Shown piece by piece: positions 1-64,000 of a DNA stretch of 64,000 nt. The notes under the pieces were generated by a model. It was not told the DNA's origin. It did no database searches and saw only the letters and a list, made by a program, of their open reading frames with translations. Position 1 is the first letter of the stretch. The number at the start of each line of letters is the position of its first letter. A program made the translations under genes and the position numbers. The stretch comes from Pelagicoccus sp. SDUM812003. Its GTDB lineage: Bacteria > Verrucomicrobiota > Verrucomicrobiia > Opitutales > Opitutaceae. The stretch lies in contig NZ_JARXHY010000003.1 of NCBI RefSeq assembly GCF_031127815.1, positions 186,001 to 250,000 on the forward strand. Reading direction: 5' to 3'.

Positions 1-1518
1 GCTATGGACGTTGAGCGGGCGTTCGCGTTTGTCTCCGCCCTGGATCGAACTGCCTCCGATGTTTCGAGCTATGGAGAAGTGGTGGAAGGGATCTCGTTTC
101 GCTTGAAGTTTCTGAAGGAAGTCGGTCTGGACTACCTGACATTGGATCGTGGATACAGCACGCTTAGCGGAGGAGAGTCGCAGCGGGTGCGGCTCGCGAC
201 GCAGCTCGGTATGAGTTTGGTCGGCGTGGTCTATGTGCTCGACGAACCCAGCATCGGTCTGCACGCCAAGGACAACAAGAAGCTGGTGGAGACGCTGAAG
301 GAGCTGCGGGATCGCGGGAACTCCGTCATCGTGGTGGAGCACGACGAGGAGATGATGCGTGCGGCCGACCATCTCATCGAAATCGGACCAGGAGCGGGGG
401 CCCAAGGCGGTCAGGTTTTGTTCGAAGGTCCGCCAGAGGCCTGTGGCCCCGCGAGCCAGCGGACCCAGTCCACGGGCGCATATCTGAGTGGCGTCGAAAC
501 GTTGGGAAAACCCGCCGAAACGTTGAAGCCGGGCGAGGCTTGGCTGGAGATAAAAGAAGCTTCGCACCACAACTTGAAGTCGGTGACTGCTCGCTTGCCG
601 GTAGGTCTGCTGACCTGTGTGACCGGTGTTTCGGGATCCGGAAAGTCTACCTTGGTGAATGAGATTCTCGCTAAGGCTGCGGCCCGAAAGCTGAACCGTT
701 CCAAGGACATCCCAGGCGCTCACAAAGGAATCGAGGGGCTGCAGCACTTCGATCGCGTGGTGCGGGTGAGTCAAGAGCCCATCGGGCAGAGTCCGCGCTC
801 GAATCCAGCCACCTACACCAAGCTCTTCGATCTGTTGCGCGAGCTCTACACCAAGGTGCCGTTGTCGCGAATGCGTGGATACAAGCCGGGGAGATTCAGC
901 TTCAACGCTCGAGGCGGTCGCTGCGAGAGATGTCAGGGGCAGGGCTCTATCAAGCTCGATATGCTTTTCATGAGCGACGCCTACGTGGAGTGTCCAAGCT
1001 GTGGAGGACGTCGCTACAATCGAGAGACGCTGGAGGCGAAATTCGGTGGGCTCAACATCGCCCAAGCCTTGGACCTGTCGGTCAGCGACGCTATGGAGCA
1101 GTTTAAGAACGTGCCCCGCGTTATGGAAAAACTGAATACGCTCGACGCGGTAGGGCTGGGCTACTTGAAGCTGGGGCAGGCTGCCAACACCCTTAGCGGC
1201 GGCGAAGCTCAACGACTCAAATTGTCCCTTGAGCTATCCAAGCGAAACAATGGCCGAAATCTCTACATCCTGGACGAACCGACCACTGGTTTGCACTGGG
1301 CGGATATCCAGCGCCTCGCGGACCTGCTTTTCAAGCTACGCGATCAGGGAAACACCGTGGTGGTGATCGAGCACCATCTCGATTTCATCGGCTTGGCGGA
1401 TTGGGTGATCGATCTCGGTCCAGGCGGCGGCACCCGTGGCGGCGAGCTCGTATACGCCGGGCAAGTGGACGGTCTAAAGGGCTGCGATCGCTCGGAAACG
1501 GGAAGAGCAATGCCCTGA
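1..1518 (+). CDS. uvrA: Excinuclease ABC subunit A, 3' part (5' end lies outside the window)
   Basis: This is the C-terminal half of UvrA, the DNA-damage recognition ATPase of nucleotide excision repair, which loads UvrB at lesions in the cytoplasm. The reading frame is open at base 1, so the true start is upstream. Visible in order are the end of ATP-binding module I (signature [14 protein letters not shown], Walker [13 protein letters not shown]), Walker A of module II ([11 protein letters not shown]), a zinc-finger cysteine set (CERCQGQG then [10 protein letters not shown]), the second signature ([12 protein letters not shown]) and the second Walker B ([11 protein letters not shown]). All UvrA hallmarks of this half are intact. 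The gene ends in GRAMP* with no obvious intrinsic terminator. A UvrA paralogue (UvrA2 type) cannot be excluded without the N-terminal half. Confidence 0.95.
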
Positions 1519-1920
1519 TCGGGCGGCTCGGCTCGGACTGTCGGGACGACTCGATCGCGTCTCGATGAGGCGTCTCTCGCTGCGCAGAATAGCTAATACT
1601 GAAAGTGACGACTAGGGATGTTACTCTATATAGCGATCTTTGGGTCGGCTTGATAGCAATTTCAGCGTTCTGCTGTTATATAATGTAAAAGCGTGTAAGG
1701 TTGTCTGAATCGCTAACAGTTTTCACGGTATGCATAGCAGTGTGAGTAATAATCTCTATTGGGTTGTAAGTATCGCATTGGCAAGGTGATGCATGTGCTA
1801 GTGGATGAGTGGGAGGTTTTTGGTACTTCGGGTGCTTATATAGGGATAACTGAACCGCGGATCGTTCCCGCTAAAAGCGAGGAGGGTTCGCTACTTTCAA
1901 CCTATTAGAATAATCGAAGT
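1519..1920. other. AT-rich intergenic region upstream of the VPDSG-CTERM gene
   Basis: About 400 bases without a convincing gene, clearly more AT-rich than the flanking genes. A TATAAT hexamer is present at 1679-1684, but no good -35 box lies 16-18 bases upstream, so a promoter is only possible. I see no riboswitch, tRNA or repeat. Confidence 0.5.
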
Positions 1921-2538
1921 ATGAAAATATTGCCTAAGTTTACCGCGGGCTTAGCCGCCCTCGTCGCTATCGTTTCCGTTACCCCAAGCTACGCGTTGAT
2001 TGTCTCGGTGTCGGGACAGGGTGATAAGATTGCTCCGCCGTCTAAGGTGCTCGACGGGGAAGCGACCAATCGTCAGCAGCAAGGCTTCGAAGAGCTGCAG
2101 AATGTGCTTCTGGCGGCCGACCTGTATTTCACCGGAGGAGTCATCTCGGCGGGTACTCGAGTCAGTAGCCACATGATCTTCCGCAATCGTGAAACTGATT
2201 CGACCGCGAATTCGATCACGACAGCTACCTGGACGTTCGATGGCGATATCCTCGGCATCATGTATGATCAAAACGGTGTCGATGAATTCAATTCGACCCC
2301 GATTCTCGGCTTGGTATCGACGGTGTACCCGTCCCCCGCGTACGACTCTCGCGGTTTGGAGTCGAACGATTCCCTAAGCGTTTCAGGCAAGACGCTCGAA
2401 GTGACCATGATCGTAGACCAGCCCGGCGACTGGATTCGCGTGGTCACCAAGGCGGTTCCCGATGCGGGAGCGACGATTTCGCTGCTCGGTGTTTCGTTGC
2501 TGGCCCTGGTTGGCATTCGCCGACGGTTTCAGAGCTAG
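1921..2538 (+). CDS. Secreted protein with VPDSG-CTERM sorting signal
   Basis: A 205-residue exported protein of unknown function. The N-terminus is a signal peptide (MKILPKF, a hydrophobic core, cleavage near SYA). The C-terminus is a tripartite sorting tag: VPDAG at about residue 178, a hydrophobic stretch (ISLLGVSLLALVGI) and a basic end (RRRFQS). This is the VPDSG variant of PEP-CTERM, known from Verrucomicrobia and Lentisphaerae, which exosortases recognise to anchor or release surface proteins. The central region resembles no enzyme I recognise and may be a beta-rich surface domain. No exosortase gene lies in the window. The ATG start is supported by the signal peptide; no clear ribosome site is seen. 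A strong terminator follows at 2574-2600. Confidence 0.85.
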   Translation: MKILPKFTAGLAALVAIVSVTPSYALIVSVSGQGDKIAPPSKVLDGEATNRQQQGFEELQNVLLAADLYFTGGVISAGTRVSSHMIFRNRETDSTANSITTATWTFDGDILGIMYDQNGVDEFNSTPILGLVSTVYPSPAYDSRGLESNDSLSVSGKTLEVTMIVDQPGDWIRVVTKAVPDAGATISLLGVSLLALVGIRRRFQS

Positions 2539-2573
2539 CATCGCTTGACTGAGGTCGAGAAACTTCAAAGCGT

Positions 2574-2600
2574 CTGACGCCTGCGCGTCAGGCGTTTTTT
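2574..2600 (+). terminator. Intrinsic terminator of the VPDSG-CTERM gene
   Basis: A 7-bp perfect stem ACGCCTG/CAGGCGT (2577-2583 with 2589-2595) around a 5-base loop, followed directly by a run of six T. It lies 36 bases after the stop codon. Confidence 0.85.
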
Positions 2601-2677
2601 CGTTTTCGTCAGGCGTGCTGGAGGGTTGACTCGCGAACGGGCTTCGGGAAGCTGAGCTCCGTTACCCTCCTCTTGTT

Positions 2678-3685
2678 TTGATCTCCCAGCTTAAGACCCG
2701 TTTGTCGACGGGAACGACGGACCGTCGACGCAGCGCGTTTGTGATCGCCCTTGGCGTGCAGTGCGTTCTGCTGTTGGCGAGCGTTTTCGTCATCGTTAGC
2801 GACGAAGCTCCGGGCGAAGCCGCGGTTTTCCAGGGCGAGCGAGCGGTTTCGGCTTCGGCCGAGGCTCCTCGGCGCGAGCAGCGAGTCCGCGAGCTCAAGC
2901 GCCGGATGTCGCGACCCAAGACCTTTCAGCGTCTGGCGGTGGAGGCGGAAATGCGTTCGGACCTGCCTTTGGCGCCTGTTTTGCCGGCGGGTGTTTTCGA
3001 CTCTCCAATCGAAAACTCGGATCTGATGCGTGACGCGGTGGCGGAGATGGCGGATTCGGGATTGATGGAGTTCGCCACGGGATTGGAGTCGGGCGTTTCT
3101 TCGGCGGAGTTCTTTGGGGTTCGGGATCAGGGGCGACGCATCGTCATCGTGGTCAATACTTCGGCCTCGGTTTTGGGCAAGGCTCGGCAGCGTGGGGTTT
3201 CGATCGAACGGATTCAAGACGAGGCGGCCAGTCTGGTGGAGGGGCTGGAGGCGGGCACGCTGTTTGGCATCGTGCAGTTCAGCCAGGGGGTGAGGTCCTT
3301 TTCGCCTCACCTGGCGCCTGCCATCGGAGGCAATCGAACCCTTGCCGCCGACTGGATTCGAGCCGAAATGGTGGGCAACCCGCCAATTGAAGATGATCGC
3401 CTGCTGGGGCACGAAGCGGCTTTCGCCGCCGCTTTGGAGATGCGTCCGGATCTGATTTTCTTCGTCACTGACGGTTCCCTAAATCGCCGGGAGCGGAAGG
3501 TCGGAGGGGGATTTCGCTATCCCAAGATCTCTTTCGACGCTCTGGCTCGTTTCGTGGATGAGGCTCTGGTCGCCTCCGGTTTGAACCCGCGTCTGCATTT
3601 TATCGGTTTCGCCCTGGGCGAGACGGAGCGGGAGGGGTTGACTCGTCTGGCCAGTCGCTACGGGGGCGGTTTGCGGGAGTTTTAG
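2678..3685 (+). CDS. Membrane-anchored vWA-like domain protein
   Basis: A 335-residue protein with one N-terminal membrane segment (about residues 21-42, FVIALGVQCVLLLASVFVIV). A charged linker follows, then a C-terminal von Willebrand A-like fold from about residue 145. The fold is suggested by a strand reading RIVIVVNTSASV, a second central strand LIFFVTDGS and the closing LHFIGFALG. In classical vWA domains the first strand ends in DxSxS, which binds the metal. Here the aspartate is asparagine (NTSAS), so metal binding may be altered. The start is TTG at 2678; an in-frame GTG at 2741 would cut into the membrane segment, so TTG is preferred. Function is unknown. It converges on the next gene with only 3 bases between stop codons. 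Confidence 0.75.
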   Translation: MISQLKTRLSTGTTDRRRSAFVIALGVQCVLLLASVFVIVSDEAPGEAAVFQGERAVSASAEAPRREQRVRELKRRMSRPKTFQRLAVEAEMRSDLPLAPVLPAGVFDSPIENSDLMRDAVAEMADSGLMEFATGLESGVSSAEFFGVRDQGRRIVIVVNTSASVLGKARQRGVSIERIQDEAASLVEGLEAGTLFGIVQFSQGVRSFSPHLAPAIGGNRTLAADWIRAEMVGNPPIEDDRLLGHEAAFAAALEMRPDLIFFVTDGSLNRRERKVGGGFRYPKISFDALARFVDEALVASGLNPRLHFIGFALGETEREGLTRLASRYGGGLREF

Positions 3686-3688
3686 GCT

Positions 3689-4225
3689 TCAGGTTTGGGC
3701 GAGCGTAGATTGCCAGAGCTGGGTCTCGCCGGGATGGCCGTGCAGGTCGAGCATCCGGGCTATCGTTTCCAGCGTCGGCTCCTCGACCTGGTGTTTCGGA
3801 TCTCCAGGCAGATCCGGCAAGGCGGCCCGAGTGAGGGCCCAGCATGCCCAGGAGCGCCACTTGCGTTGCTCGATGCGCGGCGCTCCCAAGCGGTCGGCGT
3901 AGTGTTGGAAGTGCACTCGCGGATTGCCCAGAAAAGCGTCGGCGGGGGCGGCTTTGAGCAGCTGGAGCAGGGCGAGGTAGGGCAGGGGCCATTTGCGCAG
4001 GACCGCTTCATGGCCTTGCAGCTCGGCTCCCCAGGCCCGGTCGAGGCAGAGGATCGCCCGCGCTGGAAGGCGTTGCAGCCAAAGGTGTTGTCCGTACCGA
4101 AGGCAGGTGAGGTAGAAGGCTTCGCGGCGCTGGTCCTGGCGAAATCGGTTGAGCGAGCGCCAGCTCATTTCCGGCTCGGGCGCGGGCAGGGAAGGGATCG
4201 GCTGCAAGGGTGAAAGGCTGTCCAT
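3689..4225 (-). CDS. Conserved hypothetical protein
   Basis: A 178-residue protein with no motif I can assign. It is rich in Leu, Arg and Trp, with a stretch around residues 30-110 (AFYLTCLRYGQHLWLQRLPA, then AILCLDRAWGAEL) that looks all-helical, like a short repeat or tetratricopeptide-type fold. ATG at 4225 is chosen. The frame stays open to a TTG at 4315, but the added 30 residues look like untranslated leader. It is transcribed away from purF and toward the vWA-like gene. No signal peptide or membrane segment is seen. Codon use matches the neighbouring genes, which supports real coding. Confidence 0.6.
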   Translation of the reverse strand: MDSLSPLQPIPSLPAPEPEMSWRSLNRFRQDQRREAFYLTCLRYGQHLWLQRLPARAILCLDRAWGAELQGHEAVLRKWPLPYLALLQLLKAAPADAFLGNPRVHFQHYADRLGAPRIEQRKWRSWACWALTRAALPDLPGDPKHQVEEPTLETIARMLDLHGHPGETQLWQSTLAQT

Positions 4226-4558
4226 GGTGGAAATCGCTAGGCGTTGCTGCGGAGCTTGGAGCTGCGCTTTGAAAGGATTTTTATGGCTGGCTGGATCAAA
4301 GTGGAAAAGGCGCAATGATTTGTTGCAAGGGCGTAAACTTTTCCCGTAGGTGGTGTCTCAAATTTTCGCCTGTCCTGAGCCTTTGGGACGAGCGAACTAT
4401 CGACTATCAACCTTACGCTCCGCTTCCTTTGAATAACCTCCACCCTGTTTTGCAGATGAGTTTACGCTTTGTTCGATCGCGAACCGGGCGTTTGGCGGCC
4501 GAGCGCGCAGATCGATCCGAACGGAAAGACCGTTCTTCGACTTAAAGAGGCACCAAAG
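4226..4558. other. Divergent intergenic region upstream of purF
   Basis: About 330 bases between two divergent genes. It must hold both promoters, but I find no confident -35/-10 pair. The sequence AAAGAGG at about 4545 is a plausible ribosome site that decides the purF start at 4559. No purine riboswitch or PurR-like palindrome was recognised. Confidence 0.4.
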
Positions 4559-6475
4559 ATGAGCGATCCTATCAGGCACGAGTGCGGCATTGCCCAAGTA
4601 CGGTTGAAAAAACCGCTGGAATACTACCAGGAAAAATACGGCACGCCGCTCTGGGGGTTTTATAAGCTGTTTCTTCTCATGGAGAAGCAGCGTAACAGAG
4701 GACAGGACGGAGCGGGCGTAGCCGCGGTCAAGTTCGACATGCCCGCCGGCGAGCCTTACATGTTTCGCGAGCGCAGCGTGAAGAGCAACGCTCTGGACAA
4801 GATCTTCAAGGACACCATCAAGCAGTACCAGAAGCTGATCCGCAACAGCGACATCCTTCCGGACTACGTTCCCTCCATCAAACAGAAGTTCGACTTCTGC
4901 GCCGAGCTCTACATGGGGCACCTGCGCTACGGCACCTCGGGCGGCTACTCGCTCAGCGTATGCCATCCGTTTTTCCGCCGCAGCAGCTGGCCCACCAAGA
5001 ATCTGATCCTCGCGGGCAACTTCAACATGACCAATACCAACGAGCTCAACGAGAGCTTGATCGCCATTGGCCAGCACCCGATTTTCGCCACCGATACTCA
5101 GGCCTTGCTAGAGAAGGTCGGCTTCCATCTCGACGAGGCTCACGACAACCTCTACCGCTACCTGCGCGACGAGGGCTTCAGCAACGAGGAGATTTCCGAG
5201 CGCATCTTGACCGGCATCGACCTGCCCAAGGTCTTCCGCAAGTCGGCCGAGTCCTGGGATGGTGGATACGCCCTGATCGGAGCGATCGGAAACGGGGACA
5301 GCTTCATCCTGCGCGACCCGTTGGGCATTCGCCCGGCTCACTATTTCGAGGACGACGAGGTATTCGCCGCCGCGTCGGAACGCGCTCCGCTGATGACCAT
5401 CTTCGACAAGGCGATCGACGACATCAAAGAAGTGCCGCCGGGCCATATCATCGTGATGAAGAAAAACGGCGATGTGCTCAACGAGGCGTTTCGCGAGCCC
5501 GAACCCGAACGGGCTCAATGCTCCTTCGAGCGCATCTACTTCTCCCGTGGCAACGACGCGGACATCTACCGCGAGCGCAAGGCCTTGGGAGCTGGCTTGT
5601 GCGAGCAGATCATGAAGGGGATCGATCGCGATCTGGAAAACACCGTGATCAGCTTCGTGCCGAACACCTCCGAAGTGGCGTACTTCGGTGTGCTGGAGGA
5701 GCTTCGCATGATCCGTCGCCAGGAGGTCAAGGACGAGATCCTGGCCGCGGTGGCCAAGGGCGAGCTTGACCAGGCGAAGCTCGACGATCTGGTGATGCGC
5801 AACTGGCCGCGCGGCGAGAAGATCGCTCACAAGGACCAGAAGCTGCGCACCTTCATATCGACCGAGGACTCGCGCAACGAAATGGCATCGCACGTGTACG
5901 ACGTGACCTACGGCATCGTGACCCCGAAAGACAATCTGGTCTGCATCGACGATTCCATCGTTCGCGGCACCACTCTGCGCAAGTCGGTGCTGAAAATCCT
6001 CAGCAGCTTGGATCCCAAGAAGATCATCATCGCCTCCACCGCCCCGCAGATTCGCTACCCGGACTGCTACGGCATCGATATGTCCGAGCTCGGCAAGTTC
6101 ATCGCCTTCGAGGCAGCCATTTCCTTGCTGAAGGAAAAGGGCAAGGCTGATCTGATCGCCGAGGTCTACCGCAAGTGCATCGACAGCGAAAAAGGGCTCG
6201 CCCCGGCCAACGTCAACTACGTTCAGGAGATCTATAAGCCCTTCGCCGACGAGGAGATTTCGGCCAAGATCGCTCAATTGGTGTATCCGCAGGACGTGGA
6301 TTGGAACGGCGAGCTGCAGGTGATCTACCAGACGGTGGACAACCTGCAAAAGGCCTTGCCCAACCACAAGGGCGACTGGTACTTCACTGGAAATTTCCCC
6401 ACTCCCGGAGGCTATCAGGTGGTGAACCGCGCCTTCATCAACTACTACGAAAAATCCAAGGGCCGCTCTTATTAG
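4559..6475 (+). CDS. purF: Amidophosphoribosyltransferase, long form
   Basis: It catalyses the first committed step of purine synthesis: PRPP plus glutamine gives 5-phosphoribosylamine. It is cytosolic. The N-terminal Ntn-type glutaminase domain begins MSDPIRHECGIA. Cys9 should be the nucleophile, exposed after an 8-residue propeptide is removed. The class-II amidotransferase motif NRGQDGAG and the downstream GHLRYGT are present. The phosphoribosyltransferase domain has the PRPP loop CIDDSIVRGTT near residues 461-471. The protein has 638 residues, far longer than the roughly 500 of E. coli PurF, and matches the long form common in Bacteroidetes. ATG 4559 is favoured by the upstream AAAGAGG and by the cysteine position. 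purM follows 66 bases downstream, probably in one operon. Confidence 0.93.
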   Translation: MSDPIRHECGIAQVRLKKPLEYYQEKYGTPLWGFYKLFLLMEKQRNRGQDGAGVAAVKFDMPAGEPYMFRERSVKSNALDKIFKDTIKQYQKLIRNSDILPDYVPSIKQKFDFCAELYMGHLRYGTSGGYSLSVCHPFFRRSSWPTKNLILAGNFNMTNTNELNESLIAIGQHPIFATDTQALLEKVGFHLDEAHDNLYRYLRDEGFSNEEISERILTGIDLPKVFRKSAESWDGGYALIGAIGNGDSFILRDPLGIRPAHYFEDDEVFAAASERAPLMTIFDKAIDDIKEVPPGHIIVMKKNGDVLNEAFREPEPERAQCSFERIYFSRGNDADIYRERKALGAGLCEQIMKGIDRDLENTVISFVPNTSEVAYFGVLEELRMIRRQEVKDEILAAVAKGELDQAKLDDLVMRNWPRGEKIAHKDQKLRTFISTEDSRNEMASHVYDVTYGIVTPKDNLVCIDDSIVRGTTLRKSVLKILSSLDPKKIIIASTAPQIRYPDCYGIDMSELGKFIAFEAAISLLKEKGKADLIAEVYRKCIDSEKGLAPANVNYVQEIYKPFADEEISAKIAQLVYPQDVDWNGELQVIYQTVDNLQKALPNHKGDWYFTGNFPTPGGYQVVNRAFINYYEKSKGRSY

Positions 6476-6541
6476 CCGCCTGCTAGGAGCCCTCCTTTCC
6501 TCCGTCCACAAAAAGCCAATACACTCCATTCTGTTTCTCAC

Positions 6542-7624
6542 ATGGCAGCAAAAAAGAAGACCAAAGCCTACGCTCAAGCAGGCGTGAATATCGACCTAGC
6601 GGACCGCATGAAAGGCGGTTTGAAGGAATCACTGAAAAGCGCCTCGCGTCCGGAAGTGCTCGGCGCTGTCGGCGGCTTTGGCGGGTTGTTCGACCTTTCG
6701 AAGTCTAAGTACAAGGAGCCTGTTCTTGTAAGCAGTATCGACGGAGTGGGTACGAAGCTCAAAATCGCTTTCGAATCCGGCAAGCACAAGAGCGTGGGCA
6801 TGGATATCGTAAACCACTGCATCGACGACATTTCCGTTATCGGGGCGGAGCCTTTGTTCTTCCTGGACTACCTGGGGCTGGGAAAACTCGAGCCAAAGGT
6901 CTTCAAGCAGATCCTCGCTGGCATTTCCGAAGCGTGCGCCGGGGCGAACTGCGCTTTGATCGGCGGGGAAACCGCACAGCTGCCCGATATGTATTCTGTG
7001 GGTGAATACGATATTGCTGGCGTGATCATCGGCATCGCCGAGAAGAAGAAGATGCTCTCTGGATCCACCATTCGCCCGGGCGACGTGGTGATCGGGTTGC
7101 CGTCCAATGGACTGCACACCAACGGCTACACCTTGGCTCGCAAGGTCATTTTCGAGAAGGCCAAGCTTGGTCTGAAGGACAAGGTGCCGGGAACGCGTCA
7201 GTCCATAGAGAAGGCGTTGATGGCTCCGCATACCAACTACGCTCCCTTGCTTCAGCCCCTGCTGGCCAAGTTCAACGCCGGCGCCTCATCGAAGGTGCGC
7301 AAGGGCAACGCGGTTTTCGGCATCGCCCACATCACTGGCGGAGGCTTCACCGGAAACATCCCGCGCATCCTGCCGGACAAGGTGGACATCGAAATCGACA
7401 CCACCACCTGGGAGCCCCTGCCGATCTTCAAGCTCATCGAGGAACAGGGCGGCATCGACTTCGAGGAGATGTACGAGGTCTTCAACATGGGCATCGGCAT
7501 GACGCTGATGGTGGACAAGAAGCAGGCCGACGAGGTGCTGGCCTATTGCCAGGCCAACGGCTGCGATGCGGTGGCGATCGGCCAGGCAGTGAAGGGAAGC
7601 GGCAAGGTCAGTCTGAAGCGCTAG
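6542..7624 (+). CDS. purM: Phosphoribosylformylglycinamidine cyclo-ligase (AIR synthetase)
   Basis: It closes the imidazole ring in purine synthesis: FGAM plus ATP gives AIR. The 360-residue length is normal for the family. The N-terminus carries a short basic extension, then AGVNIDLADRM, which matches the conserved PurM start (AGVDID). Other family signatures are GGFGGLFDL, SSIDGVGTKLKIA, the conserved GGETAQLPDMY and GLPSNGLHTNGY, and the C-terminal HITGGGFTGNIPR. It follows purF at 66 bases and ends before a strong terminator at 7653-7682, so purF-purM form a two-gene unit. Confidence 0.95.
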   Translation: MAAKKKTKAYAQAGVNIDLADRMKGGLKESLKSASRPEVLGAVGGFGGLFDLSKSKYKEPVLVSSIDGVGTKLKIAFESGKHKSVGMDIVNHCIDDISVIGAEPLFFLDYLGLGKLEPKVFKQILAGISEACAGANCALIGGETAQLPDMYSVGEYDIAGVIIGIAEKKKMLSGSTIRPGDVVIGLPSNGLHTNGYTLARKVIFEKAKLGLKDKVPGTRQSIEKALMAPHTNYAPLLQPLLAKFNAGASSKVRKGNAVFGIAHITGGGFTGNIPRILPDKVDIEIDTTTWEPLPIFKLIEEQGGIDFEEMYEVFNMGIGMTLMVDKKQADEVLAYCQANGCDAVAIGQAVKGSGKVSLKR

Positions 7625-7652
7625 ACCGTTTTCCAAGCCGGACGAATTCTCA

Positions 7653-7682
7653 AACCGCTGCTGTCGAGGCAGCGGTTTTTTG
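7653..7682 (+). terminator. Intrinsic terminator of purF-purM
   Basis: Stem CCGCTGC/GCAGCGG with a 7-base loop, followed by six T, 30 bases after the purM stop. Confidence 0.88.
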
Positions 7683-7710
7683 TCGCCGCCCTGCGGAGCT
7701 GATTGGTTTA

Positions 7711-7793
7711 GCGGCCCGTATCCGGCCGCTTTCGGCGTATTGAAGGTCGCCGCGTCGAGGCAACACGCCATGATGGCGGGTCAGCGACCCGCC
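7711..7793. repeat. Cluster of short GC-rich palindromes, REP-like
   Basis: This spacer holds at least two hairpins: GCGGCC/GGCCGC (7711-7716 with 7723-7728) and the perfect 8-bp stem GGCGGGTC/GACCCGCC with a 3-base loop (7775-7782 with 7786-7793). A further small hairpin lies near 7833. The second one has the look of dispersed palindromic (REP-type) elements scattered between genes in GC-rich bacteria. Only one copy is seen in this window, so the repeat status is inferred. Confidence 0.5.
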
Positions 7794-7910
7794 CTACAGG
7801 AGGTCGCTCGTTTTGAATGAGCAATTGAACGCCCCGCTGCTTGCGGCGCGGAGGTCGAATGGTTGTTGCACCTATTTCTTGCTCGATTGGTCCTAGTTGA
7901 TAGTTTCTGC

Positions 7911-8510
7911 ATGATGAACGCGTCGAGACGGATCTGGGTTTTGTGTTTCCTGCTGCTCGCAGGTTTTCTATCCGCCTGCGGGATGAAGAAGGACTACGAG
8001 GTCGGCGGAGCGGAGGCCTTGTCGGACGAAAACGCAGACGCTTCGGTCGTGTATCGCGTGATCGAGTATCCAGTCACAGAATACGAATTGGATTATCTGC
8101 AGCAGGCGATGGACCGTCTGCAAGGCGTCGTCCCGAATCACCCTGAGATCTGGTCCAGCATTCAGTCGTCCGACGATCCCGTCGCGGCTGCCCAGCGAAA
8201 TGCGGTTTGGAAGGACGCTGAGCTCAACGGGGAAGACGTGCTGGCGGTGACCATGAAGCTGACCTTTCTGAGAGAGTTTAGCGACCAGCGGGGCGAGACG
8301 GAAGGCTTGCGCGAAAACCTGCGATGGCTGGAGGGACGTTTGAAGGATCGGCCGGAAGACGAGGAGCTGAGCTCGGCCGCTCAGGGAATTCGGCAGCTCA
8401 TCAAGGCCATCGAGATCCTGGAGCGGAGTGGCTCCTTCGATTTTTACGTCCGGAATCAGGAGGCTATGGACGCGGCGCTTGACCGCTTTCGCTCCATCGG
8501 CGAACAATAG
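7911..8510 (+). CDS. Predicted lipoprotein of unknown function
   Basis: A 199-residue exported lipoprotein. The N-terminus (MMNASRRIW, a hydrophobic core, FLSAC) is a typical signal peptide with lipobox, making Cys23 the lipidated residue. The mature part is acidic and probably helical, with no cysteine-rich or catalytic motif. The frame is open further upstream to 7863, but those residues would precede the signal peptide, so one of the paired ATG codons (7911 or 7914) is preferred. It lies 20 bases upstream of the Dabb gene and may be co-transcribed with it. Confidence 0.75.
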   Translation: MMNASRRIWVLCFLLLAGFLSACGMKKDYEVGGAEALSDENADASVVYRVIEYPVTEYELDYLQQAMDRLQGVVPNHPEIWSSIQSSDDPVAAAQRNAVWKDAELNGEDVLAVTMKLTFLREFSDQRGETEGLRENLRWLEGRLKDRPEDEELSSAAQGIRQLIKAIEILERSGSFDFYVRNQEAMDAALDRFRSIGEQ

Positions 8511-8529
8511 TGGGAAACGTAAAACGCAT

Positions 8530-8829
8530 ATGCTCGTACACACTGTATTATTCAATCTCACCCCAGGAATGTCCGAGGAGCAGGTGGCTGCTTTCGAAAA
8601 GGACCTCAACGCCCTCGCGACCATCGAGGCGGCGGATCAATGCTACGTCGGCAAGGTGGCCGACACGGCCAAGCGCCCGGTGGTGCAGACGGATTGGGAC
8701 TACATGCTGACCGTTATCCTCAAAGACGTGGCGGCCCATGACGTTTATCAGGACCACCCCACGCATCATCGTTTCATCGCCAATCAGAAGCAGTTTTTCG
8801 CCCAGGTTCGGGTGTTCGACGCGGACTAG
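8530..8829 (+). CDS. Dabb (stress-responsive alpha/beta barrel) protein
   Basis: A 99-residue protein that fits a single Dabb domain. Visible features are the opening strand MLVHTVLFNL, where a conserved His precedes the first helix, the middle VQTDWDYMLTVILKD, and the closing YQDHPTHHRFI, where the H-P-x-H-x-x-F pattern is typical. Family members form dimeric ferredoxin-like barrels; many have no known role, and some act on polyketides or in stress. ATG 8530 is chosen because it starts exactly at the domain. It is probably co-transcribed with the upstream lipoprotein and ends at a strong terminator (8898-8930). Confidence 0.88.
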   Translation: MLVHTVLFNLTPGMSEEQVAAFEKDLNALATIEAADQCYVGKVADTAKRPVVQTDWDYMLTVILKDVAAHDVYQDHPTHHRFIANQKQFFAQVRVFDAD

Positions 8830-8897
8830 TCGCCTAGCGCCCGCTCGCTTTGCTCGCCGGAAATCCAAGCGGCATTTCGAAAAGACCTCGTTTTGCG

Positions 8898-8930
8898 ACC
8901 CGTTATCCAGTTCGTGGATACCGGGTTTTT
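8898..8930 (+). terminator. Intrinsic terminator after the Dabb gene
   Basis: A 12-bp stem with one mismatch (ACCCGTTATCCA with TGGATACCGGGT) around GTTCG, followed by a T run. Confidence 0.85.
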
Positions 8931-8975
8931 CTGTGACATCAGGGTGAAATGGGCGAGGGAGCTGGGGATCGCACC

Positions 8976-9003
8976 TTGACAGCGGAAGGCTCGCTCGTAG
9001 AAA
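8976..9003 (+). promoter_or_regulatory. Candidate sigma70 promoter for the HNH gene
   Basis: Consensus -35 TTGACA at 8976-8981 and a weak -10 TAGAAA at 8998-9003 with a 16-base spacer, just upstream of the HNH nuclease start at 9014. If correct, the leader is very short. Confidence 0.35.
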
Positions 9004-9013
9004 GTAAGCTTCC

Positions 9014-9631
9014 ATGGAAGCTGCCCTCACGGAGCCGGTGCTTGTTTTAAACCGGTTATGGCAAGCGGTGAATGTGATCGCCGCTAAGCGGGCCTTTTCG
9101 CTCATCTCGAGCGGCCACGCGCAAGTCGTCCATGCCGAAGACGAGAGTTTCGAAGTCTTCAGCATGATGGATTGGGTCGATTTTTCGCGCCACAATCCAC
9201 CTGCCAGCGAACTGGAAGTTGTCAGAACCATCCGGCACCCGATCCGTGTGCCGAAGGTGATTTTGCTCTCTGTGTTCGATCGCGTTCCCAAGAAGGAGAT
9301 CAAGCTCACCCGGAGAAACGTCTTCGAACGCGACAAGTACACCTGTCAGTATTGCGCCAAGAAACTGCCTTCGGAGGACCTCAACCTAGACCACGTGATC
9401 CCGCGCCACTACGGCGGCAAGACCACTTGGGAAAACATCGTCTGTTCCTGCGTGAGCTGCAACTCGCGCAAGTCCAACCGCCTGCCGCACGAAGCCAAGA
9501 TGCACCTGATCCGCAAGCCCTCGGTGCCGAAGTGGCGACCGGTGATCAGCTTGGCGGCCCGCGGTCGCAAGAAGGAAGCCTGGAAGCATTTCCTCGACGT
9601 CGCCTACTGGAACGTCGAGCTGGAGCGCTGA
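9014..9631 (+). CDS. HNH endonuclease family protein
   Basis: A 205-residue protein whose C-terminal half is an HNH nuclease domain. It shows a CQYC zinc pair near residue 117, the motif LDHVIPRHYGGKTTWEN with its His and Asn, and a second pair CVSCNSRK. The N-terminal half (VLVLNRLWQAVNVIAAKRA) is the conserved partner region of this bacterial HNH subfamily, which is widespread on chromosomes and not linked to restriction systems. Its target and role are unknown. It stands alone between a possible promoter at 8976 and the convergent GH97 gene. Catalytic residues appear intact. Confidence 0.9.
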   Translation: MEAALTEPVLVLNRLWQAVNVIAAKRAFSLISSGHAQVVHAEDESFEVFSMMDWVDFSRHNPPASELEVVRTIRHPIRVPKVILLSVFDRVPKKEIKLTRRNVFERDKYTCQYCAKKLPSEDLNLDHVIPRHYGGKTTWENIVCSCVSCNSRKSNRLPHEAKMHLIRKPSVPKWRPVISLAARGRKKEAWKHFLDVAYWNVELER

Positions 9632-9693
9632 AGTCGCTCCGCCCTCGGAAATCCGAAGGCGCTGCGGACTGGCTAGCTCGAGGAGGCGGCTAC

Positions 9694-9724
9694 AAGAAAA
9701 GCGCGACCTGAGACAGGCCGCGCT
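9694..9724 (-). terminator. Intrinsic terminator of the GH97 gene
   Basis: Read on the minus strand: an 11-bp stem (AGCGCGGCCTG with CAGGTCGCGCT, one G-U pair) and a 3-base loop, then TTTTC. It lies 35 bases past the GH97 stop. Confidence 0.75.
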
Positions 9725-9758
9725 GGGGGGAAATGGCAATCGCTAGCTCGGTGCCGGG

Positions 9759-11693
9759 TTACTTCGCCTTCACCTTCGCCGCGAATCCGCCGTTCGCTCG
9801 CAGCGTTATGGTGAGCTGCTTTCCGGAAAGATCGCGCCTTTCCATCTCGTCGCCCTCGACGGCGTCGGTGATGAGGGTGCCCGTTCCGGTCCCAGGCAGC
9901 GTTACGGAAATGGTCTTTTCCTGGTCCTCGCCGTTGATGGCGCCGATGTACCAGCTTTCGCCGGCTCGGCGGGCGATGACCACGGTCTTGCCGGGATCGC
10001 CCAGCAGCAGCTGGCTCTCGTCCCAGGAGACTGGCACTTCGCGAAGGTATTGCTTGGCGTATTCAGGAACCTGTGACATGCCTTCGGGCGTCTCCGCGTA
10101 GTGCTGGATGCCACTGAGAAAGAGCACCGGCAGGGCGAGCTCGAATGTGTCTGTGGTGCGACGCTCGATGTTTGGGATTTCCCCCAGCACGGTTGGGGTG
10201 AAGTCCATCGGATCGAAGAGATTGCGGGTGAACGGGATCAGAGCGCTGTGGCTGGGCTGAAGATCGGCGTTTCCTTGGTCGAAGGTGATGAACTCCTGTC
10301 CCTTGATGGACTCCATGGTCATCAAGTGCGGGTAGGTACGGTGCCAGCCGCGCGGCAGTGTGCAGCCGTGGAAGTTCACCGCGATCCGCGCTTCCGCGGT
10401 ATCCTGGAGGATCTCGTGGTAGTACTGGATATTGGATTGTCCGTCGCCGCCGAAAAAGTCCACCTTGACCCCAGCCACTCCCATGGCGCTGATGCGCGCG
10501 AGCTCCTTTCTGCGGGTTTCGCGATCGATCATCTGGAAGGCGGGAGTCATGTGGGTGGAATCGTTCCAGCTGCCGGCGGAGTTGTACCACAGGAGGATCT
10601 TCACCCCTTTGCCGGCCGCGTAGTCGACGAGTTCCTCTATCTTCTCGTATCCGATCCGATGGTCCCAGCCGGAATCGATCAGGCAGTACTCCCAGCCCAT
10701 TTCGGCTGCGTAGTCGATGAACTCGACTTGCGTCGGGTAGACCGTGAAGTCGTCCTTGAGCAACACCCAACTCCAGGAGGCCCGTCCCGGCTCGACCCAG
10801 GAGAAATCTCCCTCGATGGCGGGCGAGGCGAGGTCGGTCACCAGAGTGGATTCGATCAGCGTATCCAGATTTCCCAGCGCGATGACGCGCCAAGGCGATT
10901 TCCAAAGGCCGGCGCCTTGGGGATTGAGCTCGCCGTTTCTGATGATCTCTTCGCTTTGGGGAAAGCCCACTTTGTATTCGCCGTCGGGCGCGTGCTGGCG
11001 AAGTCGGGTGCCGCAATAGTCCGGTCCGAGGTCGGATTCGCTGATGGAGACCCAGATCTCGCCCACCTTGAACAGAGCCGGGTAGACCCAGCCGGACTCC
11101 CAAGGAGCGGGCGTACCGACGGGGATATCCATCTGGTAGTGCTCTTCGTAGGACGGGTTGGTGCGAGCGAAACCGGTCTTGGCGAGGGACATGGGCTGCA
11201 TCCACGCTCGGGCATGCGTCGGAAAGTTGAAGGACGTCACCTCCTCCGTCATGTGACGCAGGGGAGCGGATTCGTCCGGAAAAACGTAGCGGAAGGCGAC
11301 GCCATCGTCGGAGATCTGGAAAACCACCTGCAGGGCCTCGCCCTGGGCGTTTTCCAAAGCGAGCGCTCGACGGTTCGCTAGGTAGTCGATGCTCGATTGC
11401 TTGCCGTGCTTGAGACGATAGCTGTCTTTGACCGTTTCGGAGACGCCGCTCGATATCAGCGAGAGATCGCGGGAGAAGTCGCCCTCCTGCAGAATCACTC
11501 CGAGATCGGAGGGCTCGAGGACCTGGACGCCGTCCACTTCGATCGTGTAGGATAGGAGTCCCTCTTCGAGGGTGACCACGCAGTCGATCTGGCCGTTCGG
11601 GCTTTCGAGGGTGATCGATTCGGCAGGCAAGGAAGCCATGCCGAGGGAAAGGGCGGCCGACAGCGCCGCGGAGCGTAGGATGGAAGACTTCAT
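9759..11693 (-). CDS. Secreted glycoside hydrolase family 97 (alpha-glycosidase)
   Basis: A 644-residue exported enzyme that probably removes terminal alpha-linked galactose or glucose from oligosaccharides. A signal peptide (MKSSILRSAALSAALSLGMA) is followed by the N-terminal beta-sandwich (TLESPNGQ), the TIM barrel (ASWSWVLLKDDF, CLIDSGWDHRIG, ILLWYNSAGSW) and a C-terminal beta domain. GH97 has retaining and inverting branches. The retaining branch uses an aspartate nucleophile after the strand GVKVDF. Here Asp412 occupies that position, close to Asp415 of the characterised Bacteroides retaining alpha-galactosidase, so a retaining mechanism is likely. ATG 11693 is chosen for the signal peptide; an extension to 11765 is unlikely. 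No transporter or other glycan gene is adjacent. Confidence 0.92.
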   Translation of the reverse strand: MKSSILRSAALSAALSLGMASLPAESITLESPNGQIDCVVTLEEGLLSYTIEVDGVQVLEPSDLGVILQEGDFSRDLSLISSGVSETVKDSYRLKHGKQSSIDYLANRRALALENAQGEALQVVFQISDDGVAFRYVFPDESAPLRHMTEEVTSFNFPTHARAWMQPMSLAKTGFARTNPSYEEHYQMDIPVGTPAPWESGWVYPALFKVGEIWVSISESDLGPDYCGTRLRQHAPDGEYKVGFPQSEEIIRNGELNPQGAGLWKSPWRVIALGNLDTLIESTLVTDLASPAIEGDFSWVEPGRASWSWVLLKDDFTVYPTQVEFIDYAAEMGWEYCLIDSGWDHRIGYEKIEELVDYAAGKGVKILLWYNSAGSWNDSTHMTPAFQMIDRETRRKELARISAMGVAGVKVDFFGGDGQSNIQYYHEILQDTAEARIAVNFHGCTLPRGWHRTYPHLMTMESIKGQEFITFDQGNADLQPSHSALIPFTRNLFDPMDFTPTVLGEIPNIERRTTDTFELALPVLFLSGIQHYAETPEGMSQVPEYAKQYLREVPVSWDESQLLLGDPGKTVVIARRAGESWYIGAINGEDQEKTISVTLPGTGTGTLITDAVEGDEMERRDLSGKQLTITLRANGGFAAKVKAK

Positions 11694-11832
11694 GGGGCGA
11701 AGGGGTTGGTTAGTAATTGGGTGTCGACACTCTTGGGGGAGTGGGACGGAGGTCAAAGACGCCAAAATTTTACGGTAAAAGGAGATCTGGCCTCGGTTTG
11801 CTTTCCCGTGGCGGGACGCCGAAGGGAGTCGC

Positions 11833-12534
11833 TCAGCGGCGGTGGTTCCAGTCTTCGGAGTCGAACTGGTCGGTGAGGGCTTCCTCTTCGCTGGGAGCCC
11901 AGCTGGGCGAGCTGACGTATTCGACTTCCGCTCCCATCAGGGTCGCCAGTTCGATCACCAGATCGTTGTAGAAGCGATCCCATGAAAGGTTGGGCACCAG
12001 GGGCTTCCAGATCGAGCCCTGCATGAGAAAGCCGTTTTTGGTGCGCTTCTGGGCGGCTCCGGCGATCTTGCTCGGCAGGTTTTTCAGCACCACGTCGTAG
12101 AGTTCGGCTTTGTTGAAGCAGACGCTCGGGGCGTTGTCGTCCGGGGTGTTGAGGTTGAGCTCCACGTTCATGCCTTGGGCCGTCATGGCGTTCACGATGC
12201 ATTGATGAACATCGCGGTAGGTGTCGATGGGCTGGCCTTTGGCGAGTGGATGGCTACCTGGGATGACCAGCGTGTAGGTCCAGTCTTCGATATGGTTCAC
12301 CACCCCGCCGCCGGTCGGACGGCGGATGACGTCGGCGCTCAGGTCCTGTACCTCGGAGCTGACGTAGGACATGCGCTGGCTCAAGCCGAAGGTGTAGGAC
12401 GGGCGGGTCCAGTTGTAGTGGCGAAAACGGATGGCTTCGGCGGGCTGGTAGCGTTGCAGCAGCAGGAAGTCGAAGGCCATGTTTTGGGCGGCCGTTGCGG
12501 TGGAGTCGGGGATTACGTGGAAAGGATGCGCCAT
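11833..12534 (-). CDS. Lipoate-protein ligase A family protein
   Basis: A 233-residue member of the LplA/BPL catalytic fold, which activates lipoate or octanoate and attaches it to lysines of dehydrogenase subunits or GcvH. Visible are the substrate loop RRPTGGGVVNH (residues 71-81), WTYTLVIP, and the conserved lysine loop KIAGAAQKR with Lys156. The family's small C-terminal domain is absent, as in many short LplA-like proteins. The partner protein is not in the window, so octanoyltransferase (LipM-like) activity is an alternative. It is monocistronic, between GH97 and the nap-linked Rrf2 gene. Confidence 0.82.
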   Translation of the reverse strand: MAHPFHVIPDSTATAAQNMAFDFLLLQRYQPAEAIRFRHYNWTRPSYTFGLSQRMSYVSSEVQDLSADVIRRPTGGGVVNHIEDWTYTLVIPGSHPLAKGQPIDTYRDVHQCIVNAMTAQGMNVELNLNTPDDNAPSVCFNKAELYDVVLKNLPSKIAGAAQKRTKNGFLMQGSIWKPLVPNLSWDRFYNDLVIELATLMGAEVEYVSSPSWAPSEEEALTDQFDSEDWNHRR

Positions 12535-12617
12535 CTCGATTGCGGTACAGTTAAGGAAACTGCAGAGAGGTCAATGCTAGGAGTGAGGGGGCGCCGGGCC
12601 CAGCCATGGCGCGAAAG

Positions 12618-13046
12618 CTACTTAGTTGGAGCGCGTTGGAAGCCGACGAAGACATCCAAGGAGCTTTCTTGAAGAAAGTCGATCAGCTGCTGGTCGAGCT
12701 CTACCAGGCGCTGGTGCAGCGGGCAGGGGGCGGCGGAGTCGCAGCTGTTTTTTCCGAAGGGACAATAGACGCGCTCGGTGAGCTTCTCGAACTGGCAGAC
12801 GATCTCGTAGAGGGAGATTTCCTGCGGAGGGCGGGCCAGCCAGTAGCCGCCAGTGGGCCCCGGGGCGCCTTTGACCAGGTCGCATTGGGACAGGGATACC
12901 AGCAGCTTGGCCACGTTGGGCTGCGGCAGGTCGCGGGCTTTGGCGATATCCTTGGAGGAGAGACGAGTTTCGCCGCCGTCGTAGACTTCTGCGAGGCGGC
13001 TCATGGCCATGATGGCGTTTTGGGAGGTTCTTCCGTATTTAAGCAC
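12618..13046 (-). CDS. Rrf2-family Fe-S transcriptional regulator
   Basis: A 142-residue winged-helix regulator. The DNA-binding part has the family pattern LSSKDIAKARDLPQPNVAKL and the wing GPTGGYWLARPP. Three cysteines at about 95, 102 and 108 (CPFGKNSC, then APCPLH) form the likely [Fe-S] ligand set, spaced CX6CX5C rather than the CX5CX5C typical of IscR. The start is GTG and overlaps the end of the NrfD gene by 8 bases (GTGCTTAA), so it is co-translated with the nap electron-transfer arm. Rrf2 members such as NsrR sense NO, so sensing of nitrate-respiration by-products or oxygen is a reasonable inference, not proven. Confidence 0.88.
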   Translation of the reverse strand: MLKYGRTSQNAIMAMSRLAEVYDGGETRLSSKDIAKARDLPQPNVAKLLVSLSQCDLVKGAPGPTGGYWLARPPQEISLYEIVCQFEKLTERVYCPFGKNSCDSAAPCPLHQRLVELDQQLIDFLQESSLDVFVGFQRAPTK

Positions 13047-14302
13047 TGTTGTCTTTGTCCTTTGCTAGCGACACCTCGCCGGAGAAAATCGGCATGGCGA
13101 CGCGGATCGCCAAGGTGTAGATCATGAGCCCAGCAGCCCAGATGCCAGCCGAGATGCGCCATTCGATGCCGTTGGGCGTGTATTCGACGATCTCGTGCAG
13201 AGTGGAGGGAATGAAGCCTGGGATGATCAGCCCCATGCCTTTTTCTATCCAGATGCCGGCGAAGGCCAGGGCGCAGGCGGTGGTAAGCATGATCGGGTGC
13301 TTGGTGACCTTGGGGCAAAGCAGCAGCAGGGCCGCCACCACGGTGATGGCTATGGAGGACCAGATCCAGGGCACTAGGGCGTTGTGCCCGTGCAGTCCGA
13401 AGTAGAGGTAGCGGGCAGAGGCGGTGTGAGCCCCGCCGGTGTAGAATTCGGTGAAGATCTCCGAGGCCAGCATGAGAAGATTTATCAGGATGGTGATCCG
13501 CATGATGTTTACCAGGATGCGGATGGCTCCGTCGCCCACCTTGTAGGAGCTGAGGTAGCGAATGGCTTCCAGGGCCAGGATGATGAAGGCGGGACCGGAA
13601 ACGAAGGCGGAGGTGAGGAAGCGCGGGGCGAGCAGGGCGGTGTTCCAGAAGGGGCGTCCTCCGAGGCCCTGGTAGAGGAAGGCGGTGACGGTGTGGATGG
13701 AGATGGCCCAGCCGATGGAGAGGAAGACGAAGGGGATGTAGAACTTGGGATTGGGGCGGCGGCCGCGATAGCGTTGATAGAGCAGATAGCCGCAGATGTG
13801 CAGGTTGATCAGCAGGTAGCCGTTGAGCACGATGACGTCCCAGGTCAGCATGGAGATGGGGAAATGAAACTTTCCGATGCCCGGGATCATGTGCCAGAAG
13901 CGATCCGGGCGACCGAGATCGACCACCACGAAGGCGATGCACATGAAGATGGCGGCGATGGCTAGCAGTTCCCCGATGATAACCACGTCGTGCATGTCGT
14001 CGTCATGATAGAGGTAGGCGGGGATGACCATCATGACGCCGCCTGCGGCCAGTCCCACCATGAAGGTGAAGTTGGCGATGTAGAGGCCCCAGGAGACATG
14101 GTCGGACATGTTGGTCACCACCATGCCTTGGGAAACTTGAGTCGCCCAGGCGTTGAGGCCGACGAGGGCGACCGCGGAGAGGAAGATCATCCAGGCGTAG
14201 AAGAGCCAGTTGCCCTCGGTGCTCATGACGGCGATGCGCCAGAGGAATCGCGGGTAGCTGACGAGGTGCCTTTCTCCGGCGGAGGCGGGGGAGGGTGCGG
14301 TC

Positions 14303-14310
<8 letters not shown>
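13039..14310 (-). CDS. NrfD/PsrC-type quinol-interacting membrane subunit
   Basis: A 423-residue integral membrane protein with about ten transmembrane helices, of the NrfD family. It carries the conserved helix pairs seen in PsrC and ActC (for example GLAAGGVMMVIPAYL, VDLGRPDRFWHM, and a GHNALVPWIW loop late in the protein). Such subunits oxidise or reduce quinones and pass electrons to a partner Fe-S protein. The gene overlaps the upstream Fe-S gene by 8 bases (ATGAGTAA) and the downstream Rrf2 gene by 8 bases, so the three are tightly coupled. With nap genes divergent and no NapC present, it probably oxidises menaquinol for nitrate reduction. Confidence 0.92.
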
Positions 14311-15223
<913 letters not shown>

Positions 15224-15236
15224 GCCGTTTGGGAGA

Positions 15237-15887
15237 TTAGGGGTGAGCGCTCGAGGGGCGGGTTGACTGGGCTTTTTTGATCAGGTCGAGAGGCGGGAAG
15301 ACCGGCATCAGCTGGGGATAAGCGGGCGAGTGGGCGTCGTGGCAAACGGTGCAGGCGTTTCGCGTGCGCGGTCCGCGGCTGAGATCCCAGTAGCCGTTCA
15401 TGCCGCCGTGAGAGCCGTTTTTGTAGTCGCGATACTGAGGCCCGTGGCATTGGGCGCAGAGCTGCATGGCGTTTTCGAAAGGCACAGAGCGCCCGTCCGC
15501 CAGACGCAGCTCGTCGTAGTTGTCGGCATTGTGGCAGCTCAGGCAGCTCAGCTCGCCATGCTGCTTTTGCAGGCCTTGGTGAAATTCATCCAATCCGCTC
15601 GCGCTTTGTTGAAACAGCTCCGGCTCCCGCGTGCTGTGGCAAGTGGAGCAGGCGATCTCCACCGGCTTGCCGCTCTGGTCGAGGTCGGCCAGCACGGTCG
15701 GGGTGCGAGGAGCTCCCAGGATTTCCACAGGGTGCTGATCGGCGGGGTCGGGGGAAAGGCGGGGGTGTTCGGCCGCGACTGCGTCATGAAATGAGGCGAA
15801 CGATTGTTGGTAGATCCACCAGCCGAGGGCGACAATCGTGACGCCAATGCAGGCCGCAGCGGCCGCGATAAAGCGAGAGGTATTCAT
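15237..15887 (-). CDS. Membrane-anchored tetraheme cytochrome c
   Basis: A 216-residue protein with an uncleaved-looking N-terminal hydrophobic anchor (residues 6-26) and four CXXCH heme sites: CSTCH (80-84), CLSCH (115-119), CAQCH (144-148) and CTVCH (179-183). This makes it a small periplasmic tetraheme cytochrome. It is the first gene of the minus-strand arm, 13 bases before the Fe-S gene, and lies head-to-head with napD. It likely hands electrons from the NrfCD-like complex to NapB/NapA, a role played by NapM in some sulfate reducers; that comparison is functional, not a claim of orthology. Confidence 0.88.
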   Translation of the reverse strand: MNTSRFIAAAAACIGVTIVALGWWIYQQSFASFHDAVAAEHPRLSPDPADQHPVEILGAPRTPTVLADLDQSGKPVEIACSTCHSTREPELFQQSASGLDEFHQGLQKQHGELSCLSCHNADNYDELRLADGRSVPFENAMQLCAQCHGPQYRDYKNGSHGGMNGYWDLSRGPRTRNACTVCHDAHSPAYPQLMPVFPPLDLIKKAQSTRPSSAHP

Positions 15888-15980
15888 GTCTCACTGTGAT
15901 AGATGCGAGCATCGAAAAGGAATTCAAGACTAAAAGGTATTTAAATATTGATTTCTTGGATTTCCTCGCTTTGATGGCCT
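15888..15980. promoter_or_regulatory. Divergent promoter region of the nap island
   Basis: A 93-base AT-rich spacer between the two divergent arms. It contains an inverted repeat GATGC-GA-GCATC (15902-15913) and a perfect 10-bp palindrome TATTTAAATA (15938-15947). Either could bind a regulator such as the Rrf2 protein encoded in the minus arm. No canonical FNR box (TTGAT-N4-ATCAA) was found. Confidence 0.45.
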
Positions 15981-16253
15981 ATGAACATGAGCTCTCGCCC
16001 TTGGCAAACCCCTCTCAGCAGCTTGGTCGTTACCCTGTCCCGCGACCCGGATCTGGCCCGTTTGGCGCTTGATCGCATTCGCGACAAGCGGGGCCTGACG
16101 CTTGGCGAGCTGGAAGGGCAGTACCTGCCTCTCGTAATAGAAGACGCGGACGCCCGCCCGATCCATCGCTGGCTGGAAGCCCTGCCGGGGGTGGAGAATG
16201 TGGACGTGGTTTTCTGCGCTTTCGACTCCGAGTCCGCTCATATCAACCCCTAA
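15981..16253 (+). CDS. napD: NapD-like maturation chaperone
   Basis: A 90-residue protein of the size and position of NapD, the cytoplasmic chaperone that binds the Tat signal of NapA and holds back export until the molybdenum cofactor is inserted. It shows the ferredoxin-like pattern of the family: an early strand (LSSLVVTLS), a central LPLVIEDADARPIHRWLEAL and a late strand ending in VENVDVVFCAF. Sequence conservation in NapD is low, so the call rests equally on its place 13 bases before napA. It starts at ATG 15981; a second ATG two codons later is possible. Confidence 0.75.
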   Translation: MNMSSRPWQTPLSSLVVTLSRDPDLARLALDRIRDKRGLTLGELEGQYLPLVIEDADARPIHRWLEALPGVENVDVVFCAFDSESAHINP

Positions 16254-16266
16254 TCCCCAGCTGCCC

Positions 16267-18699
16267 ATGAGCATCGATAGACGTCACTTCCTGAAAACTT
16301 CCGCTATGGCGGCCGCGGTCGCCGCGGCTCGGCAACGGGCCTTCGGCAAATATGAGAACACCGAGTTGGACGCGACTGCTTCCGGAGACGGAGTGGTGTG
16401 GGACAAGGCTCCCTGTCGCTTTTGTGGCACCGGCTGCCATGTCCGCGTCGGGGTGAAGGACGATAAGGTGGTCGCCATCCAAGGCGAGCAGCTGGCGGAG
16501 GTGAACAAAGGCCTGCTTTGCGTGAAAGGCTACCACGTGGGCGGCATTCTCTATGGCAAGGATCGTCTGAAGCAGCCCATGCTGCGCAAAAACGGAAAAC
16601 TGGAGCCGATCTCCTGGGACGAGGCCATCGATGTCATTGCTGAGCGGATACAGGAAAATCCGATCGAGTTCGCCATCTACGGCAGCGGACAGTGGACCAT
16701 CCCCGAAGGCTACGCGGCTCAGAAGCTGATCAAAGGCGGACTTTCCAACAACCACATTGATCCCAACGCCCGGCTTTGCATGGCCTCCGCGGTGACAGGC
16801 TATCTCTCGACGCATGGGGTGGACGAACCGGCCGGCTGCTACACCGACCTGGACGAGTGCGATGTGCTCATCATGTGGGGCAACAATCCGGCAGAGATGC
16901 ACCCGGTGCTTTTCTCGAGGGTGATCGACCGTCGCTCCAAAGGGGAAAAGGTCATGCTGATCGACATCGGCACCCGCCGTACCCGCACCACGGAGTATTG
17001 CGACGAGTACATGGAGTTTCGTCCCAACTCGGACCTCGCCATCGCCAACGGCATTGCCCACTTGCTCATCGAACGCGGCACCTATGACAAGGAGTTCGTT
17101 GAGCGTTTTTGTAATTTCAGAAAGGATACGGAGAAGGCGTCCCTCATGGGACAGGCTAGCACCTTCGAAGAGTACGCCGAGCTGCTCAAGCCCTACACTC
17201 CCGAATACGTGGAGAAGATTTCCGGCGTGCCGGCGGAAAAAATTCGTCTGCTGGCCGACCTCTTCGGTCGCCGCGACCTGCGCATCACCAGCCTCTGGTG
17301 CATGGGCGTGAACCAGCACACCCGCGGCACCAACATGAACCGTCTATTGCATGGCATCCACATGCTGAGCGGACATTTCGGCAAGCCCGGCGACGCCCCC
17401 ACCAGCTTGACTGGCCAGCCTTCGGCCTGTGGCACCGCCCGCGAAGTGGGCACCTTGGCCCACGCTCTGCCCGGTGGACGCGTGGTGGCAAACGAGTCCC
17501 ACCGCAAGGATTGCGAAGCGGTTTGGAACTTGCCCGAAGGCCGCATCAATCCCAAGCCCGGCTACCACACGGTGCTGATGTGGGAGAAGTTTTGCACACC
17601 TAGCAGCGAAGGAGGTGACGTAAGCACAATCTGGGTACAAGTGACTAATCCCGGCCATACGCTGCCGAACTTGAAGAAGCTCTTCACGGGAAAGCGGGAC
17701 CTCGAGGACAAGTTTCTCATCGTCTCGGAAGTGTATCCAACTGCCACTACAGAGCTGGCCGACCTAGTGCTGCCAGCCGCTATGTGGGTAGAGAAAAATG
17801 GCATTTATGGAAACAGCGAACGCCGCACCCAGCAGTGGTTTAAGATGGTCAATCCGCCCGGCGAGGCCCGCGACGATACTTGGATGACGATCGCGGTGGC
17901 CCGCCGACTTTTCGAGCTCGGTCACGAAGGCATGAAGGACAAGGACGGAGAGTTCATCTTCAGCGTCAAGGACGAGTCCGGAGCGGAAGTCCCCATCTGG
18001 CAGTGGGAGCATTATTACGACCTAAACGTGGACAAGGTCCTTTTCGAGGAGTACCGCCAGCTTACCTTTCTCAAGCACAAGGACGTGGCTCCTTACGACG
18101 AGCTGGTCAAAGCCCGCGGCCTGCGCTGGCCGGTGGTGCAAAAGGAGGACGGAAGCTGGCAGGAGACGCCGTTCCGCTTCATGGAGTTTAGCGACAGCTA
18201 TGTGGAGAAAGGCAAGGAGCTGCAGTTCTACCATTCGGTGACCAAGGACGATCGGGCTCAGATCTGGTTCTGTCCCTACGAGCCGGCTACCGAAGAGCCC
18301 GACAGCGCTTATCCCATGTGGCTCTGCACTGGTCGCGTGCTCGAGCATTGGCACACCGGCACCATGACGCGTCGCATCCCGCAGCTGCGAAACGCCATGC
18401 CGCACGCCTACGTGGAGATGCATCCCGACGATGCCGCGGCCCAGGGACTGGCCAACGGCGATTTGGCGGTGGTGGAAACGCGTCGCGGCCGCATCGAGCT
18501 GCCGGTCTGGCTGAATGGACGAGGACGTCCCCCGCGTGGCACTCTTTTCGTGCCCTTCTTCGACGAAAATTTGCTTATAAACGAGCTGACGCTCGGCGAC
18601 ATCGATCCGATTTCCAAAGAGCCAGACTACAAGAAATGCGCCGCGATGGTCTACAAACCCAATTCAAGCAAAGCACCCGCTTCTTCGCCAACCCTCTAG
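16267..18699 (+). CDS. napA: Periplasmic nitrate reductase catalytic subunit
   Basis: An 810-residue molybdopterin oxidoreductase that reduces nitrate to nitrite in the periplasm. The N-terminus is a Tat signal (DRRHFLKTSAMAAA). A [4Fe-4S] site follows with cysteines at 50, 53, 57 and 85 (CRFCGTGC, then LLCVKG). The cysteine expected to bind Mo is Cys171 in ARLCMASAV. Other nap-type signatures are QWTIPEGYAAQKL, MWGNNPAEMHPVL, GVNQHTRGTNMN and the C-terminal RVLEHWHTGTMT. Length and motifs match NapA rather than assimilatory NasA. ATG 16267 places the Tat signal correctly. It is transcribed with napD upstream and napB 6 bases downstream. Confidence 0.95.
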   Translation: MSIDRRHFLKTSAMAAAVAAARQRAFGKYENTELDATASGDGVVWDKAPCRFCGTGCHVRVGVKDDKVVAIQGEQLAEVNKGLLCVKGYHVGGILYGKDRLKQPMLRKNGKLEPISWDEAIDVIAERIQENPIEFAIYGSGQWTIPEGYAAQKLIKGGLSNNHIDPNARLCMASAVTGYLSTHGVDEPAGCYTDLDECDVLIMWGNNPAEMHPVLFSRVIDRRSKGEKVMLIDIGTRRTRTTEYCDEYMEFRPNSDLAIANGIAHLLIERGTYDKEFVERFCNFRKDTEKASLMGQASTFEEYAELLKPYTPEYVEKISGVPAEKIRLLADLFGRRDLRITSLWCMGVNQHTRGTNMNRLLHGIHMLSGHFGKPGDAPTSLTGQPSACGTAREVGTLAHALPGGRVVANESHRKDCEAVWNLPEGRINPKPGYHTVLMWEKFCTPSSEGGDVSTIWVQVTNPGHTLPNLKKLFTGKRDLEDKFLIVSEVYPTATTELADLVLPAAMWVEKNGIYGNSERRTQQWFKMVNPPGEARDDTWMTIAVARRLFELGHEGMKDKDGEFIFSVKDESGAEVPIWQWEHYYDLNVDKVLFEEYRQLTFLKHKDVAPYDELVKARGLRWPVVQKEDGSWQETPFRFMEFSDSYVEKGKELQFYHSVTKDDRAQIWFCPYEPATEEPDSAYPMWLCTGRVLEHWHTGTMTRRIPQLRNAMPHAYVEMHPDDAAAQGLANGDLAVVETRRGRIELPVWLNGRGRPPRGTLFVPFFDENLLINELTLGDIDPISKEPDYKKCAAMVYKPNSSKAPASSPTL

Positions 18700-18705
18700 C
18701 CTGTC

Positions 18706-19533
18706 ATGAGCGATTCGCCAAAACTGAAAGCGCGGTCGACCAAGGCGACGAGTCTAGTGGTCGCGGTGGTCTTCACCGTATCGGTCAGCGGCTTCTTCAT
18801 GGGATTGCGACAGACGGTGCACGAGTCCGGCGTTTCGAACGAGCAGCCGAAGATCGTCCCTGCCCATGGCGACCACGAGCAAAGCGAGAGCCAAGCTCTG
18901 AGCGCTCCCAGCTATTGGGAGATACGCGACAGCAAGTTCAAGGTGAACCAGGAATGGAAGAGCCGGCTCAGCTCCTTGGACTCCAGTGGCAATCTCGCCA
19001 ATCGCCAGCCTTATGACGAGCAGCTCCTGCGCCTGCGTCGCCAAGAGCGTCGGGCCTACGACGGGGCTCCGCCGGTGGTGCCGCACCCTATCGATCAGCA
19101 TACTGCCGAAAGCTGCCTGCAGTGCCATAGCAAGGCCTTGCAGATCGGCAGCGTGGTAGCCCCTGCCATCAGCCACCCCGAGTACACCAGCTGCACCCAG
19201 TGCCATGTCTCCGGCAAAGGACTTGGCTCGCGCTGGAACGCGTCTACCTTCGATATGCATACTGGCAACGGCTTTGGCGGCTATCATCAGCCGGTGAAAG
19301 GCGAGCGAGCTTATCCGGACGCCCCGCCGACCATTCCGCATCAGGTGCACATGCGACAAAGCTGTATGAGCTGTCATGGAGAAATGGGTACGAGCCCTAT
19401 CCGCACCAGTCACCCGGAACGTCAAAGCTGTACCCAGTGCCACGTGCCGGGGAGCGATGTGGATAAACGAAATTTCTCCGAATCGCCATTTCCTTTTTAT
19501 CAAAAGCTATCGGAGGGCGAACCGGAGTCGTAG
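18706..19533 (+). CDS. napB: NapB-like cytochrome with duplicated diheme module (four hemes)
   Basis: A 275-residue periplasmic electron donor to NapA. NapB normally has two hemes and about 150 residues. Here four CXXCH sites occur (CLQCH 137-141, CTQCH 163-167, CMSCH 220-224, CTQCH 242-246). The protein contains two NapB-like units: residues about 116-170 (RAYDGAPPVVPH, then CLQCH, then CTQCHVSG) and 200-249 (RAYPDAPPTIPHQVH, then CMSCH, then CTQCHVPG). An N-terminal hydrophobic segment (about 15-35) may be an anchor. It begins 6 bases after napA. The internal duplication is seen directly; its effect on electron flow is unknown. Confidence 0.9.
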   Translation: MSDSPKLKARSTKATSLVVAVVFTVSVSGFFMGLRQTVHESGVSNEQPKIVPAHGDHEQSESQALSAPSYWEIRDSKFKVNQEWKSRLSSLDSSGNLANRQPYDEQLLRLRRQERRAYDGAPPVVPHPIDQHTAESCLQCHSKALQIGSVVAPAISHPEYTSCTQCHVSGKGLGSRWNASTFDMHTGNGFGGYHQPVKGERAYPDAPPTIPHQVHMRQSCMSCHGEMGTSPIRTSHPERQSCTQCHVPGSDVDKRNFSESPFPFYQKLSEGEPES

Positions 19534-19543
19534 GGAGAAAACG

Positions 19544-19882
19544 ATGACAGGCGCTTCGAAAATCTATTCGCGGCGAGATTTTTTCTCGTCGATCCTGCGC
19601 TTCTCTCAGCCAGAGCTTGAGGAGGAGAAGGACTGCGAACAGTCCGAGCAGGACTCGAACGTGGATCGGGTGGCCATCGTGCAAGGGCGCTTCTGTCTAG
19701 CCTACCAACACAGCTTTTGCTCGGTGTGCGTGGAGCGCTGTCCCGAGCCAGGGGCGATGATCAGCGAGCGCGGCATCCCGCGAGTGGTGGCCGACGCTTG
19801 CACTGGTTGCGGCGTTTGTAGCCAGGTGTGTCCCGCCCCGCGCAACGCGATCTTGCTGACCAGAAAGCCGGCCGTGGCCTAA
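19544..19882 (+). CDS. napF: NapF-like ferredoxin
   Basis: A 112-residue iron-sulfur protein. It has two cysteine groups, CSVCVERCPEPGAM near residues 60-75 and CTGCGVCSQVCP near 87-98, enough for two clusters. NapF has up to four [4Fe-4S] clusters and assists cytoplasmic maturation of NapA; this version is shorter. The opening SRRDFFSSILR resembles the N-terminus of NapF proteins and is not followed by a hydrophobic stretch, so it is probably cytoplasmic. ATG 19544 is preceded by GGGAGA. It lies 10 bases after napB, in the same operon. Confidence 0.8.
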   Translation: MTGASKIYSRRDFFSSILRFSQPELEEEKDCEQSEQDSNVDRVAIVQGRFCLAYQHSFCSVCVERCPEPGAMISERGIPRVVADACTGCGVCSQVCPAPRNAILLTRKPAVA

Positions 19883-19931
19883 AAGGCTGCGTCGTCAAAT
19901 AACCAATACGAAACGGAAAGAAGGATTTTCT

Positions 19932-20231
19932 ATGAGCGAAACGACCCCGCTGCCGGAACTGCATCAAAGCCACATGGACTCGGAAACGCTGGCCGCGTAC
20001 TTTCGCGACTTGGAAGCCTGCGCGGAGATTTTCGCGGTGATTCCCAAAATGGGCCAGGGCTACGTGGCGCCGCAGGAGGTGGATTTGAGACTAGGCAAGT
20101 CGCTACTGGAGTCGGGAGCTTTGCTTGGGCTGCAGATTCGCTATCGCTTCGATGGATCGGAGTGGTGGGACACCTTGATCGCTCGCGGTGGACAGATCCG
20201 TATCACCCGCATCGAGCAGACCTTTCAGTAG
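19932..20231 (+). CDS. Small nap-linked protein of unknown function
   Basis: A 99-residue soluble protein with no cysteine beyond one (Cys31) and no signal peptide. Features are an acidic helical first half (HMDSETLAAYFRDLEACAE) and a basic beta-like second half with the distinctive LGLQIRYRFDGSEWWDTL. A clear ribosome site (AAGGA) lies 7 bases before the ATG. It is the last gene of the nap plus-strand arm, 49 bases after the NapF-like gene. A role in nitrate-reductase maturation or in regulation is possible from context only. Confidence 0.7.
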   Translation: MSETTPLPELHQSHMDSETLAAYFRDLEACAEIFAVIPKMGQGYVAPQEVDLRLGKSLLESGALLGLQIRYRFDGSEWWDTLIARGGQIRITRIEQTFQ

Positions 20232-20281
20232 GCTGCTCGGCCCGAGCGTCAGGCGCTGGCCCTTTGCCGTTGGAGAACGTA

Positions 20282-23065
20282 CTACGCGAGGTCGAGATCG
20301 ATAGGCGAGTCGAAGCCGTCGTCCTCGCCGCGCTTTTCTTTTCCAGGGATTGTAGCGGGCTTGCTGTCCGTGCCGTCCAGCGATTCTCCCTGTTCCTTTA
20401 GCAGATTGAGCGAGGGCAAGTGACCATCCGCGGCGGCTTGCTTCAGCAGTTCGATAGCCTTTTCCCGGCCGAGCGGCTCGTAGTTGCCATCGAAATACTG
20501 GGAAGCGGCCAGGTAGCGGGCTTCGTCCAGTCGTCGAGCGCTTTTGAGAATCCATTGCCAGCCCGCCTCCGGGTTCGGGGCGACGTTTTGGCCTTTGACC
20601 AGTCGTTTTCCCAGCTCGAGCTGAGCTTCCGCATGGTTTCCCTCAGCCGCGATTTGCAGCCAGACGATGCCGTCCTCAGGGCTAGTCTTTCGAATGAGGT
20701 CGCCCTTGAGAAGGATACGGGCGATCTGGAAGCAGGCGTCGTAGGCTCCGTCTCGGGTGAACTCCTCGCTGTAGCTGGTGATAGGGGCTGAGGAGAGTTT
20801 GACGGTTTCGCTGTTGTAGTAGCGATCGAAGTCCGCTCCGAGGCCGCGCTTGAGGGGAGCTCCGATTTCCTGAGCGGCCCGGAGGAATTTAGCGTAGGCC
20901 TTTTTCGGGTTTTGCTTCAAGCCGCGTCCTTCCATGTTGAGGATGCCGAGCTGGTATCCGGCGAGTGGGTACGAGCCGGATATCTCGAGATTTCTGAGAA
21001 GCGACAGGCCGCGGTTGGGATTGTAGAGCTCGCTCTTCGGATCGAGATGCAGCTGGGCGAGGCGGTAGTTGGTATCGTCGTCGCCGTAGTAGAACAGTTC
21101 GTTGGAACGCGAGTAGTAGGCCATGGCGAGGGTGAGGTTTTTCTCCACCCCTTTGCCTTCTCGATAGCAGTCGCCGATTTGCAGCAGGGCGTCGGAAACC
21201 TTGTTGTCTCCGGCTTCTTCCCAGTAGGGGATGGCCTCTTCCCAGGCGGCTTGGCCGAGCTTGCCGCTGGCCAGCACGTTGCCGATGCAGTAGCTCGCGT
21301 AGAGGGATCCGTATTCGTCCGCCTTCTGGTAGAGTCGGTAGGCTTCGGCGGGATCGGACTCTACGCCTAGACCGAACTCGTAGGCCATGCCAAGGTTCAG
21401 GGTGCCGATGGCATCTTCTTGCTCGGCCGCTTGTCGAAAGTAGGAAACGGCTTGGGCGTAGTCGACTGGCACCGCGTGGCCGTCGCGGTAGAATTCTCCC
21501 AGCTTGTTGATCGCGGGCAAGTGCTCGAGGGCGGCGGCTTGCTGATAGCGCTCTAAGGCCAGATTGTAGCGGCTGGAGCTCTCGGCCTTTTTTCCTTGGT
21601 AGTGGATGGCGGGCGGGTAGCCGCTATCGGCGGCGGCTTGGATGGCCTTGTCCTCCTCGGTCGCTTCCCAGAGCAGTCGGGTATCGTTGGCGATGTAGAC
21701 GCCGTAGAAGAAGCGAGCCTGCACGTTGCCCAGATCGGCCGCCCGTTGTATCATATTTTTGGCGACAGTATAGTTTCGCTCCACGCCGAAGCCGAAGAGG
21801 GTGCGTCGACCCAGGCAATAGAGCGCGTCGGGGTCGACTTGGTCCGCTTTTTCCTTCACTAGCTCCAAGGCGGCTTTGGCCGAGTAGATCTGGGCCTTCT
21901 CAAGTTTCCCTTTGTGGTAGATCGCTGGATACCAGCTGTCGTTGGCAGCTTGCTCACACAGTTTTTCGGCCCGTTCGGGATCGGCGGGTCCTCCCTGTCC
22001 TTGGGCCAGCATGACTGCCAGATTGAAGCAAGCCAGGCTGCTGCGGCGGTAGGCGCTCTCGTATAGTTCGCGAGCGGCGGCATGGTCTTGCGAGGTGCCC
22101 AGCCCGAGGTAGTAGAGGTTTGCCAGGCGAGCGCAAGCGGCTGGATTGTCGGGAGTGGCGACGGGACGCAGCCAGGTGAAGGCTTGCTCTGGGTCGTAGA
22201 GCTTTTCGTCGTCCAGCAGGGTCATTCCGAAGTTGGTCTGCATCTTGACGATTTGCTCTGACATCTCGTCTTCGTAGAGGGTGACCAGGCTTTTGACGGC
22301 CTCGCGCAGGGACTCGCGGTGCATGCCTTGGAAGAGCACGGGGTTGAAGGAGTTGTGCAGTTCGTTGACGGACGCCAGCTTGTAGCGTTCGAGGAGTTCG
22401 AGGGAGCGCTGCTGGTCTTGTCCTACACCTTCTCCCTTGGCGTAGCGGATGGCTAGCAGCATGGCGGCACGCGGCTGGTTGAGCTCGTTCGCTTTCAGCA
22501 GCATTTGCACCGCTTTTTCCTCGTCGTGGCGGGAGTAGCTATCGTCATCGTAGATGAAGGACAGAAGCAGGTAGGCTTGAGCCCGGGCGTTGCGCACGGT
22601 GCCGAAGTCTTCGGGGCTGAGGTTGGTGGCGTTTTTAGCGTCGACCACTCTTTGAAAATAGCTGGCGGCTTTGTCGAGGTCGTGCCGGGTGCCGCGGCCC
22701 ACGAGGTAGGAGTAGCCGGAGTTGTAGGCTCCTAGGGCGTCGCCTAAGTCAGCGGCCGCTTCGAAGCTGTGCAGGGCTTTGCGCGGGCTGGTGAAGAGTC
22801 CGTTTCCTTCCAAGTGCAGTAGGCCAAGGATGTTGTGAGCAGGGGCGAAATCTTGAGCGGCCGCTTTCTTGAGCTGGGACATGGCGCCCATGCGGTTTTT
22901 TGTCTCGCCGTCGATCCCGTAGAGCAGGCGGAGGGCTTTGTCGTAGCGCTCGGGGGCGGTCAGCTCCATATCGCCGTAGTCGAAATCCTGGCCGTGGGAG
23001 GCGGAGGAGAAAGCGAAGAGACTGAAAAGAAGAGCGGGGAAAAGAGGAGAGAGGAGGCGTATCAC
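20282..23065 (-). CDS. Large secreted Sel1-repeat protein
   Basis: A 927-residue exported protein made almost entirely of Sel1-like (SLR) repeats. It has a signal peptide (VIRLLSPLFPALLFSLFAFS, cleaved near SHGQ). Tandem helical units of about 36 residues follow from about residue 40 onward, recognised by recurring patterns such as LYYLGLGTSQDHAAARELY and GVEKNLTLAMAYYSRS. SLR proteins act as scaffolds for protein-protein contacts in the envelope. GTG at 23065 is chosen because it begins the signal peptide. The frame stays open upstream to 23467, but that stretch overlaps the next gene and has no protein character. The last about 60 residues are charged and lack repeats. Confidence 0.85.
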   Translation of the reverse strand: MIRLLSPLFPALLFSLFAFSSASHGQDFDYGDMELTAPERYDKALRLLYGIDGETKNRMGAMSQLKKAAAQDFAPAHNILGLLHLEGNGLFTSPRKALHSFEAAADLGDALGAYNSGYSYLVGRGTRHDLDKAASYFQRVVDAKNATNLSPEDFGTVRNARAQAYLLLSFIYDDDSYSRHDEEKAVQMLLKANELNQPRAAMLLAIRYAKGEGVGQDQQRSLELLERYKLASVNELHNSFNPVLFQGMHRESLREAVKSLVTLYEDEMSEQIVKMQTNFGMTLLDDEKLYDPEQAFTWLRPVATPDNPAACARLANLYYLGLGTSQDHAAARELYESAYRRSSLACFNLAVMLAQGQGGPADPERAEKLCEQAANDSWYPAIYHKGKLEKAQIYSAKAALELVKEKADQVDPDALYCLGRRTLFGFGVERNYTVAKNMIQRAADLGNVQARFFYGVYIANDTRLLWEATEEDKAIQAAADSGYPPAIHYQGKKAESSSRYNLALERYQQAAALEHLPAINKLGEFYRDGHAVPVDYAQAVSYFRQAAEQEDAIGTLNLGMAYEFGLGVESDPAEAYRLYQKADEYGSLYASYCIGNVLASGKLGQAAWEEAIPYWEEAGDNKVSDALLQIGDCYREGKGVEKNLTLAMAYYSRSNELFYYGDDDTNYRLAQLHLDPKSELYNPNRGLSLLRNLEISGSYPLAGYQLGILNMEGRGLKQNPKKAYAKFLRAAQEIGAPLKRGLGADFDRYYNSETVKLSSAPITSYSEEFTRDGAYDACFQIARILLKGDLIRKTSPEDGIVWLQIAAEGNHAEAQLELGKRLVKGQNVAPNPEAGWQWILKSARRLDEARYLAASQYFDGNYEPLGREKAIELLKQAAADGHLPSLNLLKEQGESLDGTDSKPATIPGKEKRGEDDGFDSPIDLDLA

Positions 23066-23142
23066 AGGGGCTTTATTACGTATTCCTCGCAGCGCGACAA
23101 GACGGAAGCGCGTAGTCGGAGGAGATGCGGGCCCGGCGCGTT

Positions 23143-24060
23143 CTAGAGAGAGTTGTACCAGGCCCGAAAGGGTTTGGGCACGATGAGAGAGTCGAGCTGG
23201 TCGACGAAGGCTTGGGGCTGGGTTTTGAGTTTTCCGCTCAGCGGGGTGAGGTCGAAGGCCAGGCTGGCCTGGCGATTGGCGAAGCGCGGATCGTCGCCGC
23301 GTTCCGCAGGGGCGATGAGCGACTCGGGCAGGCCGAAGTGCTTGCAGATGGCTTGGCCCATTTCGAAGCGGGAGAGCGGCTTGTCGCCGCCCCAGCTGTA
23401 GACGCCTTTTAGGTCGCTGCGCTCGCAGAGCTCCACCATGGCGTCGGCGGCGTTGTCGACCAGGCAAGGCTGGCGGAACTCGTCGGTGAAGAGGGTTGCG
23501 GTCTGGCCCCGGGACCAGGTTTGAAACAGACGCTCATGCAGGCTGCGGGTGCCGCTGGGGCTGTTTCCGTTGAGCAACGGCAGGCGCAGGGTGGTGGCGA
23601 ACTCGGTGGCCAGATCGTGTACCCGTTTTTCGGATTCAAGCTTTTGGCGAGCGTATTCATTGATTGGATTCGGGGTGGAATCCCGGCGGTAGAGCGACTG
23701 CTTCCCATCGAAGACCTGTTCGGAGGAGATGTGGATGAAAGTGGCGAAAAGGTGGCGAGCCAGCAAGGCCAGTTTCTCAGGCAGGGCCACGTTTAGCTGG
23801 GCGCTTGTCTCGGGGTCGGACTCGCAGCTGGGAATCTCGGTGATAGCGGCGCAGTTCACGATGGCGTCGGGAAAGGTTTCCAGGACGAGGCTTTCCAGGG
23901 CGTTGAGGTCGCGCAGGTCGAGCTGGCGCTGGCTAGCCAGGCCGTCGACGGAGCCGGAGAATTGTCCTACGATTCCCAATACGTGGTGACCGCGTCGCTT
24001 AGCGGAGCGAGCGAAGGCGGATCCGAGAAGTCCTGAGGCGCCGGTGAGAAGGATTTTCAT
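23143..24060 (-). CDS. dTDP-4-dehydrorhamnose reductase-like SDR (RmlD family)
   Basis: A 305-residue extended short-chain dehydrogenase. The N-terminal nucleotide-binding loop is TGASGLLGSAF. The conserved asparagine strand reads IVNCAAITEI, and the catalytic tyrosine-lysine pair is NEYARQK near residue 135. Overall layout matches RmlD, which reduces dTDP-4-keto-rhamnose, and related methionine adenosyltransferase-beta-like proteins. No other rhamnose genes are nearby, so the substrate is uncertain. It is followed by the Sel1-repeat gene and preceded at 27 bases by sixA on the same strand. Confidence 0.8.
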   Translation of the reverse strand: MKILLTGASGLLGSAFARSAKRRGHHVLGIVGQFSGSVDGLASQRQLDLRDLNALESLVLETFPDAIVNCAAITEIPSCESDPETSAQLNVALPEKLALLARHLFATFIHISSEQVFDGKQSLYRRDSTPNPINEYARQKLESEKRVHDLATEFATTLRLPLLNGNSPSGTRSLHERLFQTWSRGQTATLFTDEFRQPCLVDNAADAMVELCERSDLKGVYSWGGDKPLSRFEMGQAICKHFGLPESLIAPAERGDDPRFANRQASLAFDLTPLSGKLKTQPQAFVDQLDSLIVPKPFRAWYNSL

Positions 24061-24087
24061 TTAGGAAAAGGGAGGGAGAAGAAGGGG

Positions 24088-24573
24088 TTACTTGAACATC
24101 TTGTGGTTGAGGTGCCACTCGATTTGCCAGGGGGTGGCTTGGGGGCCGGCTTTCAGACGAGAGAGGCAGAGGACGGAGGCCTTGGGGAAGACCACGCGTT
24201 GAAAACCGTCGTGTCCGGAAAGCAGCAGCGAAGCGAGGCAGGAGAGGTTTGGCTCGTGGCCTACGATCATGCAGCTGAGGCTGAGCTCGTGGGCCTGGGC
24301 GGCGATGCCGGCGGGGGAGTCGAAGGGAGCAAGGCCGTTTTTCTGGGTGAGGGGATGGGAGAGCTCCAGACCGTCCGCGATGAGACGGGCGGTTTCTTCG
24401 GCTCGGACCAGGCCGCTTTGCCAGATGCAGTCGATGCTGGGTTCGAGAGAGCTCAGGCCGCTGACTAGGCGACGGCATTGCTTTTCGCCTTTGGGGCTGA
24501 GCGGGCGAAGGGCGTCGCTAGGAGCGTCGTCGAGAGCGTGGGCGTGGCGGACGAGATAGAGGTGTTGGAGCAT
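24088..24573 (-). CDS. sixA: Phosphohistidine phosphatase SixA family
   Basis: A 161-residue member of the histidine phosphatase superfamily. The catalytic RHG-type motif appears as LVRHAHA (His10 is the phospho-acceptor). Other hallmarks are SGLVRAEETA and the second catalytic histidine in IVGHEPNLSCL. SixA dephosphorylates histidine-phosphorylated carriers such as Hpt domains of phosphorelays or PTS components. It is adjacent to the OleD-like gene (33-base gap) on the same strand, but a functional link is not evident. Length fits the family. Confidence 0.85.
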   Translation of the reverse strand: MLQHLYLVRHAHALDDAPSDALRPLSPKGEKQCRRLVSGLSSLEPSIDCIWQSGLVRAEETARLIADGLELSHPLTQKNGLAPFDSPAGIAAQAHELSLSCMIVGHEPNLSCLASLLLSGHDGFQRVVFPKASVLCLSRLKAGPQATPWQIEWHLNHKMFK

Positions 24574-24606
24574 TTTGGAGTGGGGTATCCGCTGGGACGG
24601 CGGACG

Positions 24607-25632
24607 CTACCTTTCGAGGAGTTCTTGCATGCCTTGGGACATGGAGATGCGGGGGGAGTAGCCGAGGTCGCGTTTGGCGGCGGAGATGTCGAACCAGTGG
24701 TCTTTGGCCAGTTCGCTGGCTACGAAGCGGGTCATGAGGGGCTCGCCTTTGAGGCGGAAGGTTTTCCAGATGAACTCCAGGATGGCTCCGGCTCGGCGGG
24801 CGGCGGAGAGGCTCATGCGGCTGGAGAGGGGCGGCAGTTCGTGGTTTTCCAAAAGCTCGTTGATCCAGTCCCAGAGGACCACCGGCTCGTCGTTGGAAAT
24901 GAAATACGCTTTTCCGCCGGGATTGTTTTCCGGGCGATCGAGGGCGATTTCCGCCAGGAGGTGGGCGTCCACCACGTTTTCCACGTGGGTGAGGTCGACG
25001 CGGTTTTTTCCATCGCCTACGATGCGCAGGCGGCCGGCTCGGGCTCGGTCCAGCACGCGGGGGATGAGGTTGGGATCGCCCGCTCCCCAGATGAGGTGGG
25101 GACGCAGGGCCACGGTTTTCAGATAGCCAGGCGGTTGGTTGTGAGCGGCCAGCACAGCCTTTTCGGCGATGACTTTGGTGGTCGGGTAGGGGCTGGGAAT
25201 GTCGGTGCCGTAGGGCAGGGACTCGTCTGCTCCGGTCAGGTCCTTGCCATTGTAGACCACGCTGGGAGTGCTGGTGTAGATCAGTTTTTTCACCTCGAAG
25301 TCGCGGCAGCCGTTGATGATGGCCTGGGTGCCTTCGACGTTGGCTTTTTGGTAGTCGGCCAGCTTGCCCCACACCCCCACCTTGGCGGCCACGTGGAAAA
25401 CGGTATCCATGCCTTCGCAGGCGGAGCGGGCTTGGGCGGCGTCGGAAAGGTCGGCGTAGACCATCTCGATGCCCAGGGCTTCGAGATCGGGGCGGCTGCG
25501 GCGACAGAGTCCGCGCACGGAGCAGCCCTGGGCGAGCAGACGCTTGGCTAGGCGCAATCCCACGAAGCCGCTAACGCCGGTGACGAGGACGGAGCGGGCA
25601 GGCAAAACGGGCGGTTCGGGAAGGTCGGGCAT
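24607..25632 (-). CDS. oleD: OleD-like NAD(P)-dependent 3-oxoacid reductase
   Basis: A 341-residue extended short-chain dehydrogenase of the 3-beta-hydroxysteroid dehydrogenase type. Visible motifs are the nucleotide-binding GVSGFVGLRLA, the strand VFHVAAKVGVWG, YTSTPSVVYNG with the catalytic serine region, and YPTTK with the Tyr-Lys pair. The strings AAKVGVWG, TSTPSVV and LRPHLIWGAGD are characteristic of OleD, which reduces the 2-alkyl-3-ketoacid made by OleA in long-chain olefin synthesis. OleC is found 21 kb away (46459), while OleA and OleB are absent here. ATG 25632 is preferred over a TTG two codons earlier. Confidence 0.78.
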   Translation of the reverse strand: MPDLPEPPVLPARSVLVTGVSGFVGLRLAKRLLAQGCSVRGLCRRSRPDLEALGIEMVYADLSDAAQARSACEGMDTVFHVAAKVGVWGKLADYQKANVEGTQAIINGCRDFEVKKLIYTSTPSVVYNGKDLTGADESLPYGTDIPSPYPTTKVIAEKAVLAAHNQPPGYLKTVALRPHLIWGAGDPNLIPRVLDRARAGRLRIVGDGKNRVDLTHVENVVDAHLLAEIALDRPENNPGGKAYFISNDEPVVLWDWINELLENHELPPLSSRMSLSAARRAGAILEFIWKTFRLKGEPLMTRFVASELAKDHWFDISAAKRDLGYSPRISMSQGMQELLER

Positions 25633-25744
25633 ATGCAATGAGGCAGCTTAGGAGAGAGGCGGCGGAGGGAAAGCGGAAAGCGAGGGGAGCGGTGGGAGAC
25701 GTTTTTATTTGCCCCCGCGGGGGCGTTCGCGCGAGTTCCATAGT

Positions 25745-26443
25745 GTGAGCGAAAAGCGGCAGCAGCGAGCGTTGGTTTCCCTGACTTTGGTAGGCAAGGT
25801 CTGGGGGGAGCTGCGTCGTCTGTCGGCTTTCGACAAGAAGCGCCACACCGTGCCGGACAAGGTGACGCCGGTGACGCAGGGCTTTCTGGAGCGGCTTTGC
25901 GAAGAGGAACTGACGGAGGACGCGGAGGAGCTCTTTCAGGCGGCGCGCCAGCAGTTTGGATACAAGCGAAAGGAAATCTCGCTGGACGTGGGGGCTGGCT
26001 ACGGTCGGCTGGAGTGCAAGGATTTTCTGTTGGAGCTGCGCTATGAGCTGGATGAGGAGGATCCGTCTCGCTACTCGCTGGAGACTAGCGTGACTCCGCT
26101 GGCCAGTCGGGATCTGCTGGAGTCGGAGGCCTTCGCTGCGGCGGTGGGGTCGCGCTTCGATCGCTTGCGCTGCGGGCTGAGCGGAAAGGTTTCGGTGGAG
26201 TCGGTGATCGACGCGGTGGAAGAGGAGGAAAGCGGCGACCTGTCGGTGGACTATCCTTCGGATTGCCGGCATTGCACGGTGGCCATCGACGGAGTGGCGG
26301 CGGAGATTTTTCTCGATGGAGCGATTTTGGAAGTGCGCTTCGGCAAGCTGGTCACAGCGGGCTCCCTGCTGGCGGCCTTCGAGTCGGTGAGCGAGCGCTT
26401 CGCCGCGGCGGAGGGCTTGGCGGATCTTTTGGTGAAAGTGTGA
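25745..26443 (+). CDS. Conserved hypothetical protein
   Basis: A protein of 232 residues from GTG 25745, or 244 from TTG 25709. No domain was recognised. It is acidic, with an N-terminal helical part (QRALVSLTLVGKVWGELRRL) and beta-rich later segments (GAGYGRLECKDFLLELRYEL). The TTG has a plausible ribosome site (GGTGGGAG, about 10 bases before), whereas GTG has none. The TTG extension would include a 14-bp perfect GC palindrome (25711-25724). It ends 2 bases before the RNase III-domain gene, so the two are probably co-translated and may act together. Confidence 0.65.
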   Translation: MSEKRQQRALVSLTLVGKVWGELRRLSAFDKKRHTVPDKVTPVTQGFLERLCEEELTEDAEELFQAARQQFGYKRKEISLDVGAGYGRLECKDFLLELRYELDEEDPSRYSLETSVTPLASRDLLESEAFAAAVGSRFDRLRCGLSGKVSVESVIDAVEEEESGDLSVDYPSDCRHCTVAIDGVAAEIFLDGAILEVRFGKLVTAGSLLAAFESVSERFAAAEGLADLLVKV

Positions 26444-26445
26444 TC

Positions 26446-26760
26446 ATGGACGAACTGGAAAAGAAAACCAAGGCTTGGGTGGGAGACGCGGTGCTGGCCC
26501 TGTATGCCAGAGAGTGGATTTTGGCTCAGACCGACATCGCGGTCGCTGATCGAGCGGCCGTTTTCAAGAGCATGACTAGCAACCAGTTTCTCTCCGCCAT
26601 GGGGCAGCCTACGCAGGTGGAGGCGGACATCGGCATGGTCTACGAACGCGAGGGGCTGCAGGCCGCCTTTGACTACATGGAGGAGCGGCTGCTGCCGGTA
26701 TTCAAGAAGCAGCGACGCAACCAGAAGCGCCTCGGAAGCTGGCGCGACAAGATCCGGTGA
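26446..26760 (+). CDS. Minimal RNase III-domain protein
   Basis: A 104-residue protein that consists only of an RNase III-like catalytic fold. The signature region reads KAWVGDAVLALYARE; the Asp of GDAVL corresponds to a metal ligand of RNase III. The later acidic pair in AAFDYMEERLLP may supply the second ligand. There is no double-stranded RNA-binding domain, as in MrnC (mini-RNase III) of Firmicutes, which trims 23S rRNA precursors. It is similar in concept, but orthology is not established. Coupled to the upstream gene by a 2-base gap. Confidence 0.75.
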   Translation: MDELEKKTKAWVGDAVLALYAREWILAQTDIAVADRAAVFKSMTSNQFLSAMGQPTQVEADIGMVYEREGLQAAFDYMEERLLPVFKKQRRNQKRLGSWRDKIR

Positions 26761-26865
26761 GGCTATCGCTCCCCGGCTTTTGGGATGACGGGTTCAGCCT
26801 AGAGGGAGCAGATGCGTTTACGGGTTGTCTTCTTAGCTCGTTCCCCAATCGTCTAGGCAAATCCC

Positions 26866-29691
26866 ATGCATCGAACACCGTTTACCCAGTTTCTACCCAC
26901 CATTCTGTTAACCCCGATTCTTCTGATCCTGACGTCTCTTTCCGTCGCTGACGCCGCAGAGAGGTCCCCGTGGCCGATGCTGCCGACTGATCTAAGCCCG
27001 CCGGAGGGGCAGATCTGGGGTGAGCTAGAAAACGGATTTCGCTATGCCATCGTGCCGGGATCACTCGATCGTCCCCACATCAGCGTGCGCTTGGTGGTGG
27101 GAGCGGGCCTGGCCCACGAAACGAGCGATCAGCGCGGCGCCGCGTTCCTGCTGCAGGAGATGGCCTCGCGCAGTACGCCCCATTTCGATCGCGACGAGCT
27201 GCTGGCCTATTTGCTGGAAAACGGCATGCAGGCCCAGGACAAGCCTGCTCGCGTGGCGGAGCTCTTCCATTCCGTCTACGCCTTCGACCTTTTCAATCCG
27301 CGCTCAGGCAGCGTGACCGGGGCCATGCGGTACCTGCAGGATGTGGCGGGAAATATGTCGTTCGACTCCGCTGCATTCGAATCGGGAAAGCGCGCCCTGC
27401 GCGACGAAGCGAGTCGCTTGGGCGATCGGCTCAAAACTCCGGACGGCGTCACGGAAAGTCTCTTGTATCAGAAAAGCCCTTACGGATCGATGGGGGATGA
27501 TTATCTGCTGGAGGCCTTGGATCGGCTGACGTTGGAAAAAGTCGAAGCCTACTGGAAGCGCCTCTATCGGCCTGACAACATGACGCTCTACATCACGGGC
27601 AACATCGATTCGACGGCGGTCGACGAGCTCGTCCGAGAGCGATTCAGCGGCCTAGTCGGCTCGGTGGACGGGGCGAAGTCCACCGACAAGAGCGGGGGGA
27701 AGCTGCGCAGCTCTGGAGATCTGGAAGTCGTCTGGGCAAACGACGCCTTCGCCAGCGTGGCCGCCAGCTACGTTTCCGAACCAGTGGACCTCTATCAGCC
27801 CGGCGTCGAGCGGCGCTACTGGGCGTTGGACTTTCTCGGCCGCTACGCTCAGTCCCTCGCGGACAATTCCAAGACCTTCACCCGCGACGCGGTGTCGCTC
27901 TTTCGCGATCGCATGGTGGTTTCGCTAACAGGCAGAACCAGCGTGATGCAATTGCAGGAGCGCCTGATATCGATAGACAAGGCGGTGCATCGAGTTCATG
28001 AATACGGAATTCTTCCACAGGATCTAGCGGAGCGAAAGGCCAGCTACCTGGCATTGATCGATGGATACGATTTGGAGCTGAGCCGGCGCGACACCGCTGG
28101 TTTGCTAGCAGATCGACTGGTGCTCTGCCAGACCAGTCGAGTTCCCTTTCGCAGCGGCGAAGCATTGGAGGCCTACATCCGCTCCGTGATCTCGGCGTTG
28201 AGCGTGGAGGAGGTGAAGACCCTGTCCCGGGACGTTTTCAACGTCAAGCGCATGCACTACCTGATAGAGATCCCCAAAGCCCTCGGTCTGTCCGAGCGCG
28301 TGATCAGCAAGCGGCTGAAGTCGATGCGAAAAGGATACGACTTCACGTGGGCTCAGGCTGGAGAGATCGATATGGACTGGGGGCTCTCTTCCGGTTTCAC
28401 GGAGTCGGGCATGGTGGAGTCGTCGAGCCGAATCGAGCTCGGAAAGTATTCGGGGTTTCAATACGTTTTTAAGAATAAGCTGCGCCTCAATATCGTGGAG
28501 ACGGATACGTTTCCGGGTAAATTCTGGATACGGGTGAGCATCGGGAACGGGCTCTCCGGCTTGGAGCAGGTGACCCCAGGCTTCGATTCCCTCGTGAGGG
28601 ACGTTTTGCCGAACATGAAGATCGGGCAAGGTCCGCAGGCGCCTGACCTGGTCGAGGTGCTCGAATCGAAGGGGATGACGAGCATCGACTCCGGGGTGAA
28701 TCTCGAACAGCTGTATTGGACCGCTCGCGGCAGCAAGCCGGAACACGTTTTCGAGTTTCTCTCGGCGCTCACCATCTGGATGGTCACCGGCACGATCGAG
28801 GAGGAAGACTTCGACAAGCGGTTGGAGTCGGTCGTATCCGTCGCCACGCGCGATTCGAACCTCGGATACTTCTCGAAAATGGATGAGGCGCTGTTTGGCT
28901 CCGACAGCCGGTTGCGTCGCAGCTTTTCGAAGGAAGAGATCGAGTCCTTCAGCTATACGGAGTTCAAGGACTGGCTCAAGAGCGTGCGTGAAACCGGCTA
29001 CTTGGAGCTCACGGTGGTGGGCGATATCTCGTCCCGGACCGTTTTGAGGGATGTGCGCAAGACCCTTGGATCGGCTCCGGATCGCTCCGGCAAGGTGATC
29101 CAGCCGAGGCATGGAAAGCCCGCGGTCCTTCCGGAGCCAGGCGTGCAGCGGATTGAATACGACTCCCTAGGGGAGCGCTCCGTCGCGACGGTGATGTGGC
29201 CGATCCCGTATTCGGATACTTGCGACGACGAGGTGATCCGCTCCGTCCTCAAACTGCTTTTCGCAGAGCATGTCGAGCGCTTTGCCGAAGCCCATGCCAA
29301 GGAAATCGCTTCGTCTTCGGTCGAGGCCTTGGGGCATCGCATGGTGCCTGGGTCAAGCGCCGTCCGCCTGGAGTTGACCAGCTCTGATGCGAGTTTGGAG
29401 CGGCTCAACGAGCTGGCGTTGGAGGCGGGCGCCGGATTCTCGGAGTTCGTAAGCGAAAGGCTGCTCGAAGCGGCGGTGCGTTCCTTCTGGGTCGGCAAGC
29501 AGCATATCCTGGATTCGGATACATTGCTGGTGGCGCTTTTCGATCAGTCGCAAGGAAAGCCCAGCGCCTTCAAGTGCTCGATGGAGCAGATCAAGAGCGT
29601 GCCGCGCGCCTCGTTCGCCGCGTTTCAGGCTCTGATCGACCGGGTGTTCGCCGAAGAGAACGCTCGGGTGGTCTTGCTGGAGTCCAAGTGA
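26866..29691 (+). CDS. M16 (insulinase) peptidase homologue lacking the zinc motif
   Basis: A 941-residue exported protein with two M16-type halves. A signal peptide occupies residues 1-30 (ending VADA). The first half starts ELENGFRYAIVPG, as in active M16 enzymes. Where active members have HXXEH (for example HFLEH), this protein reads FLLQE at residues 94-98, so both histidines and the glutamate are lost. The later MTLYITGNID strand is intact. The second half (from about residue 520) also lacks the motif, as is usual. It is therefore probably a non-catalytic M16 subunit, which in pairs such as PqqL-like or MPP-like complexes supports an active partner. No active partner is adjacent. Confidence 0.85.
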   Translation: MHRTPFTQFLPTILLTPILLILTSLSVADAAERSPWPMLPTDLSPPEGQIWGELENGFRYAIVPGSLDRPHISVRLVVGAGLAHETSDQRGAAFLLQEMASRSTPHFDRDELLAYLLENGMQAQDKPARVAELFHSVYAFDLFNPRSGSVTGAMRYLQDVAGNMSFDSAAFESGKRALRDEASRLGDRLKTPDGVTESLLYQKSPYGSMGDDYLLEALDRLTLEKVEAYWKRLYRPDNMTLYITGNIDSTAVDELVRERFSGLVGSVDGAKSTDKSGGKLRSSGDLEVVWANDAFASVAASYVSEPVDLYQPGVERRYWALDFLGRYAQSLADNSKTFTRDAVSLFRDRMVVSLTGRTSVMQLQERLISIDKAVHRVHEYGILPQDLAERKASYLALIDGYDLELSRRDTAGLLADRLVLCQTSRVPFRSGEALEAYIRSVISALSVEEVKTLSRDVFNVKRMHYLIEIPKALGLSERVISKRLKSMRKGYDFTWAQAGEIDMDWGLSSGFTESGMVESSSRIELGKYSGFQYVFKNKLRLNIVETDTFPGKFWIRVSIGNGLSGLEQVTPGFDSLVRDVLPNMKIGQGPQAPDLVEVLESKGMTSIDSGVNLEQLYWTARGSKPEHVFEFLSALTIWMVTGTIEEEDFDKRLESVVSVATRDSNLGYFSKMDEALFGSDSRLRRSFSKEEIESFSYTEFKDWLKSVRETGYLELTVVGDISSRTVLRDVRKTLGSAPDRSGKVIQPRHGKPAVLPEPGVQRIEYDSLGERSVATVMWPIPYSDTCDDEVIRSVLKLLFAEHVERFAEAHAKEIASSSVEALGHRMVPGSSAVRLELTSSDASLERLNELALEAGAGFSEFVSERLLEAAVRSFWVGKQHILDSDTLLVALFDQSQGKPSAFKCSMEQIKSVPRASFAAFQALIDRVFAEENARVVLLESK

Positions 29692-29719
29692 TCGCTCGCT
29701 GAGCGGTCCAGGTGTTTTT

Positions 29720-29757
29720 TCTAAAAAAGCCCCTGTCGCGCAGGGCGGCAGGGGCTT
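29720..29757 (-). terminator. Terminator of the Na/Pi symporter gene, possibly bidirectional
   Basis: Stem AGCCCCTG/CAGGGGCT (29728-29735 with 29749-29756). On the minus strand it is followed by six T, so it fits the end of the symporter gene. It also lies just after the M16 gene and could stop both transcripts. Confidence 0.75.
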
Positions 29758-29781
29758 CTCCTAGCAAAAGGTAGGCGAGCT

Positions 29782-31473
29782 TCAGGTATCCGCCTTGGGA
29801 AGGCTTTGCATGATGTTGCGAGCGTGGTTGGCGATGCGCTCGAACGTATTCACGATATCGATATACAGCAGTTCCGGCTTAACGTTGTCGGCGGAATCCA
29901 TCATGCGGTTGACCGAGCGCTTGCGCAGCTCCTTGCGCTTTTCGTTGATGGCTTTTTCGAAGTCGATGGTCATTTCCATGTCGGAGGCTGAGACTTCTTT
30001 GGAAAGCTTGGAGCTATAGAGTTCGATGAAGCGCTCGACCAGCTTGCCGAATTGGATGACCTCCTTTTCCGCCACTTCGGTCACCAATCGTTTCTTCTTG
30101 TAGCGCCGCACGGCCCGAGAGGTCATGCGGTGGCAGCAGTCTCCGATTTCCTCGAGCTCCGCGGCCACGCGCAGGTAGGAGTAGGCGCGTTGGCGCGTTT
30201 CTTCGGAAACTTCGTCGGAGGTGCAGCGGATGAGGTATTCGGTGAGCTCGTTGGTCAGGTCGTTGCTCTCCTTTTCCAGCTTGTCCAGTTCCTTGACTTG
30301 GCTGGACATGTCCTTGTCCGGGTTTTCGTAGACCTCGATGAACTTGCGGAACATCTGCTGGGTGAGCCTGCCTAGGCGCTCGGTCGCTCGGGTCGCTTCC
30401 TCGAAATTGAGTTCGCCGGTGCCGAGGGTGATGGCCCGCAGGTAGCGGAAGGTGGTCTGGTGCTCGCTGCTCGGACGGTCCTTGACCATGCGCGTCACCA
30501 GCTTGGCGATGAAGGGCACGAAGCCGATCAGCAGGCAGATGTTGAAGAGATTGAAAAGGGTGTGGAACAGGGCCAGCTGGGTGGTCAGGGCGCTGTCCTT
30601 GAGGATCAGTCCGGGAAGGGCGTCGGAGACCGAACCGTAGACCCAGAGCACGAAGTTGGAGAAGGGATTGATCAGGACCAGCATCCAGGTCACTCCGATC
30701 AGGTTGAAGGTCAGGTGGGCCCGGGCGGCTCGCTTGGCGGCGACGTTGGCTGGGATCGCGGCCAGGTAGGCGGTGATGGTGGTGCCGATGTTTTCACCGA
30801 GGATGATGGCGGCGCTTTGCTCGAAGTTTAGCCAGCCCAGGCTCGCCATGGTGAGGGTGATGGCCATGGCAGCGGAGGAGGACTGCACGATCACGGTGAG
30901 CAAGGTGCCGATGACGATGAAGATGATGATGGAGAAGAAGCCGTATTCGGAGAAGCTGGCGATCCACTGCAGCATCTCGGTGTTGCCTTTGACGTCCGGC
31001 ACCGAGCCCTTCAGCTCGCTCAGTCCGAGGAAGAGCAGGCCGAAGCCGGTCAGGAAGTTTCCGAAGTTGCGAAACTTCGATCCCTTGAGGAAGCTCAGGG
31101 CGACGCCCACCCCGATGATGGGGATGGAGACGGAGCCTAGGCTGAACTTGAAACCGGCGCTCACGATCCACGCGGTGATGGTGGTGCCGAGATTGGCCCC
31201 CATGATCACCCCGATGGCCTGAGTTAGGTTGAGCAGTTGGGCGTGCACGAAGCTCACCACCATCACGGTGGTGGCCGAGGAGGACTGCACCAGGCTGGTG
31301 ATGAACAGACCGGTCAAAACGCCCGCGAAGCGGTTGGTCGTCATGGAGCTCATGATCGACCGCAATCGCTCTCCGGAGAGCTTGAGGATCGACTCGCTCA
31401 TCAGCTTCATGCCGAAAATGAAAATGCCCAAGGAGCCAAGCACCTGGGCGAGGAGCAGGAATGTGTCGTACAT
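29782..31473 (-). CDS. Na+/phosphate symporter family protein with PhoU-like tail
   Basis: A 563-residue membrane protein of the NptA/YjbB type that moves phosphate with sodium. Two inverted symporter repeats each carry the signature QSSSATT (about residue 62) and QSSSAAMA (about 200), with GANLGTTITAW and GENIGTTITAY as matching partners. The C-terminal 210 residues (from about 350) are soluble, helical and PhoU-like (KFIEVYENPDKD, AAELEEIGDCCHRM). It stands alone, divergent from the SLC12-like gene. Local phosphate-regulon boxes were not recognised. Confidence 0.92.
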   Translation of the reverse strand: MYDTFLLLAQVLGSLGIFIFGMKLMSESILKLSGERLRSIMSSMTTNRFAGVLTGLFITSLVQSSSATTVMVVSFVHAQLLNLTQAIGVIMGANLGTTITAWIVSAGFKFSLGSVSIPIIGVGVALSFLKGSKFRNFGNFLTGFGLLFLGLSELKGSVPDVKGNTEMLQWIASFSEYGFFSIIIFIVIGTLLTVIVQSSSAAMAITLTMASLGWLNFEQSAAIILGENIGTTITAYLAAIPANVAAKRAARAHLTFNLIGVTWMLVLINPFSNFVLWVYGSVSDALPGLILKDSALTTQLALFHTLFNLFNICLLIGFVPFIAKLVTRMVKDRPSSEHQTTFRYLRAITLGTGELNFEEATRATERLGRLTQQMFRKFIEVYENPDKDMSSQVKELDKLEKESNDLTNELTEYLIRCTSDEVSEETRQRAYSYLRVAAELEEIGDCCHRMTSRAVRRYKKKRLVTEVAEKEVIQFGKLVERFIELYSSKLSKEVSASDMEMTIDFEKAINEKRKELRKRSVNRMMDSADNVKPELLYIDIVNTFERIANHARNIMQSLPKADT

Positions 31474-31743
31474 GTCTGGCTATGTGTTTACGGGAGGGAG
31501 CGCAGACCATAACGGTCAGCGGGCAAGAGGAGAAGTCAGCCTCGAGAGCGAAGGCAACGAGAAATCGCGCAAAAATGCAGCCCCGGCATCGGGGGGAACG
31601 GATCGCCCGCGACGCAAAGTCTTGCTAGTGAATACACGTACGAAACGCGGACGCCAGCCTTGGAAGTGGAATCGTTTCGCGGCCCGGTGGGACGGGACTT
31701 GATTTGAGCCAGCCATTGCGCAATGGACTGCTGCTCGAATCGC

Positions 31744-33894
31744 ATGGCAAAAGAAGCTCAGAAATTCGGTACGTTCGGAGGAGTATTCGTCCCTAACATC
31801 CTGACGATTCTCGGGGTAATCCTCTTTCTGAGAGCGGGTTGGGTCGTCGGAAACGCCGGCTTGAGCGGGGCCGTCGCGATGCTGCTGCTGGCCAACGGGG
31901 TGACCTTTCTCTCCGCGCTTTCCTTGTCCGCCATCGCCACCAACACCAAGGCCCAGGGCGGAGGGGCGTACTTTCTGATCTCGCGCAGCCTCGGCCTGGA
32001 GTTTGGCGGATCGATCGGCCTGCCGCTTTATCTGGCCCAGTCGATTTCCGTGGCCTTCTACGTGGTCGGTTTCACCGAGTCGGTGCAGTTTCTGTATCCG
32101 GCGTTGGATACGCGTCTGTTTTCCCTCGGCACCTTGGCGGTGATTTTCCTGGTGGCTTGGATCGGGGCCAGCGTGGCGGTGAAGGCCCAGTACCTCATCC
32201 TGGCGACGCTGGCGGTCTCGCTGGTGTGCTTCTTCGCCGGGTTTCGCGTGATCGAGGGGTGGGAGGGCAATCTGGAGCCAGCCTACACCGAGGGGCACAG
32301 CTTTTGGACCGTCTTCGCCATCTTCTTCCCGGCGGTGACGGGCATCATGTCGGGAGTCAGCATGTCGGGCGATTTGAAGAACCCGACGCGGGCCATTCCC
32401 AAGGGCACGCTCTGGGCGGTGGGCGTGGCGTTTGTCATCTACCTCTCCCAGCTGGTTTGGATGGCTGCGGGCCTGGAGCGCGGCGAGCTGGTGGAAAACA
32501 AGCTGGCCATGCAGACGCTTTCCATCTGGCCACCCACCATCATCGCCGGACTTTGGGCGGCCACGCTTTCTTCCGCTCTGGCGAGTTTGGTGGCGGCCCC
32601 ACGTACCTTGCAGGCTCTGGCGAAGGACCGCGTGCTGCCGCGTTTTCTGGCCAAGGGGCATGGCCCGTCCAAGGAGCCGCGCCTGGCCCTGATCCTGAGC
32701 GCCTTGGTCGCGTTGGTCTGTGTGTGGGCCGGGGATCTGAACATGATCGCCCCGCTCATCTCCATGTTTTTTCTGGCCACTTACGGAGCGGTGAATCTGG
32801 TGGCGGCTCTGGAGAGCTGGACTGGCAACCCCACCTATCGACCGACCTTCCGCGTGCATTGGCTGATCTCGCTGGTGGGGGCGACGGCCTGTTTCGGCAT
32901 CATGCTGCTGCTCGACCCGCTGGCCACGGCGCTCGCGGTGATCCTGATCGTGGTGACCTACATCGTGTTGACACGCCGCTCCTACCGCACCGCTTGGGGC
33001 GACATGCGCAGCGGCTTCTGGTTCGCGGTGGCCCGCATGGGCTTGCTCAAGCTGTACAAGTCCCGCCTGCACCAGCGCAATTGGCGCCCGGCCATCCTGT
33101 TGCTGATGAGCAATTTGAAGGAAAATAGCCAGCTGCTGCGCTTCGGTCGCTACCTCGAGGCGAACAAGGGCGTGCTGTTTCTCTCCCACATCATTCTCGG
33201 CGATTGGAAAACCTCCGCCGATCGCCAGAAGGCCCTCACCCGGCAGATCGACGACCGCATCCGCGAAGAGCGCATGTCGGCCTTTTCCAAGGTAGTGATC
33301 GCCAGGGACTTCGAGCAGGGAATCACCTCTCTGCTGCAAGGGGCGGGACTGGGCAACCTGCAGCCCAACACGCTGATGATCGAGTGGGGCAGCGGCTGGC
33401 TGCGCGACAACGACTTTCCTCGCACCGTGCACCAGGCTTTGGAGATGGAGACCAACCTGATCGTCTACTCCAAGGCCAAGCGTCCCGAGGCGCAGCTCTA
33501 TTCGGTCATCGACGTCTGGTGGTCCGCCCGGGCCAACGGGACCATGATGATCACGCTGGCTCATCTGATGCAAAGCAACCGGGCTTGGCGCGACGCCCGG
33601 ATCCGCATCCTGCGCATCATTCGCGACGAGAGCGGACGCCAGGCGGCGGAGGAGGGCATGAAGGAGCTGATGAAGGATTCGCGCATCGAGGTGGAGCCGG
33701 TGATCGTGGTCTCCGAGGAGCCGCCATTGATGGCGATCGCCAAGGAGAGCCAGCTCTCCACGGCGACCTTCGTAGGCGTGTCGGTGCGCACTTTGGAGGA
33801 GGCTGCCGGACCGCTTTCGAGCTACGAACCGCTGGTTTCCAAGATCCAGGGCCACCTCTTTCTGGCCAAGAACTGGCACGACCTGGAGCTTTAG
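31744..33894 (+). CDS. SLC12-like (cation-chloride cotransporter family) permease
   Basis: A 716-residue APC-superfamily transporter. The first helices carry the SLC12 hallmark FGGVFVPNILTILGVILFLR, then AIATNTKAQGGGAYFLISRS. About twelve transmembrane helices are seen up to about residue 425. The C-terminal about 290 residues are soluble (VARMGLLKLYKSRLHQRNW onward), like the regulatory tail of cation-chloride cotransporters. Bacterial members are mostly uncharacterised; ion or amino-acid substrate is unknown. ATG 31744 is chosen at the conserved start (MAKEAQKFGTFGG). It shares a 270-base divergent promoter region with the Na/Pi symporter. Confidence 0.88.
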   Translation: MAKEAQKFGTFGGVFVPNILTILGVILFLRAGWVVGNAGLSGAVAMLLLANGVTFLSALSLSAIATNTKAQGGGAYFLISRSLGLEFGGSIGLPLYLAQSISVAFYVVGFTESVQFLYPALDTRLFSLGTLAVIFLVAWIGASVAVKAQYLILATLAVSLVCFFAGFRVIEGWEGNLEPAYTEGHSFWTVFAIFFPAVTGIMSGVSMSGDLKNPTRAIPKGTLWAVGVAFVIYLSQLVWMAAGLERGELVENKLAMQTLSIWPPTIIAGLWAATLSSALASLVAAPRTLQALAKDRVLPRFLAKGHGPSKEPRLALILSALVALVCVWAGDLNMIAPLISMFFLATYGAVNLVAALESWTGNPTYRPTFRVHWLISLVGATACFGIMLLLDPLATALAVILIVVTYIVLTRRSYRTAWGDMRSGFWFAVARMGLLKLYKSRLHQRNWRPAILLLMSNLKENSQLLRFGRYLEANKGVLFLSHIILGDWKTSADRQKALTRQIDDRIREERMSAFSKVVIARDFEQGITSLLQGAGLGNLQPNTLMIEWGSGWLRDNDFPRTVHQALEMETNLIVYSKAKRPEAQLYSVIDVWWSARANGTMMITLAHLMQSNRAWRDARIRILRIIRDESGRQAAEEGMKELMKDSRIEVEPVIVVSEEPPLMAIAKESQLSTATFVGVSVRTLEEAAGPLSSYEPLVSKIQGHLFLAKNWHDLEL

Positions 33895-34227
33895 AAGCCG
33901 TCGCTTGCGCGCCCGATCGAAGGCCCTGCGACGAATCCGGACTGGAGCCGCTGGCGAAGCGCTTCGCCGCCCTGTTCCTATGGCGTTTTCTTATGCTAAA
34001 CGGAGCTTTCTGGAACCTGAGCTAATCGTTGAGTCCAATCTGATTCATGTGTTTCTTGGGTACCTATTAGAAGCTTGCCAAACCTCGGCGCGCGCCTTTT
34101 TTACTCCCCTCCCTGTCGTTTGTTAGCCATCGTGACTTCATGTCGGCGCAAAACTGGCTTTCGGCAGGATTGTCCTAACCAACTGTGGCGCCAGGTCGCC
34201 CCGTCTCACCGACGGTTTTCTACGCTT
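33895..34227. other. Intergenic region upstream of cysJ
   Basis: About 330 bases with no supportable gene. It may hold the cysJ promoter, but no confident -35/-10 pair, riboswitch or repeat was recognised. Confidence 0.4.
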
Positions 34228-36054
34228 ATGAGCAACACGCCTAATCAAATCGTACCAAGCGATGCTCCCTTTGCTCCGGAGCAGATCGCTGCCTTGAACG
34301 CGCTCCTCGGATCGGCGAACGCGCAGCAGGCCGCTTGGCTGAAAGGATTTTTCGCCGGTCTCGCGGCTGGCGAACGTGGTTTCGGGCAAGGCGCCGCCGC
34401 GGCCCCGGCCGCCGCAGCGAGCTCCGCTCCCCTGACCATCCTGTTCGGATCGGAGTCGGGCAACGCCGAGGGCTTGGCCGACCGGCTGAAGGAAAGCGCC
34501 AGCGAAATCGGCTTCGCGGCCAAGGTGGTGGACATGGCCGAGGCCAAGCTCACCGATCTGCCCAAGGTGGAGAATCTGCTGGTGCTGGTGAGCACCTGGG
34601 GGGAAGGCGAGCCGCCTTCGCGAGCGGAGGATTTCTACGACGCGTTCATGGGCGAAAACGCGCCTAAGCTGGAGGGCGTGAACTTTTCCGTGCTCGGTCT
34701 CGGCGACAGCTCCTACACCTATTTCAACCAGATGGGCAAGGACTTCGACAAGCGCCTTGAAGCGCTTGGAGCCACTCGTATCCACGATTTCGTGCCCTGC
34801 GACGTGGAGTTCGAAGCGGAGTACACCAGCTGGGCCAACGCGGTGCTGGAGAAGCTGAAGGAAATCGCCAAGCCGGTGGCGGGCGCTGCTCCTGTCGGCG
34901 GTGGCGTGGCGCCTGCGGCCCCGGCCGCCCCCGCCGTTTCCTACGGCAAGGCCAACCCCTTCCCAGCTCCGTTGCTCAAGAAGATCAATCTCAACGGCAC
35001 CGGATCCGCCAAGGAAACCATCCACGCGGAGATTTCCCTCGAGGGTTCCGGACTCAGCTACGAGCCAGGCGATGCCTTGGGCGTGGTGCCGCAGAATTCG
35101 CCCGATCTCATCGAGGAGTTTCTCAAGACGGCCCGCATCGACGGTCGCGAGAACGTGGCCTTCAAGGAGGAGCTTTCCGTGCCGTTTCAGGATCTGCTTC
35201 GCTCCACCTTCGACCTGCGCACCCTCAACACCACCATCCTCAAGCAGTACGCCAAGCAGTGCGACCACAAGAAGCTGCTCGAGCTGGCGGAGGACCGCGA
35301 AAAGGCCAAGGAATGGACCTGGGGCCGCGACCTGGTCGACGTGCTCAAGGAGTATCCCTCCTCGCTGCGAGCTGGCGACTGGGTGCGCTTGCTGCGTCCG
35401 CTCTCCCCGCGCCTCTACTCGATCGCCTCCTCCATCAAGGCTCATCCGAACGAGGTGCACCTCACGGTGGGTGCCGTACGCTACGAGTCCTTCGGCCGCA
35501 TGAAAAAAGGCGTCTGCTCGACCTTCATCGCCGATATCTGGGAGGAAGGGGAGACCGCTGGCGTGTATTTCCACCACAACAAGAACTTCAAGCTGCCGCA
35601 GGATCCTTCCACCCCCATCATCATGGTCGGCCCCGGCACCGGCATCGCCCCGTTCCGCGCCTTTGTGGAGGAACGGGCCGCCACCGGCGCCACTGGCGAG
35701 AACTGGCTCTTCTTTGGCGACCAGCGCTACACCTACGATTTCCTCTACCAGACCGAGTGGCAGGACTACCTCAAGAAGGGCGTGCTCACCAAGATGGACC
35801 TGGCTTTCAGCCGCGACCAGCCGGAGAAGATCTACGTGCAGGATCGCATGCGCGAAAACGGCAAGGAGCTCTGGGCCTGGCTCGACAAGGGCGCTTACTT
35901 CTACGTCTGCGGCGACGCCTCCCGCATGGCCAAGGACGTGAACCAGGCCCTGATCGACATCGTGGCCGAGCATGGCAACAAGCCGGTCGACGAGGCCGAA
36001 GCCTACGTCAAACAAATGACCAAGGAGCGCCGCTACGGACGCGACGTCTACTAG
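34228..36054 (+). CDS. cysJ: Sulfite reductase (NADPH) flavoprotein alpha component
   Basis: A 608-residue diflavin reductase that passes electrons from NADPH through FAD and FMN to a sulfite reductase hemoprotein. Order of domains: an N-terminal segment (residues 15-45) like that of CysJ, an Ala/Pro linker, the FMN-binding flavodoxin (LFGSESGNAEGLADRL, STWGEGEPPSRAEDFYDAF), a second Ala/Pro linker, the FAD domain (PRLYSIASS, GVCSTFIAD) and the NADP domain (IMVGPGTGIAPFRAF, YVCGDASRMAKDV), ending in the family's RYGRDVY. All cofactor motifs are intact. CysI, the usual partner, is not in the window. A terminator follows directly. Confidence 0.92.
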   Translation: MSNTPNQIVPSDAPFAPEQIAALNALLGSANAQQAAWLKGFFAGLAAGERGFGQGAAAAPAAAASSAPLTILFGSESGNAEGLADRLKESASEIGFAAKVVDMAEAKLTDLPKVENLLVLVSTWGEGEPPSRAEDFYDAFMGENAPKLEGVNFSVLGLGDSSYTYFNQMGKDFDKRLEALGATRIHDFVPCDVEFEAEYTSWANAVLEKLKEIAKPVAGAAPVGGGVAPAAPAAPAVSYGKANPFPAPLLKKINLNGTGSAKETIHAEISLEGSGLSYEPGDALGVVPQNSPDLIEEFLKTARIDGRENVAFKEELSVPFQDLLRSTFDLRTLNTTILKQYAKQCDHKKLLELAEDREKAKEWTWGRDLVDVLKEYPSSLRAGDWVRLLRPLSPRLYSIASSIKAHPNEVHLTVGAVRYESFGRMKKGVCSTFIADIWEEGETAGVYFHHNKNFKLPQDPSTPIIMVGPGTGIAPFRAFVEERAATGATGENWLFFGDQRYTYDFLYQTEWQDYLKKGVLTKMDLAFSRDQPEKIYVQDRMRENGKELWAWLDKGAYFYVCGDASRMAKDVNQALIDIVAEHGNKPVDEAEAYVKQMTKERRYGRDVY

Positions 36055-36089
36055 TCCGCTCCAGCGAGCCAACAAGCCTCTCATCTTTC

Positions 36090-36119
36090 AGCCCGACGCC
36101 GTTTTGCGTCGGGCTTTTT
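36090..36119 (+). terminator. Intrinsic terminator of cysJ
   Basis: A perfect 10-bp stem AGCCCGACGC/GCGTCGGGCT around a 6-base loop, followed by a T run, 35 bases after the stop. Confidence 0.92.
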
Positions 36120-36277
36120 CCGTCCGGTCGCTCGCGGCGTGACGGAAAATGTCCGGACAATGGTGAACAATTTGTGTACACCGCGACTGGTCCGCTTGAT
36201 CGGATAAAAACGTAAATAACTGATTGGTAGTGACTAACGACTAGTCTTAAGCGCTCTGGCGCTAGCTGTGCATTTTC

Positions 36278-38725
36278 ATGAAGCGAACCTCAACCCAAGA
36301 GATCATGAAACGTATTCAGCTAGGATTTCCATTTTCATTCGCGGGCCGGGCGGCTTCTTTGCTCGGTCTGCTTACGCTTTCGGCAGCGGCCCAGGCTGCC
36401 GGGATCTTGACGCCAGTGAACTCCAGCGACCTGCCGGTCCAGCTGGAATCGCATCACGTGCGCGTGGTGATCAACAACGGCTTCGCTCGCACCGAGGTCG
36501 AGCAGACCTTCTTAAATCCGAACGCCTTTCCGATCGAGGCCATCTACCAGGCTCCGGTGCCTGAAAAGGGGGCCTTGTCCGAGCTCACCATTTGGGCGGG
36601 TGAGACTGTCCTGCAGGGGGAGGTGGTCTCCAAGGACGAGGCGGATCGCATTTATCAAGAGGAGAAGGAGCAAGGAAACGAGGTGGCGAAAGCCTCTCAG
36701 GATGCGTATCAACGCTTCGAATTCATGGTCGCCTCCGTTCCCGCGAAAGGAAGCGCCCGCATGCGCTACGTCTACTACGAGCCGCTTCCCATCGATACCG
36801 GGGTGGGGCGCTACACCTATCGGCTGGAGGAAGGCGGCACGGACGAAGCGGCAGCTTCCTTTTGGACGCTCCAGGACTCGGTCAACAAAGACGTCAGTAT
36901 CGAGGTCCTATTGAAGTCCGCCTGGCCGGTGAGCAAGACGCGAACGCCTCACTTCGCCGGATCGGTTGAAGCGATCGACGAGAGAACGCTTCGCTATACC
37001 TATGCCGACGCTGGCGGGCGTCTCGATCAGGACTTCGTTTTCTACTACATGCTGGAGGAAGGACTGCCCGGCAGGTTGGAAATGGTGACGTATCGGGAAA
37101 CTGATGACAAGCCTGGCGCTTTTATGATGGTGATGACGCCGGGTGTGGATCTGGCCCCGTTGGAGGGCGGGTCGGACTACGTTTTCGCCTTGGATGTTTC
37201 GGGCAGCATGAGCGGCAAGCTGCAAACCTTGGTGTCGGGTGTGAAGAAGGCGCTGCAGCAATTGAACGCAAACGATCGATTCAGGATCGTGGCTTTCAAC
37301 AATCGGGCTTGGGACTTGACGCGCGACTGGATTTCCGCGTCTCCAGAGAACGTCGCCGCCAGCTTGGTCGAGCTCGAATCGCTAGGCGCCAACGGTGGTA
37401 CCAATGTCTACGACGGCGTGCGCAGGAGCCTCGGGAGCCTGGATTCCGATCGCGTTTCGACGCTGATACTGGTCACCGATGGAGTTACGAACGAAGGCAT
37501 CGTCGATCCGGCGGCGTTTTACAAGCTGCTGCATGGTCAGGATGTCAGATTTTATGGATACTTGCTGGGCAATAGCAGCAACTGGCCCTTGATGCGTCTG
37601 ATGTGCGAAGCGAGCGGCGGTGCGTATCGAGCGGTTTCCAACAGCGACGATATCATTGGGGAGATCCTTCTGGCCAAAAACAAGATCGCTTATCAGAGCA
37701 TGCACCACGCGGAACTTTCGATCGACGGGACACGCGTCTTCGATGTCACCGACTTCAAGATCGGAAAGATCCACTATGGAGACCAGCTGACGCTCTTCGG
37801 CAGATACGAGGCGGGGGGCGAGGCTCGAGTGCGTCTCAAGACGAGAATCTCGGGTGAAGAAAGGATCTACGAGACGCATATCACTTTTCCGGATACGGAC
37901 ACTTCGCATCCCGAAATCGAGAGACTGTGGGCGATGGACCAGGTCCAGAAGATCGAGCTCAATGAGATGGCGGGACTCCTTCGGACGGGCGAAGCGAAGG
38001 AAGCGGTGAGGAGTCTCGGCGTCGCTTATCAGATTGTGACGAACGAGACCTCGATGATCGCCATGGCGGATGAAAGCTTCGACCGCCATGGAATTCAAAG
38101 ACGAAACCTGGAACGCGTTTCTCGCGAAGGCGCGGCTCGACAGGTCAACCCGAACGCGAGGGGCGCCCAGCGTGTGGACAGCCCGGCTCAGCCGATGTAT
38201 CAACAGCGCTCGCACTCGATGGGCGGAGGTGGCTCCGTCGGACCTTGGTTCGCGATCCTTCTAGCGTCCGGCGCCACGCTTCTCCTCTTCTCGCGACGAA
38301 AGCCAGCAGGCTCGGCCGGTAGACTTGGGGGGCTCGCCTTGACCCTACTGGCGCTTGGCGCGTACCAGCATGCGGATGCGACCGATAGCGCAGAGCATGC
38401 GATGCGGCGCTCGTCGCTCCCGTCGAGCAGCATCGATCGCTCCATCGAGGAGTTCTGGAGCGTGAGCGAAGCGGAGGCCCGTGTCGATGAACCCGCTCCC
38501 AGAGCGGCTTTGGTGACGGAGTCCCAGACCGATGGTCGAAGGAGCGAATCAAGTTCTCGAGAATGTAGTGAAAAGAACGATACGATGAGCTTGGATCAGC
38601 GTCGTCACACTCGGAGCGATCGTGGACGTTTCGGCCTGACCCTTTTCGATCGGCTGCCGATCATCGGTTTCGTATGGGGAAACGATTCCGAAAACGTCGA
38701 TGACCGTTTTTCCGGTCGCAAGTGA
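36278..38725 (+). CDS. Secreted VIT and vWA domain protein with internal GlyGly-CTERM-like signal
   Basis: An 815-residue exported protein. A signal peptide ends near AAAQAAG (residue 41). A VIT domain (about 45-175, with VRVVINNGFARTEVEQTF) precedes a vWA domain (about 295-470) with an intact metal site, FALDVSGSMSG and later LVTDGVTNEG. Near residue 648 comes SMGGGGSVGP, a hydrophobic helix (WFAILLASGATLLLF) and a basic SRRK, the layout of a GlyGly-CTERM tag. Unusually it is not at the end. About 140 further residues follow, including a second hydrophobic helix (LGGLALTLLALGAY) and a charged tail. An alternative ATG at 36305 also fits the signal peptide. The next gene encodes a rhombosortase-like protease. 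The architecture recalls sortase-target VIT/vWA proteins of marine Proteobacteria. Confidence 0.85.
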   Translation: MKRTSTQEIMKRIQLGFPFSFAGRAASLLGLLTLSAAAQAAGILTPVNSSDLPVQLESHHVRVVINNGFARTEVEQTFLNPNAFPIEAIYQAPVPEKGALSELTIWAGETVLQGEVVSKDEADRIYQEEKEQGNEVAKASQDAYQRFEFMVASVPAKGSARMRYVYYEPLPIDTGVGRYTYRLEEGGTDEAAASFWTLQDSVNKDVSIEVLLKSAWPVSKTRTPHFAGSVEAIDERTLRYTYADAGGRLDQDFVFYYMLEEGLPGRLEMVTYRETDDKPGAFMMVMTPGVDLAPLEGGSDYVFALDVSGSMSGKLQTLVSGVKKALQQLNANDRFRIVAFNNRAWDLTRDWISASPENVAASLVELESLGANGGTNVYDGVRRSLGSLDSDRVSTLILVTDGVTNEGIVDPAAFYKLLHGQDVRFYGYLLGNSSNWPLMRLMCEASGGAYRAVSNSDDIIGEILLAKNKIAYQSMHHAELSIDGTRVFDVTDFKIGKIHYGDQLTLFGRYEAGGEARVRLKTRISGEERIYETHITFPDTDTSHPEIERLWAMDQVQKIELNEMAGLLRTGEAKEAVRSLGVAYQIVTNETSMIAMADESFDRHGIQRRNLERVSREGAARQVNPNARGAQRVDSPAQPMYQQRSHSMGGGGSVGPWFAILLASGATLLLFSRRKPAGSAGRLGGLALTLLALGAYQHADATDSAEHAMRRSSLPSSSIDRSIEEFWSVSEAEARVDEPAPRAALVTESQTDGRRSESSSRECSEKNDTMSLDQRRHTRSDRGRFGLTLFDRLPIIGFVWGNDSENVDDRFSGRK

Positions 38726-38794
38726 GACAGCGAAAGCGAGCTCCTGGGGCCGGCTCTCGTCGAACGAGGGGCTGGCCCTTCCGAGATCTGGCTT

Positions 38795-39412
38795 ATGAGA
38801 TCAATACGTAAAACCGTTCCTTGGGTGACGCTCCTGATGGGTTCGCTGGCCCTGGGGCTCCAGACGCTGGGCGAGGCCCGATTGCAGACTTGGCAATGGA
38901 GGAGCGATGCGTGGGCAAGCTCGGAGGTGTGGCGCCTGGTGACGGGTCATCTCTGCCATTGGTCATGGGATCACCTGGTGTGGGATCTGGCCGTGTTCGT
39001 CGGTCTGGGAGCTGGATACGAGATTGCGGGAAAACGTATCCACATGTTGCTCATGCTGGCAGGGACCACGCTATTGACGGATGTGTTTCTTCGGTGCTCC
39101 GATCGTTTCGATCTCTACCGTGGTCTGTCCGGCTACGCCCTGGCCCTCTTCGTCGGCCTGCTGGCGAAGCTCGTTCGAGGCGGGCTCGAAAGGGGCGATC
39201 ATGGGCGGCTGGCAATCGGCGTCCTCGGAGCGTTTCTGGTGATCGGGAAGGTCGGATACGAGCTCGCTCTTGGGCAGTCGATGTTCGTTTCCGGCGGGGG
39301 CGGGGGATTCCATGTGGCGGTGGAGGCTCACCTGGCAGGAGGGCTCGCGGCGGCCCTGATCGCTTGCTGGCGTCACCTTTTCCTTGACAGCATACCAACT
39401 GGTCGGTTTTAG
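38795..39412 (+). CDS. Rhombosortase-like rhomboid intramembrane protease
   Basis: A 205-residue membrane protein with about six helices. It shows the rhombosortase pattern: VWRLVTGHLCHWSWDHLVWD (about residues 45-64), the catalytic serine in YRGLSGY (Ser112) and the probable catalytic histidine in VEAHLAGG (His179). Rhombosortases cleave GlyGly-CTERM proteins in the membrane and are often encoded beside their targets. The preceding gene carries such a tag, which supports the call. The gap is 69 bases. It is shorter than standard rhomboids, as expected for this subfamily. An ordinary rhomboid protease is the alternative. Confidence 0.78.
   Translation: MRSIRKTVPWVTLLMGSLALGLQTLGEARLQTWQWRSDAWASSEVWRLVTGHLCHWSWDHLVWDLAVFVGLGAGYEIAGKRIHMLLMLAGTTLLTDVFLRCSDRFDLYRGLSGYALALFVGLLAKLVRGGLERGDHGRLAIGVLGAFLVIGKVGYELALGQSMFVSGGGGGFHVAVEAHLAGGLAAALIACWRHLFLDSIPTGRF
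39384..39412 (+). promoter_or_regulatory. Promoter and operator upstream of the TetR gene
   Basis: A consensus -35 TTGACA (39384-39389) is followed by the element ACCAACTGGTCGGT (39394-39407). It lies in the end of the rhombosortase gene, directly before the TetR start. The same 14 bases recur at 40058-40071. This suggests autoregulation. Confidence 0.65.
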
Positions 39413-40030
39413 ATGTCGCCAATGTCTCCCGTCCGTCAACCAGAGGCCACCCGGGCCAAGATCCTGCAGACCGCCTTCGAGCTGTTCCATCAGCGCACCT
39501 TCAGCGGCACTAGCGTAAACGAGATCGTGGAGAAGGCGGGCATCACCAAGGGTGCCCTCTTTCATCATTTCAAGGGCAAGCTGGAACTGGGCTACGCGGT
39601 GGTCGACGAACTGCTGCGCGAGGAGATACGCCTGTCCTGGGATGAAAAGCTCAAGAACACCGATGATCCCATCACTCGTCTGCGTGAGATTCTGCGCGGC
39701 TTCGCGGACGAAATGAGGGAGTCGCCCGAGATGCTTTGCTGCGGCTGCCCGGTCAACAACCTGACCCAGGAGATGTCCTCCATCGACGACACCTTTCGCC
39801 AAAAGCTGCAGACGGTCTACGCGGATTGGATCGGCGCCATCGAAAACGCTCTGCGCATCGGCATCGAAGCGGGAACCGTGCGCAGCGACATTTCTCCAAG
39901 CTCGGTAGCCGCCACCATCGTAGCCATTTTCGAAGGGTCGGTCGGCTTGATCAAGGTCCACCAGACGCTGGAGTTCATGGACCACCTCGCCAAAGGCATT
40001 CCTGTCTTCCTCGAGGGCCTGCGCCCCTAG
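39413..40030 (+). CDS. TetR-family transcriptional regulator
   Basis: A 205-residue repressor-type regulator. The N-terminal helix-turn-helix spans about residues 13-60 (TRAKILQTAFELF, SVNEIVEKAGITKGALFHHF), and the C-terminal ligand-binding domain is helical with a CCGCPVNNL motif seen in many TetR proteins of the YcdC/AcrR-C type. It sits in front of an RND/LolA-like/outer-membrane operon and an identical 14-bp element precedes both, so it probably represses itself and that operon. The start may be ATG 39413 or ATG 39422; the first overlaps nothing and abuts the upstream stop codon. Confidence 0.9.
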   Translation: MSPMSPVRQPEATRAKILQTAFELFHQRTFSGTSVNEIVEKAGITKGALFHHFKGKLELGYAVVDELLREEIRLSWDEKLKNTDDPITRLREILRGFADEMRESPEMLCCGCPVNNLTQEMSSIDDTFRQKLQTVYADWIGAIENALRIGIEAGTVRSDISPSSVAATIVAIFEGSVGLIKVHQTLEFMDHLAKGIPVFLEGLRP

Positions 40031-40057
40031 GCGGCCTTTTATTTCGTCAACTAACAA

Positions 40058-40071
40058 ACCAACTGGTCGGT
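40058..40071 (+). promoter_or_regulatory. Second copy of the TetR operator
   Basis: ACCAACTGGTCGGT, identical to 39394-39407, placed 28 bases after the TetR stop and 58 bases before the RND gene start. Its core ACCA-AC-TGGT is an inverted repeat, as expected for a TetR dimer site. Confidence 0.65.
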
Positions 40072-40129
40072 ACCTTTAGGGGTTGCCGAGCAATCGCCAC
40101 GCTCAAAATCCAACGATTCAGCTTTTGCC

Positions 40130-42502
40130 ATGTCTGAAAAACGCCAAGACCCCGCTCCCGGTCGCGTGGAACGCTACGCTCAGGGACTCATCGCCCACCG
40201 CTGGAAGGTCCTGCTAGGTTCCCTCCTTTTTGCCGCCGCCTGCTTTTTCGGAGCGCGAACGATCGAGTTCGAAAACAGCTACCGCATCTTCTTCTCGGAG
40301 GAGAATCCTCAGCTGCAAGCTTTCGAGGCGTTGCAGAACGTCTACACCAAGGATGACAACATTCTCTTCGTGCTCACCGCCCCAGAGGATAGCATCTACG
40401 AGGCAAAGTTTATGGAGGCTGTGCGATGGCTGACCGAAGAGGCCTGGCAATTGCCGTATTCGCGGCGCGTTGATTCCATCACCAACTTCCAGAATTCGGT
40501 CGCTGTCGAGGACGACATTTTCGTAGAGGACTTAGCTCCCGAGGAAAAGGAGTTGGACGCGGCCCGTTTGGCCTACATGGAACAGGTCGCTCTGAACGAG
40601 CCGCTCCTCTACAATCGAATCATCAATTCGGATGGTTATGCCACCGGAGTGACAGTCACGGTTTCGCTTCCGGAACTGGATCTGAATGAAACGCCCGAGA
40701 CTGCCGCGGCAGCTCGCGACCTGGAGCGCCGGTTCAACGAACGGTATCCAGAAATCCAGACACACCTTGCGGGCATGGTCATCATGGACAACGCGTTCGT
40801 GGAGTCCACGGTTAACGACCTGAAGACCATCGTGATGCCGATGTTTTTCGCACTCTTCGTGGTCATGGCGATTCTGCTTCGCTCCTTCTGGGGGACGTTG
40901 GCTACCGGGCTGGTGCTGGTGCTCACCTTGATGACATCCTTCGGACTCATGGGCTGGGTAGGGATCAATATGAGTACTCCACTTGGCACGATGCCCATCA
41001 TGATTATGACGCTAGCGGTGGCCGATTGTGTCCATATTCTGGTGACAATGCTCAATGAGATGCGTCATGGGCGCGAAAAGAGATCGGCTCTAGTAGAAAG
41101 CGTTCGCATCAACTTCGCTCCAGTCCTATTGACCAGCGTCACTACCGCCATCGGGTTTCTGAGCATGAACTTCAGCGACGCGCCTCCTTTTCGCGATCTC
41201 GGAAATGTGGTGGCGATAGGCGTGATGGCCGCTTGTGGATTCTCAATCGTGACTTTGCCTGCTCTTGTATCCGTGATTCCGCTACGAGTGAAGCGTTTCG
41301 CGGAAGGTGAAACGCATCTGTTCGATAAGTGGGTGGAATTGCTTCAGAAGCATCGAGGTCTTTTCCTGGCCGGTTCGACTGCAGTGGTGGCCTTGATGGC
41401 CCTCATGATCCCGCGCATCGAACTCAACGACCAGTGGACCAAATACTTCGATACCTCGCTAGATGTCCGGGTGGATATGGACTATGCGGAAGAAAACCTG
41501 ACTGGGATGTCCAACCTCGAATTCTCGCTTCCCGCTGGCGAGAGTGGCGGCATCAGCAATCCGGAGTATTTGCGTCTGCTGGACGAATTCAGCGAATGGT
41601 ACCGAAGCAATCCCGACGTGCTGCAGGTGAACTCCATCGCGGATACCATGAAGCGATTGAACAAGAACATGCACGGCGACGATCCGGCGTTCTACCGCAT
41701 CCCCGAAGAGCGCGATCTGGCGGCCCAGTATCTGTTGATGTACGAGTTTTCGCTGCCGTATGGCTTAGACCTGAACAACCAGATCAATGTGGACAAGTCA
41801 GCGAGCCGCGTGACTGTCACCGCTGCCGATTTGCGCACGAAGGAGCTGCGGGAACTCATCGCCCAAGGCGAGCAGTGGCTGGAACAAAACGCTCCGGCCT
41901 ACATGCATGTGAAGGCCGCAAGTCCCACGGTGATGTTCGCCTACATTTCCGAACGCAACATCAATAGCATGCTCACGGGAACGATCCTTGCGTTTGTATC
42001 GATATCGTTGATACTTATGTTCGCCCTGCGAAGCGTGAAGTACGGCTTGGTGAGCATCATCCCCAACGTGGTGCCTGCGATCCTTGGCATCGGAACCTGG
42101 AGCGTGCTCTACGGAGAGATGGGCATGTCTGTATCGGTGATCACGGGAATGACGCTCGGGATCGTGGTCGACGATACGGTGCACTTTCTCTCAAAATACA
42201 TCCGCGCTCGCAGGGAGAAGGGACTAAGCGGCGAGGCCGCAGTTCGTTCCGCGTTTCGAACGGTTGGCAAGGCTTTGGTGGTGACGACTCTCATCCTTTC
42301 AGTCGGTTTCAGCATCCTGGGTCTCTCAAGCTTCCGGCTGAACAATTGGATGGGACAGCTCACGGCCATCGTGATCGTGTTCGCGCTCATCGCGGACTTC
42401 GTGCTGCTCCCCGCGGTACTGCTCTCTCTCGACAAGAAACGGGCGCGTTGCGCTCGAACGAAAGCGGTGGAATCACGCGAAGCGGAGCCCGCTCTCGTGT
42501 AG
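40130..42502 (+). CDS. RND-superfamily (MMPL/HpnN-type) exporter
   Basis: A 790-residue membrane protein with twelve predicted helices in two halves. Each half has one helix, a large periplasmic loop and five helices. Conserved pieces are FENSYRIFF in loop 1, TLAVADCVHILVTM in helix 4 and MTLGIVVDDTVHFLSKY in the second half; acidic residues in these helices carry the proton path. The length is short compared with tripartite AcrB-type pumps (about 1000), fitting single-component lipid or hydrophobic-compound exporters. It is followed at 22 and 28 bases by a LolA-like protein and an outer-membrane beta-barrel, a combination seen in other Gram-negatives. Confidence 0.9.
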   Translation: MSEKRQDPAPGRVERYAQGLIAHRWKVLLGSLLFAAACFFGARTIEFENSYRIFFSEENPQLQAFEALQNVYTKDDNILFVLTAPEDSIYEAKFMEAVRWLTEEAWQLPYSRRVDSITNFQNSVAVEDDIFVEDLAPEEKELDAARLAYMEQVALNEPLLYNRIINSDGYATGVTVTVSLPELDLNETPETAAAARDLERRFNERYPEIQTHLAGMVIMDNAFVESTVNDLKTIVMPMFFALFVVMAILLRSFWGTLATGLVLVLTLMTSFGLMGWVGINMSTPLGTMPIMIMTLAVADCVHILVTMLNEMRHGREKRSALVESVRINFAPVLLTSVTTAIGFLSMNFSDAPPFRDLGNVVAIGVMAACGFSIVTLPALVSVIPLRVKRFAEGETHLFDKWVELLQKHRGLFLAGSTAVVALMALMIPRIELNDQWTKYFDTSLDVRVDMDYAEENLTGMSNLEFSLPAGESGGISNPEYLRLLDEFSEWYRSNPDVLQVNSIADTMKRLNKNMHGDDPAFYRIPEERDLAAQYLLMYEFSLPYGLDLNNQINVDKSASRVTVTAADLRTKELRELIAQGEQWLEQNAPAYMHVKAASPTVMFAYISERNINSMLTGTILAFVSISLILMFALRSVKYGLVSIIPNVVPAILGIGTWSVLYGEMGMSVSVITGMTLGIVVDDTVHFLSKYIRARREKGLSGEAAVRSAFRTVGKALVVTTLILSVGFSILGLSSFRLNNWMGQLTAIVIVFALIADFVLLPAVLLSLDKKRARCARTKAVESREAEPALV

Positions 42503-42524
42503 AACCTCAAAGCGTAGAAAGAAA

Positions 42525-43325
42525 ATGAATACGTACATCAGAAAGAACGTTTTGCTAAAGATCACCGCGTTCCTGGCTCTCTCAAGCGGGTCGCTTTATG
42601 GACTCACTGCGGAGGAGCGTGGTTTGCAGATCGCGGAGGAGATGGACCGACGCGACTCGGGCTTCGGCGATACCAGTGCGGAGCTCCTGATGGAGCTGAG
42701 GAACAAGCAAGGAGAAACCAGCTCTCGCGAAATGAGCATGCGCACCTTGGAAGGAATCGGGGAGGGCGACAAGTCGTTGATCGTTTTCGATGAGCCTCGT
42801 GACGTGAAAGGCACCGCGTTTCTTTCATACACAAAAAAGGTCGGGCCTGACGATCAATGGCTCTTTCTGCCGGCTCTGGAGCGGGTCAAGCGGATCTCCT
42901 CAAGCAACAAATCTGGTCCCTTCGTAGGTAGCGAATTCGCCTACGAGGACCTGAGTTCTCAGGAGGTGGAGAAATACACCTACCGTTATTTGAGAGATGA
43001 AGACCTCGACGGCGAGCCATGTTTCGTGGTGGAACGCTATCCCGTCGATCCGAAATCCGGATACACGCGTCAAATCGTCTGGGTCGACCAGTCGGAATAC
43101 ATTTCCCGCAAGATGGTCTTTTACGACCGGAAGGACTCGCTGCTCAAGACGCTGACTTTTTCAAAATACCGGCAGTATGATGGCCGGTACTGGAGGTCTC
43201 ACCAAATGACTATGGTCAATCACCAAACCGGCAAGGCGACTACGCTGGAATGGAAAGACTATCAGTTTGGAAACGGCTATTCCGAGCGAGATTTCGATCG
43301 ACGAAGCCTGCAGACGACGCGCTAA
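42525..43325 (+). CDS. LolA-like outer-membrane lipoprotein-sorting family protein
   Basis: A 266-residue periplasmic protein with a signal peptide (residues 1-25, ending SLYG). The mature part matches the LolA-like family found beside MMPL-type exporters: AEEMDRRDSGFGDTSAELLM, a middle FLSYTKKVGPDDQWLFLPAL and SEFAYEDLSSQEVEKYTY. Such proteins are thought to carry lipid-like substrates across the periplasm in a hydrophobic cavity. It sits between the exporter and an outer-membrane protein, which supports a trans-envelope pathway. No lipobox is present. Confidence 0.82.
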   Translation: MNTYIRKNVLLKITAFLALSSGSLYGLTAEERGLQIAEEMDRRDSGFGDTSAELLMELRNKQGETSSREMSMRTLEGIGEGDKSLIVFDEPRDVKGTAFLSYTKKVGPDDQWLFLPALERVKRISSSNKSGPFVGSEFAYEDLSSQEVEKYTYRYLRDEDLDGEPCFVVERYPVDPKSGYTRQIVWVDQSEYISRKMVFYDRKDSLLKTLTFSKYRQYDGRYWRSHQMTMVNHQTGKATTLEWKDYQFGNGYSERDFDRRSLQTTR

Positions 43326-43353
43326 AGTTGTATCCACCCGCTGATTACGCGTT

Positions 43354-44550
43354 ATGAAGGTGCGATTCCTACTCTTGTCTGTGGCCGCTCTCGTTGGCTC
43401 GAATCTAGCCCACGGGATGGAGGTTTCCGGGCACCTGACTCTGGAGGGAAGAGCATTTGAGGATGGTCCTGCTTATGCCGGTCAGGACAATCGAGCCACG
43501 GGAGCGGTCATCTTCGAACCTGAATTGTATCAGAGTTGGGGCAACGGGGATTTGGCGTTCGAGTTTACACCCTATTTTCGAGAGGATTCCGCCGACCCGG
43601 AGCGCGATCTTTTCGATGTCCGCGAGCTCTCGCTGCTGTGGATCTCGGGGAACTGGGAGACCAAAATCGGTTACTCCAAAGTGTTTTGGGGCGTGGCGGA
43701 ATCGCAACACCTGGTGGACACCATCAATCAGACCGATCTCGCGGCCAATCCGGATGGAGAGGATAAACTAGGGCAGCCAATGGTGCAGATCGTTTACGTT
43801 AGCGACTTCGGGGACTTCAGTTTCTTTGCCCTGCCAGGCTTTCGCGAACGCACCTTTCCAGGCAGGCAGGGGCGCTTGCGAGCGTCCTCCCATGTGGATA
43901 CAAGTCGAACACGTTACGAATCTTTGGGTGAGGATGAGCGAGTCGATTTCGCTTTGAGGTGGAAGCATTACATCGGAGATTTCGATCTCGGGCTTCACTA
44001 TTTCAGCGGTACCAATCGAGATCCGATTCTAATACCGATCGAGCGGATCGGTGGCTTACCGAGGAGGGTGATTCCGTACTATGAGCTGATGGATCAGGTC
44101 GGGCTTGACGTGCAGATGACCAAGGGGGCTTGGTTATGGAAGCTTGAGGCGATCGCTCGCGAGACGAGTCGCGATCGATATTCCGCGATGGTAGGAGGTT
44201 TTGAATACACGCTTTATGGGATCATGGATTCCGTTGTCGACCTTGGCCTGCTGGCGGAAGTCCATCTCGATTCCCGAGGTGAAGCCGCGCCCGTGGTGTT
44301 CAATCGTGATCTTTTTCTCGGCGGACGCTTCGCGTGGAATGACGAAGCGGATACCAGCATGGTTGCGGGATTGTTCATTGATGGAAACAATGGCTCCAGC
44401 ATGGTCCGCCTGGAATTCGAGCGCCGTATCGGTGACAGCTACAAGCTGGAGATCGAGCTGCAGAAGCTAGCCAGCCTCGATGAAGCGGACGTCTTGTATC
44501 CGCTACGAGAGGACAGCTATCTGCAGGTTTCGCTTAGTCGGTATTTTTAG
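43354..44550 (+). CDS. Outer-membrane beta-barrel protein of the exporter operon
   Basis: A 398-residue protein with a signal peptide (MKVRFLLLSVAALVGSNLAHG). The mature part is rich in alternating hydrophobic and aromatic strands (FEFTPYFRE, WETKIGYSKVFWGV, YLQVSLSRYF). It ends in phenylalanine (SRYF), the usual signal for Bam-dependent insertion into the outer membrane. It resembles DUF1302-like or porin-like barrels found next to RND/LolA-like pairs. Third gene of the operon, 28 bases after the LolA-like gene. Likely exit pore or receptor; substrate unknown. Confidence 0.8.
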   Translation: MKVRFLLLSVAALVGSNLAHGMEVSGHLTLEGRAFEDGPAYAGQDNRATGAVIFEPELYQSWGNGDLAFEFTPYFREDSADPERDLFDVRELSLLWISGNWETKIGYSKVFWGVAESQHLVDTINQTDLAANPDGEDKLGQPMVQIVYVSDFGDFSFFALPGFRERTFPGRQGRLRASSHVDTSRTRYESLGEDERVDFALRWKHYIGDFDLGLHYFSGTNRDPILIPIERIGGLPRRVIPYYELMDQVGLDVQMTKGAWLWKLEAIARETSRDRYSAMVGGFEYTLYGIMDSVVDLGLLAEVHLDSRGEAAPVVFNRDLFLGGRFAWNDEADTSMVAGLFIDGNNGSSMVRLEFERRIGDSYKLEIELQKLASLDEADVLYPLREDSYLQVSLSRYF

Positions 44551-44578
44551 AGAGTGAACACTGTGAAATACTCAACTT

Positions 44579-44986
44579 ATGAAGACGCTTATTAATCCAT
44601 CTGAACTCTACGACGGATCGAGTTTTGGCATGTCCCAAGCCGTAGTCCTCGAAAAGCATGGCTTAGTCTTTGTGTCGGGCCAAGTCGACTGGAACCGCGA
44701 TTTCCAGATCACGGAAACAAGTTTCGAAGGTCAGCTGAAGAGCGCTTTGAGGAACCTGGAAATTGTTTTGCGCGAGGCTAACGCGTCCGTGAAAGGTTTG
44801 CTGCAGGTGCGAATCTTCGTTCGAGGCGAACTGGCCGACTACATGGAAATGGCCGCGCCGATCCTTGCCGCCTTTCTAGGCGAGTCTCGACCGGCGGTGA
44901 CCGGCGTCGGGGTCGCTTCGCTGGCGGATCGGGAATTGCTGGTGGAAGTAGAGGCGATCGCCATCCGGGATCCGGCTTTGGCCTGA
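44579..44986 (+). CDS. RidA family protein
   Basis: A 135-residue member of the YjgF/YER057c/UK114 family, which hydrolyses reactive enamine/imine intermediates in the cytoplasm. Supporting features are GLVFVSGQVDW near residue 30, QLKSALRNLEIVL, LLQVRIFV and the end VASLADRELLVEVEAIA. The arginine that binds the carboxylate in RidA usually lies in the RIFV-like strand (Arg78 here). The SRPAVTGVGV segment matches the conserved PARxxV region. It lies 28 bases after the outer-membrane gene and may be the last gene of that operon, though a functional link is not obvious. Confidence 0.85.
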   Translation: MKTLINPSELYDGSSFGMSQAVVLEKHGLVFVSGQVDWNRDFQITETSFEGQLKSALRNLEIVLREANASVKGLLQVRIFVRGELADYMEMAAPILAAFLGESRPAVTGVGVASLADRELLVEVEAIAIRDPALA

Positions 44987-45295
44987 TTGAAACGTCAGCG
45001 ACTGGTTCGTCTCCGGCACGGTCAAATCGAGACACTCAGTCTAGTCGAAGCGAAGCAGGAGCGTCCGGCGATGCCGTCTGGGTGGAACTCGTGCTTGAAT
45101 CCGCGGGGGAGAGAGGCTAGTAACGCTCTCCTTTATCCGGATGTCTTTGCGAACTAATGACTTTCAAGCTTTCGATGCGTTGCGGCAGCGTTTCGACGAA
45201 CTGGTTTCGTCGCCCGCTTGAATCCGTTTTTAGCGAAGCTGTTCGGAATCTCGTGGACCTCCCGAAAGGAGGCTGGCACGAATAACGAATCGCGC
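44987..45295. other. Intergenic region between RidA and RNase D genes
   Basis: About 310 bases. A weak hairpin GGAGAG/CTCTCC (45108-45113 with 45126-45131) followed by TTTAT may end the RidA transcript. A 26-codon frame (45141-45221) is too short to support. No ribosome site at ideal distance precedes the RNase D start; AAAGGAGG lies 22 bases upstream. Confidence 0.4.
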
Positions 45296-46405
45296 ATGGA
45301 CGAAATCAATTTCACCTACATCGACAAGCAAAAGGAGCTCGACGAGCTCTGCGAGCAACTGCAGGACCAGACGGAGATCGCCTTGGACAGCGAAGCCGAT
45401 AACCTGCACCACTTCGAGACCAAGCTCTGTCTCCTGCAAATGCGCTTCAACGGGAGCATCGCCCTGCTGGACGTCACCGCCGATCTGAATCTGGACCGCT
45501 TCTGGGAGCTGCTTTCCGAGTTGCATCTGATCATGCATGGCAGCGATTTCGACTTGCGGCTCTTTCACGAGTTTTGCGGCTTCACCGCCAAGAGCATCTT
45601 CGACTCCATGCTCGCATCCCAGCTGCTGGGCATCAAGCGCATCGGGCTGGCGGCCTTGCTGGAGGAAAACTTCAAGGTGAAGATCCCCAAGGACAGCCAG
45701 AAGAGCGACTGGTCGCAGCGTCCGCTCACTCCCAAGATGCTCAAGTACGCGGCCACCGACGTGCTTTATCTGCATGATTTGCGCGACAAGCTGATGGCTC
45801 GCATCGACGACAAGCAGCGCGGCGAGTGGCTTCGTCAGCGCTGCGACAACCAAATTCGCATCGCCAAAACGGGCTTCCCGCGCAGCGATGAAAACTCCTG
45901 GCGCATCGCTCGATCGGACCGGCTCGACGAGCGCGGTCAGGCGGGCGTGTACGAGCTCTGGTACTGGCGTCAGAATCTCGCCAAACGCTTAGACCGGCCG
46001 CCTTTCAAGATCCTCGGCAACGACTACATCATCACCTTGGCGGAAGGCATTTCCGAAGGAAACTGGGAGTACGTTTTCGAAAGCTTGCCCATGGGCATAC
46101 AGCGCCGCTCGCGCCAGGGATTGACCGACGCTTTGAAGCGCGGCGTCAGCCGCGATGTGAAGACCTTGCCGCAGCGACCGCCACGTCCCGACCGCCGGGC
46201 GCCGCTTTCGCAGCAGGAGCTCGATCGGCAGGATGCCATCAAGGGGCACCGCGACAAGCTCGCCAAGGAATACGGCATCGACCCGACCCTTATCGCGACG
46301 CGCAGTCAAGTAGCCCAGCTGGCGCGCGATCCCAACGACACGAGCGGATTTCTGGATTGGCAGAAGGAGCAGCTGGAGCCGTGCCTCGCCCCGCTGCGCG
46401 GTTGA
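45296..46405 (+). CDS. rnd: Ribonuclease D
   Basis: A 369-residue 3'-5' exoribonuclease that trims tRNA precursors and other structured RNAs. The DEDDy catalytic set is visible: Asp and Glu in ALDSEADN (near residue 32), Asp in HGSDFDLRLF and the Tyr-Asp pair in KYAATDVLYLH. An HRDC-like domain follows around residues 210-290 (RGQAGVYELWYWRQNLAKRL). ATG 45296 starts 10 residues before the first beta strand; a TTG at 45218 would add residues of no domain character. It lies before the OleC gene with a 53-base gap. Confidence 0.9.
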   Translation: MDEINFTYIDKQKELDELCEQLQDQTEIALDSEADNLHHFETKLCLLQMRFNGSIALLDVTADLNLDRFWELLSELHLIMHGSDFDLRLFHEFCGFTAKSIFDSMLASQLLGIKRIGLAALLEENFKVKIPKDSQKSDWSQRPLTPKMLKYAATDVLYLHDLRDKLMARIDDKQRGEWLRQRCDNQIRIAKTGFPRSDENSWRIARSDRLDERGQAGVYELWYWRQNLAKRLDRPPFKILGNDYIITLAEGISEGNWEYVFESLPMGIQRRSRQGLTDALKRGVSRDVKTLPQRPPRPDRRAPLSQQELDRQDAIKGHRDKLAKEYGIDPTLIATRSQVAQLARDPNDTSGFLDWQKEQLEPCLAPLRG

Positions 46406-46458
46406 GCTTCACGACGTGATGCCTGCCTGCCGTTTCGAAATGCTGTAGTTGAATTGCA

Positions 46459-48087
46459 ATGACGATGGTAAACGTATCGCGGTTTCTCGACGAAAAGGCT
46501 CGCAGCCAGCCTGAAGTCGCTTCGCTCCTGGTACCCCGCGGTCGAGCGGGCGACGGCAGCATCGACTACCTGGAGCTCAGTTTCCGCGAGCTGGCGGCGG
46601 AGCAAAACGAATGGGCCTGCCGTTTCCGCGGCCGAGGGATTGGCAAAGGCTCGCGGGTGCTGCTCATGGTGAAGCCCGGCCTTCCGCTCATCGCGATCTG
46701 TTTCGCGCTGTTCAAGATCGGAGCGGTGCCCATCGTGATCGATCCGGGCATGGGACTGAAGAGCTTCTTGGCCTGCGTGCGTCGCTCGCAACCCGAGTTT
46801 CTGGTCGGCATCTCCTTGGCAATTTGGGCGTCGCGTCTCTTCCGTCCCTCCTTTCGCAGCGTGCGCGGCAGGGTCAAGGTGGGAGGTCCGCTCGATCGAG
46901 TGGCGAGCGCGTTTTCCGAGGAAGTCCCGCAGCCGACGCAGGCGGACGACCTGGCGGCGGTGCTGTTCACTTCCGGCTCCACCGGAGCTCCGAAAGGCGT
47001 CTGCTACGAGCATGGCATGTTCGAGGCTCAGGTCGCTGCCATCCGAAGCCAGTACGGCATCGAGCCGGGAGAGGTGGATCTGCCCATGCTGCCGATCTTC
47101 GCCCTGTTCAATCCCGCCCTCGGCATGACCACGGTGGTGCCGGAGATCAATCCGAGCAAGCCCGCCACGGTGGAGCCGGAAAAGATCGTGCAGGCGATTC
47201 AGCAGTGTTCGGTGAGCAACTCCTTCGGGTCGCCCGCCCTCTGGGCGAAAATCGGCGCCCATTGCGCGGAACGCGGTATCACTCTGCCGACCATGAAGCG
47301 AATCCTTATGGCGGGAGCTCCGGTGCCGCCGGCCTTGATGAAACGCTTTCAGTCCATCCTCACCAAAGGTCAGGTGCATTCTCCCTACGGAGCGACGGAG
47401 GTGCTGCCTGTGTCTTCTGTATCCGATGAGGAAATACTGGAGCGCGCTCAAGCGAAGACCGAGCGCGGAGCCGGGACCTGCGTTGGCAAGCTGCTGCCAA
47501 GCGTGCAAGCGAGGATCTTGCCTCTGAGCGATGAGGCCCTCGCGGCTCGAGATTTGGAGAACGCTCTTCCCACGGGCGAAATTGGCGAAATCGTGGTGAC
47601 CGGTCCTAGCGTGACCAAGGCATACGACCGCTTGCCGGATGCCACACGGCTTTCCAAGATCGTGGATGAAAGCGGTCGGATATGGCACCGCATGGGCGAT
47701 CTCGGGTATTTGGATACGGATGGCTATCTATGGTTCTGCGGGCGCAAGGTGGAGCGCGTGGTGACAGGGGATCGGGTCTACTACACCGATCGATGCGAGG
47801 GGGTGATCAATCCGCATCCAAAGGTCTTGCGCTCGGCCTTGATCGCTTTGAGTTCCGGGGAAGGCGTGCAGCCTGCTTTGGTGGTGGAGCCGGTAGGCGG
47901 TGCGTATCCAAAGAATGATACGGAAGAGGCGGCTTTGCTTGCTGAAGTGCGTTCTCTGGCGAATGGGTGCGAAGAGACTGCGGGGATCGAGCGCTTCTTC
48001 GTGCATCGGTCTTTTCCGGTCGACGTGCGTCACAACGCGAAGATCCATCGCTTGACGCTGGCGAAGGAGTTTTCGAGTCGGGGCTAG
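46459..48087 (+). CDS. oleC: OleC-like beta-lactone synthetase (AMP-ligase family)
   Basis: A 542-residue adenylate-forming enzyme. The ATP-binding P-loop is LFTSGSTGAPKGV (near residue 175), followed by PYGATEVLPVSS and the core-domain aspartate in HRMGDLGYLDTDG, with a FCGRKVERV hinge. Strings such as IDYLELSFRELAAE, VDPGMGLKSFL, YEHGMFEAQV, PIFALFNPALGMT and NSFGSPALW are characteristic of OleC rather than of acyl-CoA synthetases. OleC converts 2-alkyl-3-hydroxyacids to beta-lactones in long-chain olefin synthesis. OleD lies at 24607; OleA and OleB are not in the window. The C-terminus is complete and ends shortly before a convergent histidine kinase gene. Confidence 0.85.
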   Translation: MTMVNVSRFLDEKARSQPEVASLLVPRGRAGDGSIDYLELSFRELAAEQNEWACRFRGRGIGKGSRVLLMVKPGLPLIAICFALFKIGAVPIVIDPGMGLKSFLACVRRSQPEFLVGISLAIWASRLFRPSFRSVRGRVKVGGPLDRVASAFSEEVPQPTQADDLAAVLFTSGSTGAPKGVCYEHGMFEAQVAAIRSQYGIEPGEVDLPMLPIFALFNPALGMTTVVPEINPSKPATVEPEKIVQAIQQCSVSNSFGSPALWAKIGAHCAERGITLPTMKRILMAGAPVPPALMKRFQSILTKGQVHSPYGATEVLPVSSVSDEEILERAQAKTERGAGTCVGKLLPSVQARILPLSDEALAARDLENALPTGEIGEIVVTGPSVTKAYDRLPDATRLSKIVDESGRIWHRMGDLGYLDTDGYLWFCGRKVERVVTGDRVYYTDRCEGVINPHPKVLRSALIALSSGEGVQPALVVEPVGGAYPKNDTEEAALLAEVRSLANGCEETAGIERFFVHRSFPVDVRHNAKIHRLTLAKEFSSRG

Positions 48088-48127
48088 GACGCTCCCCCTT
48101 TGAGAGGCCACGCGTCGCGCAGGTCCG

Positions 48128-49333
48128 TCATGCCGGCTTCCTGCTCGGTATCGTGAGGATAGCGGTGGTGCCGTTTCCGTATTCGGATTTCAATACAAGA
48201 TTTCCCTTGTTCTTTGCGGCGAAGTCGCGGCAGAGGGCAAGCCCAAGTCCGGAGCCTTTTTCGCCATCGGTGCCGTAGGAGGTGTGGTGAGCTCCGGGTT
48301 TGAAAAGCGATTGCAGGACCTCCGGCTTGATCCCTGCCCCCGTGTCGGCGATCGCGATTTCGGTGGCTGCGTCCGTCTGGCGGAGCGAGAGGGTGATGGT
48401 CCCGCCTCGTGGGGTGAACTTGGCGGCGTTGGAGAGGAGGTTTAGCAGGATGGAATGGAGCATGGCTCGGTCGCACCAGACGGAGGCGTCGCTCGGGACA
48501 TTGGCTTCGAAGCGCAGCGCTTTGCGCTTGAAGGTTCCGGTGAGGCTGAGCAGCGCGGTCTCCAGCGTTTCGGAAATCGAGGTTTCGCTTGGTTTGAAGG
48601 AGAAATGCCCCAGCTCGAACTCCTTCTTTTGCAGCAGGTTCTCCGCGATCTGCAGAGCCGAGTTGGCGCTGGTGTTCACGTTTTCGAGGAGTTCCTTTTG
48701 TTCGGCCGGGCTGAGAGGATCCTCCTCGTCTCGCAGAAGATCGCCTGCCGAGAGGATGGAGAGCAGGGGGGAGCGGATGTCGTGAGCGAGGACCGAAAAG
48801 AGCTTGTTGTTCGCTTTGTTGAGCTCCTCCAACCGCTTGTTGCGGATGCGCAGATCGAGGTTGGCGCAGACTTGGCGGGAGAGGTGCCGTAGGGCTTCGA
48901 TTTGCGAGGGCTCGAGCTGGCGGGGCTTTTTGTCGATCACGCACAAGGTGCCTAGGGCTTGCTTGTCCACGGTGACGATGGGCGCTCCAGCGTAGAAACG
49001 GATTTCCGGTTCCCCGTTGACGAGCGGGTTGTCGCGAAATCGATCGTCGAGCAGGGCGTCGGGCACGATCATGACCTGATCCGGATCCAGTACGGCGTAG
49101 CTGCAGAAAGCGTGGTCGCGGTGGGTTTGCTGAGCGTCCAGCCCGATTCGAGCCTTGAACCATTGCCGCTCGGCGTCGACTAGGCTGATCAAGGCGATCG
49201 GGACGTCGCAGATGGTCGCGGCCAGCTTGGCGATGCTGTCGAAAAGGGCTTCCGCTTCGGTGTCGAGAATCTGGTAGCGCTCCAGCGCTTCGAGGCGTTG
49301 GCGCTCGTCTTCGGGATTGGGAGGATGATTCAT
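48128..49333 (-). CDS. GAF-domain sensor histidine kinase
   Basis: A 401-residue cytoplasmic two-component kinase. It has an N-terminal GAF domain (about residues 25-165; RYQILDTEAEALFDSIAKLA, then FCSYAVLD). The HisKA domain has the phospho-acceptor His184 in SVLAHDIRSPLLSIL. The ATPase domain shows NLLSNAAKFTPRGG, DTGAGIKPE and GSGLGLALCRD. No transmembrane segment is seen, so the signal is internal. ATG 49333 matches the usual start of this family; an ATG at 49423 overlaps the vsr end by 14 bases and is less likely. No response regulator is adjacent. Confidence 0.9.
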   Translation of the reverse strand: MNHPPNPEDERQRLEALERYQILDTEAEALFDSIAKLAATICDVPIALISLVDAERQWFKARIGLDAQQTHRDHAFCSYAVLDPDQVMIVPDALLDDRFRDNPLVNGEPEIRFYAGAPIVTVDKQALGTLCVIDKKPRQLEPSQIEALRHLSRQVCANLDLRIRNKRLEELNKANNKLFSVLAHDIRSPLLSILSAGDLLRDEEDPLSPAEQKELLENVNTSANSALQIAENLLQKKEFELGHFSFKPSETSISETLETALLSLTGTFKRKALRFEANVPSDASVWCDRAMLHSILLNLLSNAAKFTPRGGTITLSLRQTDAATEIAIADTGAGIKPEVLQSLFKPGAHHTSYGTDGEKGSGLGLALCRDFAAKNKGNLVLKSEYGNGTTAILTIPSRKPA

Positions 49334-49409
49334 GGCGGGGCCGCGAGGGCCGGACTGGGTTGTTTCGGGCGGGGTCGGGGCCCGGAGCCACCACGAAGGG
49401 AGGCTTTGC

Positions 49410-49907
49410 TTAGCGTTTTCCATAGAGAGCTTGGGTTTCGGCGACCAGTTGCTGGTCGTCGAGCGTGTCGGGCAGCTCGAGTCCGTCCGCTCGCGGCAGT
49501 TCGCTCACCAGCCGGGCTGTCATGGCTTCGATGTCCTTGAGCTCGCATTCCCAGATGACCATGCAGCGCCAGCCGAGCCGTTGCAGGGCCTGCATGGTTT
49601 CGCGATCCCGCTCGACGTTTCGCCGAAATTTGGCCTGCCAGTAGGCGGTGTTCGACTTGGGCGTGGTGGCGTGCTTGCAGCCGGCATGGCGGTGCCAGAA
49701 GCAGCCGTGCACGAAGATGACCGTCTTGCGAGCGGGGAGAACGATGTCGGGACGCCCGGGCAGTTTTTTGTTCTTGGGACCATTGACGGTGAAGCGATAG
49801 CCAATGCGGTGCAGCAGGCTGCGGACCAGTCGCTCGGGCTTGGTGTTTCGCCCGGCGACGCGGGACATGATCCATGAGCGATGCAGCTTCGAGATCTTGT
49901 CCGGCAT
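49410..49907 (-). CDS. vsr: Very short patch repair endonuclease (Vsr)
   Basis: A 165-residue endonuclease that nicks next to T:G mismatches formed when 5-methylcytosine deaminates, starting very short patch repair. It shows the Vsr start (SWIMSRVAGRNTKPERLVR), the catalytic Asp in GRPDIVLP (Asp54) and the metal- and DNA-binding motif FVHGCFWHRHAGCKHA with its conserved His and Cys. A typical C5-methyltransferase (dcm) partner is normally adjacent, but none is seen nearby. Its stop lies 76 bases before the chosen start of the histidine kinase on the same strand. The motifs look intact. Confidence 0.92.
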   Translation of the reverse strand: MPDKISKLHRSWIMSRVAGRNTKPERLVRSLLHRIGYRFTVNGPKNKKLPGRPDIVLPARKTVIFVHGCFWHRHAGCKHATTPKSNTAYWQAKFRRNVERDRETMQALQRLGWRCMVIWECELKDIEAMTARLVSELPRADGLELPDTLDDQQLVAETQALYGKR

Positions 49908-49945
49908 GTGGGCACCCTAGCCGCTTCGCCTGCGAAATCAAGAGA

Positions 49946-49967
49946 GGGAATCGCCTAGATGATTCCC
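49946..49967 (-). terminator. Possible terminator after the membrane glycopolymer protein
   Basis: A 7-bp stem GGGAATC/GATTCCC around 8 bases lies just beyond the stop of the membrane protein at 49981. On the minus strand it is followed by a T-rich but broken tract, so strength is uncertain. Confidence 0.4.
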
Positions 49968-49980
49968 GCTTTCCGCTCGC

Positions 49981-51120
49981 CTAGAGCCAGCGCACGATGG
50001 CGTGCAGACTGGTGAGATTCGACAGGCAGAGAGCGATCCAGAAGACGCCTTTGCGCTTTTCCTCGAGCAGGAGGTTGAAGGCCACCGTCATGGGCAAGGC
50101 GATGCGGCAGCCTGCCCAGTAGCCGCGCCAGACCGCATCTCCGAGGCAGAGGAAAAGCAGTCCGTAGACCATGCCCAGTGTCCAGATGCGGCTTTGCGGA
50201 CGCGGCTTGAGGATGAGGTAGGCGAACTGGAAGGAGAGGCCGAGCAGAGCGACGATGCGAAACCAGTAGCGATCGGGCTCGTCGGTTTCGCTGGCGGCCA
50301 GTTGGCGGATGGCGTCGACCAAGCCATGATACAGACCGCTGAAGGGAAGCACGATGTTGTCATGGGCGTTCAAGGTCAGGGGAAAGGCGGCGGCGACCTT
50401 GGCCATCCAAAGTCCGAGCGGAATCGCCGCGGCGAAGAAGGCTACTGAAAAGGCCAGGAGGGTCGATCGGCTGGGCCAAGACTTGTTTCGCTTTGCCGCC
50501 AGAAAGGCCGCGGAGTTGAGCAACGCGGTTTCCTTGGTCAGAGCGGCGAGCGTGTTTGCGAGGTAGGGGCTCAGGCTTCGACGGTCTTCCAGGGCCGCGA
50601 TGACGATGAGCCCTAGCAGGAGGGAGGGCAGATCGGCGAGCGAGTAGCGGACGCTCTCGAGGGCGCCCATGGAAAAGACGCAGAAGAACCAGCGCCCGAA
50701 GCTTTCGAGGCTGCCGACCGGAATCCATCGCAGCAGCAGCCAGGCGAATAGTCCGAGGCAGGCGATGTTGAGCGCGCTGTGAACCTGCAGGATCAACGCC
50801 GGTTTTCCCAGTCCGAGCGCGTAGCTTAGGGCTGGCAAGGCGATGCGTCGCGCTCGATAGGAGGGGTGGTCGATGGCCTCGACCAGCTGGGGGTCGGAAA
50901 GGCTGGGGTCGAGAGCGATCTGCAGGTAGTACTGCCCGTCGTAGCCGGTGGAGTCGGGCTTCCGGTAGACGTCGAGCGATTCGATCGCGTCGAGGGTCGG
51001 TCGATGGTGGTCGGCTCCGAAGCCGGCGAGTTCGCTCAGGCCGTGCCGAGCGGAGAACTTTCCCAGGAGCAACCCGAGAAGGAAGAGCGCGCAAATGAGA
51101 TATGGAAGTCGAGCTCGCAA
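49981..51120 (-). CDS. Polytopic membrane protein, GT-C-like
   Basis: A 379-residue protein with about nine to ten transmembrane helices. The first loop (about residues 40-90) carries STGYDGQYYLQIALDPSL, with a Tyr-Asp-Gly pattern seen in membrane proteins linked to cell-surface glycopolymer formation and in the first loop of GT-C glycosyltransferases that use lipid-linked sugars. A helix-capping RYSLADLPSLLLG and AALTKETALLNS follow. This places it as a candidate surface-polymer protein; substrate unknown. The start appears to be TTG 51120, since no ATG or GTG lies before the first helix. Confidence 0.7.
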   Translation of the reverse strand: MRARLPYLICALFLLGLLLGKFSARHGLSELAGFGADHHRPTLDAIESLDVYRKPDSTGYDGQYYLQIALDPSLSDPQLVEAIDHPSYRARRIALPALSYALGLGKPALILQVHSALNIACLGLFAWLLLRWIPVGSLESFGRWFFCVFSMGALESVRYSLADLPSLLLGLIVIAALEDRRSLSPYLANTLAALTKETALLNSAAFLAAKRNKSWPSRSTLLAFSVAFFAAAIPLGLWMAKVAAAFPLTLNAHDNIVLPFSGLYHGLVDAIRQLAASETDEPDRYWFRIVALLGLSFQFAYLILKPRPQSRIWTLGMVYGLLFLCLGDAVWRGYWAGCRIALPMTVAFNLLLEEKRKGVFWIALCLSNLTSLHAIVRWL

Positions 51121-51202
51121 GCGAGCCTAGCACCTGCCCGAGCGCGTATGTGGCTGCAAGCCAAAAGCCTTGGCGACAAGCGACTCGAGCGGAAGAAATG
51201 GT

Positions 51203-51397
51203 TTAGTTGAGATCGAAGGCCACGCCGAGCAGGCCTCGGGTGCGGTCGCAGACCTCGTTGTCCTCGGACATGACGATGCAGCGCTGCATGAGCGAGATGC
51301 GGGCCAGCTCTTCGGGGGTGGAGTGGATGCTGTCGGCCGCTGCGTTGAGCATGGACCATTCGTCTTCGCTGAGGGGGATTCGTATAGAGTTATTCAT
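51203..51397 (-). CDS. Small hypothetical protein
   Basis: A 64-residue protein with an acidic, helical look (IPLSEDEWSMLNAAADSI, then STPEELARISLMQRCIV). It starts at ATG 51397; an upstream GTG at 51415 would add six residues. The SEDEW and PEELAR pieces are reminiscent of short DNA- or protein-binding helices, but no family was recognised. No partner gene is evident. Confidence 0.5.
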   Translation of the reverse strand: MNNSIRIPLSEDEWSMLNAAADSIHSTPEELARISLMQRCIVMSEDNEVCDRTRGLLGVAFDLN

Positions 51398-51617
51398 GCT
51401 CTTGTAAATCGTCACGGGGCGGGATGGCCTTAAGGCGCGGGCCGCGCTTGCTGGGTAGTTTACACTATTTTTTCGCTGAGTAGCGCCCGCCGCTCCAGAG
51501 GGAGCCTCAGGGGAATGGCGCCTATGAGGGCCGCTGCTGAGTGGAGCGAGGGGCTCTTATCGCTCAACTTGGCGGAAACGCGTCCGATGAAGCTGGGGAA
51601 GACTTTCTTTTAGCCAT

Positions 51618-52550
51618 ATGATCACTCACCCGATAAACGAAGACGACATCCTGAGCGACCTCGACGAGATGTCTGTGGCCCCGCAAATTTTACCCCGCCT
51701 GCAGGCGATGGTATCGGACTGCAACACCAACCCGGACGACATTCGCGACATGATTCGCATGGATCCGGCTCTCAGTTCGATGATCCTGAAGACCGCCAAC
51801 AGCGCCTTCTTCAATCCGGGCTACCACATCGACTCCATCGATGACGCCATCATGCAGCTCGGATTCAGCGACGTTTATCAAATCGTGACCATGTTGGCCT
51901 TCTCCGATGTGATGGCCAAGCCGCTGGAGACCTACGCCCTGAGCGCGGGACAGTTCTGGCGTCGCTCCGTGGCGTGCGCCTTGGCCATGGAGCGACTCGC
52001 TCGCAAGTACGGCGAGGATCCCGGCGTAGCCTATACCATCGGACTGCTGCACGGGATCGGCATGGTGTTCATCGAGCGCGAGCTGATGCAGCGCGAAAAG
52101 CGAGTGGTCTTTCAGAACGCTCTGCCCGAGGACGTGGCCATCGCCTCCGAGGAGATGGAGATTTTCGGCCTCAACCACGCCAAGGCGGGGGCATCCGTCA
52201 TGCGCCAGTGGGGCTTCTCGGACGAGATCGTGGTGCCTGTCTACTGCCAATTCGAGCCGTCCGAGGCCGGAAACTACGAGCGCATGGCCTGTTTGATCTC
52301 CTTCGCCAAGCGCATGATTGGCACGATCATCAACGACGAGGCAGGAGCGGTGGCTCAGCCCGGTCCGGATCCCTTGCTGATCGCCTTGCTGCACCTCAGC
52401 AAGGAGGAGTACCAGAAGGTGGTGCTCGCCCTGCGCGACAGCTTTACCAAGGCCCAAGGCCTGGTGGGCGACGTGAGCCCCGGAAAGGTCGTCACCAAGA
52501 AAGCCATGGAGTCCAAGCTCGGCTACGGCCAGCGTCGGATTCGTTTGTAG
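51618..52550 (+). CDS. HDOD-domain signalling protein
   Basis: A 310-residue cytoplasmic protein with an HDOD domain (about residues 15-215). Conserved features are VAPQILPRLQAMV, IRMDPALSSMILKTANSAFF, and the HD-like LLHGIGMVFIE. HDOD proteins are degenerate relatives of HD phosphohydrolases and take part in bacterial signalling, often together with response regulators. The C-terminal about 90 residues contain HLSKEEYQKVVLAL and have no recognised domain. An Hpt protein follows at 91 bases, so both may belong to a phosphorelay. Confidence 0.9.
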   Translation: MITHPINEDDILSDLDEMSVAPQILPRLQAMVSDCNTNPDDIRDMIRMDPALSSMILKTANSAFFNPGYHIDSIDDAIMQLGFSDVYQIVTMLAFSDVMAKPLETYALSAGQFWRRSVACALAMERLARKYGEDPGVAYTIGLLHGIGMVFIERELMQREKRVVFQNALPEDVAIASEEMEIFGLNHAKAGASVMRQWGFSDEIVVPVYCQFEPSEAGNYERMACLISFAKRMIGTIINDEAGAVAQPGPDPLLIALLHLSKEEYQKVVLALRDSFTKAQGLVGDVSPGKVVTKKAMESKLGYGQRRIRL

Positions 52551-52641
52551 AACCTTCAGTTAACCTTGCGACTTTAGAGGGGATGCTATTTATTTCAGCA
52601 ATCTCGTAACCCACAGAGACCACACCCTCAAAATACTCAAA

Positions 52642-53019
52642 ATGAGCGATTCAGAACTAATCGATTGGGAACAGCTTTCGATGATCTTTGGCGAAGACGA
52701 TGAGGAGTTCGACGAAGATATGGCGGAACTATTCCAGGAATTCATCGAAGACGGCAACGCCCGTTTCGATGCCATCAAGGATGCGAGCTTCCCTGAACAA
52801 AAGGAGTTCATCGCGAAGGAGTCTCACAAGCTGAAAGGCTCGGCGAGCAACTTCGGATTTACCCAGGTTGCGAACCTGCTGGCTCACATCGAGGACGACA
52901 TCGGCACCATTGCCTCGGACGATGTGAGCGAAAGCCTGGAAAAGGCCATGGCCTACTTCAAGCAGAGCATCGACGCGGTGGTCAGCAAGTATCCCCCGCT
53001 GGCTTCGATAAGCCGTTAG
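52642..53019 (+). CDS. Hpt (histidine phosphotransfer) domain protein
   Basis: A 125-residue single-domain phosphotransfer protein. The phospho-acceptor is in the helix ESHKLKGSASNFGF, the standard H-K-L-K-G-S motif (His62). The N-terminal part is very acidic (FGEDDEEFDEDMAELF). It passes phosphate between a kinase and response regulators in multistep relays. No kinase or regulator is adjacent, but the histidine kinase at 48128 and the HDOD gene lie close. A terminator follows at 53052-53083. Confidence 0.92.
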   Translation: MSDSELIDWEQLSMIFGEDDEEFDEDMAELFQEFIEDGNARFDAIKDASFPEQKEFIAKESHKLKGSASNFGFTQVANLLAHIEDDIGTIASDDVSESLEKAMAYFKQSIDAVVSKYPPLASISR

Positions 53020-53051
53020 GCGGACGAGCCGAAAAAAGGACGTTAGCCTGA

Positions 53052-53083
53052 AAAGAGGCGACCCTTCGCGGGGTCGCCTCTTT
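53052..53083 (+). terminator. Strong hairpin terminator after the Hpt gene
   Basis: A perfect 13-bp stem AAAGAGGCGACCC/GGGTCGCCTCTTT around a 6-base loop. The T run is inside the stem, so termination is probable, and likely in both directions. Confidence 0.85.
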
Positions 53084-53163
53084 GGCGTCCGCATGCCAAG
53101 CGTCGCCGATGGCATCGGCTAAGGGCTCGACTTGGCCCGGCTCAGCGGACTTGATGGTCAGCG

Positions 53164-53583
53164 ATGAAGGCGTTCGCCCAGGCAGGTATCATCTTGGCTC
53201 TTTCAGCCGTTCTCGCGGCTGCCAGCTACCTCGCCCGGCCAGAGGTCCTGCCGTGGGATCGGGGAGAGCTGGAGGTCGAGCTGGAGGAGGCCTTGGGATG
53301 GGAGCAGGCCATATGGCTGGACGCCCGAGTGGAGGAGGACTTCCGGCGAGGCAGCTATCAAGGGGCTTTGCCTATGAACGAGGAAAACTGGGAGAGCGGC
53401 TTGGCGCCTTTCCTCGATCAGTGGACGCCGGAGCGACCGGTGGTGGTTTTTTGTTCGAGCCAATCCTGCCTGCGATCCGACAGCGTCGCCCGGCGCCTGC
53501 GCTCTGAACTGGGAGTGGAAAACGTGTACAGCCTCGCTGGCGGCTGGGAAGCCATGGTGGACGCGGGGCTAATCGATCGATGA
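53164..53583 (+). CDS. Rhodanese-like sulfurtransferase, membrane-anchored or secreted
   Basis: A 139-residue protein with an N-terminal hydrophobic segment (residues 5-24) and a rhodanese domain. The active-site loop reads FCSSQSCLRS, with Cys97 as the likely persulfide carrier. WLDARVEEDFRRGSYQGALP and VYSLAGGWEAM match the family ends. It is probably periplasmic. Two further redox genes follow at 10 and 4 bases (MauE-like, peroxiredoxin), which makes a thiol- or sulfur-related role likely. Confidence 0.85.
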   Translation: MKAFAQAGIILALSAVLAAASYLARPEVLPWDRGELEVELEEALGWEQAIWLDARVEEDFRRGSYQGALPMNEENWESGLAPFLDQWTPERPVVVFCSSQSCLRSDSVARRLRSELGVENVYSLAGGWEAMVDAGLIDR

Positions 53584-53593
53584 GGGGGAGGAG

Positions 53594-54037
53594 ATGAAGC
53601 GAACCGTCAGTCAGCTGCTCTATCTCGTAGTGGGGGCTCTCTTCGGCTACGCCGCGGTGGCGAAGATCCTGGATCCGGAAGCCTTCCTGTCTTCGCTGCT
53701 CACCTACGAGCTTTTCCCCTACGCTCTGGCCGTGGGGCTCGCCTGGTTCGCTCCCATGCTGGAGCTGGTCGTGGCGGTCTGCCTGGCGAGCGGCTTCCTG
53801 AGGCGCGGCGCCAGTTGGTTGACCGGATTGATGCTGATCCTCTTCATCATCCTTGTGGCGCAGGGCCGGCTGCGCGGCCTGGCTCTGGATTGCGGCTGCT
53901 TTGGCGCGAACCGTCTGGAGAGCGCCTTCGATTACGCCTGGAAGATCGCTCAGAATCTCCTGATGCTGTTCGCCCTGTGGGCGGCCGTTCTGTTGGAGGA
54001 CTCGGCTCGACAACGCTCCCGCTCCTCCGAAAGCTAG
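53594..54037 (+). CDS. MauE/DoxX-like membrane protein
   Basis: A 147-residue protein with four transmembrane helices (for example QLLYLVVGALFGYAAVAKI, then LTGLMLILFIILVAQG). The motif LDCGCFG near residue 100 places two cysteines close to the membrane, as in MauE-type proteins that help disulfide handling. A strong ribosome site (GGGGGAGGAG) precedes the ATG. It is between the rhodanese and peroxiredoxin genes and may connect membrane electrons or thiols to them. Substrate unknown. Confidence 0.8.
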   Translation: MKRTVSQLLYLVVGALFGYAAVAKILDPEAFLSSLLTYELFPYALAVGLAWFAPMLELVVAVCLASGFLRRGASWLTGLMLILFIILVAQGRLRGLALDCGCFGANRLESAFDYAWKIAQNLLMLFALWAAVLLEDSARQRSRSSES

Positions 54038-54041
54038 AGGC

Positions 54042-54518
54042 ATGGTATCAATTGGCGATCAGCTCGAACTCAATTTCACCGTCAAGTCGGCCCATGGCGA
54101 CGAGACCCGCACCGGATCCTTTCGCGAACTGGTGACGCGCCCCACCATCGTCTCGGTCTACATGCGCAACAATACCAGCAGCTGCGACCGCCAGATCCAG
54201 CAGATGAAGGAGATCGCGCCACAGCTGGACGCCATGGGAGTGGCCCTGATCGGCGTGAGCAAGGATACCGTAGGCTCACACAGCAAATACGCCTGCAAGC
54301 TGGAGCTTGAGTTCCCCTTGGTCTCCGATCCGGATCATCGCTTCGCCAAGGCGACCGATTCGTTGGTGGAGAAAAAGATGTACGGAAAGACGTTCTGGGG
54401 GCCGGTGCGGGCCGCCTACCTGATCGATCCCTCCGGCGCGGTTTTAGGACTGATCGAAAAAGTCGATTCCGCCGCCCACGCGGATCAATTGCTCGCGCTG
54501 GCGAAAAAAGCCGGATGA
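54042..54518 (+). CDS. Peroxiredoxin, Bcp/PrxQ-like
   Basis: A 158-residue thiol peroxidase. The peroxidatic cysteine is Cys48 in YMRNNTSSCDRQI. This aligns with the TPGCT motif of Bcp enzymes, but the proline and glycine are serines, so T-S-S-C replaces T-P-G-C. LIGVSKDTVGSHSKYACKLE and FPLVSDPDHRFAKAT match the rest of the family. Cys66-like second cysteines are not obvious apart from Cys85 in YACK. No signal peptide, so cytoplasmic. The 4-base gap to the MauE-like gene suggests a shared transcript. Confidence 0.85.
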   Translation: MVSIGDQLELNFTVKSAHGDETRTGSFRELVTRPTIVSVYMRNNTSSCDRQIQQMKEIAPQLDAMGVALIGVSKDTVGSHSKYACKLELEFPLVSDPDHRFAKATDSLVEKKMYGKTFWGPVRAAYLIDPSGAVLGLIEKVDSAAHADQLLALAKKAG

Positions 54519-54557
54519 ACCGGACGGACAGCTCGGCGAAGCCGCGCGGTCCCTTGC

Positions 54558-54609
54558 TTGTTAAGCTGGTTGTTGGTATTTGTTAAGTAAACGCATTTTA
54601 AGGTTTACT
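54558..54609 (+). promoter_or_regulatory. Repeat-rich control region of the TonB-dependent receptor
   Basis: Two direct repeats TTGTTAAG (54558-54565 and 54580-54587, 22 bases apart) overlap an inverted repeat AGTAAAC/GTTTACT (54586-54592 with 54603-54609). It lies 33 bases before the receptor start. A related sequence lies upstream of the EamA gene at 57646-57659. Confidence 0.45.
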
Positions 54610-54641
54610 AAGCTCCCGGTTTTTATGAGCTAGGGGGCGTT

Positions 54642-56495
54642 ATGAAGACTTTCACTGCTTCGAAATCGACCGCATTGGCCGCCGTCTCGACGGTAGCAGG
54701 GCTTGCAGGCGCTGGAATGGCGTTCGCGGGAAACGGCGTGCCGCCGACCGTGGAACTGCCTGAGCTTTACGTGACCAGTTCGCACACCGCTATCGTGGAG
54801 CCGGCCTCGACCTACGGGGCGCCGGTCTCGCGATTGGAGCTCAATCCCCAGTTCGATCTGCAGGTGCGCAACCTCGCTGAGGCGCAGGGCGACGTGAGCA
54901 TTCGCGGCGGCATTTTCGAAAACACCGGTTTTCGGGTGGGAGCCGCGACTTTGATCGACCCGCAGACGGGGCATTATTTTTCGGAGATCCCTATCGCTCC
55001 GGAGATGCTGGAGGGGCCTGGATTGCTGGTTGCGGCTGACAACGCGTTCGGTGGCTTCAACAGCACCGTAGGCACGGTCGACTACGCGTGGACGGAGATT
55101 CGCGACGGCGGCAGCGCTGCGGTGGGCTTCGGAGACAACAGCCTCAACTACCAGCGTCTGCACCAAGGGCGGACCTTCGCGGCGCATGGCGAGGACTCGT
55201 GGGCGGCGGAAATGGAGATCTCGCGCTCCGAAAGCGCTGGCACGATCGAAAACGGAGATCACAATTTCGTTCGCTACAGCGGGAGATTGCAGCGGAAGAG
55301 CGATGCGGGACAGACCGATTTCTTTGCAGGCTATCAATCGAAGTACCTCGCTTGGCCCGAGCTCTACGCTGCTCCCTACGGCTCCAACGAGTCGGACAGC
55401 GTTCGCACGACCTTGCTGATGGTCAACCATGCTCAGGCCTACGGCGACGACGATAGGTGGGAAGCCACCGCCTACTTCCGCCGGCACCATGACCACTATC
55501 TCTTCAACCGCTTTTCGGATAGCCTGGCGTTTCTGCACCAGACCGAGGTGGCGGGGGCCGCGGTCACTGGGGCGCACCGATTGAGCGGGCGATTCGCCAT
55601 CAACTACACCGCGCAGCTCACCGCGGATGAAATCGAATCCTCCACGCTGGAGAACAACTTCACCAGCCGCAGCTATACCAAGGTGGCGGTGCTGCCGGAG
55701 TTTCTCTTGTATGAAAGCGGAGAGGAATCCCTCACCCTGCGCGCGGGCGGCAGCTACGATGATACGAACCGCGATCCTTCCAAGCTTTCCCCTATTGCGG
55801 ATCTGACCTATGCTCGCGGCGACGATCGCTACTACCTTTCTATGGCCCAATCGACCCAGGTCGCGGGCTACACCGCCATCGGCGGATCCACCGGCGGCCT
55901 TTTCGCCAGCAACCCGGATCTCGATCGCGAGGTGAGCCGCAACCTCGAGCTCGGCGCGGTCCTGAGCAGGGGCGAGTGGAGCCTGAAAGCGGCGGCGTTC
56001 GCCCGCGAAGACGCCGACCTCGTCGACTGGACCTTCTCCTACGATCGCACCAGCGCGCGCTCGGCCCGCAATGTCGATATCGACACTTACGGACTGGAGC
56101 TCGTGGCCTCCCGTCGCATCGGACAGTGGGAGCTGCTGGGCAGCGCCACCTTGCTCGATAAGGACGAGGACTACGGCGACGCTTCGGTGGACGCCAGTTT
56201 CTACGCCCTCAATTTCGCCGAAACCCGCCTGACCGGGGCGGTGGTCTGGTCGCCGTTGGAGCGCCTGCAGGTCCGCATGGACAACGAGTACCGCAAGCAG
56301 CGGGAAAACGTTTTGCGCGAGGGCGACGACAGCGCCGTCTTCACCCACCTCGGCGTCTACTACTCCTTTCCGGAGCTGCAGGGTCTGGAGCTGAACGCTT
56401 CTGTGGAGAACCTTTGGCAGGACGACTTCCAGGAGATCCCGGGAACGCCCGGCCGCGGACGCCAGACCAGCGTGGGCGCCCGCTGGAGCTGGTAG
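54642..56495 (+). CDS. TonB-dependent receptor, BtuB-like short form
   Basis: A 617-residue outer-membrane receptor. A signal peptide (MKTFTASKSTALAAVSTVAG, cleaved near AFAG) is followed by a short plug domain (NLAEAQGDVSIRGGIFENTG) and a beta-barrel ending in ARWSW, with the terminal aromatic residue required for assembly. A classical TonB box could not be seen; the region TVELPELYVTSSH may serve. Length resembles BtuB and small metallophore receptors rather than the roughly 1000-residue sugar receptors. No cobalamin riboswitch was recognised upstream. A UUCG terminator follows. Confidence 0.88.
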   Translation: MKTFTASKSTALAAVSTVAGLAGAGMAFAGNGVPPTVELPELYVTSSHTAIVEPASTYGAPVSRLELNPQFDLQVRNLAEAQGDVSIRGGIFENTGFRVGAATLIDPQTGHYFSEIPIAPEMLEGPGLLVAADNAFGGFNSTVGTVDYAWTEIRDGGSAAVGFGDNSLNYQRLHQGRTFAAHGEDSWAAEMEISRSESAGTIENGDHNFVRYSGRLQRKSDAGQTDFFAGYQSKYLAWPELYAAPYGSNESDSVRTTLLMVNHAQAYGDDDRWEATAYFRRHHDHYLFNRFSDSLAFLHQTEVAGAAVTGAHRLSGRFAINYTAQLTADEIESSTLENNFTSRSYTKVAVLPEFLLYESGEESLTLRAGGSYDDTNRDPSKLSPIADLTYARGDDRYYLSMAQSTQVAGYTAIGGSTGGLFASNPDLDREVSRNLELGAVLSRGEWSLKAAAFAREDADLVDWTFSYDRTSARSARNVDIDTYGLELVASRRIGQWELLGSATLLDKDEDYGDASVDASFYALNFAETRLTGAVVWSPLERLQVRMDNEYRKQRENVLREGDDSAVFTHLGVYYSFPELQGLELNASVENLWQDDFQEIPGTPGRGRQTSVGARWSW

Positions 56496-56579
56496 CGAAT
56501 TTTAGATTGGTAAGATACCGCGTCTTTCACTGGGAGAGGCTGCCGCGAGGCGCCTGATCTCAGTCGAATGGAACAGGGT

Positions 56580-56609
56580 GGGGCGGGGCCTTCGGGTCCC
56601 GCCCCTTTT
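56580..56609 (+). terminator. Terminator after the TonB-dependent receptor
   Basis: An 11-bp stem (with one G-U pair) capped by a UUCG tetraloop, GGGGCGGGGCC/GGTCCCGCCCC, then TTTT. Confidence 0.88.
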
Positions 56610-56761
56610 GCGTTTAGCGGTCAGAGCATGGGAGGGCCTGGGAAGGGAGGCCCGGCTGTGCCAGGCGGGCAGTCGAGGGAAGGCGGCGGCAGACCGGAGG
56701 GGGCTGCTTGGATTTGCCGGCGGCCACTGCCGACGCTGGCGGTGCGGGCGACGGCCGTTTC

Positions 56762-57628
56762 CTATCGCGTGACGCGACCGATGCGTTGGCCCCAAAGCAT
56801 GGCTCCGAAGATGAGGGCCGCTCCTGCCAGCAGTTTGCTTACGGAAGCGGCGGCGATCGCGCTCGATTCGCCGAAGAGGAAGAGGGACGCCGCCATGGCG
56901 AGCGGCACCACCGCGTTGTTGGCTGCGGCCAGGGCGCCGGCGCTGCTGCGGGCGGCTCCTTTGTTCCAGAGGTAAAAGCCAAGCCCCGACGCCACCGCTC
57001 CTAGGTAGAGGATGGCCAGGGCCTGTTCGCCGCTTGGGGCGATCGTTCGCCAGTCTCCCCAGATGAGAAAAGCGAAGCCTGCGAAGGCGGCTCCACCGGC
57101 GTAAAGCGCCGCCATCACCTGCGAGTCGTTGATCCCGGGCCGTTTGAGTCGCCACTCGCGATACATCAGCTGTCCTAGACCGAAGGAGAGATTGGCGACC
57201 TGCATGAGGGCGAAACCGGCCCAGATGTCGCCGCTGGGCTGGCTAAACTTTATCACCGCGGCGCCCGCCACCGAGAGCAAGGCGCAGGCGATCAGGCTCC
57301 ATTGCCAGCGTCGCCGCATCAGGTCGTAGGCGAGGGCGATGTAGAGCGGAGTGAGCACCGAAAACAGGGCGACCAGATGCGAGGGCAGGAAAGCGAAGGC
57401 TCGGATGTAGGCCACGTACATGGCTCCAAACTGTAGGGATCCGATGCCGACCAAGGCGATCAGGTCGCCTCTCCCCAGGCCGGCGAGCCGAAAGAAGGGG
57501 GCGAAACAGAGCCAAGCGATCGAGAGGCGGGCCGTCGCCACGAAGGTCGAGTCGAGACCGGATAGGCGCGAGCCGATGATCCCGAAGGAGAAGGCCCAGA
57601 TGAAGGAGACTGCGATGAGGAACGGCAT
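56762..57628 (-). CDS. EamA-family membrane transporter
   Basis: A 288-residue permease with ten predicted helices arranged as two EamA repeats (first about residues 1-130, second about 140-280). Features include AVSFIWAFSFGIIG at the start, LTPLYIALAYDL at the end of the first repeat, and YLGAVASGLGFYLWNKGAAR in the second. Members export or import metabolites such as amino acids, or are of unknown use. Monocistronic, with a 66-base gap to the aat gene upstream on the same strand. The promoter-proximal sequence resembles that of the TonB receptor. Confidence 0.88.
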   Translation of the reverse strand: MPFLIAVSFIWAFSFGIIGSRLSGLDSTFVATARLSIAWLCFAPFFRLAGLGRGDLIALVGIGSLQFGAMYVAYIRAFAFLPSHLVALFSVLTPLYIALAYDLMRRRWQWSLIACALLSVAGAAVIKFSQPSGDIWAGFALMQVANLSFGLGQLMYREWRLKRPGINDSQVMAALYAGGAAFAGFAFLIWGDWRTIAPSGEQALAILYLGAVASGLGFYLWNKGAARSSAGALAAANNAVVPLAMAASLFLFGESSAIAAASVSKLLAGAALIFGAMLWGQRIGRVTR

Positions 57629-57694
57629 GGAACGGAAGGCTCTGGTTAAGGTTTGTTAGAAATAGCTTAACTAGTTCCGTCGAGTAAAGCTCGC

Positions 57695-58381
57695 TCAGGC
57701 GAGATCGGTCCATTTGCCCTGCAGCGTAGGCTGCTGCTGCGAGTCGGCCAGCTGTTTGAGGAAATCGCGGCGCGAAAGTTCGCGGGCTCCGAGGCTCGCC
57801 AGGTGCTTGGTCGGCTGCTGGGCGTCGATGAAATGGAATCGGTGCTTGCGAGCGAAGGCGACCAAGGCGTGGAAGGCCACCTTCGAGGCGTCGCGTTCGT
57901 GGTGAAACATGGACTCGCCGAAGAAGGCCGCTCCGATGGAAACGCCGTATAGGCCGCCTACCAGTCGGCCGTCCAGGTAGGTCTCGAAGGAATGGGCCAG
58001 TCCGAGGCGGTGGAGCTCGACGTAGGCGTTTTGCATGTCCGCGGTGATCCAGGTCCCGCTCTGGCCGGGACGCGGCGCCTTGGCGCAGGATTTGATGACC
58101 TCGGGAAAGGCGGTGTCGATGCGCAGCTCGAATTTTCCCGACTGCACCACGCGTCGAAGCGACTCGCGATACTTGAAGTTTTCCAGGTGCAGGGCCATGC
58201 GCGGGTCCGGGGAAAACCAGAGAATGGGGTCGCCTTCGCTGTACCAAGGGAAGATGCCGCAGGAGTAGGCGGCTACGAGGCGTTGAGGACTGAGGTCGCC
58301 GCCGATGGCGATGATGCCTTCGTCTTCGGCAAGTTCCGGATCGGGAAAGGCGATTTCCCTCGGCAATCGGAAAATGGGCAC
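57695..58381 (-). CDS. aat: Leucyl/phenylalanyl-tRNA-protein transferase
   Basis: A 228-residue enzyme that adds Leu or Phe to N-terminal Arg/Lys of proteins and marks them for ClpAP degradation (N-degron pathway). It is cytosolic. Signatures are EGIIAIGGDLSPQRLVAAY, GIFPWYSEGDPILWFSPDPR, RPGQSGTWITADMQNAY and LYGVSIGAAFFGESMFH, followed by FIDAQQPTKHLASLGA. Length and motifs match the family. It is followed by the EamA gene and preceded 47 bases upstream by a hypothetical gene on the same strand. Confidence 0.95.
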   Translation of the reverse strand: MPIFRLPREIAFPDPELAEDEGIIAIGGDLSPQRLVAAYSCGIFPWYSEGDPILWFSPDPRMALHLENFKYRESLRRVVQSGKFELRIDTAFPEVIKSCAKAPRPGQSGTWITADMQNAYVELHRLGLAHSFETYLDGRLVGGLYGVSIGAAFFGESMFHHERDASKVAFHALVAFARKHRFHFIDAQQPTKHLASLGARELSRRDFLKQLADSQQQPTLQGKWTDLA

Positions 58382-58428
58382 GGCGCGGGGTGGCTAGCTC
58401 GGATTGGCGGGCGTTTTGGGAGAGGGCC

Positions 58429-58968
58429 TCACGGCTGGGGGATCTCCTCCTCTCCGCCGAAGCGCTCGGCCAGTCGGTCGTAGGAGAGGGTGCGAGCGTC
58501 CGCGGGCACCTTCATGGAGAAGATCTGACTCCAGAGTTCCTTGGGCAGCACTTCGATGTCGCGCTCGCTGCGGCGGGAGGCGGTGATGTCCGCGTGCTCG
58601 TCGAAGTCCAAGTCCCACAGCAGCTGAAAGTAGGCGCTTTTGGAGTCGGCGGTGATCAGCAGCGCTTTCATTGCCGCTTCGCCGTCTTCCGTTTCCTTCA
58701 CGCGAAGGGCCGAGACGAAGGAAACGGTTTTTAGCTTATAGACCCAGATGAGGTCGGAAAGCGTTTGCAGCAGGGCGTCGCTGCTTTGGATGACGCTGTT
58801 GGGTAGGGTCAGGTTGATGAAGGGGCCCGATTCGCGCTTTCCCAGGAAGAAGGGCAGGATGCCGCGAAACTGCTTGAAGATGGCTTCGCTGTGCAGGGCT
58901 ACGGCTTCGTGAATGCCGGAGGTCGTGGGCGGCTGCTGGGAAAGGAGCTGCTGAAGTGAGGCTGACAT
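58429..58968 (-). CDS. Conserved hypothetical protein
   Basis: A 179-residue soluble protein without recognised domain. It is mixed alpha/beta: an N-terminal helical part (LQQLLSQQPPTTSGI), then alternating strands (GPFINLTLPNSVIQS, LKTVSFVSALRVKE, AAMKALLITADS). It ends with a charged tail. It lies in the same direction as aat with a 47-base gap, so co-transcription is possible. Coding potential is supported by codon use and the absence of a competing frame. Confidence 0.6.
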   Translation of the reverse strand: MSASLQQLLSQQPPTTSGIHEAVALHSEAIFKQFRGILPFFLGKRESGPFINLTLPNSVIQSSDALLQTLSDLIWVYKLKTVSFVSALRVKETEDGEAAMKALLITADSKSAYFQLLWDLDFDEHADITASRRSERDIEVLPKELWSQIFSMKVPADARTLSYDRLAERFGGEEEIPQP

Positions 58969-59089
58969 GCAGGGCAGCTTTTTCGCTTCGCCCTTGCTTG
59001 TCGAGTTGGAACAGCCTGTCGCTGCTGGCGGCCGCAGCGGGGCGTCGGGCCCTTCCGCGGTCGGTCGCGCCGATGCGGAATGGCTCCGC

Positions 59090-59680
59090 TCAGCGGGCGT
59101 GTTCTGCGTAGGCCTGTAGATCGCGTTCTTCGATCTCGTTTTTCTTCACGAACTCCAGCGAGGCGGAGTTGATGCAGTAGCGCAGGTGGGTAGGCTTGGG
59201 GCCGTCTTCGAAAACGTGTCCCAGGTGGCCGCCGCAGCGCGAGCAGTGCACCTCGGTGCGCACCATGCCGTAGCTGGTGTCTCGGGTTTCGCCCACGTTT
59301 TCCGGAGCGATGCTTTCCCAGAAGCTGGGCCAGCCGGTGCCGGAGTCGTACTTCTGGGCGCTGGCGAAAAGCGGAGCTTCGCAGGCGGCGCAAAGGTAGA
59401 GGCCCTTCTCCTTGTTGTTCCAGTAGGCGTTCTGGAAGCTGCGCTCTGTGCCTTGCTGGCGCAGGACGCGAAACTGCTCCGGCGAAAGGACCTTCTTCCA
59501 CTCCTCGTCGGTCTTGCGGAAGGCGTCGAGGGCGGTGGTCTCCGCTTCGGAAGGCACGGCGCAGGCGGCCAGATCCTGCTCTTTCAAGTTCGTCTTCTGG
59601 GAGTGTGTGGATGCGTTGTCGTCTGCCATGGCAAGTGTGGTGAAAAGGGTGGTGGTTAGGGCGGCTGCGAACGGTTTCAT
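59090..59680 (-). CDS. msrB: Secreted peptide-methionine (R)-S-oxide reductase
   Basis: A 196-residue MsrB enzyme that repairs methionine-R-sulfoxide in proteins. It has a signal peptide ([19 protein letters not shown]), so it probably acts in the periplasm. The zinc site has Cys97, Cys100, Cys146 and Cys149 (CAAC and CSRC). The catalytic cysteine is Cys169 in RYCINSASL. Other motifs are [13 protein letters not shown] and [15 protein letters not shown] 59680 starts the signal peptide; the frame continues upstream to 59860 with no protein character. No MsrA is fused or adjacent. Confidence 0.92.
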
Positions 59681-59819
59681 GGTTCTGGGCGTTGGGTTGC
59701 GAATGGGGCGTATTCCGGATCGTTTCCGAATGCGGGTCGCTATTCGCAGAGAGGGAAACGGCCGGGGGATTATTCCGATTGAGTTTCGACGGCGGAAGGG
59801 CGCGGGTAGAGAACGCAAA

Positions 59820-59850
59820 ATCGAGCCGCCGAGCTCGAAAGCTCGGCGGC
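59820..59850 (-). terminator. Terminator of the DUF3016 gene
   Basis: A perfect 11-bp stem GCCGCCGAGCT/AGCTCGGCGGC around CGAA; on the minus strand it is followed by a T-containing tract (ATTTTG). Confidence 0.75.
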
Positions 59851-59906
59851 TGGGTAGCAATGCAAGCGCGGTTTGCGCTAACGGGGCCTGATCGGCATCA
59901 TCGCGC

Positions 59907-60452
59907 CTACATCTTCGTCTCGAGGGCTCGTCGAAGGTCCTTAGATGACCAATCCTCGATCAGCTTCGAGACGTACGGCGCCCGCGAGTCGGAGAGACGC
60001 AGGTTCGCCTTAAGCGTGTGCAAATAGCTGAGGTCCGTCAGGCTGGCGTCGCCGGAGCTCACCACCGTTTCGTCCGGGGCGATCACCGAGTAGGCGAAAG
60101 CGATGCGTGGCGGGTAGAGATCCGTCATGACCCGGTATTCGCCGAAGGGCGAAGTCAGCGTGGACTGGTCGCCTGCCAGGTCGATGTCGGAGACTTCGAC
60201 TCGGAGCGTGTATCCAGCTGGCAGATACTTCTGGCCTTGCTTGACGAAGACCGCTTCCACCTCGCGCAGCACGGCCTTCTCCTGCTTGGAGCTTTTGAAG
60301 GAGCTGGTGCGGATGTCGCGGTAGTTGTCGCTGTTCGTGAAGACGACTTGGACGGCGCTGTTCGCGGCGTCGGTGGTGATCGCGTGTCCGAAATTCGCTA
60401 AGGAAAGGGCGATGGCCGAGCCTATCGCGAGTAAAGATCGAGTGTGTTTCAT
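59907..60452 (-). CDS. DUF3016-like secreted protein
   Basis: A 181-residue exported protein with a signal peptide ([24 protein letters not shown]). The mature part fits DUF3016: an opening [15 protein letters not shown], a middle [19 protein letters not shown] and [15 protein letters not shown], with beta strands throughout. Function is unknown; such proteins occur in Gram-negative periplasms. It has one of the few strong ribosome sites in the window, AAAGGAGG 6 bases before the ATG. A hairpin terminator follows. Confidence 0.82.
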
Positions 60453-60652
60453 GTTTTCCTCCTTTATCCTGTTGGGTGTCGAATCGTCGCTCGACGGAGC
60501 GATGTTCTACAATCTGGATACGAAAAGGGGCGCCAGCTTGGATTCAGATTTCGAAAGCGCGGCGTCGCCGCTTTACAAGGCTTTGACAGGCGGGAGCTTA
60601 AAAACCGCTCAGGTTTGCTTCGATTTGCGCGATCTCTGCTAGCAAATTGGAA

Positions 60653-60680
60653 TTGACAGGGGAATTTCCTGCTATTTTTA
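60653..60680 (+). promoter_or_regulatory. Candidate promoter of the 54-residue protein
   Basis: A consensus -35 TTGACA (60653-60658) followed by a TATTTTTA tract (60673-60680) with a 14- to 16-base spacer, 31 bases before the ATG at 60712. Confidence 0.45.
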
Positions 60681-60711
60681 AGCCGCTTCGTTACTAACTG
60701 ATTCGCACACC

Positions 60712-60876
60712 ATGGCAGAGGAAAAGAAGAGTACTGCAACCCAACCCAGCTCGAGCGCTCCGGAGAAATCGACCGGATCTTCTGACGCCAGTCGAAATGG
60801 CAAGGGGGACGCTCCCCGCAACTGCTTCAGCGATACCTATCGAAGCAATTTCGATAGCATCGACTGGAGCAAGTAG
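60712..60876 (+). CDS. 54-residue conserved small protein
   Basis: A 54-residue protein preceded by a likely promoter. The first half is a low-complexity, charged and Ser-rich segment. The second half reads GKGDAPRNCFSDTYRSNFDS, then IDWSK. The string GKGDAPRN with an aromatic, acidic end recurs in small Planctomycetes/Verrucomicrobia hypothetical proteins as far as I recall. It has no signal peptide or membrane segment. Its role is unknown. The downstream gene lies on the opposite strand. Confidence 0.6.
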   Translation: MAEEKKSTATQPSSSAPEKSTGSSDASRNGKGDAPRNCFSDTYRSNFDSIDWSK

Positions 60877-60986
60877 GCTCGGGACGGAGCTGAGGGAAGT
60901 CATTGTCGGCCACCGCGATCTTGCGGTGGCTTTTTTCGTGCCCGGACCCCGAGGAGTGGTACTCCGTCGAGGCGGAGCGCCTTGCC

Positions 60987-61712
60987 TCACTTTTGCCAGA
61001 TGCCTTGCACGGCCAGCTGCTTGCTGGCGGCCTCGCTCCAGCCTCGATTGGCGGCGGGACTGGCGGGCGAGGGATGCAGGACCTTGCCGTGCTGGATGTC
61101 GATCCCGTCCAGAGCGGCCTTGGCTCGAGCCTGGGCGAAGCCTCCCACTCCGACGATCCATTCGGGCTGCAGGGTTTCGATGCAGCGCCGTAGGTGCAGA
61201 TCGCAGGCCGCGAAGAGCGCAGCGCTCTCGGCCGCTGGCAGCTTGTCCGGAGTGCGGTTGCGCGAGCTCTCTTCCATGAACACCAGTGGGCAATAGTTGA
61301 GCACGAAGTGATCGGCGAAGAAGTCGGCAGCGTTGGGAAAGGCTTCCGCGAAGAGGCCCCAGAGGCGACGTCCGGAGACTTCGGACTTTTCGCAGGCGAA
61401 GCCCAGGATGGGCCGCTTGGGATGCTCGGGGAAGGGGATGTCGACCGGTTTCTCTATGCCCATCCAGTTTTTGACCGCATCGATCTCGCCAAAGGGCACG
61501 CCGGTTTGAGCCATGCCCCACGGCCCGGGGTTCATGCCGAGAAAGACGACGCGTTTGGGCGTGTCCGCGTAGCGCCTCAAGTACTCGCGATGGGGCTGCC
61601 AGGCGTACTTTATGGGGTTGTACACGTATGCGACGGGTGGAGCGAAACGCAGCGCGTCGACCGCCTCCGAAAGGGCTTCGGCGGCTTGGATCATTTTGGC
61701 GGATAGGGACAT
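60987..61712 (-). CDS. SMUG1-like uracil-DNA glycosylase
   Basis: A 241-residue DNA repair enzyme that removes uracil and oxidised pyrimidines. The SMUG1 signature FLGMNPGPWGMAQTGVPFGE (residues 57-76) includes the Asn expected to position the water. The segment LNYCPLVFMEES and the late HPSPASPAANRGW are also typical. Length fits SMUG1 of bacteria, a family that is rare outside certain phyla. ATG 61712 starts well before the signature; the frame is open to 61748 with little support. It is monocistronic. Confidence 0.88.
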   Translation of the reverse strand: MSLSAKMIQAAEALSEAVDALRFAPPVAYVYNPIKYAWQPHREYLRRYADTPKRVVFLGMNPGPWGMAQTGVPFGEIDAVKNWMGIEKPVDIPFPEHPKRPILGFACEKSEVSGRRLWGLFAEAFPNAADFFADHFVLNYCPLVFMEESSRNRTPDKLPAAESAALFAACDLHLRRCIETLQPEWIVGVGGFAQARAKAALDGIDIQHGKVLHPSPASPAANRGWSEAASKQLAVQGIWQK

Positions 61713-61859
61713 CGGGAGGATTGGAGGAAGGTGGTCGGACCGCGTCAAACCAATACGGCCGCCCTCGCCGCTGCGCCGCTCCCTGTAACCGCGACCTGGG
61801 GGCAGGGTAGTCAGTGGTATGCTTTCGCTGAGCGAAGCCCAATGGAGGAGAGAACCAAT

Positions 61860-61937
61860 ATGAGCCTATTTCTAATCACAACGATCGTATTCATCGGTCT
61901 GATCTGTCTAGCGGTGCAGGAAGCCTATCGCCGCTAG
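61860..61937 (+). CDS. 25-residue single-pass membrane peptide
   Basis: A very short gene with a strong ribosome site (GGAGGAGAG) before ATG 61860. The peptide is one hydrophobic helix (LFLITTIVFIGLICLAV) with a polar end (QEAYRR). A good terminator follows at 61981, so it appears to be an independent transcript. Candidate regulator of a membrane protein, or a toxin-like peptide; function unknown. Confidence 0.5.
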   Translation: MSLFLITTIVFIGLICLAVQEAYRR

Positions 61938-61980
61938 GACTCTCCGACTCGGTTGGAGACGAAGAATCGAGAAGTCGAAG

Positions 61981-62014
61981 GACGCCGTTCCCTCTGGGAG
62001 GCGTCTTTTTTTTT
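61981..62014 (+). terminator. Terminator after the 25-residue peptide
   Basis: Stem GACGCC/GGCGTC with an inner CCC/GGG pair, followed by nine T. Confidence 0.85.
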
Positions 62015-62103
62015 GGCGGCGCGTCCCGGCCTTTGGACGTAAAAAGCAGCGAGCGTTTCGGCTGGCTGCTGCGTGTGCAAAACGATGCTTCGAGGCGGCC
62101 GCT

Positions 62104-62793
62104 CTAGAAGGAGTAGGCCATGTAGTTGAAGCGCTTGCTGGCAGGTTGGGTGAAGCGATCGCTGTCGAGGCTCTTCTTTTTGACCGGGACGGCTGGGAGA
62201 AGCTCCTCGTGCACCGGGATGCGGGAGCAAAGCCGCTCCAGTTCCGGGTGATCCTGAATCCGTTGGAACACGTGGGCCAGGAGGATCGCGTCGCTCATGG
62301 CGTCGTGGCGACGCATGGACGAGAGCCCAGCCGAAAGGCGTTCCGCGATATCGTCCAAGGAGTTTCTCAGGCGAGAGAAGTCGCGCCAGAGCACCTCGAA
62401 GATATCCATGGTATCGATGAAGCGCACGGAGCGTGTCTCCACGTCGTCGCGCTTGGTGTACTTCCGGATGAAATTGAAATCGAACCGATAGATGTCGTGC
62501 CCGAAGAGCGTGGCGTCGCCGACGTACTCGGAAAACGCGGTCAGCGCCTCCAGCGGTTTCGGGGCTCCGGCCACATCGTGGTCGCGCACGCGAGTCAGTT
62601 CTTGGATTTCGCTCGGAATGGGCTTGCCCGGATCGACGTAGGTCGAAAAGGAGTCCTCGATTTCCATCAGGATGCCTCCGAGCCTTACCCCAGCGATTTG
62701 AGTAATCTCCTCCTGCTTGTAGCGCAAACCAGTGGTCTCGAGATCGAATGCGACGAGTTCCTTCACTCCCAAAAGGGGGTGAAAGGCTGGCAT
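62104..62793 (-). CDS. DnaQ-type 3'-5' exonuclease
   Basis: A 229-residue DEDDh exonuclease. Motif Exo I is VAFDLETTGL (Asp17 and Glu19), Exo II lies in LFGHDIYRFDFNFI, and Exo III is RRHDAMSDAILLAHVF with the His and Asp. It resembles RNase T and the proofreading subunit of DNA polymerase III, but no polymerase domain or partner is present. The C-terminal tail is basic (VKKKSLDSDRFTQ). The start is ATG 62793, or GTG 62817; neither has a good ribosome site. Confidence 0.85.
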   Translation of the reverse strand: MPAFHPLLGVKELVAFDLETTGLRYKQEEITQIAGVRLGGILMEIEDSFSTYVDPGKPIPSEIQELTRVRDHDVAGAPKPLEALTAFSEYVGDATLFGHDIYRFDFNFIRKYTKRDDVETRSVRFIDTMDIFEVLWRDFSRLRNSLDDIAERLSAGLSSMRRHDAMSDAILLAHVFQRIQDHPELERLCSRIPVHEELLPAVPVKKKSLDSDRFTQPASKRFNYMAYSF

Positions 62794-62836
62794 TTTGTCT
62801 TCGTATGGTGGTTTCACTAGGGTGAGAAGGTGGTTT

Positions 62837-63037
62837 ATGTTGTATCGTCTAGTAGAACGAAAACTTCCAGTCTGCGTTCCTTTAGAAGATCTTTTTCACA
62901 GGTTCTTTCTAAGTTCTCATGCAAAAAGCGAGCCCGATATGGAGATCTTCGGAAAAATACGAACAGCGGATGTGCCAAATCGCAAATTTTTCATGCTTTT
63001 AGCTGAACCGATGAATGCTAGCGCCGATAAGGGCTAG
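62837..63037 (+). CDS. Possible small hypothetical protein
   Basis: A 66-residue frame in an AT-richer stretch between two genes. A GAGAAGG ribosome-like sequence precedes the ATG. The peptide is basic and partly hydrophobic (LYRLVERKLPVCVPLEDLF) with no known motif. It could equally be non-coding, so it is kept at low confidence. Confidence 0.3.
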   Translation: MLYRLVERKLPVCVPLEDLFHRFFLSSHAKSEPDMEIFGKIRTADVPNRKFFMLLAEPMNASADKG

Positions 63038-63098
63038 GGTATTCTACTCGTTCCGCCTGCATGGGCGGCGGGTTGTTTTCGTCGCCTTGATCTTCTAA

Positions 63099-64000
63099 AT
63101 GTTTGAAAATAAAAAGGTTCGCAGTCGGATGTATCTTATCTGGGCGAGCGGGGCGTTGCTGCTCTGCGCTCTCGGCTATCTGGCGGCGTCCCGCTGGTTG
63201 CCCGCGGCGGGGGACACGGCGAGCCAGGTCCCGGCCTTTGCGATTTTCATCGGAATCGGCTTTGGAAACTGCGCATTGCTTTGGGGCTTCGCCCGCGCCC
63301 TGACCGGGCGAAACGACCGAGATTGGTCGCGTCGCATCGAGCTGGAGGCGACGCGCTCCGAGGTGGTTTTGCCGGAGGGGCTCACCGCTGGAGAACGGCT
63401 TGAGCGCTGGGGGCGCGAGCTTCGGGAGCGGGAGAACGAGCAGCGCTCCAAGCTGGCGTTCGCCACGCCTTTGGTCGATGCCTGTCGCGGCGCGGATCTG
63501 GGGCTCTTCCTGTGCGACGAGGAAGGTCGCGTTCTGTGGGTGAACGGAGCCACGGAAGAATTGACGGGACGCCCCTTCCAGGATCTGGCGAAGCGGGCCA
63601 AGCTGGATTTTCTCAACCACGCGCTCAACGACCCGCTGGACCACATGCGTCTCAACGCGGCCTTGGACAAACGGCACGCCACGCAGTTGACCTTGGCCTG
63701 CCAGCGGGCGGACGGAGAGACGCGATGGGTGTCCCTGAGCCTGAAGCCGCTGCAGGGATCGACTCCCAGCGATGCCCGGTTCTTCGGCGTTTTGATCGAC
63801 TCCACGGAGACGCGAAACGCTCAGACGGAGTTCGAGGAGATCTCCAAGCGCTTCGCCTTGGCGACCGAAAGCGCCAACATCGCCATCTGGGATTGGGATG
63901 TGAAAAACGACCGTTTGGTGTGGGACGACTACATGCACGAGCTGTATGGCTGCCGCCGCGGGGAGTTTTCTCCAAGCTATCAAGGCTGGATAGGGCGAAT
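63099..64000 (+). CDS. PAS-domain membrane sensor protein, 5' part
   Basis: The gene runs off the window, leaving 300 residues of its N-terminus. It begins with two hydrophobic helices (about residues 12-33 and 44-67). PAS-type segments follow: GLFLCDEEGRVLWVNGATEE near residue 145, then a second unit starting FALATESANIAIWDWDVKN near residue 258, with WDDYMHELYGC, which is a common PAS-3 beginning. Such proteins usually end in a histidine kinase or GGDEF domain, which cannot be seen here. ATG 63099 is supported by the basic MFENKKVRSR start before the first helix. Confidence 0.75.
   Translation, partial: MFENKKVRSRMYLIWASGALLLCALGYLAASRWLPAAGDTASQVPAFAIFIGIGFGNCALLWGFARALTGRNDRDWSRRIELEATRSEVVLPEGLTAGERLERWGRELRERENEQRSKLAFATPLVDACRGADLGLFLCDEEGRVLWVNGATEELTGRPFQDLAKRAKLDFLNHALNDPLDHMRLNAALDKRHATQLTLACQRADGETRWVSLSLKPLQGSTPSDARFFGVLIDSTETRNAQTEFEEISKRFALATESANIAIWDWDVKNDRLVWDDYMHELYGCRRGEFSPSYQGWIGR

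What the first reader, a model, noticed from the sequence alone, without database searches (positions are those of the whole stretch)
36278..39412. VIT/vWA surface protein paired with a rhombosortase-like protease
A secreted VIT+vWA protein bearing a GlyGly-type tag (SMGGGGSVGP, hydrophobic helix, SRRK) sits 69 bases before a rhomboid with the rhombosortase layout (VWRLVTGHLCHW, GLSG serine, AHLAGG histidine). In marine Proteobacteria similar VIT/vWA proteins are targets of a dedicated sortase. Here a rhombosortase seems to take that place, so this may be a dedicated one-substrate surface-processing system.
Basis: partly seen in the sequence, partly recalled or inferred. Interest (0 to 1): 0.75.

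Follow-up and report, generated by a model that had tools for sequence, protein, structure and literature searches.

The report
Surface protein with internal sorting tag
A marine bacterium makes a surface protein next to the membrane protease that probably trims it, a pairing of a known kind, but here the trimming tag sits inside the protein and is followed by a second secretion-like signal and an extra tail of unknown role.

Summary
The window carries a secreted VIT/vWA protein (36278-38725) and, 69 bases on, a rhomboid that passes the curated rhombosortase model (TIGR03902, 87.2 bits, cut-off 84; GlpG model 23.9). The pair is conserved: 14 of the 16 genomes with a close VIT/vWA homologue among 57 examined have it, as do 66 of 76 assessable named loci from several phyla.

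The pair is not new in kind. Haft & Varghese 2011 already described one-substrate rhombosortase systems and vault-type vWA proteins with GlyGly tags.

In 6 of 8 genomes of the genus (Pelagicoccus, by named members) and in strain K14, the tag helix and basic cluster are followed by a second signal-peptide-like segment and a 94-125 residue tail without a Pfam match. One of these strains, DG1235, was listed in 2011 as having a rhombosortase but no GlyGly-CTERM protein; the internal tag offers an explanation.

Best reading: a dedicated rhombosortase pair whose substrate has become a two-product precursor. Cleavage is inferred, not shown.

The parts
36090..36115 (+). terminator-like hairpin after cysJ, so the VIT/vWA gene may start its own transcript
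   Evidence: 4 such sites found in the region, 3.2 expected in shuffles; consensus match only; no sigma-70-like promoter found
36278..38725 (+). VIT/vWA protein gene, 815 aa
   Evidence: Pfam VIT and VWA_3 over cut-off
36278..36397 (+). N-terminal signal peptide region (residues 1-40, ...LLGLLTLSAAAQA)
   Evidence: read from the translation and hydropathy; no signal-peptide program was run
36443..36769 (+). VIT domain, residues 56-164
   Evidence: Pfam PF08487 86.3 bits
37181..37630 (+). vWA domain, residues 302-451; metal-site residues D306, S308, S310, T375 and D401 are invariant in 15 aligned homologues
   Evidence: Pfam PF13768 51.2 bits; alignment A1; the metal-site assignment is from general knowledge of vWA domains
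38222..38245 (+). GlyGly-type tag motif GGGGSVGP, residues 649-656
   Evidence: best own-genome match to the paired-tag model, 39.5 bits (the window's tag is one of the model's 29 rows)
38246..38290 (+). tag transmembrane helix, residues 657-671
   Evidence: hydropathy peak 2.12
38291..38302 (+). basic cluster SRRK, residues 672-675
38303..38380 (+). second hydrophobic segment with signal-peptide layout (ends ADA), residues 676-701
   Evidence: same layout in 7 of 7 tailed proteins; the window's is the weakest of the seven on a 15-residue scale, 1.43 against 1.81-2.44
38381..38722 (+). orphan tail, residues 702-815, with conserved SSIDRSIEEFWSVSEAEA and RFGLTLFDRLPIIGFVWG blocks
   Evidence: alignment A3; 6 of 8 genus genomes plus K14; no Pfam match
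38746..38779 (+). RNA hairpin in the spacer between the two genes
   Evidence: z -1.95 here, -3.1 to -5.4 in five relatives with different sequences
38795..39412 (+). rhombosortase gene, 205 aa
   Evidence: TIGR03902 87.2 bits, cut-off 84; model pLDDT 92.6; best fold matches GlpG
39128..39130 (+). predicted catalytic Ser112
   Evidence: invariant in 60 aligned rhombosortases; aligned to the GlpG GLSG motif
39140..39142 (+). Leu116 at Ser+4, where the 2011 paper reports His in virtually all rhombosortases
39329..39331 (+). predicted catalytic His179
   Evidence: invariant in 60 aligned rhombosortases

Best explanation
This is a dedicated rhombosortase pair. The VIT/vWA protein is exported by its N-terminal signal peptide and held in the inner membrane by the GlyGly-type tag helix. 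The neighbouring rhombosortase then cuts among the glycines, and the VIT/vWA part, probably with a new lipid-like C-terminal group, goes on to the cell surface, presumably through a type II secretion system. In the Pelagicoccus group the substrate has gained an extension after the tag. A second signal-peptide-like segment re-enters the membrane and carries a 94-125 residue tail out to the periplasm. Cleavage by rhombosortase, and probably by signal peptidase I, would give two exported products from one precursor. Shown here: gene order, conservation, model membership of the protease, the tail and its narrow spread. Inferred: cleavage, modification, surface export, topology and fate of the tail.
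For: TIGR03902 over cut-off; rhomboid fold with GlpG best; catalytic Ser and His invariant in 60 of 60 aligned. Adjacent in 14 of 16 genomes with a close VIT/vWA homologue; the one genus member without that gene (G007) also has no rhombosortase over the cut-off. 66 of 76 assessable named loci have the pair, and 6 of the 10 others lie in genomes with an over-cut-off rhombosortase elsewhere. Distances within the two families correlate, r 0.77 over 62 pairs, 0 of 2000 permutations as high (shared species history alone can give this). The tail looks coding and constrained: pN/pS 0.36-0.74 over 21 pairs, against 0.15-0.33 for the core. The second segment has drifted to 8-41% identity yet keeps a basic, acid-free start, a hydrophobic core and a small-x-Ala end in 7 of 7. 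A GspD-like and a GspE-like gene lie about 1 kb apart in the own genome. Precedent in V. cholerae for cleavage, modification and T2SS export (abstract of PMC6219818).
Against: No experiment. The window's tag does not match TIGR03501; of the sorting models it touches, two Gram-positive-type sortase signals score higher (14.6 and 14.1 bits) than the GlyGly variant TIGR03867 (9.6), all below their cut-offs. Ser+4 is Leu, not His. The small-x-Ala end is only suggestive: 553 of 10000 shuffles do as well. The window's second segment is the least hydrophobic of the seven, and pN/pS of that segment is 0.49-1.12, near neutral. Synonymous sites are near saturation, so pN/pS is rough. GspD and GspE matches are below their curated cut-offs. 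The tail model is poor, pLDDT 53.
Confidence: 0.6

Rival explanations
1. Same pair, but the tail stays in the cytoplasm: the second hydrophobic segment is only a membrane-touching stretch, and the tail is a cytoplasmic domain left behind after rhombosortase cleavage, perhaps sensing whether cleavage took place.
For: The window's second segment is weakly hydrophobic on a 15-residue scale, 1.43; the small-x-Ala motif is not clearly beyond chance, 553 of 10000 shuffles; the model rhomboid substrates named in PMC3237569 section 17 carry at least forty residues past the helix.
Against: All seven segments have a basic, acid-free start, a hydrophobic core and a small-x-Ala end despite low identity; the other six score 1.81-2.44 on the same scale.
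Confidence: 0.25
2. The tail blocks the tag: in the Pelagicoccus group the protein is no longer a rhombosortase substrate and stays a two-helix membrane protein; the rhombosortase acts on something else or is a remnant.
For: Known GlyGly-CTERM tags have zero to five residues past the helix; the window tag fails TIGR03501; the rhombosortase of the window only just passes its cut-off.
Against: The tag matches the paired-tag model at E 5.6e-9 (partly circular, since the window's tag is one of its 29 rows), the catalytic residues are kept, adjacency is kept in 6 of the 7 genus members that have both genes, and G002 has the pair without the tail.
Confidence: 0.15
3. The tail is not a domain but read-through of spacer sequence after loss of the stop codon.
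For: It is restricted to one group and changes faster than the core.
Against: Conserved blocks across seven genomes, bit scores of 123-197 against the tail model in six genus genomes (these rows built the model), pN/pS below 1 in all 21 tail pairs.
Confidence: 0.03

Closest known systems
Dedicated rhombosortase/GlyGly-CTERM pairs (Haft & Varghese 2011, PMC3237569, Table 3)
   Same: One rhombosortase gene next to its single tagged target; tripartite tag of glycine motif, helix and basic cluster; vault/vWA proteins with GlyGly tags shown there (Fig. 3C legend).
   Different: There the tag ends the protein (zero to five residues follow). Here 140 residues follow, with a second hydrophobic segment. 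Ser+4 of the protease is not His. DG1235, of this group, was listed there as having a rhombosortase but no target.
VesB / RssP of Vibrio cholerae (PMC6219818, PMC13393428; abstracts seen)
   Same: Rhombosortase-cut GlyGly tag leading to surface display through the T2SS.
   Different: Several substrates for one protease, a C-terminal tag, and VesB is a protease rather than a VIT/vWA protein.
Marine proteobacterial sortase target (TIGR03788) with its dedicated sortase (TIGR03784)
   Same: Homologous VIT/vWA body: 178.4 bits.
   Different: Far below the cut-off of 551.65; no ORF with the simple sortase motif TL[STA]TC was seen in the 80 named loci; the linked enzyme is a rhombosortase.

Membership tests
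rhombosortase (TIGR03902) | score over the curated cut-off of 84 bits | tested here: met
   87.2 bits
rhombosortase (TIGR03902) | rhomboid fold with Ser/His dyad | tested here: met
   pLDDT 92.6, GlpG best in PDB, S112 and H179 invariant in 60 rows
rhombosortase (TIGR03902) | WRxxS/T motif in loop L1 | tested here: met
   WRLVT at residue 46; motif from PMC3237569 section 17
rhombosortase (TIGR03902) | AHxxGxxxG in TM6 | tested here: inconclusive
   AHLAGGLAA: AHxxG met, last G is A
rhombosortase (TIGR03902) | His four residues after the active serine, reported in virtually all rhombosortases | tested here: not met
   Leu116 here; 0 of 63 readable rhombosortase ORFs in the VIT/vWA loci have His (4 of 67 could not be read)
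GlyGly-CTERM protein (TIGR03501) | score over the curated cut-off of 15.5 bits | tested here: not met
   not listed at E up to 10 (HMMER filters drop most weak matches); TIGR03867 variant 9.6 bits, cut-off 19.7. One gammaproteobacterial homologue of 8 peptides tested, L152, passes TIGR03501 with 17.9 bits
GlyGly-CTERM protein (TIGR03501) | glycine motif, helix, basic cluster in order | tested here: met
GlyGly-CTERM protein (TIGR03501) | tag at the extreme C-terminus, 0-5 residues after the helix | tested here: not met
   140 residues follow SRRK; rule from PMC3237569 section 17
GlyGly-CTERM protein (TIGR03501) | N-terminal signal peptide and no helix between it and the tag | tested here: met
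   only two 15-residue hydropathy peaks of 1.5 or more in the window protein, at residues 30 and 658; hydropathy only
GlyGly-CTERM protein (TIGR03501) | cleaved by rhombosortase | not testable with these tools
   needs an experiment
marine proteobacterial sortase target (TIGR03788) | score over the curated cut-off of 551.65 | tested here: not met
   178.4 bits
dedicated (one-target) rhombosortase system | a single recognisable target in the genome, encoded next to the enzyme | tested here: met
   one convincing tag in the own genome, adjacent; the TIGR03501 hit over its cut-off scores better as VPDSG-CTERM. The genome is 97.5% complete and tag models are short, so this is not absolute

The most novel reading that the evidence does not exclude
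A rhombosortase-dependent polyprotein: one precursor with an internal sorting tag followed by an internal signal peptide, cut by two membrane proteases into a surface VIT/vWA protein and a separate exported tail peptide of an undescribed family. An internal tag would widen the definition of GlyGly-CTERM targets and mean that C-terminal-only searches miss some substrates.
Probability: 0.4. Interest if true: 0.65.

Novelty: new variant of a known kind. Interest (0 to 1): 0.5.

Why it matters
GlyGly-CTERM tags are found by looking at protein C-termini. If internal tags are cut, such searches miss substrates, and the published case of a rhombosortase without a target in DG1235 would be explained. 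It also gives a natural one-enzyme, one-substrate pair in a marine bacterium for testing how rhombosortases choose their cut site without the reported His near the active serine.

Tried and rejected
Searches that led nowhere: P0002 against genome contigs found no relative. The tail has no Pfam match, and its fold model was too poor to search with (pLDDT 53). Paper searches for 'dedicated sortase' with 'von Willebrand', 'GlyGly-CTERM' with 'VIT domain', and 'Pelagicoccus' with 'rhomboid' gave 2 off-topic, 0 and 0 papers.

Considered and rejected: a sortase-linked system (no ORF with a simple sortase motif in the 80 named loci); other GlyGly targets in the genome; the downstream TetR and MMPL genes as conserved partners (the same order stands beside the G005 rhombosortase but not in G001 or G002).

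Limits: the rhombosortase profile was built partly from hits in the same loci, and the loci are the best 80 of 194, chosen by likeness to A1. Four of the 80 loci could not be assessed (L106, L122, L134, L139). The tag regex misplaced the tag in a few rows (L093, L102, L117, L123, L127, L142); for these I used the C-termini printed, and L142 has a broken frame. The tree holds 22 of the 80 named rows, picked by me, plus the window, L038 and L039. The phylum search for the tail scored only 11 candidates per genome in the rows shown and its sample evidently held no other tailed genome. In one search I read three own-genome tag hits (L188, L189, L190) on the wrong strand; one search repeats this correctly for all seven.
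Full report
The observation. The window holds a VIT/vWA gene at 36278-38725 (815 aa) and a rhomboid gene at 38795-39412 (205 aa), same strand, 69 bases apart. Pfam finds VIT (86.3 bits) and VWA_3 (51.2 bits) in the first and Rhomboid (24.2 bits, cut-off 22.6) in the second. NCBIfam puts the rhomboid in TIGR03902, rhombosortase, with 87.2 bits against a cut-off of 84; the GlpG model scores 23.9. The VIT/vWA protein is a distant homologue of the marine sortase target TIGR03788 (178.4 bits, cut-off 551.65).

The protease. An alignment of 60 rhombosortases, 59 from related loci and the window's, keeps Ser112 and His179 without exception. The predicted model is good (pLDDT 92.6), and its best PDB matches are GlpG (TM-score 0.63 by query, E 1.6e-5). 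Against GlpG, Asp64 lies at the asparagine of the HxxxN motif and Leu116 four residues after the serine (alignment). Haft & Varghese (PMC3237569, section 17) report His at Ser+4 in virtually all rhombosortases. In the loci found through the VIT/vWA protein, 0 of 63 readable rhombosortase ORFs have it; the commonest residues at Ser+3 and Ser+4 are Asp-Ser, 34 of 63 (4 of 67 ORFs could not be read). This may mark the VIT/vWA-linked rhombosortases as a branch of their own; I built no tree of rhombosortases.

The pair in relatives. In 57 genomes, own included, 28 have a rhombosortase over the cut-off and 16 have a close VIT/vWA homologue at E up to 1e-60. In 14 of these 16 the two genes lie within about 0.72 kb. 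In G005 they are about 11 kb apart. In G032 the VIT/vWA match is a fragment at a contig end and no rhombosortase passes the cut-off. In the genus, 7 of 8 genomes have both genes; G007 has no such VIT/vWA gene and no rhombosortase over the cut-off. Other rhombosortases of the family stand next to a different tagged protein, ending for example in EHKPGYTGSGSFG, a helix and arginines.

The pair in named genomes. A scan with the VIT/vWA alignment kept the best 80 of 194 loci. Of these, 78 have a complete C-terminus and 76 also at least 700 bases downstream; 66 of the 76 have a rhombosortase ending within 2 kb. Of the 10 others, 6 lie in genomes with an over-cut-off rhombosortase elsewhere, 1 in a genome with a below-cut-off match only, and 3 in genomes with none. 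Record titles name Verrucomicrobiota, Planctomycetota, Lentisphaerae, Kiritimatiellota, Acidobacteria, Desulfobacterales and Gammaproteobacteria among others, many of them MAGs. Within-family distances of the partners correlate (r 0.77, 62 pairs, 0 of 2000 permutations as high); common species history can produce this alone.

The tail. In the window the tag (GGGGSVGP, helix, SRRK) is followed by 140 residues. Six of 8 genus genomes share the tail, and strain K14 does too: 7 of 150 family genomes in all. In a phylum sample of 387 genomes only the own genome matched, a search with limited depth. In the named set the tail occurs in 5 of 78 complete proteins, L082-L086. Contig lengths identify G003-G006 and G015 as Pelagicoccus sp. 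SDUM812002, P. mobilis, a Pelagicoccus MAG, Verrucomicrobiae bacterium DG1235 and Puniceicoccaceae bacterium K14 (my matching). On a 25-row tree of the VIT/vWA body the tail needs two changes, most simply one gain and one loss in G002; G002 has no tail match anywhere in its genome.

Anatomy of the tail. All seven tailed proteins have, after the tag helix, a short start with 2-5 basic and no acidic residues, a 12-residue hydrophobic core (mean 1.9-2.7) and a small-x-Ala end. The motif alone is only suggestive: 553 of 10000 shuffles do as well. The segment has drifted to 8-41% identity with pN/pS 0.49-1.12, as a signal peptide could, but a segment without function could too. The part after it is 94-125 residues with two conserved blocks, SSIDxSIxxFWxVSExEA and GHFGxNLFNxIPxFDFVWG (both vary in single members). 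pN/pS is 0.36-0.74 in the tail against 0.15-0.33 in the core, with synonymous sites near saturation. Pfam finds nothing and the fold model is poor.

One target. TIGR03501 gives three hits in the own genome, one over its cut-off (16.2 bits, cut-off 15.5), and does not list the window's tag. Two of the three are C-termini of secreted-type proteins that score over the cut-off of VPDSG-CTERM (28.5 and 34.2 bits, cut-off 22) and lower for GlyGly; the third lies inside a membrane protein. A model of 29 paired tags, the window's included, finds the window's tag at 39.5 bits and seven weaker hits (18.5 bits or less) of which none has glycine motif, helix and basic cluster in order. A GspD-like gene (318.2 bits, cut-off 351.35) lies about 1 kb before a GspE-like gene (520.2, cut-off 630.25) in the own genome, so a type II secretion system is likely but was not checked part by part.

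What is known. Haft & Varghese 2011 (abstract, sections 9, 12, 15 and 17 and passages; [quoted passage not shown] vault-type vWA proteins that end in GlyGly, LPXTG or PEP-CTERM tags; tags with zero to five residues after the helix; and three genomes with a rhombosortase but no target, DG1235 among them. They say that such cases may hold a divergent target form. Gadwal et al. 2018 (abstract) show cleavage, a glycerophosphoethanolamine-containing addition and T2SS-dependent surface display for VesB; Roberts et al. 2026 (abstract) show that tag and protease suffice for membrane association but not for outer membrane translocation. I found no paper on an internal tag; the searches were in an open-licence library. 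Of the 21 papers listed I opened four: these three and PMC5300114 (passages).

Reading. The pair itself is a new member of a known kind. The internal tag with a second signal-like segment and an orphan tail is, as far as these searches go, a new variant. The most likely mechanism is rhombosortase cleavage in the glycine stretch, freeing the VIT/vWA part for the surface; whether the tail is also freed in the periplasm is the open and testable point.

Noticed in passing
window 38746-38779: A stable RNA hairpin sits in the spacer between substrate and protease genes; five relatives have hairpins of different sequence in the same spacer (z -3.1 to -5.4; window -1.95). It may set the ratio of the two products.
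   Followed up: partly
L078 7500-18400 (G005): In one Pelagicoccus MAG about 11 kb separate the two genes, with many small ORFs and a repeated stretch of roughly 280 bases at 10628 and 18010, the latter beside the VIT/vWA gene; it looks like an inserted island.
   Followed up: partly
window 1909-2538: A small secreted-type protein ends in a VPDSG-CTERM tag (34.2 bits, cut-off 22), a tag that I recall as exosortase-linked, so two sorting routes may coexist in this genome.
   Followed up: partly
L047, L052, L058, L062, L063: A second group of rhombosortases in the family stands next to a roughly 280-330 aa protein ending in EHKPGYTGxGxxG or close to it, a helix and basic residues, apparently another dedicated target.
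   Followed up: partly
window 39413-42502: A TetR gene starts directly after the rhombosortase stop codon, followed by an MMPL transporter gene; the same order is seen in G005 but not in G001 or G002.
   Followed up: partly
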